Virus record (IMG/VR): IMGVR_UViG_3300047388_000166 | Location: 1-28,856 of that record | Length of the DNA stretch: 28,856 bases | Source of the DNA: a virus | Direction: 5' to 3' (one strand) | Shown: piece by piece, positions 1 to 28,856 of the stretch | Numbering within the stretch: the stretch's first letter is position 1 | Layout: each line of letters opens with the position of its first letter | Notes under the pieces: generated by a model | Told to the model about the DNA's origin: nothing | The model's database searches: none | The model's input: only the letters and a program-made list of their open reading frames with translations | Program-made: the position numbers and the translations under genes

Positions 1-34
1 GACCTGCGACTCGACCTGCGACCTGACCTGCGGG
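1..34. repeat. 12-bp tandem repeat (3 units) inside the left-edge gene
   Basis: The 10-base word gacctgcgac occurs at 1-10 and 13-22, and a variant ending ggg occurs at 25-34, which gives a 12-base period. On the minus strand it encodes the four-residue repeat QVxS. The array may continue beyond the window. Confidence 0.7.
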
Positions 35-276
35 TCACCAAGCTCGCGTAGCATCGCCCATGCGATACAACCGCCGAGCGTTGCGGCGTAGGGGCTTCCC
101 ATGCGCAACACCACCATGGGTTTACCCAGGTTGCAGAGCTCGTACGCTTTGAACGCTGCTGCTGTCGCCGCATCGAAGTCGGCAGGCTCCGTGGACAAGC
201 CGAGTTCGATGTATTTCTGCGCCCACTCGGGAAAGCGGGCGATCTGCTCTTTGGTGATCGACGTTATTTTGCCCAT
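1..276 (-). CDS. DUF6745-like protein, N-terminal part (cut by window edge)
   Basis: This minus-strand reading frame starts at ATG 276-274 and is open to base 1, so only the first 92 residues are present. The segment IELGLSTEPADFDAATAAA, followed by an AYELCNLGKP stretch and a SPYAATLGG stretch, resembles the N-terminus of DUF6745-type proteins as I remember the family. The visible end becomes a repeat of the form QVxS, encoded by three 12-base units at 1-34, and long QVxx repeats are also typical of that family. The gene starts five bases after the endonuclease VII stop and lacks a clear Shine-Dalgarno, so it is probably coupled to it. The biochemical function is unknown. The family call rests on memory of sequence patterns. 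Confidence 0.6.
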   Translation of the reverse strand, partial: MGKITSITKEQIARFPEWAQKYIELGLSTEPADFDAATAAAFKAYELCNLGKPMVVLRMGSPYAATLGGCIAWAMLRELGDPQVRSQVESQV

Positions 277-281
277 GGCGA

Positions 282-908
282 TCAGTCCGCAACGTTGCGG
301 ACTGCCTCCGGTGTGTACTCGCGAGCAAAGTTAAAAGCTGCGGCGTGCGAATCGCTTACAGCATCGGATGCGGACGCTGTCGCCTGGGCTACATCATCGG
401 CATGCATTGCATTCAATGCAGATTCGTTGGGGTTCATGGTTTTCCCTTGTTTGGTCAGATAATCGAAAGCGAGCTTCAAGATTTGCGGATCATCTTGGAG
501 CAGCGCGATTCCTGTGTTGCATCGTTTACAGAGCAGACCTCTAACGCATCGACCGCACGATTTCTGTTGCGGGCAACATGCATGGTCGTGATCAATCTGG
601 AGTGGCTTTTCGCGAGTTGGTCGAGCGCCGCAGATCGCGCAAATGCCTAGTTGCTTTTCAAGCAAAGCGGCATATTGCTCTGGCGTCAGGCCATAACGTT
701 TGAAGGTTTGTCCGCGACGCATGGAAGGGCGATCTTTGTAATAGTTGCGCGCGTAGCTGCGACCGGATTCCGGATTCCTTGCGCGGCGTTTCCTGCCTTG
801 CTCTGCATTCCACGCCCGACACTCAACGCAACGACAGCGATAAGTGCCGTAGCCTGTGCTGGTGCCATGACGTGGGTTTGCCCAAATTCCGGACTTGCTT
901 GCGACCAT
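282..908 (-). CDS. Endonuclease VII family HNH nuclease with C-terminal extension
   Basis: The 208-residue product matches the T4 endonuclease VII family (His-Me finger, junction-resolving or nicking nucleases). The N-terminus has a CRCVEC cysteine cluster (residues 25-30) common in phage members. The core has YGLTPEQYAALLEKQ, a zinc pair C90/C93, the catalytic DHDH at 106-109, and the second pair C127/C130 in LLCKRCNTGI. The family normally ends soon after the DYL segment near residue 150, but here the frame continues for about 55 residues. An internal ATG at 437-435 (M158) has a good Shine-Dalgarno (AAGGG, six bases upstream), so a separate 51-residue product is possible. The last residues REYTPEAVRNVAD nearly repeat the end of the neighbouring gene at 911-1231. 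The start lies two bases past that gene's stop with no Shine-Dalgarno, suggesting coupling. Confidence 0.85.
   Translation of the reverse strand: MVASKSGIWANPRHGTSTGYGTYRCRCVECRAWNAEQGRKRRARNPESGRSYARNYYKDRPSMRRGQTFKRYGLTPEQYAALLEKQLGICAICGARPTREKPLQIDHDHACCPQQKSCGRCVRGLLCKRCNTGIALLQDDPQILKLAFDYLTKQGKTMNPNESALNAMHADDVAQATASASDAVSDSHAAAFNFAREYTPEAVRNVAD
283..304. repeat. 22-bp perfect palindrome at the end of the nuclease gene
   Basis: Bases 283-304 form a perfect palindrome (half site cagtccgcaac) with no spacer. It overlaps the endonuclease VII stop codon and sits just before the start of the next minus-strand gene. No T-run follows on the minus strand, so it is not a standard intrinsic terminator. 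It could be a protein-binding site, a fold-back that blocks initiation at 276, or chance within the RNVAD codons. Confidence 0.6.
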
Positions 909-910
909 GA

Positions 911-1231
911 TTAGTCAGCCACGTTACGAATAGCTTCGGGGTGATACTCCCGTTGGGTGATGATTTCGTAGGCACCAGGCGGCAGCGGAATCGGCGCATG
1001 TTCTTCGTGCCGGACGGTTGCCTCGCTGACGACGTTGAGGAAGCGACGAACAATGCCGGCTGCATCAGCCATCGAGAATTCGCGCGCTTCGTCAGGAGCG
1101 ATCGCGTGCGCGTGCCCGGTCACCTCGCCGTACGCGAGCACGATGCGGTCTTTCGGCGTGACGTCATTCGCACCTTCTGGAATGGCCTTGATCGTACGAA
1201 TCAGAACATCACCTTGACGATAAATTTTCAT
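911..1231 (-). CDS. Conserved small phage protein (GDVLI...AYGEVTGHAHA family)
   Basis: The 106-residue product begins MKIYRQGDVLIRTI and contains AYGEVTGHAHAI, HEEHAPIPLPPGAYEI and a C-terminal QREYHPEAIRNVAD. I recognise this as a recurrent phage early-region protein of unknown function. The start at 1231 is chosen because AAGGA lies seven bases upstream; an ATG two codons earlier and a longer upstream extension lack such a signal. It is followed after two bases by the endonuclease VII gene. Its C-terminal sequence is echoed in that neighbour, and since similar proteins normally end this way, the copy in the nuclease looks secondary. Confidence 0.75.
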   Translation of the reverse strand: MKIYRQGDVLIRTIKAIPEGANDVTPKDRIVLAYGEVTGHAHAIAPDEAREFSMADAAGIVRRFLNVVSEATVRHEEHAPIPLPPGAYEIITQREYHPEAIRNVAD

Positions 1232-1245
1232 GTTCATTTCCTTAT

Positions 1246-1341
1246 TCAGTTGATGAAACCACACAAACGAGCCAGTAACAGTGCACTGGCGATGCACAGA
1301 AAGATCATGATAACGACAGGGTGTTCTATCCAGCGAGTCAT
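1246..1341 (-). CDS. 31-residue single-span membrane protein
   Basis: A short frame starts at ATG 1341-1339 with a GAGGA Shine-Dalgarno eight bases upstream and ends at TGA 1248-1246. The product starts MTRWIEHPVV and is then almost wholly hydrophobic (VIMIFLCIASALLLARLCG), so it should span the inner membrane once. It lies between two other early minus-strand genes. The function is unknown; small early membrane proteins of phages often affect superinfection or host physiology, but nothing here proves that. Confidence 0.55.
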   Translation of the reverse strand: MTRWIEHPVVIMIFLCIASALLLARLCGFIN

Positions 1342-1354
1342 GTGCAAATCCTCA

Positions 1355-1516
1355 TCAGTTAAATTTATGAAGTGTAATGAAGAAGCCCATGATGACGCCT
1401 GAAAAGTAGATCAATATCGCACCTGTTGTTCCTCGCAATCCATCATCAATCTCTGCTACTTTATTTCCAAAAATGTAGAGGATTGAAGCTATTACGAATG
1501 CTATGAGCAAGTCCAT
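1355..1516 (-). CDS. 53-residue two-span membrane protein
   Basis: The start at ATG 1516-1514 is preceded by a strong Shine-Dalgarno (GGAGG, four bases upstream). The product begins MDLLIAFVIASILYIFG, then has a short polar loop (NKVAEIDDGLRGT), then a second hydrophobic stretch TGAILIYFSGVIMGFFIT. This predicts two membrane spans. The 3' end of the preceding gene overlaps its first 16 bases. No family was recognised. Confidence 0.65.
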   Translation of the reverse strand: MDLLIAFVIASILYIFGNKVAEIDDGLRGTTGAILIYFSGVIMGFFITLHKFN

Positions 1517-1686
1517 GTTTCCTCCAATGGTCCGCGCACCAACGCGCAATTGTCACGTATCTCCAGTGTTTCCCATCCCAGTAGCTCCAGCGCTTCGTGG
1601 ATAGCGCTACCGGGTCTGACGATTCGTGTGTTGTTAACGATCGTCTCTGTGTGCGAGATACGTTCGTCGCTGTGACGGCGGCTCAC
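1501..1686 (-). CDS. Unknown 61-residue early protein
   Basis: The frame starts at GTG 1686-1684, overlapping the upstream stop as GTGA, and runs into the start of the two-span membrane protein gene. The product is basic at its N-terminus (MSRRHSDERISHTET) and then has a small globular-looking part (EALELLGWETLEIRDNCALV). The coupling pattern matches the rest of this operon and supports it as real. The function is unknown. Confidence 0.55.
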   Translation of the reverse strand: MSRRHSDERISHTETIVNNTRIVRPGSAIHEALELLGWETLEIRDNCALVRGPLEETWTCS

Positions 1687-1997
1687 GACTCCAGCTCCTT
1701 CCGCGCATACTCAAACAGTGCGGCGCGGAGGGCTGTGGTTGCGTCAAGAAATATTCGCGGCGCCATGGAACGTATACTGCCGAATTGGTCTACAATATGC
1801 TCCCAAATCGTACCGTCCATGCTTATCCGCGCGAGATATCCAATCGCCTGCTCGATCGCCGGATCAGCTCCCGAAGCATTCCCAAGCTCCGCAGGATCAG
1901 CCAGTAGCTCCGCTACTCGTGCGTCGATTTCATCTTCCGCAGGAAGAGAGTACCTTTTAGAGTCGTGAGACTCGTAGTCGCCGTGGTGGAAGCTCAT
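1683..1997 (-). CDS. Unknown 104-residue early protein
   Basis: The ATG start at 1997-1995 overlaps the upstream stop (ATGA), and the stop overlaps the next start (GTGA). The product is acidic, with a helical ARVAELLADPAELG segment and a C-terminal helix ATTALRAALFEYARKEL. There are no cysteines, membrane spans or recognisable catalytic motifs. The function is unknown. Confidence 0.6.
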   Translation of the reverse strand: MSFHHGDYESHDSKRYSLPAEDEIDARVAELLADPAELGNASGADPAIEQAIGYLARISMDGTIWEHIVDQFGSIRSMAPRIFLDATTALRAALFEYARKELES

Positions 1998-2314
1998 GAC
2001 ATGCTGGCCTTTTCCAGCGCGGCGCGTGCCTTTTCGATGCGCGGCTGATTTCCGGTGATCCCGTTGCTGGCCGCAGTCGCGATCCGCGTCATGTCGCGCA
2101 GCGCCGCGACCAGATCGTCATGCGCGTTGCATGTCTTAACCAAATGCGCAACGAAGTCGGGATGCGCATCGGTGATGTCGGCGAGAAATCGATTGCTCTC
2201 GCTATTCCAGCCGTCGTTCATAACCTCAAGCGTGCCACTGACGACTCCGCGAGGAAGCTGGCCCGTCTTGTTGAACTCGATGCGGATGGCCGGCGTCGGC
2301 GTATGCGCGTTCAT
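1994..2314 (-). CDS. Unknown 106-residue early protein
   Basis: The product begins MNAHTPTPAIRIEF and ends with a helical NAHDDLVAALRDM stretch and IEKARAALEKA, a pattern common in small phage proteins that track nutrient or DNA-related early regions. Its start overlaps the stop of the 48-residue gene upstream and its own stop overlaps the next start, so it belongs to one coupled unit. No specific function can be assigned. Confidence 0.65.
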   Translation of the reverse strand: MNAHTPTPAIRIEFNKTGQLPRGVVSGTLEVMNDGWNSESNRFLADITDAHPDFVAHLVKTCNAHDDLVAALRDMTRIATAASNGITGNQPRIEKARAALEKASMS

Positions 2315-2457
2315 GCCGCCACCACGACTTTCGCAATCTTCCCATCGCCTGCGCAGAGTTCCCGTGCTTCCTTCCGCGAAGCACAGCGCATCACCATCTC
2401 ACCATTCGGGTCGAAGATGATCCAGCAGAGGATGTGTCCGGCTTTCAACGTGTTCAT
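2311..2457 (-). CDS. Unknown 48-residue protein, first gene of the leftward operon
   Basis: The start is placed at ATG 2457-2455, which has AAGGGGC seven to eight bases upstream and begins MNTLKAGHILCWIIFDPNG. A longer reading with 28 more residues would cross the likely promoter and is rejected. The rest (MVMRCASRKEARELCAG) looks like a small alpha-beta fold. It is the promoter-proximal gene of the leftward operon, the place where an immunity or regulatory gene might sit, but it has no visible DNA-binding motif. Confidence 0.6.
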   Translation of the reverse strand: MNTLKAGHILCWIIFDPNGEMVMRCASRKEARELCAGDGKIAKVVVAA

Positions 2458-2489
2458 GTGTTGCCCCTTTGTTGTGCTGCGATGGGTAG

Positions 2490-2518
2490 AGTAAAACACA
2501 ACAATCTGACTTGCGCAA
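2490..2518 (-). promoter_or_regulatory. Candidate leftward early promoter
   Basis: Reading leftward, TTGCGC (2518-2513) is followed after 17 bases by TTTACT (2495-2490), a fair sigma-70 match. Transcription would start near 2483 and give a leader of about 26 bases before the 2457 start codon. The -35 lies within the palindrome cttgcgcaag (2510-2519). Inverted arms TTGTTGTG (2469-2476) and CACAACAA (2497-2504) flank the start region and may be an operator. Confidence 0.45.
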
Positions 2519-2524
2519 GCCCCC

Positions 2525-2552
2525 TTGCAATCTTTTTTCACCTATGCATAAT
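2525..2552 (+). promoter_or_regulatory. Candidate rightward early promoter
   Basis: TTGCAA (2525-2530) and CATAAT (2547-2552) are 16 bases apart. The expected transcription start is about 2559-2560, which coincides with the ATG of the Cro-like gene at 2560, so the transcript may have little or no leader. The palindrome cttgcgcaag at 2510-2519 is directly upstream, placed where a regulator could act on both divergent promoters. Confidence 0.5.
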
Positions 2553-2559
2553 AGGCACC

Positions 2560-2769
2560 ATGACCAAGACCGAACTGAAACGCAAACTACGTGCCCGCAA
2601 GGAAGCCGACACGAATCGTGCCATCGCCGATATCTTCGCGATCCGCGAGCAGGCGGTTCAGCAATGGCCGGACAAGGAACACATTCCGATGGCCAGGTAC
2701 TACGAGCTGATCGTGAAGAGGCCTGAGCTTGTCCGACCTGAGTTCTTTTCGGAGAAGGCGCATGTCTGA
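2560..2769 (+). CDS. cro: Cro/YdaS-like transcriptional regulator
   Basis: The 69-residue product fits lambdoid Cro/YdaS regulators: TELKRKL, then a helix-turn-helix region NRAIADIFAIREQAVQQWP (about residues 21-39), a short HIPMARYYEL segment and the terminal RPEL tail typical of the family. Such proteins bind operators between divergent early promoters and repress early transcription. The start at 2560 is chosen because the family begins just before TELK and the upstream extension would cross the promoter. The gene is first in the rightward operon and its end overlaps the next gene by eight bases. No cI-like partner is visible in this window. Confidence 0.8.
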   Translation: MTKTELKRKLRARKEADTNRAIADIFAIREQAVQQWPDKEHIPMARYYELIVKRPELVRPEFFSEKAHV

Positions 2770-3187
2770 TCTTCGTGCGCTCCTGCTGCGAGCCAGCGTC
2801 TATTGCCCATCCGGTCTGCAAGAGGAAATAGATGCCGCGCTAGCTGTCACAAAGCGTGCCAAACGCTTGCCGGACGATTGGAGGCCATCGCCAGAGCTGA
2901 TGAACTGGGCAATCAAGGAACGGCCGGATATCTCATGCACAGCCCAAGTCGATGCCTTCCGCGACTACTGGATGGCGAAGGCAGGGAAAGATGGGGCAAA
3001 GCTCGACTGGGACGCTACGTTCAGGAACTGGATCAGGAATTGCAGAACGGTCTATAAGACGCTCCCGCCAGAACGAACACCGTCACCGCAGCAGGTCGCG
3101 ATCGTACGGCGACAGATGGAACCGGTGAATCCAAAGGTGTTGCAGATGCTGGACGATGTCGCAGCCAAGCTGCATTTCAGGGGGTAA
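2762..3187 (+). CDS. DnaT-like replication protein
   Basis: The 141-residue product has a central segment LPDDWRPSPELMNWAIKER, followed by FRDYWMAKAGKDGAKLDW and FRNWIRNC. The tryptophans at about 40, 70, 83 and 90 fit the DnaT-type single-strand DNA-binding or helicase-loading domain found at the C-terminus of many phage replication proteins. Here it is nearly stand-alone, with a 35-residue helical N-terminus. It follows the Cro-like gene, where lambda carries O and P, which fits a role in starting phage replication. The start at 2762 has GGAGAAGG upstream and overlaps the cro stop. Confidence 0.65.
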   Translation: MSDLRALLLRASVYCPSGLQEEIDAALAVTKRAKRLPDDWRPSPELMNWAIKERPDISCTAQVDAFRDYWMAKAGKDGAKLDWDATFRNWIRNCRTVYKTLPPERTPSPQQVAIVRRQMEPVNPKVLQMLDDVAAKLHFRG

Positions 3188-3190
3188 TTT

Positions 3191-3547
3191 ATGAACGAGT
3201 TTACGGTTACGAAGAAGGCAGAACGCCCCGCATTTCCTGATGATGGGAAATGCTTTTACTGCAAACGGCTCGTCGGGGAATCACACAATACGGAAGGGGG
3301 AGGCTGCCCGATGGTGAAGCAGAGAATCATCGCCAGAATTTCATTCGAGTATGAGACGTGGATGCCTGCTGAACGAACGCCAGAAGAATATTTCCATCAG
3401 CGCAATCATGGCTCGAACTGCTTAGACAACGATTTCGATGATGCCATGGAACAACTTGATAGATTTCGCGAGGCGGCTGGATGCGTTTGTGGATTCGTCA
3501 CGGTTGAGCATGTTAGGAACGTCGAAAAACCGTATCTGGACGAGTGA
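3191..3547 (+). CDS. Putative zinc-binding protein, unknown function
   Basis: The 118-residue product has C21-x2-C24, H32 and C39 near its N-terminus (CFYCKR...GGGCP), a possible zinc site, then an acidic helical part and a CVCGF pair near the end. No family was recognised. It sits three bases after the DnaT-like gene. Its stop ends at 3547, and a different structure-rich region begins immediately after. Confidence 0.65.
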   Translation: MNEFTVTKKAERPAFPDDGKCFYCKRLVGESHNTEGGGCPMVKQRIIARISFEYETWMPAERTPEEYFHQRNHGSNCLDNDFDDAMEQLDRFREAAGCVCGFVTVEHVRNVEKPYLDE

Positions 3548-3660
3548 TGAACCGCTTGCAAATCCATCGCGGTTGTGCAGAAATAGAGACGCCCGGTCAG
3601 GCTCACAACCTGCCGGGCGTTGAAACGCTGTTCATGGCAGCGCGTGGTACCGAGGCTAGT
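3548..3660 (+). ncRNA. Hairpin cluster, possible C4-like antisense RNA
   Basis: Three hairpins follow one another: AACCGC/GCGGTT (3550-3555 with 3569-3574); a 12-bp stem with one bulged T, ACGCCCGG...CAGG pairing with CCTGCCGGGCGT (3589-3601 with 3609-3620) and a seven-base loop; and CGCTG/CAGCG (3626-3630 with 3638-3642). None is followed by a T-run. The segment CCTGCCGGGCGTTGAAAC reminds me of C4 antisense RNAs in P1-like and other proteobacterial prophages, which control a nearby inhibitor or antirepressor gene. That link is from memory and I found no clear complementary target downstream. Confidence 0.35.
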
Positions 3661-4031
3661 TTGCAACAATGTTGTGCATTAGGTCAAGTCCGGTACCTCG
3701 CAAAGTCCGTCCCGCGTTTCCCTCCGGGACAGGAAAGTCAGTGCGCCCATGCAGCGGCGGCCTCCCAGAATGCTCATAACGCTGGCCGTGCGACCCAACG
3801 GACAACTCAAATCCAGGCGCTGTCGACCCCTGACAACCTGGTCCATGTGAGGCCTCTCCAAGAAATTGGACTTGGCGCCGTTCACTCCCTGAAGGATCAG
3901 GGTCCAATCCGGCTAAGGATTGGGGGGAATGCAGAGTACCCGCCGTGCTTAATTGCACAGGATGATCTAAGCCACGCAACGGCTCTGGATCACGGGGAAA
4001 AGGGGTTTGTTTACCTGAGAGTACAGAATGT
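3661..4031 (+). ncRNA. Structured non-coding region, alternative hairpins
   Basis: No reading frame on either strand looks like a real protein here. The region holds GTCCCG/CGGGAC (3709-3714 with 3725-3730) and three perfect hairpins in a row: TCCAA-GAAA-TTGGA (3857-3870), CCCTGA-AGGA-TCAGGG (3887-3902) and CCAATCC-GGCTAA-GGATTGG (3904-3923). The GAAA loop is GNRA-type only on the plus strand, which favours rightward transcription. TTGGAC (3866-3871) can also pair with GTCCAA (3902-3907), opening the outer two hairpins, as in attenuators. Further short stems are GTGC/GCAC (3945-3958) and GATC...AGCC/GGCT...GATC (3964-3991). No known RNA class was identified. Confidence 0.4.
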
Positions 4032-4220
4032 ATGGAAACTGAACCGATTCTGGAAGTCTTACACAACGAGGAAGGCGCCTATCTTCCATTTACACCGCTG
4101 GTAAAGGCTTATAAGGGGAAATGGGTACAGTTGGTTGAGGTCCCGCGACCTGTCGACTTGAAAGAATCAGAAATGGAGTACGGGACCAGAATTGCCTTCA
4201 CACCAAGGATCGTGCCATGA
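4032..4220 (+). CDS. Unknown 62-residue protein
   Basis: The product begins METEPILEVLHNEEGAYLPF and continues with VKAYKGKWVQLVEVPRPVDL, suggesting a small beta-rich acidic protein. It starts right after the structured region, with only a weak GAG-type ribosome site, and its stop overlaps the next start (ATGA). If the upstream RNA is regulatory, this gene and those coupled to it are the first candidates for control. The function is unknown. Confidence 0.55.
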   Translation: METEPILEVLHNEEGAYLPFTPLVKAYKGKWVQLVEVPRPVDLKESEMEYGTRIAFTPRIVP

Positions 4221-4375
4221 GAATCATCCACGCAACCGCTCCATGCCAGGAATGCGGTGAGAAACGCCACGAAGTCATGGAAATCTGTGGCACAGGACGA
4301 TTCAGCGATGGCGTACGCATCTGCATCGAATGCCTAAAGAAAGCCGTCTCCGCATTGCGAAAAGGAGAAGAGTGA
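4217..4375 (+). CDS. Small CxxC zinc-ribbon-like protein
   Basis: A 52-residue frame begins at ATG 4217, overlapping the upstream stop, and ends at TGA 4373-4375. It holds two CxxC knuckles, CQEC near residue 10 and CIEC near residue 39, spaced as in small zinc ribbons, and ends in a lysine-rich helix. Zinc ribbons of this size in phage early operons are often DNA- or protein-binding adaptors; the exact role is unknown. Its stop overlaps the next start as TGATG. Confidence 0.65.
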   Translation: MRIIHATAPCQECGEKRHEVMEICGTGRFSDGVRICIECLKKAVSALRKGEE

Positions 4376-4560
4376 TGGTCAAGGATGCCGACCTCACCTC
4401 AACCTTCTACGCTCTCGCAAAGATCCAGTCGGATATCGAGAGAAAGAAAGCACAAAACAGGATGTGGGTCGAGACTCACATGCCGATTGTGGCGATGCTG
4501 TTCGATCAGCTGGTGAAGGCGAAGATGTCGTCGAAGATGGTCAAGCTGGAGAAGTTCTGA
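4375..4560 (+). CDS. Unknown 61-residue helical protein
   Basis: The start at ATG 4375 has AAAGGAGAAG upstream and overlaps the previous stop. The product is basic and helical (YALAKIQSDIERKKAQNRMW, then LFDQLVKAKMSSKMVKLEKF), possibly a short coiled coil. It sits directly before ninB with a TGATG overlap, so it is probably co-produced with it. No family was recognised. Confidence 0.6.
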   Translation: MVKDADLTSTFYALAKIQSDIERKKAQNRMWVETHMPIVAMLFDQLVKAKMSSKMVKLEKF

Positions 4561-4967
4561 TGCCCTGGGGAACCACCCAGTTCGTAGGTATTGCTGTGAC
4601 CGAGCAATGGCGCGAAATGCTCTCAGATGCTCAACGCCGGCTATTCAATGCCGCGTGTGGTGATTTGGCCTCAGGACTCGTCTGGTATGGATTCCGACTC
4701 AGCAAGGACGATTGGCGACATCTGCTCAGCGGAACCGTACTGGGTTGGCGGATGATGCCAGGTATCAACATGGGCGAAGGTCCATCGCTCGTCATGCTCG
4801 GCGGATCATCGCTTGATCTGGACAAGGCCAATTGCACGAAGGCGATTGAGCTGGCTTTCGCGATTGGAGACCAGCCATGGGAATACGAGCCATCACAGAC
4901 GAAACCTGTTCACTGGTGCGACAAGGTGATGTTGGCGAGAGGGTTTAATCCGGGAGATTTCGCGTGA
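4560..4967 (+). CDS. ninB: NinB family recombination protein
   Basis: The 135-residue product matches lambda NinB (Orf), a recombination mediator that helps RecA-like proteins use single-stranded DNA and can replace RecFOR. Visible features are a helical LSDAQRRLFNAACGDLASGL, then LSKDDWRHLLSGTVLGWRMM, PGINMGEGPSLVMLGGSS, and a C-terminal helix. The family usually has SxxQN in the first helix, and here it is SDAQR. The start is set at 4560 on the TGATG overlap; a longer upstream reading is out of character. Neighbouring Ref-type and PD-(D/E)XK-like nucleases make this a recombination segment resembling the lambda nin region. Confidence 0.85.
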   Translation: MPWGTTQFVGIAVTEQWREMLSDAQRRLFNAACGDLASGLVWYGFRLSKDDWRHLLSGTVLGWRMMPGINMGEGPSLVMLGGSSLDLDKANCTKAIELAFAIGDQPWEYEPSQTKPVHWCDKVMLARGFNPGDFA

Positions 4968-5242
4968 GTCTTGCAGCAAAGCGCCACAAGGATCGCGTCG
5001 TCCGTCTTGGATGCATTGTCTGCCGCCACCTTGGTGATGGAGATACACCAGCTACCATCCACCACGTCAGAGAGGATCAGGGCATGAGTGAGCGAGCGTC
5101 AGACTTTTTGGCTATCCCGCTATGTCCTTATCACCACACTGGCGCTGGTGGCATTCACGGACTCGGTATGCGCGCATTCGAGAGGCAGTACAAGCTATCT
5201 GAGCTTGATCTATTAGCGATGACGCTGGAAGCGCTTTCATGA
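4964..5242 (+). CDS. ref: Ref-type RecA-dependent nuclease (HNH-like)
   Basis: The 92-residue product fits the Ref recombination-enhancement nuclease family of phage P1, which cuts DNA at RecA-made displacement loops. Motifs are C17-x2-C20, the H33-H34 pair in TIHHVRE, RASDFLAIPLCPYHH (C54, H57, H58), GIHGLG, and the terminal ELDLLAMTLEAL. It is shorter than P1 Ref because it lacks the basic N-terminal arm. It starts with GTG overlapping the ninB stop and ends overlapping the next frame, so it forms one unit with ninB. Confidence 0.85.
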   Translation: MSLAAKRHKDRVVRLGCIVCRHLGDGDTPATIHHVREDQGMSERASDFLAIPLCPYHHTGAGGIHGLGMRAFERQYKLSELDLLAMTLEALS

Positions 5243-5265
5243 ATTCACCCACAAGGGGAAATGAC

Positions 5266-5481
5266 ATGGCAATTACATCTCTGCAAGACGATACGATCTT
5301 CAACCTGTACCAAGCGACCCTGCGTAATGAAATCAAAAAACAGCTGGCGGCCAGCATTGAGCCTCTGATTGAACAGGCTGCGTCCGATGCGATGATCCAC
5401 TTGAAAGGACACATCGAGTCTCATTTCGACAATATGAAAGGTAAGTTTCTTGTAAACATCCATCTGGACTTCAAGAAATGA
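5266..5481 (+). CDS. Unknown 71-residue helical protein
   Basis: The start at ATG 5266 is preferred because AAGGGGAAA lies just upstream; an earlier ATG at 5239 overlaps the ref stop and is possible. The product is helical (TIFNLYQATLRNEIKKQLA, IEPLIEQAASDAMIHLKGHI) and may oligomerise as a coiled coil. Its stop overlaps the next start (ATGA). The function is unknown. Confidence 0.6.
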   Translation: MAITSLQDDTIFNLYQATLRNEIKKQLAASIEPLIEQAASDAMIHLKGHIESHFDNMKGKFLVNIHLDFKK

Positions 5482-5753
5482 ATCCGCTTCCTCTCCGCAT
5501 TCGCATCCTCCGTGCGCTGGAGCTTGGTCCGATGACGGCCAAGCAGCTGGCTCGCGCGCTGGATGTACATCGCAACAACGTTTACCGGAGTTTACCGTCT
5601 GACATCCAGACGAAAACCGTCAAGGAAGACTGCAAGTGGCACAAGAGCCGTCTTTACTACCTAAGGGGCACACCATGTTACCCATCAGCACCGCAGCAAA
5701 AAGTCGAGCATCCGCCAGTATCAAGTCCAACAATGCCCGATCCGTGGCGTTGA
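5478..5753 (+). CDS. Winged-helix DNA-binding protein
   Basis: The 91-residue product begins MNPLPLRIRILRALELG and carries a clear helix-turn-helix, MTAKQLARALDVHRNNVYRS (about residues 19-38), followed by a basic wing-like strand (KSRLYYLRG) and a proline-rich tail. It resembles the MarR/ArsR-like winged helix of small phage regulators. Its position at the end of the early operon is where a late regulator could lie, but it does not resemble known Q proteins. It is overlapped by the next gene over 79 bases. Confidence 0.65.
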   Translation: MNPLPLRIRILRALELGPMTAKQLARALDVHRNNVYRSLPSDIQTKTVKEDCKWHKSRLYYLRGTPCYPSAPQQKVEHPPVSSPTMPDPWR

Positions 5754-5896
5754 ATGTCTACCGCATTGAGCATGAGACGCTGACTCTGACCGAGATATCG
5801 AAAAGGCTGGGTCTGCATCCGGCAACGCTCAGGAATCGCATGCGAGAGCTGCGGGGAGCATCTGGACCTATTACGTGGCAGAGGCTACGGGGATGA
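5675..5896 (+). CDS. Small helix-turn-helix protein
   Basis: The 73-residue product has a basic serine/alanine-rich N-terminus and a helix-turn-helix at about residues 37-60 (LTLTEISKRLGLHPATLRNR). The start at 5675 has AAGGGG seven bases upstream and begins inside the previous gene. The end overlaps the following start as ATGA. Two consecutive HTH genes just before the late promoter suggest a regulatory pair. Confidence 0.6.
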   Translation: MLPISTAAKSRASASIKSNNARSVALNVYRIEHETLTLTEISKRLGLHPATLRNRMRELRGASGPITWQRLRG

Positions 5897-6204
5897 GTCC
5901 AACCGCCCGCAGCTTGAAAACCATGCGCGATCGCGGTTACACCTGTTTCGTGGTCGAGCATTACAACTCATTCATGCGCAAGCGCGTGGACCTGGCAGGC
6001 TTTATTGATATCCTATGCTTCGGCGACAACGAAGTCGTGGGCATACAGGCGACCAGCGGCAGCAACGTTTCGGCCCGGGTGAAGAAGATCACCGACCACG
6101 CCAATGTCGCAGTAGTCCGCAAAGCCGGTGTAGGAATTCTCGTACACGGATGGACGAAGGGGAAGAATGGCCGGTACTCACTTCGTGAAGTGGATATCAG
6201 TTAG
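5893..6204 (+). CDS. PD-(D/E)XK-like nuclease fold protein
   Basis: The 103-residue product matches a recurrent phage family with the pattern RSLKTMRDRGYTCFVVEHYN, then KRVDLAGFIDILCF and VVGIQATSGSNVSARVKKI. D33 or D39, with the strand GIQATSG and K64/K65, fit a minimal restriction-endonuclease-like fold in which Q replaces the usual acidic residue of the (D/E)XK half motif. Such stand-alone domains are thought to process branched or damaged DNA; activity is not proven here. It starts on an ATGA overlap and is the last gene before the late promoter. Confidence 0.65.
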   Translation: MSPTARSLKTMRDRGYTCFVVEHYNSFMRKRVDLAGFIDILCFGDNEVVGIQATSGSNVSARVKKITDHANVAVVRKAGVGILVHGWTKGKNGRYSLREVDIS

Positions 6205-6216
6205 CGCACAAATTCC

Positions 6217-6245
6217 TGTTGCAAAACCAGACTTTCTGGTATAAG
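6217..6245 (+). promoter_or_regulatory. Candidate late promoter with dyad operator
   Basis: TATAAG (6240-6245) preceded by TGG gives an extended -10. TGTTGC (6217-6222) is 17 bases upstream and TTGCAA (6219-6224) 15 bases. The spacer is filled by a perfect dyad ACCAGA-CTT-TCTGGT (6226-6240) that could bind a regulator, touching the -10. It is the only good promoter between the early operon and the lysis genes. Confidence 0.5.
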
Positions 6246-6268
6246 TGAAGTCACGGATTCAAGGTTTT

Positions 6269-6404
6269 CCAAGGGCGGCGGACCACTCCTGCGAGTCTCC
6301 TAACTCAACCCCCGCGCAGCCCTTGGTACAATTCTCCTGAGCGTCGTCGAGTATCGCCCAACCCGCAACCCCTTCGGGCCATAGCGAACCATGACGCTCA
6401 GGGG
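6269..6404 (+). promoter_or_regulatory. Strongly structured leader of the late operon
   Basis: Two long stems follow the late promoter. The first, CCAAGGGC/GCCCTTGG (6269-6276 with 6319-6326), encloses GCGG/CCGC and a small ACTC/GAGT hairpin. The second, CCTGAGCGTC/GACGCTCAGG (6336-6345 with 6393-6402), extends by a wobble and a C-G pair and encloses further short stems. Neither is followed by a T-run. The layout, promoter then two large stems and then lysis genes, recalls antitermination RNAs such as put of HK022, or a leader read by a Q-like factor. There is no open frame in this stretch. Confidence 0.45.
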
Positions 6405-6424
6405 TTCATTGCGAGGGGCAATCA

Positions 6425-6862
6425 GTGGATCAGCAATTGCACGATCGGATTGATTCAGCCATGCGATTCTTCGTCGCACAGGGCTGGCAGCCGCATCAGG
6501 CGGCTGGCATCGTGGCTAACCTGCAAGCCGAGAGCAACGTAGATCCCAATCAAGTGCAGCATGGTGGAGGCCCAGGTTACGGCCTTGCGCAGTGGGAACA
6601 TCCTCGACAGGTCGATTTCTTCAATTGGTCGGGTCATGATATCCGTCGCTCAACGTTACCTGAGCAGCTGGAGTTCGTCGACCATGAGCTGCATAGCACC
6701 CAGAAGGCCGCTAGAACGGCTCTGAGAGCCGCTACAACCGCATCCGAGGCCGGAGCCGCAGTTTGTCGCCTGTATGAACGCCCGGCTGACACAGAGCGAC
6801 AGGCGAAGTACCGCGCTGGCCTTGCAGACGCCATCATGGCTACATGGAAACAGCCCGCATGA
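6425..6862 (+). CDS. Phage lysozyme (tail-lysozyme-like fold), probable endolysin
   Basis: The 145-residue product fits the Phage_lysozyme2 family: FFVAQGWQPHQAAGIVANLQAES with the likely catalytic glutamate E36, GGGPGYGLAQWEHPRQ, a LPEQLEFVDHEL helix, and a C-terminal AAVCRLYERPAD segment. It should cut peptidoglycan glycan strands. There is no signal peptide, so it needs a holin to reach the wall. GTG 6425 is the chosen start because GAGGGG lies seven bases upstream. As the first late gene, next to a holin-like gene, it is most likely the endolysin rather than a virion lysozyme. Confidence 0.8.
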   Translation: MDQQLHDRIDSAMRFFVAQGWQPHQAAGIVANLQAESNVDPNQVQHGGGPGYGLAQWEHPRQVDFFNWSGHDIRRSTLPEQLEFVDHELHSTQKAARTALRAATTASEAGAAVCRLYERPADTERQAKYRAGLADAIMATWKQPA

Positions 6863-7095
6863 ACCTGATCCCCAACGCAGGCGACTGGTGGAAACTCTGG
6901 TCCATTCGCTTCATCGCTATCGCCACAGCCCTTGCGGCTGGAACGGCGACGATTCCAGAGCTTCCCGCAAGCATTCAAGCGCTCCTTCCGCACTGGTTCC
7001 AGCAAGGGCTTGCCAGCCTCACCGTGGTATCCGGCATCTTCGCCGGCATTGCTCGCGTCATCAAGCAGACGAACGTTGGCAATGGAAGCCAGTAG
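6859..7095 (+). CDS. Putative holin
   Basis: The 78-residue product begins MNLIPNAGDWWKLWSIRFI and has one hydrophobic span at about residues 17-31 and a second, weaker one near 50-65 (SLTVVSGIFAGIARVI). The NAGDWWKLWSIR start is typical of a phage holin-like family as I recall it. It overlaps the lysozyme stop (ATGA). It would form inner-membrane holes to release the lysozyme. Confidence 0.7.
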   Translation: MNLIPNAGDWWKLWSIRFIAIATALAAGTATIPELPASIQALLPHWFQQGLASLTVVSGIFAGIARVIKQTNVGNGSQ

Positions 7096-7372
7096 CCTTC
7101 CATTCTGGGGGATTGCAATTGCCCTAGCAGGGCTGATGGTGACTATCCTCTTCAAATCCCCCAAGGAATACCACGGAGACACGGATCGTCGTGTATACGA
7201 CCTGGAGAACAAGCACAATGCGCTTGCACAGGATGTTGCACGCACGAATGGCGGGGTATTGAAGGCGATAGAGGCCCTGACGAAGGAAGTCGACGGCACC
7301 AAGGTTGAGATTAGAGGCCTGGCAGCCGCCATCACTACGTTAGCAGGGAGACGTAATGGGGGACCACGGTAA
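7082..7372 (+). CDS. Membrane-anchored coiled-coil protein
   Basis: The 96-residue product has an N-terminal span LPFWGIAIALAGLMVTILF (about residues 6-24), followed by a charged helical part with heptad-like spacing (YDLENKHNALAQDVARTN, EALTKEVDGTKVEI). This is the layout of inner-membrane spanins and of some holin partners. It overlaps the holin gene by 14 bases and has only a weak ribosome site, so it is probably coupled. Confidence 0.6.
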   Translation: MEASSLPFWGIAIALAGLMVTILFKSPKEYHGDTDRRVYDLENKHNALAQDVARTNGGVLKAIEALTKEVDGTKVEIRGLAAAITTLAGRRNGGPR

Positions 7373-7688
7373 TCTCGACGCACCTGAAACGGCGACGGTC
7401 AAGATACTCGACCAACTCATCAACGCGCAGATAGATTCACGGGAGGAAGTCAGGTCACTCACGGCAGCCGTAAGGGATTTGGTAAACCGCGACACGAACA
7501 CGAACACAACTACCGTCATTCACAAGACGGCAGGAATGGGACATTGGGGTGCTGCGGCTGTCACAGCATGCTTCCTGACATTCCTCGGCCTGATCCTGTT
7601 TGCGATGGTGGTGATACCGGAGTTGCATGATTTGAAAGCGTGGTCGGACATCTACCGATCGAAGATTTACACCCTAGAGAAAAAGTGA
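7356..7688 (+). CDS. Membrane protein with central span
   Basis: The 110-residue product has an acidic helical N-terminus (ILDQLINAQIDSREEVRSL), a threonine/asparagine linker (NRDTNTNTTTV), one strong span near residues 64-88 (WGAAAVTACFLTFLGLILFA) and a short C-terminal tail. It overlaps the previous gene by 17 bases. The arrangement resembles small phage membrane proteins of lysis regions; the exact role is not known. Confidence 0.6.
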   Translation: MGDHGNLDAPETATVKILDQLINAQIDSREEVRSLTAAVRDLVNRDTNTNTTTVIHKTAGMGHWGAAAVTACFLTFLGLILFAMVVIPELHDLKAWSDIYRSKIYTLEKK

Positions 7689-7698
7689 GGAAAATCAA

Positions 7699-7878
7699 TT
7701 GTCTACCGTGATTATTGGAGGCGGATCTAAGCTCCGCGCACTCATCACCGATCTGGAAAACGCGTCTGTTACCATGAATCAGACGGATCGAGACGATTCG
7801 GAATCATTCCTTGACAGCGTTTCCAGCTGTATCAAGGCCCGTCTTGACGACAACGTTGCATTCCCCATCATCCCGTGA
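7699..7878 (+). CDS. 59-residue soluble protein with TTG start
   Basis: A frame from TTG 7699 to TGA 7876-7878 has GAGGA nine bases upstream, and its stop overlaps the next start (GTGA). The product begins MSTVIIGGGSKLRALITDL and is acidic, without a membrane span. The coupling at both ends supports it although the start codon is rare. The function is unknown. Confidence 0.5.
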   Translation: MSTVIIGGGSKLRALITDLENASVTMNQTDRDDSESFLDSVSSCIKARLDDNVAFPIIP

Positions 7879-8129
7879 ACATCCTACAGGTGATCTTCTG
7901 GATCGCCCTCATCTACCTCGGAGTAAAGCTCGTGTCCAAGATTGACGACCTCAATGCTGCCTTTACGGCACTCAACGATTCCTTCACCGCAGAGCTTGCG
8001 GCTATTGCTGCCGCGCTCACCGCAGCCAATGGCAGCAACGATCCCGCCATCCAGGCTGTTATCGATCGCGTAAACGACCTGAAAACCCGCATGGATGCCG
8101 AAACCGCGAGCCTCACACCCACGCCATGA
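7875..8129 (+). CDS. Membrane-anchored coiled-coil protein
   Basis: The 84-residue product begins MNILQVIFWIALIYLGVKL, one membrane span, and is otherwise an alanine-rich helix with possible heptads (DLNAAFTALNDSFTAELAAI, VIDRVNDLKTRMDAE). It starts with GTG overlapping the previous stop and ends on an ATGA overlap. It has the same plan as the protein at 7082-7372 but no clear sequence identity to it. Confidence 0.6.
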   Translation: MNILQVIFWIALIYLGVKLVSKIDDLNAAFTALNDSFTAELAAIAAALTAANGSNDPAIQAVIDRVNDLKTRMDAETASLTPTP

Positions 8130-8509
8130 ATCTGATGCCGCACGGGATCTGCCTAGCCTCCGAGCCGTGGATCGTGATAGGTCTATTTCTGTGTGACCTT
8201 ATCATCGCGGCCGTGTACTTCGCGATCCCTGCGGCATTGGTCTACATTCAGAAGCATGTCGGATTCAAGGTTCCTGTGAAGACACGGTTGGGCGCACTCT
8301 TTTCAGCGTTCATTTTCATGTGCGGATGGTCACATCTCTTTCGTGCTATCACGATGTTCTACGGTGGGTATGCGTACGTTGCGGAGCTGGCAGTATGTAC
8401 GGCGACCGCAGCAACATCCGCGCTTACCCTGTTCGCCTTGGTAAAGGCTGCACCTGAGATAGCCATGCATTTGCGTGCACTGGGGCATGCATTGCTCGAT
8501 GAGCGTTGA
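8126..8509 (+). CDS. ETR1-like ethylene-binding-type membrane protein
   Basis: The 127-residue product has three to four membrane spans and follows the pattern of the transmembrane sensor domain of ETR1-type receptors and related bacterial histidine kinases. It has an N-terminal PHGIC, then CDLIIAAVYFAIPAALVY with D24, Y31, I34 and P35, then FSAFIFMCGWSHLFRAITMF with C66 and H70. In ETR1 the matching residues D25, Y32, C65 and H69 lie at the copper and ethylene site. Those receptors carry kinase or other output domains after the membrane part; here the protein ends about 20 residues after the last span, so it has no output domain. It lies in the lysis block with overlaps on both sides. It may be a metal- or gas-binding protein or a recruited lysis helper; neither is proven. 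Confidence 0.65.
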   Translation: MNLMPHGICLASEPWIVIGLFLCDLIIAAVYFAIPAALVYIQKHVGFKVPVKTRLGALFSAFIFMCGWSHLFRAITMFYGGYAYVAELAVCTATAATSALTLFALVKAAPEIAMHLRALGHALLDER

Positions 8510-8771
8510 CCCGCTGACCGCGCTGGTCTCTGGGTCCGCCGTCGTCATCGCAGCAGGGATAACGGGATGGGTAGCCTCTAAAGGATCCCGGAGGCAGTTC
8601 AGAACGGAGCTGGAGAAGTCACAGGCACTGGAGCGAGCTGAGATGCGTAACTTCCTGTGGCAGCAACTGGATTACCAGACAAAGGAGCGGGACGCACTTC
8701 GCGCACGTCTGGACAAGACCGAAAAGGATTTGCAGGAATGCATCCGTAACCATCTAGGAGACAAGACATGA
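8499..8771 (+). CDS. Inner-membrane spanin-like protein
   Basis: The 90-residue product starts at ATG 8499, inside the previous gene's end, with a span near residues 6-25 (TALVSGSAVVIAAGITGWVA) followed by a highly charged helix (ELEKSQALERAEMRNFLWQQ, ALRARLDKTEKDLQECI). This N-in, periplasmic coiled-coil plan is that of Rz-type i-spanins, which join with an outer-membrane lipoprotein to fuse the envelopes. The lipoprotein gene at 9106-9510 could be its partner. Confidence 0.55.
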   Translation: MSVDPLTALVSGSAVVIAAGITGWVASKGSRRQFRTELEKSQALERAEMRNFLWQQLDYQTKERDALRARLDKTEKDLQECIRNHLGDKT

Positions 8772-9103
8772 GCGAATGGTCAGGACCAATTCAAGCAGCA
8801 AAAAGTTTGCTTCATGCACAATCCAATAGTCCTATCAGCGGTACTTCCGTTCCACGTCGTCCACAGGTCGAGGTAGAAATCGACTACGCTATGCAGTCCA
8901 TTGAACAGCTGGACCAAGCTATTGTGATCCTGGCAAAACGTCTTGAGCCGGCTTCGGTACTTGACCTTTTCGAGAAGTGCGAAACTCAGACAGCACCTCA
9001 GCCAGTTCGCTGCACACACGCCGCTCGGATCGCTGACTTCCGTGAGAGAGCGGACAGCCTGACAGAGGCGGTAAATAGGCTCATTAGCAATCTTGAAGTG
9101 TAG
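8768..9103 (+). CDS. Unknown 111-residue soluble protein
   Basis: The product begins MSEWSGPIQAAKSLLHAQSN, then has helical segments (MQSIEQLDQAIVILAKRLEP, IADFRERADSLTEAVNRLI). It has neither a signal peptide nor a membrane span, which is unusual for this block. It overlaps the previous stop (ATGA). The function is unknown. Confidence 0.6.
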   Translation: MSEWSGPIQAAKSLLHAQSNSPISGTSVPRRPQVEVEIDYAMQSIEQLDQAIVILAKRLEPASVLDLFEKCETQTAPQPVRCTHAARIADFRERADSLTEAVNRLISNLEV

Positions 9104-9105
9104 CC

Positions 9106-9510
9106 ATGAGAATCATCGTATTCTTCATCCTGACACTGATCCCGGCCTGTAGCCAGATACAGAGCAAGCTAAACGCCGACATCCAAGCGGTTACGCTTCC
9201 TGACCTGCAAGCCGCTCTCGCCTCGGCTACTGCATCCAACGACGCCGATGGCGCTGCCTGCTGGTCAGACATGATCGATTACGTGAACGCGCTACCCACG
9301 GCGACGACACCAAACGCAATCCCGCAGATAAAGGGAATCGCGAGCGCTCTGGAAGCCTCGCGTAACGCCGCCAACGCTCAGCCGATCGCTATCCCACCCA
9401 TTCCCCCAAAGCTGCATCGCGATTGCGCTGTGGTGATTCTGGATGCGCGGGAACTGGCACTTAAGCTCGGACTCACGGGTGCAGCGGCATTGCATGGGTT
9501 GCGGCCATGA
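9106..9510 (+). CDS. Phage lipoprotein
   Basis: The 134-residue product has a short signal peptide MRIIVFFILTLIPAC with the lipid-modified cysteine at C15 (lipobox LIPAC). After it comes a helical region with DLQAALASATASNDADGAAC, a CWSDMIDYV segment and a C-terminal LHRDCAVVILDARELALKLG. I recognise this as a recurrent phage lipoprotein. It may act as an outer-membrane spanin partner or in exclusion, though it is longer than usual o-spanins and lacks their proline-rich stretch except IPPIPPK near residue 102. Confidence 0.65.
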   Translation: MRIIVFFILTLIPACSQIQSKLNADIQAVTLPDLQAALASATASNDADGAACWSDMIDYVNALPTATTPNAIPQIKGIASALEASRNAANAQPIAIPPIPPKLHRDCAVVILDARELALKLGLTGAAALHGLRP

Positions 9511-9716
9511 TCGGAACACCGGCCCTGTACCCAACACGTCTTTCCCACGCTATCGGTATGCATGGCACGATTTTGCACATGATTCCCGCCTGCATTGCAG
9601 ATAGCGTAGACTGGTTACAAGTGGTAGGGAAAGTGGACGAGAAACAAAGCGATCAAGAATTCCTGAACCGATGGATACAGGAAATCGCACAGTGCGCGAG
9701 AGATAGCACATCGTGA
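9507..9716 (+). CDS. Unknown 69-residue protein
   Basis: The product begins MIGTPALYPTRLSHAIGMHG and ends with FLNRWIQEIAQCARDSTS. It overlaps the lipoprotein stop and the terminase start (GTGA), so its translation probably links the lysis and packaging genes. No family was recognised. Confidence 0.55.
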   Translation: MIGTPALYPTRLSHAIGMHGTILHMIPACIADSVDWLQVVGKVDEKQSDQEFLNRWIQEIAQCARDSTS

Positions 9717-10189
9717 AGCTCACAGACGAACAACGGATGGCTCAAGTTGCAATCGTCATTGAGCTTATGGAACAAGGCACCAGCGAAACAGCTGCGTGTA
9801 AGGAAGTAGGAATCAACCGTGGGACATTTAGATCAGCTGCGCTGCGCTTTGAATCTGCTGACGCATACGCGCGCGGTTTACACGTTTTAGCTCAGGAACA
9901 GACTGAAAAGCTTGAAGTTGCCATCACAGACATGCGGAAAGGGACGATCGATTCGCAGCAGGCGCGCGTTGAGATTGATGCCCGTAAGTGGTTTGCGAGC
10001 AAGTTCCTACCGAAGCGGTACGGTGACAAGATTCAGCAGGAGATATCTGGCGGACTCACTACAACAGGTGATCCCCAGGCGATTGCCGACCAACTGGTCA
10101 CTCAGGCGGTCGCCAATCCGACGATGAATCCAGTTATTCGCAAGTGGGCGCAGGATTTGATCGACCGATTGCCGAGGATTGAGGAATGA
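9713..10189 (+). CDS. terS: Terminase small subunit
   Basis: The 158-residue product has an N-terminal helix-turn-helix (MEQGTSETAACKEVGINRGT, about residues 20-39), a central helical region with DARKWFASKFLPKRYGDKIQ typical of Sf6/P22-like small subunits, and a C-terminal tail. It recognises the packaging site and hands DNA to the large subunit. GTG start overlaps the previous stop. Its large-subunit partner lies 3 kb downstream, rather than next to it as usual. Confidence 0.85.
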   Translation: MKLTDEQRMAQVAIVIELMEQGTSETAACKEVGINRGTFRSAALRFESADAYARGLHVLAQEQTEKLEVAITDMRKGTIDSQQARVEIDARKWFASKFLPKRYGDKIQQEISGGLTTTGDPQAIADQLVTQAVANPTMNPVIRKWAQDLIDRLPRIEE

Positions 10190-10302
10190 CGAGCTGGAAG
10201 TGGCAGAATTGGTCCATCTGCGTAATCGCCGCGCGTACACGGCTGGGATTGGACTCCTGGCCGGCTAATATTGTCGTCGCACAGAGAACAATACAGGGGT
10301 AA
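10186..10302 (+). CDS. Possible 38-residue protein after terS
   Basis: A frame begins at ATG 10186 on an ATGA overlap with terS and ends at TAA 10300-10302. The product begins MTSWKWQNWSICVIAA. The overlap is the only support, so it may be spurious. The following 41 bases up to 10343 hold only the ribosome site (GGAGAG) of the next gene. Confidence 0.3.
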   Translation: MTSWKWQNWSICVIAARTRLGLDSWPANIVVAQRTIQG

Positions 10303-10343
10303 ACTGCCCATGAATTGCACAAAACAAGGGTCGGAGAGAAACG

Positions 10344-10733
10344 ATGGCGATTCCAAGCCTCTGGATGAGCTGGATCAGCACGGTCAAGGATGTTGTGCAG
10401 AGGGTAGCTGGATCGCCAATCGGGTCGATGGAGCCGGACACGGTGGTCATCAATACGCAACCGAGTTCGACAGCGTTGTCCGGTGTCCCACTCTTGATTC
10501 AGCCCATCATTGGCGTTCTGAACTCGCTTGGAGTGCCGGACATCCTGTACGTGGGTCCGATGACGGTCACACTGGTTGGCACAGGAACACTGACCGGGAC
10601 AACGACGACGCTCGCGGTGGCTGGTATCGCACTGTTCGTTGGCCTGACGATTACCGGCTCGGGGAACTTCCAACTGTTGTTCACCTTGCCTAACGGCCAG
10701 ACGGTGTTGTCTGGGACTATCTCAGTCGTATAG
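10344..10733 (+). CDS. Unknown beta-rich, probably virion-associated protein
   Basis: The 129-residue product begins MAIPSLWMSWISTVKDVVQR and continues as a threonine/glycine/valine-rich stretch (TGTGTLTGTTTTLAVAGIAL), likely beta strands. The start has GGAGAG upstream. It opens the block of similar low-complexity beta proteins between the two terminase genes. A role as a decoration or fibre-associated protein is inferred from composition and place only. Confidence 0.55.
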   Translation: MAIPSLWMSWISTVKDVVQRVAGSPIGSMEPDTVVINTQPSSTALSGVPLLIQPIIGVLNSLGVPDILYVGPMTVTLVGTGTLTGTTTTLAVAGIALFVGLTITGSGNFQLLFTLPNGQTVLSGTISVV

Positions 10734-10741
10734 GGGTTGCC

Positions 10742-11050
10742 ATGCTAGCTGACCAGCGAATCGCACCACAGACGGCCGCAGTCGCCAATGTCCAGGTCAA
10801 CGCATCGGAAGCCGACAAGGTGATCTTCGCGTGGTGTGGGACTGCTCCGACGGCCGCAGACGCGGTGTTGTTTTGGATCGCTAGCAGCACAGGCCGGACG
10901 CCGGTTTACACGCCGGCCGGGACACAGGCAACGATCACCGCCACCTTGCAGTCGATCATGCTGGAGGGTGGATTCGAATACATCATGGACAAGAGTGTGA
11001 CAGCAGGGGTAACAGGGGTTGATGTGTCATTCAAGCCAAGGATTTTCTAG
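10742..11050 (+). CDS. Small structural-type protein, paralogue A1
   Basis: The 102-residue product shares QRIAPQTAAVANVQVNASEA and DKVIF with the next protein, and both end in a KSVTAGVTGVDV/KPR pattern, so the two genes are tandem duplicates. A likely beta sandwich is suggested by alternating small and hydrophobic residues. The start has AGGGG seven bases upstream. It is possibly a decoration or fibre protein. Confidence 0.6.
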   Translation: MLADQRIAPQTAAVANVQVNASEADKVIFAWCGTAPTAADAVLFWIASSTGRTPVYTPAGTQATITATLQSIMLEGGFEYIMDKSVTAGVTGVDVSFKPRIF

Positions 11051-11052
11051 CC

Positions 11053-11424
11053 GTGAGCCAGCAACAACTCATTGCCCCAACCACAGCCGCAGCGTCTGTC
11101 CAGTACAACGCCTCCGAGGCTGACAAGGTCATCTTCTCCACGTGTGGCGCAGCGCTTGCCAGCAATGCTGAGACGGTGCTGATTCAGATCATCGACAGTA
11201 CGGGTGTTGCTGTGAACACGTATAACGACATCCAAAACAATGTGAACGCCACCCTTGCTCTGGCCGCTGGATCCACGCCTGCGAAGCTACAAGGACCAGG
11301 CGGTGGTGGTGCAACCTTTGCCTCTCTGCGCTGCGAAGGCGGCGTAACCTATTTGCTGACCAAGTCGGTCACTGCCGGAGCGGTCGGCGTAGACGTTAAC
11401 AGCAAGCCTCGTGTGGGACCTTAA
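11053..11424 (+). CDS. Small structural-type protein, paralogue A2
   Basis: The 123-residue product is the partner of the preceding gene: QQLIAPTTAAASVQYNASEA, DKVIF, and a C-terminal KSVTAGAVGVDVNSKPR. It is longer because of a glycine-rich insertion (LQGPGGGGATFASLRCEGG). It starts with GTG three bases after the previous stop. Bases 11425-11490 after it hold no clear feature except the ribosome site of the next gene. Confidence 0.6.
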   Translation: MSQQQLIAPTTAAASVQYNASEADKVIFSTCGAALASNAETVLIQIIDSTGVAVNTYNDIQNNVNATLALAAGSTPAKLQGPGGGGATFASLRCEGGVTYLLTKSVTAGAVGVDVNSKPRVGP

Positions 11425-11490
11425 CCGCAATAAAAGCTGACCATTAACCCGCCGCACAAGACGGCAGCCGCAGGACCTTAGGAAACAGAC

Positions 11491-12018
11491 ATGACACAGC
11501 GTATTCGTAACCTACAGATCGCCCTGGCCGCGACCCTTCCGGCTAGCGAGGTTCTGGCGATCGAGTCGTTCGCCGGTTTCTCGATGAACGCCTACAAGGC
11601 AGCCAACCAGACGGTTTCCGCATCAACCACGTTCGTGAACGATGACACGTTGTGGACCGAGCTTCCGACGGGTCCTAACAGGATCACGATCATCCTTCCC
11701 CTGTCGATCACCGCAGCAGGTGGCCTCAAGCTACAGCTGGTGGCTGACCAAGGTCTTACGGTCGCCGCAACGACAGGTGTTCGCCTGAATGCGATCTACC
11801 TGCTGGATGCGACGGCTCCCAGTGTCCAGGCAATTACTGCGCTGGCTACACCGGTCAACGGGGGCACGACCAATGCGTGGACATCGGTGTTGATTACCGG
11901 CAGCGTGTTCGTGACGAACCGGGGCGTTCTCCAGCTCCAGTTCGCTCAGCAGGCTGCATCGGGTGCGTCGACGATCGCAGCGGGCGCGACACTTGACACG
12001 GTGCAGATCAGCGCATGA
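11491..12018 (+). CDS. Beta-rich structural protein, paralogue B1
   Basis: The 175-residue product begins MTQRIRNLQIALAATLPASE and holds NAYKAANQTVSASTTFVNDD, LWTELPTG, and LKLQLVADQGL. The next protein repeats each of these blocks. The C-terminus (RGVLQLQFAQQ, GATLDTVQIS) has the look of a jelly-roll or C1q-like domain that trimerises in fibres or decoration proteins. The start has TAGGAAACAGAC upstream. Confidence 0.65.
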   Translation: MTQRIRNLQIALAATLPASEVLAIESFAGFSMNAYKAANQTVSASTTFVNDDTLWTELPTGPNRITIILPLSITAAGGLKLQLVADQGLTVAATTGVRLNAIYLLDATAPSVQAITALATPVNGGTTNAWTSVLITGSVFVTNRGVLQLQFAQQAASGASTIAAGATLDTVQISA

Positions 12019-12533
12019 CCCAGCGCCTTCGCAACATGCAGACAACACTGGGCGCAAAGTTCTGCGCAGCCCAGTCCGGTGCTGTGGAAGGCTTTGGCGG
12101 ATTCAACATGTCGGCGTACAAGTCGGCCGACCAGACGGTGACCAGCTCGACCACGTTTGTGGATGACTTGGAACTGTGGACTGAGCTGCCTGGCGGTCGC
12201 AGTCGACTCAACCTGTATCTGCCGATCACGATCACAGCCGCCACAGGGTTCAGGCTCCAGTTCGTCGCAGACCAAGGTCTTGTCGTCAACTCGATCCGTC
12301 TGACAGCCGTCATGTATCTCAATGGGACTGCGCCGGGTATTTTCCAGCAGACAGCGATCAACGGGACGATTTCCGTCGCGTCTGGTACGGCGTGGACGAA
12401 CTGTTACATCGACGGGACGATTGACGTACAGAACCAAGGTGTACTCAAACTCCAGTTCACAGAGCTGGTGGCTACGGCGGCTGTGACGATTCAAGCAGGC
12501 GCCTCTTTCGACACTATCCAACTATCAAGGTGA
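12015..12533 (+). CDS. Beta-rich structural protein, paralogue B2
   Basis: The 172-residue product parallels the previous one from MTQRLRNMQ through SAYKSADQTVTSSTTFVDD, LWTELPGG, FRLQFVADQGL, to QGVLKLQFTE and ASFDTIQLS. It begins on an ATGA overlap. The start of each copy is the best conserved, while the middle has diverged. Its function is probably the same class as its neighbour; a receptor-binding or decoration role is inference. Confidence 0.65.
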   Translation: MTQRLRNMQTTLGAKFCAAQSGAVEGFGGFNMSAYKSADQTVTSSTTFVDDLELWTELPGGRSRLNLYLPITITAATGFRLQFVADQGLVVNSIRLTAVMYLNGTAPGIFQQTAINGTISVASGTAWTNCYIDGTIDVQNQGVLKLQFTELVATAAVTIQAGASFDTIQLSR

Positions 12534-12536
12534 ACA

Positions 12537-13262
12537 ATGCTTCCTCAACTGCTGAGTCTGGCCATGCTGCTGCCGAGTGATGCTGCGGTCCTGAAAGGTG
12601 CAAGGCTTCTTCCGAATGCGACCAATGCGATTGCGAGTGTTGTTGGGGTGCGTGCAGCTACTACGGCAACCGCACAATACACCAGCTATCCCGTCAACAC
12701 GAACAGTGCGGTTGTGATCGGCGCAACGTTTGCAGCCGGTAGTTTGTCAGCAGGCAATCAGGTTCGGATTCATGTGTACGGCACGTTGAGGAACGCTGGC
12801 GTTGGTACAGAAGGGTTCGTGCCGATTGTGCGAGTCACGCAGACAACGGCTGTGCAGACTGTCGGCGCAACGTGGAGCACACCAAACACGGCCAACCCTG
12901 TCGCATGGGTGATCGACGCGGCGGTTTCGTTCAGCCACCCCGGACCAGCACTGACGCCTGATCCTGCGAGGGTGAAGTCTCAGGTACAAGCCTACGTCAA
13001 TCCCAAGCCGTTGCAGGGATCGCTTGTCGTCGGCGGCATGCTTCAGTTGACGCAAACGGATACGACGGCTTTTGGTGGCGTGGTGGCAGGCGGTAATCCA
13101 CTTTCAGGCATGGGCGCATCCAGCCAATCCCTGTTGCTGGCGTCGCTTGATCCGAACAGCACGCTGATAAATAACGCGATGCCAACGGGTGTAACACTTG
13201 AACTGTCGTCAGACACCGACGTTACGTTCATCGTGATGGGCGGATGGATGGAGGTCATGTGA
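12537..13262 (+). CDS. Beta-rich structural protein
   Basis: The 241-residue product is rich in T, V, A and G, with strands such as ATTATAQYTSYPVNTNSAVV and GNQVRIHVYGTLRNAGVG, and ends with SSDTDVTFIVMGGWMEVM. It looks like a virion surface or fibre protein and may be a distant relative of the two preceding pairs. The start has AAGGTGAACA upstream. Its stop overlaps the terminase large subunit start. Confidence 0.6.
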   Translation: MLPQLLSLAMLLPSDAAVLKGARLLPNATNAIASVVGVRAATTATAQYTSYPVNTNSAVVIGATFAAGSLSAGNQVRIHVYGTLRNAGVGTEGFVPIVRVTQTTAVQTVGATWSTPNTANPVAWVIDAAVSFSHPGPALTPDPARVKSQVQAYVNPKPLQGSLVVGGMLQLTQTDTTAFGGVVAGGNPLSGMGASSQSLLLASLDPNSTLINNAMPTGVTLELSSDTDVTFIVMGGWMEVM

Positions 13263-14710
13263 CCAACATGGCAGGTGTAGACGGTTTGATTTCCGCCCTT
13301 GGAGGCGGATTCAAGGCGTCTTACTTTGCCGATGAGGGTCCGTTCTCACGTTTCCTGTTCCCGCAATCCATGGCGGCGATTGAGGCGACGGCTCGCTACA
13401 AGAACGTGAACATGTTCGGTGCGAACCGATCTGCCAAGAGCATTACGCTCAGCTACATGTTCGCGTGCTGGGCAGAAGGCGATTATCCGGAATGGTGGAA
13501 CGGGTGGGTGTTGCACAAGCCTGGACGATTCTGGTTGGCCGGTGAAACCAGCACGCTGGTGCAGAACAATCTTCAACGCTATCTGATCGGTAGCAAGGGC
13601 GAAGAGGGGCAGAACTGTTTCATCAAGAGTTCCAGTATTCAGAACGTGGACTATCACGGAGACTTCGCGAAGAAGATCCTGATCCAGTCCAAGTACGGTG
13701 GCACCAGTGTTATCGAGTTGAAGACGTACGACCAGGACCGCAAGCGGTTTGCGTCGGATACGTTGGATGGTGTGGGGCTGGATGAGGAACCGAAGGGCGG
13801 TATCTTCTCCGAGTCGATCACGCGTACAGGTACGACACAAGGTAAGGTGGTCTGCGCATTCACTGCGCTTAAAGGTGTTACGCCGCTGGTTGAGAAGTTG
13901 GCGCCTGAATTTGCAGGTGGCGAGGCTGAAGACCCGGAAGTCACGAGTCGAAAGACGATCATCATCGGATGGTCGGACATCCCGTATGGCGTCCTGAGTA
14001 AGCGCGAACGTGAAATCCTCAAAGCCTCATACGAAGCTCACGAAGTCATCGCACGTACGACAGGTGTTCCTAGCGTAGGCAAGGGGCTGGTCTATCCGAT
14101 TAGTGAGTCGGAGTTCGTCATTCCAGACTTCCCGATCCCCGATCACTGGCCGCGTCTGGTGACGCTTGACCCCGGCTTCACGGTCCCTACAGCGGCAGCG
14201 TGGTGGGCGTATAACGCGGATGAAGATGCGATGTATCAGTACGCTGAGCATTATCTGGCTCGTGCTGAATACTCAATCCACGTGGATGCGATCCACTCGA
14301 AAGGCGACTGGATTCCACTCATTATCGATTACGCGGGTGGCAACATTCTCGATGGTGAGCAGGTTGCGGCGACGTACCGGAAGAAGTTGAGGAATCCGGT
14401 CATCAACGCCAACAAATCGCGTTCGGCGGGACACATGGCGGTGTGGGATCGCTTGCAGACACAACGCTGGTTCGTGTTTGAGTCGCTGCGACATTCTCGT
14501 CACGAGTTCCGCCAGTATCATCGCGATGAGAAGGGGATGATTGCTAAAACACCACAGCACATCATGGATAACTGGCGCTACGCAGCGACGGGCATTCAGC
14601 ATGCCAAGCAGAGGCCCGTTGGCTATCGGTTTAACGGAGAATCCATGCGTGCGCCGAACTTGAATCTTCCTGTAGAGGAATTGCGTCTCACGGAGGGTCT
14701 ATGGTCCTGA
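13259..14710 (+). CDS. terL: Terminase large subunit
   Basis: The product is about 483 residues. It has a Walker A-like GANRSAKS (residues 54-61), a coupling region, and a Walker B-like VGLDEEP (172-178) of the packaging ATPase. The nuclease half has LVTLDPG (about 300-306) and IIDYAGG (about 355-361), acidic residues that cut the concatemer. The GTG start at 13259 overlaps the upstream stop and has GGAGG just before it; ATG 13244 and 13268 are alternatives. Its terS lies 3 kb upstream, which is an unusual gap. Confidence 0.9.
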   Translation: MTNMAGVDGLISALGGGFKASYFADEGPFSRFLFPQSMAAIEATARYKNVNMFGANRSAKSITLSYMFACWAEGDYPEWWNGWVLHKPGRFWLAGETSTLVQNNLQRYLIGSKGEEGQNCFIKSSSIQNVDYHGDFAKKILIQSKYGGTSVIELKTYDQDRKRFASDTLDGVGLDEEPKGGIFSESITRTGTTQGKVVCAFTALKGVTPLVEKLAPEFAGGEAEDPEVTSRKTIIIGWSDIPYGVLSKREREILKASYEAHEVIARTTGVPSVGKGLVYPISESEFVIPDFPIPDHWPRLVTLDPGFTVPTAAAWWAYNADEDAMYQYAEHYLARAEYSIHVDAIHSKGDWIPLIIDYAGGNILDGEQVAATYRKKLRNPVINANKSRSAGHMAVWDRLQTQRWFVFESLRHSRHEFRQYHRDEKGMIAKTPQHIMDNWRYAATGIQHAKQRPVGYRFNGESMRAPNLNLPVEELRLTEGLWS

Positions 14711-14916
14711 AACTGCTGGAGTACAAACGCGCTTCCCGTGCTTTCCGTAAGCAGGCGGTGAAAGGGGTCGGATTCATCGCGTTCGACGAACACGGGAATC
14801 TCGAACCATCGCCTGAATGGGATCGGATGGAGAAGGCGTGGGAGCGGTTGGTCCTGAATCGTCCATGGTTGGAACGTTTGCTCTCTCAGCCAAAGGTGTA
14901 TCAGTGGATCAGCTGA
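14701..14916 (+). CDS. Unknown 71-residue protein between terL and portal
   Basis: The product begins MVLKLLEYKRASRAFRKQAV and is basic at first, then has EWDRMEKAWERLVLNRPW. It starts within the last codons of terL (GAGGG upstream) and overlaps the portal start by 13 bases. It could be a small packaging or assembly factor; no family was recognised. Confidence 0.6.
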   Translation: MVLKLLEYKRASRAFRKQAVKGVGFIAFDEHGNLEPSPEWDRMEKAWERLVLNRPWLERLLSQPKVYQWIS

Positions 14917-17246
14917 GTCCAGAAGCTCTACAGGCACTTTCCTCTACAGACCCCAAGAGTCTGGACCTTGCGTTGCTCGATCCACTGCGTAAGCAGCTGG
15001 AGGCGATGGGTTCGCCGGATCAGGTGCCACCTGAGCAACAGGCTCAATTGGAGGCGATGAAGTCCGCCGTCGATATGATGGTGACGGAACAGATCACGCG
15101 TCTGAACGCGGTGGCGATGGACCTGACTGACGACTGGCAAGCCGCTGTCAAGGCGAAGAAGCCGGTTGAGGATCGATGGATAGACGACGAACGTCAGGTC
15201 AACGGTAAGGCACGTGTACGCGATTCCAAGGCGTACCCGGGCGATACCAACAAGAGTTCTCCGGCTGAGCCGATCGTGGTCCACGCGACGCGTTCCAGGA
15301 CCCTTATGTGCTGGGGCAGGCTATGCGACATGATGCTGCCAGCCAACGACTTCCCGATGCGGGTGGACGCGGCGGACGATCCTGACCCAACAGAGTTCCC
15401 GTTGTTGCAGGAAGCGATACAGAAGGCCATGAAGGCCGCACAAGCATCTGCTCAACAGGGACAGCAGGCGCCTCCGGTCGATCAAAAGTCCGTCTTGCAG
15501 GAGATGTCTGAGGCCGCTGCCAACAAGATGCAGCAGCGTGTCTTTCAGATGCTTCGCGATGCAAAGTTCCAGACGCATGCACGCAAAGTCTTGTACGACT
15601 GTGCGCGTTTGGGTACGGGAATCATGAAGGGACCCTTCCCCGAGCTGAAACAGACACGCAAGTTTGGTGCGGGTGGTGAGTTTGATATCAAGGAAACGCC
15701 TAAGGCTGGTCTGACGTGGGTCAATCCCTGGTTGTTCTACTACGACATGGCGTCTAGCTTGGAAAGAAGCTCTGCCACGTACGAAGTCCAGATCGTCAGC
15801 TCACGGGAGCTTGCAGACTACAAACGGTATCCGCGCACGCTGATTAGCGTGGTGGATGAGCTGTTGCGGGACAAGGATCCGAAGCTGAAAGGGGAGTTCC
15901 GCTCAGCGGTCGAACGCCGCAACAACATGACGGACCAGAGTGAGCCGTTGGACGGTGTGTATGCCGTGCTTGAAACGCACAAGGTGATGACGCCGGAGAA
16001 GCTGGAAGAAATCGGGATCAAGTGGGATCACGAAGACATGCCGGTGCTCCACCTATGGAGCTGCGATGGCAAGTGCATCAAGTTCAAGCTGACGCCGCTG
16101 GAACGAGATTTTCGTCTCGACTACTACGATTGCACGATCATGCCGGCCGACGACACGATTTTCGGCTATGGATATCCGTATCTCGCACGTGCGGCTCAAC
16201 GTTTCGCAGATGGTGCGATCAATGCAACGCTCGCCAACGCGGCGGCCTCTGTAGCGCCGATGCTGCTGGTCTCTCAGGGTAAGGTTCATCCGAACCGGGA
16301 ACGCTGGACAGCGGCCGGTCTAAACATCTTTTCCGTGGAGAACCAAGAGGGTCCGATTGAGAACTGTTTCGCCTCGGTCATGGTGCAATCCAACGTCGAA
16401 CAGAACCTTGAGCTGCTGAAAGTCGCTCAGGACATGATGGACCAGGACACGTTGTTCGGTCAGATCATGCAAGGCAATGCGAACGGCGAGGAAATGCCGG
16501 CTTCTGGCATGGTGTTGGCGGCAAATATCCAAGGTGTGTTCCAGAAAGCCATTGCAGGGTATGCGGATGACAACTGGTTCCAACCGTTGTGTGAGCGATT
16601 GATCTGGTGGGCCAAGATGTACCCGGTCAACGGACAGGACCAAGTAGATCCTGAGCTTGCGGGCGACATGCAACCCAAGGCGATTGCGGCGACTCAGCTC
16701 GTCAGCAAGGACCTTGCGCTCCAGCACACCAGCGTGCTGATTTCGATGATGCAGAACCCGATGTTTGCCGGATTTGGCGATGCATACGAGGCGTGGAAAG
16801 CGTTTACGTCCAATATCGATGGCCTCCCGAACAGGGATGCGATCATCCTGGATCGAGATACTGCACTCGCCAATCAGGCAAAGATTCAGCAGGCCGCACA
16901 GAAGGGTGATCCGAATCAGGCTGCGAAACTTGCGAGTGACGAGAAGATTGCAGCCGCGAAGATTGCGAGCGAGGAAAAACAAGCACAAGCAACGCAACAG
17001 GTCGAGGTTCTTCGCCTGCAAGTGCAGATGAAGGTCGCCGAACTGACCTTGCAGGCACGCCTTGTCGAGCTACAGACGCAGAAGGATGTGGATATTACGG
17101 CCGTTTCTGCGCAGATCCAGAAGGCGAGCATGGATGACGATACGAGACGAATGACGGCCGTTCTTGAGCAGCGTGTCACTTCCTCTATCGAGATGGCAAA
17201 GCTCAATGCCCCGGTGGGCGAACGACCCTACTCGGCGAAAGACTGA
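14904..17246 (+). CDS. Portal protein (podovirus type)
   Basis: The product is about 780 residues, close to the large P22-type portals. Recognisable blocks are ARDSKAYPGD-like linkers near residue 80, YDMASSLERSSATYEVQ, GYGYPYLARAAQRFADGAIN, NATLANAAASVAPMLLV, and LAANIQGVFQKAIAG. The last 150 residues are an alanine/lysine/glutamine coiled coil (KLASDEKIAAAKIASEEKQA), like the P22 portal barrel that reaches into the head. Portals are dodecameric DNA channels at one capsid vertex. GTG 14904 with AAAGG upstream is chosen; a longer upstream start would overlap the previous gene heavily. Confidence 0.85.
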   Translation: MDQLSPEALQALSSTDPKSLDLALLDPLRKQLEAMGSPDQVPPEQQAQLEAMKSAVDMMVTEQITRLNAVAMDLTDDWQAAVKAKKPVEDRWIDDERQVNGKARVRDSKAYPGDTNKSSPAEPIVVHATRSRTLMCWGRLCDMMLPANDFPMRVDAADDPDPTEFPLLQEAIQKAMKAAQASAQQGQQAPPVDQKSVLQEMSEAAANKMQQRVFQMLRDAKFQTHARKVLYDCARLGTGIMKGPFPELKQTRKFGAGGEFDIKETPKAGLTWVNPWLFYYDMASSLERSSATYEVQIVSSRELADYKRYPRTLISVVDELLRDKDPKLKGEFRSAVERRNNMTDQSEPLDGVYAVLETHKVMTPEKLEEIGIKWDHEDMPVLHLWSCDGKCIKFKLTPLERDFRLDYYDCTIMPADDTIFGYGYPYLARAAQRFADGAINATLANAAASVAPMLLVSQGKVHPNRERWTAAGLNIFSVENQEGPIENCFASVMVQSNVEQNLELLKVAQDMMDQDTLFGQIMQGNANGEEMPASGMVLAANIQGVFQKAIAGYADDNWFQPLCERLIWWAKMYPVNGQDQVDPELAGDMQPKAIAATQLVSKDLALQHTSVLISMMQNPMFAGFGDAYEAWKAFTSNIDGLPNRDAIILDRDTALANQAKIQQAAQKGDPNQAAKLASDEKIAAAKIASEEKQAQATQQVEVLRLQVQMKVAELTLQARLVELQTQKDVDITAVSAQIQKASMDDDTRRMTAVLEQRVTSSIEMAKLNAPVGERPYSAKD

Positions 17247-17464
17247 TGACAGACGAAGAGTTGTTGAAATTGATCGAAAAGGATGGCCGAACATGGATTT
17301 CGCTTGTGCAGTGGGCGACGGCTAGGCGATTTTTGATTGATGACGCTCTGCGTACTCAGGGTGCCTCGGAAAGAGCATCTGACTTTCTTCGCGGTCGCGC
17401 CAGTCTGTGCACCATCTTGCTTGATTTCCACAAAAAGTTGAATGAGGAGCCTTCCCATGAGTGA
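17246..17464 (+). CDS. Unknown 72-residue protein
   Basis: The product begins MTDEELLKLIEKDGRTWISL and carries RTQGASERASDFLRGRASLC. It starts on a TGATG overlap with the portal and its end overlaps the scaffold start. A helical character is likely. No family was recognised; its place suggests a head-assembly accessory. Confidence 0.6.
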   Translation: MTDEELLKLIEKDGRTWISLVQWATARRFLIDDALRTQGASERASDFLRGRASLCTILLDFHKKLNEEPSHE

Positions 17465-18548
17465 CGAATTTGCCGCCGCCGTACAGAGCGAAGAGTACAA
17501 GGCGTGGAAGGACGACAAACCAGCTCAGGAACCTGTTGTAGAGGCGAAACCTGAGCCTGCTGCGCCCGTTGTAGAGACGCGTGCGCGCAATGCGGATGGC
17601 ACCTTTGCCCCTGCCACTGAAAAGCCTGCTGAGCGCGTAGAGCCGCTGCCGTTTGATGGATTCGATAAGCTCGATCCTTCTGTACAGGCGCAGTTTCGTC
17701 GCTTGACAGGTGAGCGTGATGATTTTAAGGTTCGATATACCCGCCAACTCGGTCACACCCGACAGTTGGCCCGTACTGCCAGCCCAGCCAATAGGCCCGC
17801 TGGTAATGAGTTGGCGAATGCTCGCCGTGATGCCTCGGCACTTGCCCCCGGCGCACAGCGCGATGCGATACAAAGCCAACTCGACAAGTGGGAAGCCCAT
17901 AAGGCGGCCTACCCAGATGAAGCGAACGCCATTGACCAGCGTATTGCCGCATTTCGTGACGATCTAGCGTCCGGTATTAATCCCCTCGCGCAAGAAGTCC
18001 AGCACCTCCGTTCTGTTGTTGAAGAACTGCAAGGCGGTTATCAGTCTGTGCAGCAGGAGCGTGCTGAGCGGTATAAACAGGAATCCTTCGAAACCTTCGG
18101 GAAACTCGCAGGCGACAATTGGCGTCAGATCGCAGGATTAGAAGACGAGAACGGAAAGCAGATTCCGACGCAGATCCCAGGCCCTAACGGGCAGATGGTC
18201 CGTAATCCGGATTACAAGTGGCATCCTGAGTTTGTAGCGTGGGTCGATGGACATGACCCGGATATTGCCCAACATTACTGGCAGACGCTCTATAACCCAT
18301 CGCCACGCGTATCGGCTCAAGTTGTCGCTGAATTCAACCGCGAGCGTTTTGGACTCGAAGACGCAGGCACACAGGACGGTAAAGCCACAGCCGATCCCGT
18401 CGCAGCCCGCCGCGCGGAATCCTTGCGAGACATACAACCCGGTGGCGCACGAGCACGTACGTCGGCTCCTGCGACATGGGCACCCACTGGCGATGCATAT
18501 GCCGATGCGGTGAGAAGTGAGGATTACAAAAAGTGGCGTGAGGCTTGA
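17457..18548 (+). CDS. Putative scaffolding protein with matching end motifs
   Basis: The 363-residue product lies between portal and major capsid genes, where scaffolds sit. It is hydrophilic, with a proline/glutamate-rich linker (KPEPAAPVVETRAR), an RNADGTFAP segment common in such proteins, and a long coiled-coil part (AQEVQHLRSVVEELQGGYQS). The first 18 residues include AAAVQSEEYKAW and the last 18 include ADAVRSEDYKKW, so both ends bear the same motif. The start at 17457 has GAGGAG upstream. It would guide capsid assembly and then leave the head. Confidence 0.75.
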   Translation: MSDEFAAAVQSEEYKAWKDDKPAQEPVVEAKPEPAAPVVETRARNADGTFAPATEKPAERVEPLPFDGFDKLDPSVQAQFRRLTGERDDFKVRYTRQLGHTRQLARTASPANRPAGNELANARRDASALAPGAQRDAIQSQLDKWEAHKAAYPDEANAIDQRIAAFRDDLASGINPLAQEVQHLRSVVEELQGGYQSVQQERAERYKQESFETFGKLAGDNWRQIAGLEDENGKQIPTQIPGPNGQMVRNPDYKWHPEFVAWVDGHDPDIAQHYWQTLYNPSPRVSAQVVAEFNRERFGLEDAGTQDGKATADPVAARRAESLRDIQPGGARARTSAPATWAPTGDAYADAVRSEDYKKWREA

Positions 18549-18558
18549 GGATTAGCTC

Positions 18559-19581
18559 ATGGCAATGAACACCTATGCGGCACAGAACGTGCCGAATGGC
18601 TCTGCGAATCCGCAGTACTTCATCAACAAGGACCTGCTCGACTCGGCCGATACCTTCCAGGTCATCGACAAGTTTGCGGTCGAACAAACGCTGCCGATGA
18701 ACAGCAATGCGTTTCTCGCCTCCCGTCGCTATCTGACGGGTGCGCCGGACGCAACGCCTACACCGGAAGGTACGAACAAAGTCTCTCGCACGCAGATTTA
18801 CGAGGACTTCACCACCCAGATGTTTCGCTACATGGAGCAGTACCAGCTTTCGCAGCAGGAACTGAAACTGACCCCGTTCCCGGCCCTCAAGGGTGCGCGT
18901 ACGGAAATGACGAAGCTGGTCATCCTCGATCGCGAGCGCGTTCGTTGGAATGCCCTGCTGACCATCGCCAACAAGATTTACAACTCGTCGGCAGTTACCA
19001 CGATTCCGGGTGTCAATGGCCCGATCACCCCGGGTCGTATCCAGACCATCGTTCGATCGATCCTGAAAGCAAAAGGATCATACGTTTCGGCCGGTCAGGG
19101 CGGTGTGAACAAGGAAGGCACGAATCCGACAGAACAGTCGCTCGTGTTCCTCGGTCACACAGACTTGCAGCCGGACGTGCGTGCGCTCCCTGGTTTCCAG
19201 CCGGCGATTTCTCTGCCGGATGGCAAGCCGAAGCACAAGACGCACTTTGGCAACTGGCTGAATGTCGAGTTCTACCTGTCGCAGGAAGCGCCGATTCTGA
19301 CCGGAGGTGGCGCTGCCTCCACGACCTTGCTGAACACCGCAGGTGTCACGGACGTGTACCAAAACATCATCATGGCGAAAAACACCATCGCTACGGTGAA
19401 GTTGGGTGGCGCGGGTGAAGAAGGTGGCGGCAATCTCGACACGAAGCTCCTGGATCAGCCGGACAAGTACGATCCAGGCAACCAGTGGGCAAACCTCGTG
19501 TGCACGTGGTGGGATGCCGCTTACATCATCACCAATGACTGGGCGTGGTTGTATTACACCGGCGCGACCCTCAACCCGTAA
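18559..19581 (+). CDS. Major capsid protein, N4-gp56 type
   Basis: The 340-residue product has the N4-gp56 family pattern: a start rich in A/N (MAMNTYAAQNVPNGSANPQY), MFRYMEQYQLSQQEL, LILDRERVRWN-like VILDRERVRWNALLTIANK, a LVFLGHTDLQPDVRALPGF segment, and a C-terminal ANLVCTWWDAAYIITNDWAW. It forms the icosahedral shell. GAGGA lies eight bases before the start. It follows the scaffold by ten bases. Confidence 0.85.
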   Translation: MAMNTYAAQNVPNGSANPQYFINKDLLDSADTFQVIDKFAVEQTLPMNSNAFLASRRYLTGAPDATPTPEGTNKVSRTQIYEDFTTQMFRYMEQYQLSQQELKLTPFPALKGARTEMTKLVILDRERVRWNALLTIANKIYNSSAVTTIPGVNGPITPGRIQTIVRSILKAKGSYVSAGQGGVNKEGTNPTEQSLVFLGHTDLQPDVRALPGFQPAISLPDGKPKHKTHFGNWLNVEFYLSQEAPILTGGGAASTTLLNTAGVTDVYQNIIMAKNTIATVKLGGAGEEGGGNLDTKLLDQPDKYDPGNQWANLVCTWWDAAYIITNDWAWLYYTGATLNP

Positions 19582-19593
19582 TCGGAGACTGCA

Positions 19594-20073
19594 ATGGCAA
19601 CTTACTACGCTCAGAACACGTACAAGCAGAATCCGATTCGGTCTACGCTGTACGAGGCTTTGTATCCGCCCACCGAGCATCCGGGAATCCTGTACACCCA
19701 GTATTTCAATTGCTCGATCCCTGTGGGCTTCACGACCGCCGACATCATGAAGTTGTCGGATTTCGCCATCGCGGCGCCGGTTACGGTTCCGCAGAACGCT
19801 TCTGTTCGCTTCACGCGCGCGGTTCTTCGTGCGGCCGGTGATGTGGGTGGTTCGGTCACGGTGAACTTCGGGTTTGTGTCGGCGGCCACTGCGTTTGGTT
19901 CCGCGCTCACGACCCTCCAGTCTGCCGGTACGCTCGATGTTCCGATTGCCACGGTCATGGCGGCAACGGGACTGATTGCCAACGACACCTTGCAGCTGGT
20001 GGCTGCGGCTGGTACGTCAACCACGGTTCGTGTGGTGGATGGCTTTATCCAGTACTACATCATCGCGCCGTAA
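19594..20073 (+). CDS. Probable capsid decoration/structural protein
   Basis: The 159-residue product begins MATYYAQNTYKQNPIRSTLY and has a beta-rich body (PQNASVRFTRAVLRAAG, GSVTVNFGFVSAATAFGSAL, TTVRVVDGFIQYYIIAP). It lies right after the major capsid gene and before an intrinsic terminator, so the two are probably made at similar high levels. That makes a capsid surface or stabilising protein likely. Confidence 0.65.
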   Translation: MATYYAQNTYKQNPIRSTLYEALYPPTEHPGILYTQYFNCSIPVGFTTADIMKLSDFAIAAPVTVPQNASVRFTRAVLRAAGDVGGSVTVNFGFVSAATAFGSALTTLQSAGTLDVPIATVMAATGLIANDTLQLVAAAGTSTTVRVVDGFIQYYIIAP

Positions 20074-20081
20074 GGCTCTTA

Positions 20082-20104
20082 AGGGGGCTTCGGCCCCCTC
20101 TTTT
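20082..20104 (+). terminator. Intrinsic terminator after the capsid genes
   Basis: AGGGGGC (20082-20088) pairs perfectly with GCCCCCT (20093-20099) around a UUCG tetraloop, followed by CTTTT. It is a strong rho-independent terminator. It lies between the capsid/decoration genes and the tail genes of the same direction. Confidence 0.85.
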
Positions 20105-20118
20105 CCGAGGATTTCCCC

Positions 20119-20904
20119 ATGGCTGGTTTGCGATCGATTGGCACCCTCCTGATTACCAAGTTCGAGGACGCGACACGTAAGGAAATGGACAAGGCCTACG
20201 AGCAGAAATTTCAGATCGATGCCCCTCCGTCCCTCACGGATGCCGAGCTTCGTCATGAGTTGGTAAAGGCGTACAACGTCGTCGCTCCACAGGAGCGTGA
20301 GGCGCCCGCTACGCCCATCTCGCATGGACAGGCACCGAAGGGCATGAAGATGCCTCAGCTCAACGCTACGGGTCGCTGGGACGGTCGTATGCGTCGTGTA
20401 ACCTTCCTTCCACAGGATGGGAGCAAGAAACAGGAAACTCAGCCGGTGGGGTGGGACGGGATTATCTGGGTCATCAAGTTGGGTGAGCCGGTCGACATGC
20501 CGTGGCCTTTCTGGGAAGCGGCGCGTAACACCATTCTCAAGGACGACGGTTCGGAAGAGGTCAGTAAGTGGCATCACACGCCGGATGGTCGGCTTGAGAA
20601 GCACATCACGCCGTCATACCGGAAGACGGTGAATTACATCGATCACGGTGACGTACCTGGTACGGAAGACCTTCCGATCGGTTATGCGGACTTCTTCCAT
20701 CGCGAGGCGGTCAAGACACAGTGCTTCAAGACCTTCAATCGCGCTGCGCTGGTGATGGTGTTCAACAAGCTGCACGAACCGCAGCCAATGTGGTATTTCC
20801 GTGACATGCGCGATGACGATATCCGCATGCGCATCGCGATGACGTTGGGTACCGATGTCGAATCGGTGTTGCAGGATACGATGTACGAGGAAGCGAGCGC
20901 GTAA
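20119..20904 (+). CDS. Unknown virion-region protein, 261 residues
   Basis: The product begins MAGLRSIGTLLITKFEDATR and includes PKGMKMPQLNATGRWDGRMR, GWDGIIWVIKLGEPVDMPWP and a C-terminal DDDIRMRIAMTLGTDVESVL. It is the first gene after the terminator, with GAGGA upstream, and ends in a TAATG overlap with the adaptor gene. Genes here in N4-gp56-type phages are conserved but, as far as I know, of undefined role; a head-completion function is possible. Confidence 0.6.
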   Translation: MAGLRSIGTLLITKFEDATRKEMDKAYEQKFQIDAPPSLTDAELRHELVKAYNVVAPQEREAPATPISHGQAPKGMKMPQLNATGRWDGRMRRVTFLPQDGSKKQETQPVGWDGIIWVIKLGEPVDMPWPFWEAARNTILKDDGSEEVSKWHHTPDGRLEKHITPSYRKTVNYIDHGDVPGTEDLPIGYADFFHREAVKTQCFKTFNRAALVMVFNKLHEPQPMWYFRDMRDDDIRMRIAMTLGTDVESVLQDTMYEEASA

Positions 20905-21653
20905 TGGCCTCGATGACCTATCTGCAACTGGCACAGTTCGCAGGTCGGTATCTGCGATCCAGCAATTTGCAGGGCGGAGCCTATCCAACGGCCATTCCGG
21001 TTCCTGCCAATCAGGACCAGATGTCCTACGACATTGTGGATGCTATCCCGAGAGCGTGGGAGTGGGTGCAGAACGAGCACCCGTCGTGGAACTTCATGCG
21101 CAAGCAGGGAATCCTTCCGCTCGTCTCCGGAACACGTGTCTACACGCTGACCGCCATCCAGGCGCAGATATCGGACTACTACGGTTACATCCCATTTTGG
21201 GCACTCGCCGTCGAACCGTATTTCCTACTGTACGACGCGGGCGCTTCTGCGCCTCAGGACTATATCTATCCGTTCGTGGAGTATCAGAACTGGAGAGGCT
21301 GGTGGGATCGCGTACCCAGACCCTCTGCGAATCAGCCTAATCGCTTGACGGAACGTCCTGACAAGTCGCTGGAAGTCGATCCAACACCCACACTGGCTCC
21401 GAGCGGAGGCGCATGGACGCTCCGGCTTGACTATCGGATCAAAAATCAGGTGCTTTCTGCCTCTGGAGACGTTCCTATCCTTCCGCCTGAGTTCCACGAA
21501 ATGATCGCATGGGTCGCTATTCGGATGCTGACGGAAACTCGGATGAATTCAGGACCTTTGCTTGCAGCTGCACAGAATGAAATTCAGAAATATATGGACC
21601 GTCTGAAATCGCAATACCTCCCGCAGCTACAGATCGACTTGGTATATGCCTGA
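20904..21653 (+). CDS. Head-tail adaptor, gp6-like
   Basis: The 249-residue product has the layout of phage adaptor (gp6-like/P22 gp4-related) proteins: an N-terminal helix, VDAIPRAWEWVQNEHPSWNF, then FVEYQNWRGWWDRVPR, SLEVDPTPTLAPSG, and ILPPEFHEMIAWVAIRMLTE. These proteins sit under the portal and start the short tail. It overlaps the previous stop and the next gene. Confidence 0.8.
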   Translation: MASMTYLQLAQFAGRYLRSSNLQGGAYPTAIPVPANQDQMSYDIVDAIPRAWEWVQNEHPSWNFMRKQGILPLVSGTRVYTLTAIQAQISDYYGYIPFWALAVEPYFLLYDAGASAPQDYIYPFVEYQNWRGWWDRVPRPSANQPNRLTERPDKSLEVDPTPTLAPSGGAWTLRLDYRIKNQVLSASGDVPILPPEFHEMIAWVAIRMLTETRMNSGPLLAAAQNEIQKYMDRLKSQYLPQLQIDLVYA

Positions 21654-24600
21654 GACCCTCATCGCCTGCGAAGGTGGACTCGACCAACGGTCTGCGTCGA
21701 TCAACGCGGCTAAGGGTACGCTGTCGAACTGTTTCAACTTCGAGAAGGATCAGGGTCCTGGTTACTCGCGTCGTTTGGGCTGGGTGAGATACGACGGACG
21801 CATCACAGGTCCTGAGATTGAGGACGGTGTGGTTGCGCTCTACAACACGGCCAATCTCACAGGGGTTTTCACTTACGGAGAGCAAGTCCGGTTCGCATCG
21901 GCTGGACTTCCGACGCTGAATGCGATCTACATCGGTAATTCGGTGTCGTTCGGTTCTTATCCGGCAGCCCTCCTGTTCGCATATCCGATCCAGACGTTCA
22001 CGAACTGGAACGACATCACATCCTATCCAACAGCAACCTCAATCACCGGATTAAGTTCAGGGGCTGTGCTGACATCGCTGCTGTTTCAGCCGACGCTGAT
22101 GAACGACAGCACGATTTCTATTCCCATGTACGACAATTTGAAGCGCGCCACGCAGCGTGCACACTACTTGTCGGTTGGGGCCGTTCCTGGAAGAAATGAA
22201 TCGCCTGTCGATGCAGAATTCACGTTCGGAAACAAGTCATACGCTATCCATGATTGCGTGACCTACACCTTCACGAATGGAGCTAGCACGATCGGAATTG
22301 TTCCTGTGGAAGGCAATGTTCTGGTCGACAAAAACACGGGTAAATCCATCGGTACGATTCTTGCTATTCAGACAACGCTCGGTGATTGGGTTGCTGGAAC
22401 CATGCAAGGTCAGATTGTTGTTTACGACTATGTGCTGGGACAGGCCTTTCCATCAACCGGCGATCAATTCGATCTGTACTCGGCGGATGGACTGACGAAG
22501 CTCGTCAATAACGTCGGTATGTTCGGCAGCAATCTCACGGCGAATGCGAATAACACCCGTGCGTTGCTTTATTCGACGTACGAGCAATACGTAAAGGACT
22601 ACACCTTCGGCTCACTGTACGGCATAAACAACATCATTAACCCGCCGCATAATGTGCCAACGCCTCCGACATGGAGTAGGCCACGGCTGACGCGTGAGCT
22701 GCCTTATACGTCGGTTGGACTGCCTGCTGGCAGCACATCGTTCGGACCTACCGGATCACTGGATTACTCGATCTACGAGTATTCACGCCAAGGACTGACG
22801 ACACAGATCAACCAATTGTCTCCTATCGCTTCACCGGAGAAGTTTCCGACTATAGCAACGGACCTTAGCAACGGTGCGGTGTGGGTCAACAAGAACAACA
22901 TCCTTGTGCAGGATGGTGCGGTCGCCAATTTCCCTCCGATTGCCGCCAACATCGGCTATCAGATTGGAGCACTGGCAGGTTCAGCGTTTGACTTCTCGTC
23001 CATTCCTGATAATTCCGTCATTCTCGGCGTCGTCTTCCGCATGCGTGCTCAGAGCAGCATTGCTGGAAACTACACGGACGGTGAAATCAGGTTGATGTCG
23101 TCGGCATTTCCGAACGGTCTTGGCTCGCAGAACAAGGCGAACGGATTCTTTCCGCCCGTTGGCTTGACCGATCGTAGCTACGGCAGCGCGACGGACACAT
23201 GGGGTGAGCAGATCACGACCGCGATGCTGAAAGACCCGTCTTTCGGTGTGTCGGTGCGTTGGAAGAGAGTCGGAACCAATCCAGCAACGACGATCAGTGT
23301 CGATGCGTATGCGATGACGGTTTACTACGTTCCTCCAACACGATCGGTTTATGTGCGTGATCCAACAATCGTGGCGGCTCCGGCACAAGATGTGCCGATC
23401 AACATCATCCACTACTGCATCAACTCCGGAGACTTTCCGACGCAAACAGCAGTCGGCGTTCTGACGGTCTCCATCGGTAATGTGGAATACCAAGGTACGG
23501 CAGCCGGAAAGATCAGACGTTTGAAGGCAGGCGACGAGATTCGTACAGCTGCTTCTACACCGGCAACCAATGCAGCAAACGGAACCTTGTTGGGCTATGT
23601 GACGGCCGAGGACTATCCCACATCCTTCCCGCCAGGAGCTGGGCTTGATTCCGTCAACTCACGTTATGAAGTGATTGACGCCAACTTCTGGGATACCGCA
23701 GAAGGAAGGGCGGCCTACATCGCGAATGGTGTTGAATTTGCCACAATGTTTGATGGCATCTTTCATGTCCGTATCCGTACAGGACGGCCAACGGCTAACG
23801 ACAATCCGAGACATGTCGCGGCGCATTTGAACTATCTCCACCTTGGATTCCAGTCAGGGTCTGTCGTCAACACGGCCACAGGGAAGCCGCTTACGGTTCT
23901 GGGAACGCCAGGTAATGGATCGAGTGTGCAGAACTTTGGTGAGCCGATCAACGGCATGCTGACGCTCAATGGGCAGACACTTGGTGTGTTCACCGATCGG
24001 TCTACGCGTGGGTTGCAAGGAACTGCACCTGCATCGAGTACAACCAATGTTGGTTACACGCCGATCATGATTTCCCCGGCGATCAACTGTATCGAATACA
24101 CGTTGGTCAATCTCGTCGGAGAGGCGGTATGGACCAGCTACAGAGGCGTGGAGACGCTTCGCTCTGTCAATGCATACGGAGACTTTGAAACGCTCCCTCT
24201 GAGTGCTGCGGCCCAGAAATGGTTGCAGGGAAGGATTCAGGTCGACTTGAGTATAGGCAGCAAGCCGTCGAGAGCGGTGTATGCGATTGGCGTACGCAAC
24301 AAGCGGCAATATCGCTTGTTCTTCGCTGACGCCTACGTGTACACGTTGACCCTGTTCGATGCAGGCGACTATCCGGTTAGCACGGTTCAACGCTTGGCAC
24401 GTCCCAACGCAACAACGGTTCCGTCTGGTGTGAATGACGAACCTTGCAATGCAGGCGTTATCCGTCACGTCTACAACGGAACACGATCTGATGGAAAGGA
24501 AATTATTCTTGCTTCGTTCGAGAATCAGAATGCAGCCGTCGTACCTGCGCAAAGTCTTCCTACACAGCTCGGTCCGTATTTCCCTTACGCGGTGAGATTG

Positions 24601-25050
24601 GATTGCGGATATTCGGATGACGTACAACCCTGTATGCCAGCCTTCATCGAGTTCAACGCGATCTATGCCGGTTATCCGACGCAGTCTCAACAGTTCGGAA
24701 CGATCACGATCTTCATGAATGCGTACGGTGGGTCTCAAGCGACGATCTATACGAAGATGAACTTTGATGGTCCTATTTTCGACACTGCACAAGTCAATCA
24801 AGTAGGCGTTCTGACGGCGGCTGATTTTCAGGTCAGGAAACAGCTGGTGACATTGCCATTGATTGAGAACAGAGCCTACATTCCGGTCCCACAACGCTAC
24901 ATGGTGGTCGACGCACCCGGCGAAGGCCGCATGTTGAAGCTTCGGATTGACGCCACCCAGGCGCCTGCAAACTTTGCCCCATTGCTGGTTCCTCTGCGTA
25001 TCACTCACCTGTCGATATCCGGTATCGGACAGGATCTAGACAGGACGTGA
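21646..25050 (+). CDS. Large tail hub/nozzle-type structural protein
   Basis: The 1134-residue product begins MPETLIACEGGLDQRSASIN, then FNFEKDQGPGYSRRLGWVRY. This opening, listing fixed-parameter-like sequence after the adaptor gene, fits the large tail tube/nozzle or P22 gp10-like stabilisation proteins, which are mainly beta. The rest is rich in N, T, G and Y and has no coiled coil. It ends LSISGIGQDLDRT. The start overlaps the adaptor stop. The exact family is not certain, and it could also hold fibre-binding parts. Confidence 0.65.
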   Translation: MPETLIACEGGLDQRSASINAAKGTLSNCFNFEKDQGPGYSRRLGWVRYDGRITGPEIEDGVVALYNTANLTGVFTYGEQVRFASAGLPTLNAIYIGNSVSFGSYPAALLFAYPIQTFTNWNDITSYPTATSITGLSSGAVLTSLLFQPTLMNDSTISIPMYDNLKRATQRAHYLSVGAVPGRNESPVDAEFTFGNKSYAIHDCVTYTFTNGASTIGIVPVEGNVLVDKNTGKSIGTILAIQTTLGDWVAGTMQGQIVVYDYVLGQAFPSTGDQFDLYSADGLTKLVNNVGMFGSNLTANANNTRALLYSTYEQYVKDYTFGSLYGINNIINPPHNVPTPPTWSRPRLTRELPYTSVGLPAGSTSFGPTGSLDYSIYEYSRQGLTTQINQLSPIASPEKFPTIATDLSNGAVWVNKNNILVQDGAVANFPPIAANIGYQIGALAGSAFDFSSIPDNSVILGVVFRMRAQSSIAGNYTDGEIRLMSSAFPNGLGSQNKANGFFPPVGLTDRSYGSATDTWGEQITTAMLKDPSFGVSVRWKRVGTNPATTISVDAYAMTVYYVPPTRSVYVRDPTIVAAPAQDVPINIIHYCINSGDFPTQTAVGVLTVSIGNVEYQGTAAGKIRRLKAGDEIRTAASTPATNAANGTLLGYVTAEDYPTSFPPGAGLDSVNSRYEVIDANFWDTAEGRAAYIANGVEFATMFDGIFHVRIRTGRPTANDNPRHVAAHLNYLHLGFQSGSVVNTATGKPLTVLGTPGNGSSVQNFGEPINGMLTLNGQTLGVFTDRSTRGLQGTAPASSTTNVGYTPIMISPAINCIEYTLVNLVGEAVWTSYRGVETLRSVNAYGDFETLPLSAAAQKWLQGRIQVDLSIGSKPSRAVYAIGVRNKRQYRLFFADAYVYTLTLFDAGDYPVSTVQRLARPNATTVPSGVNDEPCNAGVIRHVYNGTRSDGKEIILASFENQNAAVVPAQSLPTQLGPYFPYAVRLDCGYSDDVQPCMPAFIEFNAIYAGYPTQSQQFGTITIFMNAYGGSQATIYTKMNFDGPIFDTAQVNQVGVLTAADFQVRKQLVTLPLIENRAYIPVPQRYMVVDAPGEGRMLKLRIDATQAPANFAPLLVPLRITHLSISGIGQDLDRT

Positions 25051-25051
25051 C

Positions 25052-25822
25052 ATGCCCGCACCGATCACACCACCGCTGGCTCAATTCCAACCCAACGCAC
25101 AGCCGTATGGGAACCTCACGACGGGACCTGGAGGCGTTGCTCTCACGGGGGTTAACCCGCAAGAGCTGACGAGCTATCAACTTGGTCAGCTACAGCGGAG
25201 TGATAACCCGCTGGTACAGACAGCGCAGAACAATGCGAGGAACTTCGCCGCTGCGCGTGGAGCGGGATTGTCAGGCAGCAACTATGCGCAGGCCGCAACG
25301 GGCGCCGCGTTTGATGCCATGACGCCTATTGCGACCGCTGATGCGGGTCAATACGCAGACGTTCGCGATCGAAATCAGACGGCGATGAATCAGCAGAACA
25401 TCGAGCGAATGGGCAATGAAACGTCGCTCGGTGTCGCCAACATCGGAGCTGGAGCCTCCATGTACAACAGCGACAATGCGCGAGAAGAGGCTCGATACGA
25501 GTTCAATCGCGGTCAAGAAAATCGCCTACAGAATCGTCAGTGGCAGGTCGCCGATCAGAACACTGCTGCGAGAGCTTCTCAGCGCTCTCAGTTGTTTAGT
25601 CAAGCGACTCAAGCGATATTCAGTGATCCTGCCTACTGGCGTGATCCGCAGGCGGCTATGGGTCTGCTGAATGAGTATGGCAGCAACATGGACAATCTGA
25701 TGCAGCAGTTGTTTCCTGAGTACTTCTCTACGGATCAGAACGGTAATCCGGTTGCTCCTCCTGCGGGTCAAGCACCGCCTCCGTCGAATGTCTACACGCC
25801 ACCTTCACACGGGACACGCTGA
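25052..25822 (+). CDS. Probable internal/ejection protein with N-terminal PPLAQF
   Basis: The 256-residue product is hydrophilic, with many N, Q, A and R. It has PPLAQF at residues 7-12, a helical middle (ARNFAAARGAGLSGSNYAQA, REEARYEFNRGQENRLQNRQ) and a C-terminal DPQAAMGLLNEYGSNMDNLM, ending in a proline-rich tail. The place after the tail hub and the composition resemble T7 gp14-like or P22 ejection proteins that leave the virion to form a channel. AGGA lies six bases before the start. Confidence 0.65.
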   Translation: MPAPITPPLAQFQPNAQPYGNLTTGPGGVALTGVNPQELTSYQLGQLQRSDNPLVQTAQNNARNFAAARGAGLSGSNYAQAATGAAFDAMTPIATADAGQYADVRDRNQTAMNQQNIERMGNETSLGVANIGAGASMYNSDNAREEARYEFNRGQENRLQNRQWQVADQNTAARASQRSQLFSQATQAIFSDPAYWRDPQAAMGLLNEYGSNMDNLMQQLFPEYFSTDQNGNPVAPPAGQAPPPSNVYTPPSHGTR

Positions 25823-26283
25823 TGAAAGGCAATATTCGTAATCGTTTGCGTGTGAAGCATCGCGCTCCTTCGTGTCATTGGATCGCGATTGTTGCCACGG
25901 TCGTTGGTGGAATTGCTGCCAGTGCTTCACAGCAGTCTGCTACGAACAAACAGAACGTGGTCAAGTACGAAGATCAACGTGACCTGTCGAATCTCGCGCT
26001 TGAGCAGCAGAACTGGCTCTCTCAGCAGCAGCGCAAGTGGAATCTTGAGGATTACCAGCGCGGTCAGAACTACAAAGAGAACGCGATCGGTGGTTTTCGT
26101 GATGCCGCGTTGCCGAATGCCGTGAAAGGCAGTAACGGACAATGGGGAACACCGCCTGCTCCGACCACGGTGGATACATCAGGGCTTGCGCCGACACAGG
26201 ACAATGGACAGCCGGCGATCTTCGATCCTCGCACGGGCGCGCCGATCAACAACAAAGCTCCCCCTCTCGCACAATTCGGATAA
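25822..26283 (+). CDS. Probable internal virion protein with C-terminal PPLAQF
   Basis: The 153-residue product has a basic N-terminus, a hydrophobic span near residues 20-36 (WIAIVATVVGGIAASASQQ), and then a helical part LSNLALEQQNWLSQQQRKWN, a pattern of T7 gp14-like inner-virion membrane-active proteins. It ends APPLAQFG (motif at 26260-26277). It starts on a TGATG overlap. It may enter the host outer membrane during ejection; that is family-based inference. Confidence 0.6.
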   Translation: MKGNIRNRLRVKHRAPSCHWIAIVATVVGGIAASASQQSATNKQNVVKYEDQRDLSNLALEQQNWLSQQQRKWNLEDYQRGQNYKENAIGGFRDAALPNAVKGSNGQWGTPPAPTTVDTSGLAPTQDNGQPAIFDPRTGAPINNKAPPLAQFG

Positions 26284-26286
26284 GCC

Positions 26287-26793
26287 ATGGACCAGCAACC
26301 TGATGGTAACGATCCTTCGCAGATGATCGGATATATCGATCCGAATGCGACGCCGAAAGTGAAGACATACCTGACCGCTGCGAAAGCGATCGTGGTCAAT
26401 CCGCAGACGGCTGACATCCTGAAAAAGATGCTGACGCAAGGTCAGGATCCAGCGATGACGCTGGCCACTTTCATCGGCAAGACGATTGATACGCTGGAGA
26501 CCAAGCTAGGACCGCTGGAGCAGCAGGAACACGATCAGGTCGCCGTACACATTGCGGGATGGTTGGTCAGCTCATTGCAGCACATGGGTATGCCAGGCCT
26601 CGACGATCAAGGCGCAAGACACGACCTTCTAGGGCGCATCCTACAGGCCCTGGATCAGCTCACGGGTGGCGATCAGCCGCAGGACCAGGGAGCACCCCAA
26701 CAGCCTCCTGACGGCGCAGTGCCTAGCGCACCACAAGGATCGCCACAAGACCCATCACAAGCGCCTCCGCTGGCGCAATTCGGAGGTCCGTGA
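26287..26793 (+). CDS. Probable ejection-region protein with C-terminal PPLAQF
   Basis: The 168-residue product has a helical core (ILKKMLTQGQDPAMTLATFI, DTLETKLGPLEQQEHDQVAV, HIAGWLVSSLQHMG) and a glutamine/proline-rich tail from about residue 128. It ends APPLAQFGGP (motif at 26764-26781). The linker and terminal motif suggest a folded domain with a flexible docking tail. The family is unknown. Confidence 0.65.
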   Translation: MDQQPDGNDPSQMIGYIDPNATPKVKTYLTAAKAIVVNPQTADILKKMLTQGQDPAMTLATFIGKTIDTLETKLGPLEQQEHDQVAVHIAGWLVSSLQHMGMPGLDDQGARHDLLGRILQALDQLTGGDQPQDQGAPQQPPDGAVPSAPQGSPQDPSQAPPLAQFGGP

Positions 26794-27707
26794 TGGGCGG
26801 GGTAGATTGGGGCCAAGCACTAGCCTCCGGTATCGCTTCCGGTGCAGGCGCCGTTGCGACCAATATCGAGGACGACAAAAAGCAACAGGAGTGGATTACT
26901 CGCTTCCAGCAAATGCAGGCAATGGAGGCAAAGACGGCGAACCAGAAAGCGTTGTTTATGGATTCGCTCAAGTCGCCTGAGACCCGCAAGACCAACATGA
27001 CGGATGATTCCGGGAAACCGATCGTTCGAACGGAAGAGTGGGTACACGGTCCAAGCGGTGAGAATGCGCACTGGAACAAAGTGGGCGAGACGCCGGATAT
27101 AAACTTCGAGAAACTGAACGAGACGGAGCGAAGGAATGCTGATCTAAATCAGAATGCGCAAGATCGCATTGCGATGATGCAAAGCCTTGGTGAGGCCAAG
27201 AATGCAACGGCGCTTGCCAGGATTGAGGCCGCTAATGCGCGTGGTGAGAGTGACAAGGGTAAGTACGAACGCGCTGGGGTGATGCAGTTCATTCCTGTTC
27301 CGGACAAACCCGGAGAAACCATGCCGGTTATATCGGACGGTAGGGGTGGATTCAAACCCTACCTGGACGAGAATGGAAAGCCACAATCGGGTCGTAAGGC
27401 CGCTCTCAGCGCGACGGAAATCAAGGCTAAGAATGCCGCCGACGAAGAGGCGAAGGCTGCGTTGCAGGAAAAGACGGATGCCATGCAGCCACCGGGTGCG
27501 CTAATGCGTACGTGGAACAACATGACGGGCAACAGTGCGGCCAACACACCGCAGGCAGATGCAGGTCCGCCACAAAGCCAGCCTCCGTTGTCACAGTTCT
27601 CGCCCCCTGTAAAAGCGTCTGCGCACGGTGCTGTTGTTCGCACGGGAACGGATAGTCAGGGTCGAAAAGTCGCTCAGTACGCTGACGGAACGATCGCACC
27701 GATATGA
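26793..27707 (+). CDS. Probable internal/ejection protein with PPLSQF in its tail
   Basis: The product is about 304 residues with an alanine/glycine-rich amphipathic start (WGQALASGIASGAGAVATNI), helical charged segments (NERRNADLNQNAQ-like), and a small beta part (MQFIPVPDKPGETMPVISDG). The proline-rich tail has PPLSQF at residues 264-269 (27582-27599), followed by a final beta stretch. ATG 26793 with GGAGG six bases upstream is chosen, on a TGATG overlap. It could form or line an ejection channel. Confidence 0.6.
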   Translation: MGGVDWGQALASGIASGAGAVATNIEDDKKQQEWITRFQQMQAMEAKTANQKALFMDSLKSPETRKTNMTDDSGKPIVRTEEWVHGPSGENAHWNKVGETPDINFEKLNETERRNADLNQNAQDRIAMMQSLGEAKNATALARIEAANARGESDKGKYERAGVMQFIPVPDKPGETMPVISDGRGGFKPYLDENGKPQSGRKAALSATEIKAKNAADEEAKAALQEKTDAMQPPGALMRTWNNMTGNSAANTPQADAGPPQSQPPLSQFSPPVKASAHGAVVRTGTDSQGRKVAQYADGTIAPI

Positions 27708-27883
27708 ACGACGAACTTTTCTGGGCGATGACCGCTGCCTCTATCTTCGGGATCAGTCATCACCCGAAAAACTATTCGGACGGTTTTCAGCCGATGTCAC
27801 CTGAGCAGGCTGGAAAGCTGGCGGATGACCTTCTGGTTGAGTTCCGTAAGCGTGTGATCTCAGGCTATTTCAATGATGGCTGA
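27704..27883 (+). CDS. Unknown 59-residue protein between ejection genes
   Basis: A frame from ATG 27704 (ATGA overlap) to TGA 27881-27883 encodes MNDELFWAMTAASIFGISHH, then a helical EQAGKLADDLLVEFRKRVIS. It overlaps the following large gene by 11 bases. The overlap at both ends supports translation. It lacks the PL[AS]QF motif of its neighbours and might be a chaperone or assembly factor for them. Confidence 0.55.
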   Translation: MNDELFWAMTAASIFGISHHPKNYSDGFQPMSPEQAGKLADDLLVEFRKRVISGYFNDG

Positions 27884-28856
27884 TCCGAACGGGATCAAAT
27901 GGGACGATCAGCCATCCGCTGATGGGATCCAATGGGATAATCCGGCGAGCTTCAACAGCGTGCAGGCCGGTGGTGCTTCCTCAGCCCCCCTTTCACAGTT
28001 TGCCCCTCAACCGCCCTCTAATCCGTTCGCTGATTCGCAGGAGACTGAGAATGCTGGAGCTGAACAAGTTCCTGCTGTACTGGCGGGTGCAGGAACGGCG
28101 CTGGAACGTGTAGGTGCTAGAACAGGTCGAGGACTCCTGCAAGCCGCTGCGGGCTTTGCTGGCGCCTCCAATCCCTATGGACTCGGCCAGGACCTGCAAG
28201 ATGAGGCGTTCAAAGCCTCCGACGCCCTGAAACAGTGGGAACAGGGACTCCAGTCGCCTACGGATACGGCAGGTCATGTAGGTGATGTGGGCGGGTCTCT
28301 GATCGGCGGATTTGCCACATTGGGTGCTGGAGAGGCTGGGGCACAGGGTCAGGACGTCATCAATTCCGGAGGATCGGTCCAGCAGGCGCAGGAGACGGCC
28401 GCCTTGGCCGGCGCAACGTCTGCCGCAGGGTTAGGTATAGGTCAGCTCGGGAAAGCGCTTCCTGCACGTCTGCTGCTGCAAGGAGCGGCATCCGGAGCGT
28501 CGGGTGAGGCTGCTCGGGAGATTGGCAACCAAATCCTGCCAGATTCCATGCATCGCGATTTCAGCATGGCGGATCTGGCGTTCAATGTCGGCGCGGGTGC
28601 AGCAGGTGGTTTTATCCCTGCGCATGTGGACGAGTCCGCACTTTCTGGCCTCAAAGATCCGGAGGCTCAGGGTTCAGCGACAGCCGACCTTATTCTGAAT
28701 GAGGCAAAAGCTTCGGTACCCAGAGAGGCAGGTCATGAAACTACGCCACCTGAAACTGGTGTGCTCGATGGAGAACTGGCCGCTCCCAAGGTGGATACAG
28801 CCACTCCAGCCGCCGACTTTCAAGCCGCTCCTGCTGAGCATATTCCCACGCCACAA
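27873..28856 (+). CDS. Large internal virion/ejection protein, N-terminal part (cut by window edge)
   Basis: The frame starts at ATG 27873 (or 27876) and is open to the last base, so only about 328 residues are visible. It begins with two copies of a GI[KQ]WD[DN]xP-like motif (about residues 7-24), then APLSQF (27984-28001). An alanine/glycine-rich stretch follows, with several amphipathic segments (RTGRGLLQAAAGFAGASNPY, VGGSLIGGFATLGAGEAGAQ), as in membrane-interacting ejection proteins. In related phages such genes are thousands of bases long and may carry a lytic transglycosylase, but nothing catalytic is visible here. Confidence 0.7.
   Translation, partial: MMADPNGIKWDDQPSADGIQWDNPASFNSVQAGGASSAPLSQFAPQPPSNPFADSQETENAGAEQVPAVLAGAGTALERVGARTGRGLLQAAAGFAGASNPYGLGQDLQDEAFKASDALKQWEQGLQSPTDTAGHVGDVGGSLIGGFATLGAGEAGAQGQDVINSGGSVQQAQETAALAGATSAAGLGIGQLGKALPARLLLQGAASGASGEAAREIGNQILPDSMHRDFSMADLAFNVGAGAAGGFIPAHVDESALSGLKDPEAQGSATADLILNEAKASVPREAGHETTPPETGVLDGELAAPKVDTATPAADFQAAPAEHIPTPQ

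What the first reader, a model, noticed from the sequence alone, without database searches (positions are those of the whole stretch)
25070..28001. Shared [PA]PL[AS]QF motif in five ejection-region proteins
PPLAQF occurs near the start of the 25052 protein and at the extreme C-termini of the 25822 and 26287 proteins. PPLSQF occurs in the proline-rich tail of the 26793 protein and APLSQF near the start of the last protein. The codons differ at almost every position (for example CTG, CTC, TTG and CTT for Leu), so this is not a recent DNA repeat. That suggests selection for a short linear motif, perhaps a docking or packaging tag by which ejection proteins bind the portal, scaffold or each other. 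Only the 59-residue protein among these neighbours lacks it.
Basis: partly seen in the sequence, partly recalled or inferred. Interest (0 to 1): 0.85.

Follow-up and report, generated by a model that had tools for sequence, protein, structure and literature searches.

The report
Shared docking tag on phage cargo proteins

Summary
PLxQF stands in five of the six consecutive proteins after the tail hub (window 25052-28856), mostly in proline/glycine-rich ends, with differing codons and unrelated flanks. An unbiased search over 4-of-5-residue patterns ranks it first; 0 of 200 shuffles and none of 270 real phage gene sets come near it. The same five slots carry P[LM]xQF in three further distinct relatives; P, Q and F are identical in every comparison there while flanks are 25% identical. 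In a sister clade the motif is rewritten in concert to GTLxQ[F or similar] at equivalent slots of four proteins, including the extreme C-terminus of the 153-aa protein. The structural proteins lack it. So it is a real short linear motif under common selection. Best explanation: a cargo-recruitment tag that docks probable ejection proteins onto the procapsid core (scaffold, less likely portal or coat), working like T4 capsid-targeting sequences or encapsulin targeting peptides, but independent of position in the protein. The partner, and that these proteins are in the virion, are inferred, not shown. New variant of a known kind.

The parts
25052..25822 (+). cargo protein 1, 256 aa, predicted mostly helical; motif PPLAQF near its N-terminus
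   Evidence: AF2 low confidence 47
25070..25087 (+). motif copy 1, PPLAQF (residues 7-12)
   Evidence: relatives PPLSQF, PPMAQF, MPMSQF, PPISQF, PPLSQF; L014 GTLGQL close by
25822..26283 (+). cargo protein 2, 153 aa; motif at extreme C-terminus
26260..26277 (+). motif copy 2, PPLAQF followed by G and stop
   Evidence: relatives VPLSQF, PPMNQF, TPLAQF; sister clade SGTLPQFAG*, PGTLRQFQGAA*, PGTLPQVAT*
26287..26793 (+). cargo protein 3, 168 aa; helical core 10-127 (pLDDT mostly 80-92), unstructured tail 129-168 (pLDDT about 40)
26764..26781 (+). motif copy 3, PPLAQF (residues 160-165), in the unstructured tail
   Evidence: relatives PPMGQF, APMSQF, APMDQF; sister clade GTLPQM, GTMPQM
26790..27707 (+). 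cargo protein 4, 305 aa (GTG start); motif in proline-rich C-terminal region
27582..27599 (+). motif copy 4, PPLSQF (residues 265-270)
   Evidence: relatives RPMSQF, APMGQF, APMGQF; sister clade GTLSQF is at a non-equivalent place
27704..27883 (+). 59-aa protein without the motif, conserved in all six genomes examined (...GI[SA]HHP or similar); possible accessory or adaptor
27873..28856 (+). cargo protein 5, start of a large protein (713-1382 aa in relatives), truncated by the contig end
27984..28001 (+). motif copy 5, APLSQF (residues 38-43)
   Evidence: relatives APLAQF, APMSQF, IPLAQF; sister clade GTLGRW at the equivalent place
27891..27941 (+). tandem GIKWDD / GIQWDN at the N-terminus of cargo protein 5; relatives have this or DWSQF twice
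17457..18548 (+). scaffold-like protein between portal and coat: first candidate for the docking partner (inferred)
   Evidence: position; P22 precedent PMC12005531
14817..17246 (+). portal protein: second candidate partner (inferred)
21646..25050 (+). tail hub, weakly similar to phage stabilization (P22 gp10-type) proteins; marks the start of the cargo gene block

Best explanation
The motif [PT]-[LMI]-x-Q-[F or other large hydrophobic] is a short linear docking tag shared by a set of otherwise unrelated virion cargo (ejection) proteins. Each protein exposes it in a flexible proline/glycine-rich end or linker. During procapsid assembly one partner with a groove for this peptide, most likely the scaffold core and less likely the portal or coat, collects all of them before DNA enters. 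The tag can sit at either end or inside, because only the peptide is read. Between the two clades partner and tags changed together, so one has PLxQF and the other GTLxQF. Shown here: the motif, its restriction to the post-hub block, conservation in place, concerted change. Inferred: that these proteins are in the virion and injected, that there is one partner, and which protein it is.
For: Top pattern of an unbiased scan in window, L004, L005, L006, L012 and, with its second protein added, L034 (0/200 shuffles each), and in L014 (2/200). P/Q/F identical in 90 of 90 pairwise comparisons against 25% in flanks. Concerted change to GTLxQ (GTLGRW in protein 5) in proteins 2, 3, 5 and the last one of a well supported sister clade (100/100). 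A modest hint of concert inside the first clade: window has L in all five copies, L005 has M in all five (permutation p = 0.016). Nearly absent from the structural block: 3 hits of a loose pattern in about 30,000 aa against 43 in about 14,900 aa of the cargo block, a few of which are chance. In the 168-aa protein the motif lies in a tail predicted as unstructured next to a folded core. Precedents: the P22 scaffold is the proposed docking site for ejection proteins and its N-loop helps gp16 assemble (PMC12005531); T4 internal proteins share a targeting sequence with affinity for the core (PMC9026906).
Against: No binding partner could be tested. The proteins are called cargo from gene order only: no Pfam match, no annotated phage relative for the two tested, 25052 and 26287. 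The 600-650 aa protein of the block lacks the tag where it is a separate gene, and so does the 59-aa protein, so the tag is not on every protein. In the sister clade protein 1 keeps PP[IL]SQF in two of three genomes. Protein 4 there has GTLSQF at a non-equivalent, probably helical place, which may be chance. Only about seven distinct genomes are known.
Confidence: 0.55

Rival explanations
1. Homotypic stickers: the tags bind each other or a groove on one of the cargo proteins, so the ejection proteins form one core or a connected channel without a scaffold, portal or coat receptor.
For: Explains concerted change without any outside receptor; all tagged proteins are neighbours in one gene block; [quoted passage not shown]
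Against: A five-residue peptide with proline is a poor self-association element; conserved Gln and Phe in an exposed tail look more like a groove-bound peptide (inference). Not tested directly.
Confidence: 0.2
2. The tag is used after ejection: it binds a host protein (envelope, chaperone or replication/transcription factor) that helps pull or assemble the injected proteins.
For: Tagged proteins are probably delivered to the host; a host change between clades could also produce a concerted shift (inference).
Against: It would have to act on nearly every cargo protein, including small ones with the tag at the extreme C-terminus; the host is unknown and no bacterial genome with relatives was found.
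Confidence: 0.1
3. Processing signal: the motif marks a cleavage site of an assembly protease.
For: T4 internal proteins lose their targeting peptide by prohead protease (PMC9026906).
Against: The copy in the 153-aa protein is followed by one residue only and others are internal, so cleavage there would do little; no protease was found among the head genes scanned.
Confidence: 0.04
4. Compositional accident of proline/glutamine-rich tails, or a dispersed DNA repeat.
For: Most copies lie in proline-rich stretches.
Against: Local shuffles keep that composition and never reach the score; 270 real gene sets do not either; codons and flanks differ; core conserved while flanks are not.
Confidence: 0.01

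Closest known systems
Phage T4 capsid-targeting sequence (CTS) of internal proteins (PMC9026906) and the N-terminal targeting region of P1 DarB (PMC9024508)
   Same: Short sequence that sends internal proteins into the assembling head; in T4 it is shared or similar among several internal proteins and acts by affinity for the core; proteins later injected.
   Different: Those signals are N-terminal and of other sequence (the P1 DarB N-terminus read has no such motif), and the T4 one is cleaved off; here the tag is N-terminal, C-terminal or internal, and changes in concert between lineages.
Encapsulin targeting (cargo-loading) peptides (PMC8346489)
   Same: Short conserved motif at the ends of cargo proteins, docking inside an HK97-fold shell; mostly C-terminal, some N-terminal.
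   Different: Different sequence (consensus SDGSLGIGSLKRS) and a non-viral shell as receptor; here a phage with at least five tagged proteins and an unknown receptor.
P22 scaffold-dependent loading of gp7, gp16 and gp20 (PMC12005531)
   Same: Comparable head and tail gene order; ejection proteins proposed to dock on the scaffold near the portal.
   Different: No shared linear motif mentioned in the passages read.
NPFDQFD N-terminal repeats of large phage proteins (seen here)
   Same: Fits P-hydrophobic-x-Q-F; nearly always in the first 50 residues of large proteins.
   Different: One protein per contig; neighbours not enriched (5 hits against 3.8 expected), so no shared set.

Membership tests
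T4-type capsid-targeting sequence | same or similar short peptide in several unrelated internal proteins | tested here: met
   (that they are internal proteins is inferred)
T4-type capsid-targeting sequence | located at the N-terminus | tested here: not met
   copies at N-terminal, extreme C-terminal and internal places
T4-type capsid-targeting sequence | removed by a prohead protease | tested here: inconclusive
   no protease among the head genes scanned, not all genes scanned; the C-terminal copies make removal implausible
T4-type capsid-targeting sequence | sufficient to carry a foreign protein into the head | not testable with these tools
   needs an experiment
Encapsulin targeting peptide | short conserved motif in a flexible tail outside the folded domain | tested here: met
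   for the 168-aa protein (tail pLDDT about 40, core mostly 80-92); other proteins by sequence only
Encapsulin targeting peptide | match to the SDGSLGIGSLKRS-type consensus | tested here: not met
   PLxQF / GTLxQF compared by eye with the consensus in PMC8346489
Encapsulin targeting peptide | binds the inner face of an HK97-fold shell | not testable with these tools
Podophage ejection proteins | encoded directly after the tail hub in the structural gene block | tested here: met
Podophage ejection proteins | homology to known ejection proteins | tested here: inconclusive
   no Pfam or annotated phage match; weak profile match of protein 1 to the equivalent StenR_269 gene, E 6e-4, probability 29%
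Podophage ejection proteins | present in the virion and injected | not testable with these tools
   needs virion mass spectrometry
NPFDQFD N-terminal repeat proteins | tag restricted to one large protein per genome | tested here: not met
   one protein in each of 79 of 80 contigs there, five proteins here

The most novel reading that the evidence does not exclude
A position-independent address code for phage cargo: one reader protein in the procapsid loads at least five different injected proteins through the same five-residue tag, and reader and tags co-evolved into two recognition groups (PLxQF and GTLxQF), so that which proteins are loaded is set by the tag alone.
Probability: 0.35. Interest if true: 0.85.

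Novelty: new variant of a known kind. Interest (0 to 1): 0.7.

Why it matters
How podophages choose which proteins go into the head is poorly understood; P22 work points to the scaffold, but no general signal is named in the papers read. A tag that recurs in nearly every protein of the probable cargo block, and that is rewritten in concert in a sister lineage, makes the question testable with peptides, and could identify cargo proteins of uncultured phages from sequence alone.

Tried and rejected
DNA repeat or gene conversion: rejected by codons and flanks. Composition: rejected by local shuffles and real gene sets. General tag of podophage ejection modules: no significant shared motif in N4, HMO-2011 or vB_Pun_Y3; StenR_269 gives only an unrelated borderline pattern, K.IED, 7/200. 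NPFDQFD phages as a second case of a shared set: not supported. Relatives in bacterial genomes: none found with hub or 168-aa profiles, so the host is unknown. Structure: the 256-aa protein modelled poorly, so it was not searched; the 168-aa model has no significant match in PDB or viral models (the best PDB rows are Bcl-2-like bundles at E about 0.3 and above, TM about 0.4 or less, not meaningful). P1 DarB N-terminus as a demonstrated head tag: does not contain the motif. Equivalence of the protein 4 copy between the clades: not claimed.

Full report
WHAT THE WINDOW IS. The window is a 28,856-base virus record, apparently a fragment since the last gene runs off its end. Gene order on the + strand: terminase 13244, portal 14817, scaffold-like 17457, coat 18559, small head/neck genes, hub 21646-25050, then six genes to the contig end. 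The hub weakly matches phage 'stabilization' and tip proteins, and the portal matches HMO-2011-like and similar phages. The six last genes have no PHROG match beyond one very weak one, the ones tested have no Pfam match, and the two tested by tblastn (25052 and 26287) have no match in 50,697 phage records. They are called ejection or cargo proteins from their place; StenR_269 has a similar arrangement with a putative virion RNA polymerase in fifth place, and its first post-hub gene aligns weakly with the 256-aa protein, including the C-terminal FSDPxxWRDP..FPEY part.

THE OBSERVATION. All five copies are confirmed. An unbiased scan of patterns with four of five residues fixed, hydrophobic and aromatic classes allowed, ranks PL.QF first for the window (five proteins, 0.014 expected, score 11.4; the best of 200 locally shuffled sets is 6.9). 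Real sequence is a stricter background: 270 sets of six consecutive non-paralogous genes from other phage sequences have a maximum score of 6.6. Structural genes of the window show nothing of the kind.

CONSERVATION. Eight further virus contigs carry relatives of the hub over its length or of the cargo proteins (L002-L006, L012, L014, L034); a further one seen by its coat protein (L174) comes from the same metagenome as L012 and may be another piece of that genome. L002-L004 are near-identical. Clade A (window, L002-L004, L005, L006; hub 60-66% identical to the window) has P[LM]xQF in the same five proteins at the same places. Anchored on the motif in four distinct genomes, P, Q and F are identical in 90 of 90 pairwise comparisons; the 12 residues on each side are identical in 25%. 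The window uses Leu in all five, L005 uses Met in all five; within-genome homogeneity has permutation p = 0.016, a modest hint. Beyond the window's end the block continues in relatives: a 172-176 aa last protein carries SPLAQF (L003, L004) or SPMGQF (L006), and a 116-149 aa protein carries SVMQQF or SVMNQF.

CONCERTED CHANGE. L012, L034 and L014 form a sister clade with full support (hub of L012 and L014 43-44% to the window in best segments). There the tags read GTLxQ followed by F, M, V or L, or GTLGRW: protein 2 ends in SGTLPQFAG, PGTLRQFQGAA or PGTLPQVAT where the window ends in APPLAQFG; protein 3 has GTLPQM, GTLPQM or GTMPQM in its tail plus an N-terminal MATL[QP]QF (MATLPSL in L014); protein 5 has VGTLGRW or IGTLGRW where clade A has APLAQF; the last protein has GGTLGQF or GGTLPQF where clade A has SPLAQF or SPMGQF. 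Protein 1 keeps PPISQF or PPLSQF in two genomes and has GTLGQL in L014. The unbiased scan on these genomes finds TL.QF by itself (L012 0/200; L034 3/200, and 0/200 once its second protein, first missed by the gene picker, is included) and GTh.Q in L014 (2/200). Four unrelated proteins making the same rewriting is what a shared reader predicts and is hard to explain by separate drift. The exception is protein 4: GTLSQF in the sister clade is in another, probably helical place, and is not counted.

PLACEMENT. In the 168-aa protein AlphaFold2 gives a helical core (residues 10-127) and an unstructured tail that holds the tag. The other tags mostly sit in proline- or glycine-rich ends. Copies are N-terminal, C-terminal and internal, so an end-processing signal is unlikely.

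MECHANISM. Most likely the tag docks cargo onto the procapsid core. P22 gives the precedent: the inner end of the scaffold helix bundle is proposed as docking site for ejection proteins, and the scaffold N-loop seems to help gp16 to assemble (PMC12005531). T4 internal proteins use a short N-terminal sequence, ten residues in IPIII, with affinity for the core (PMC9026906); P1 DarB uses its first 30 residues (PMC9024508). In N4 and DEV one ejection protein surrounds the portal (PMC12633501; PMC10925440), so the portal is the second candidate. Encapsulin cargo uses short end motifs to dock inside an HK97-fold shell (PMC8346489), so the coat is a third. Self-binding of the tags is the main rival. 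None could be tested here because complexes cannot be modelled.

KNOWN OR NEW. It works like a capsid-targeting sequence but is not filed as one: the N-terminal place of the T4 type is not met. Literature searches gave no paper on this motif in the held library; most subscription papers are not held. NPFDQFD, which fits P-hydrophobic-x-Q-F, marks one protein in each of 79 of 80 contigs, nearly always in the first 50 residues, but is not shared with neighbours, so the multi-protein set seen here is special to this group as far as tested.

LIMITS. Few genomes, no isolate, no host, no proteomics, no complex prediction.

Noticed in passing
window 17457-18548: The scaffold-like protein has nearly the same element of about 16 residues at both ends (N: DEFAAAVQSEEYKAWKD, C: DAYADAVRSEDYKKWRE; likewise in L002), which may be a duplicated binding helix.
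   Followed up: partly
window 27704-27883: A 59-aa gene between cargo genes 4 and 5 is conserved in all six genomes looked at, with a [SN/Q]I[LFV]G[IM]xHHP-like stretch, never carries the tag, and has no annotated counterpart at that place in StenR_269.
   Followed up: partly
window 27891-27941; L004:16027-16180; L006:16064-16200; L034:11604-11700: The large cargo protein starts with two copies of either GIxWD[DNT] or [DG][IV]DWSQF (or close variants); both kinds occur in both clades.
   Followed up: partly
L049-L128: NPFDQFD, often in tandem, marks one protein, usually large and nearly always in its first 50 residues, in at least 79 viral contigs; function unknown.
   Followed up: partly
L004:16027-20175 against L006:16064-18334 and 18331-20292: One 1382-aa protein in L004 where L005, L006, L012 and L034 have two adjoining or overlapping genes in the same place; perhaps a fusion or split of the large cargo protein, not verified by alignment.
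   Followed up: no
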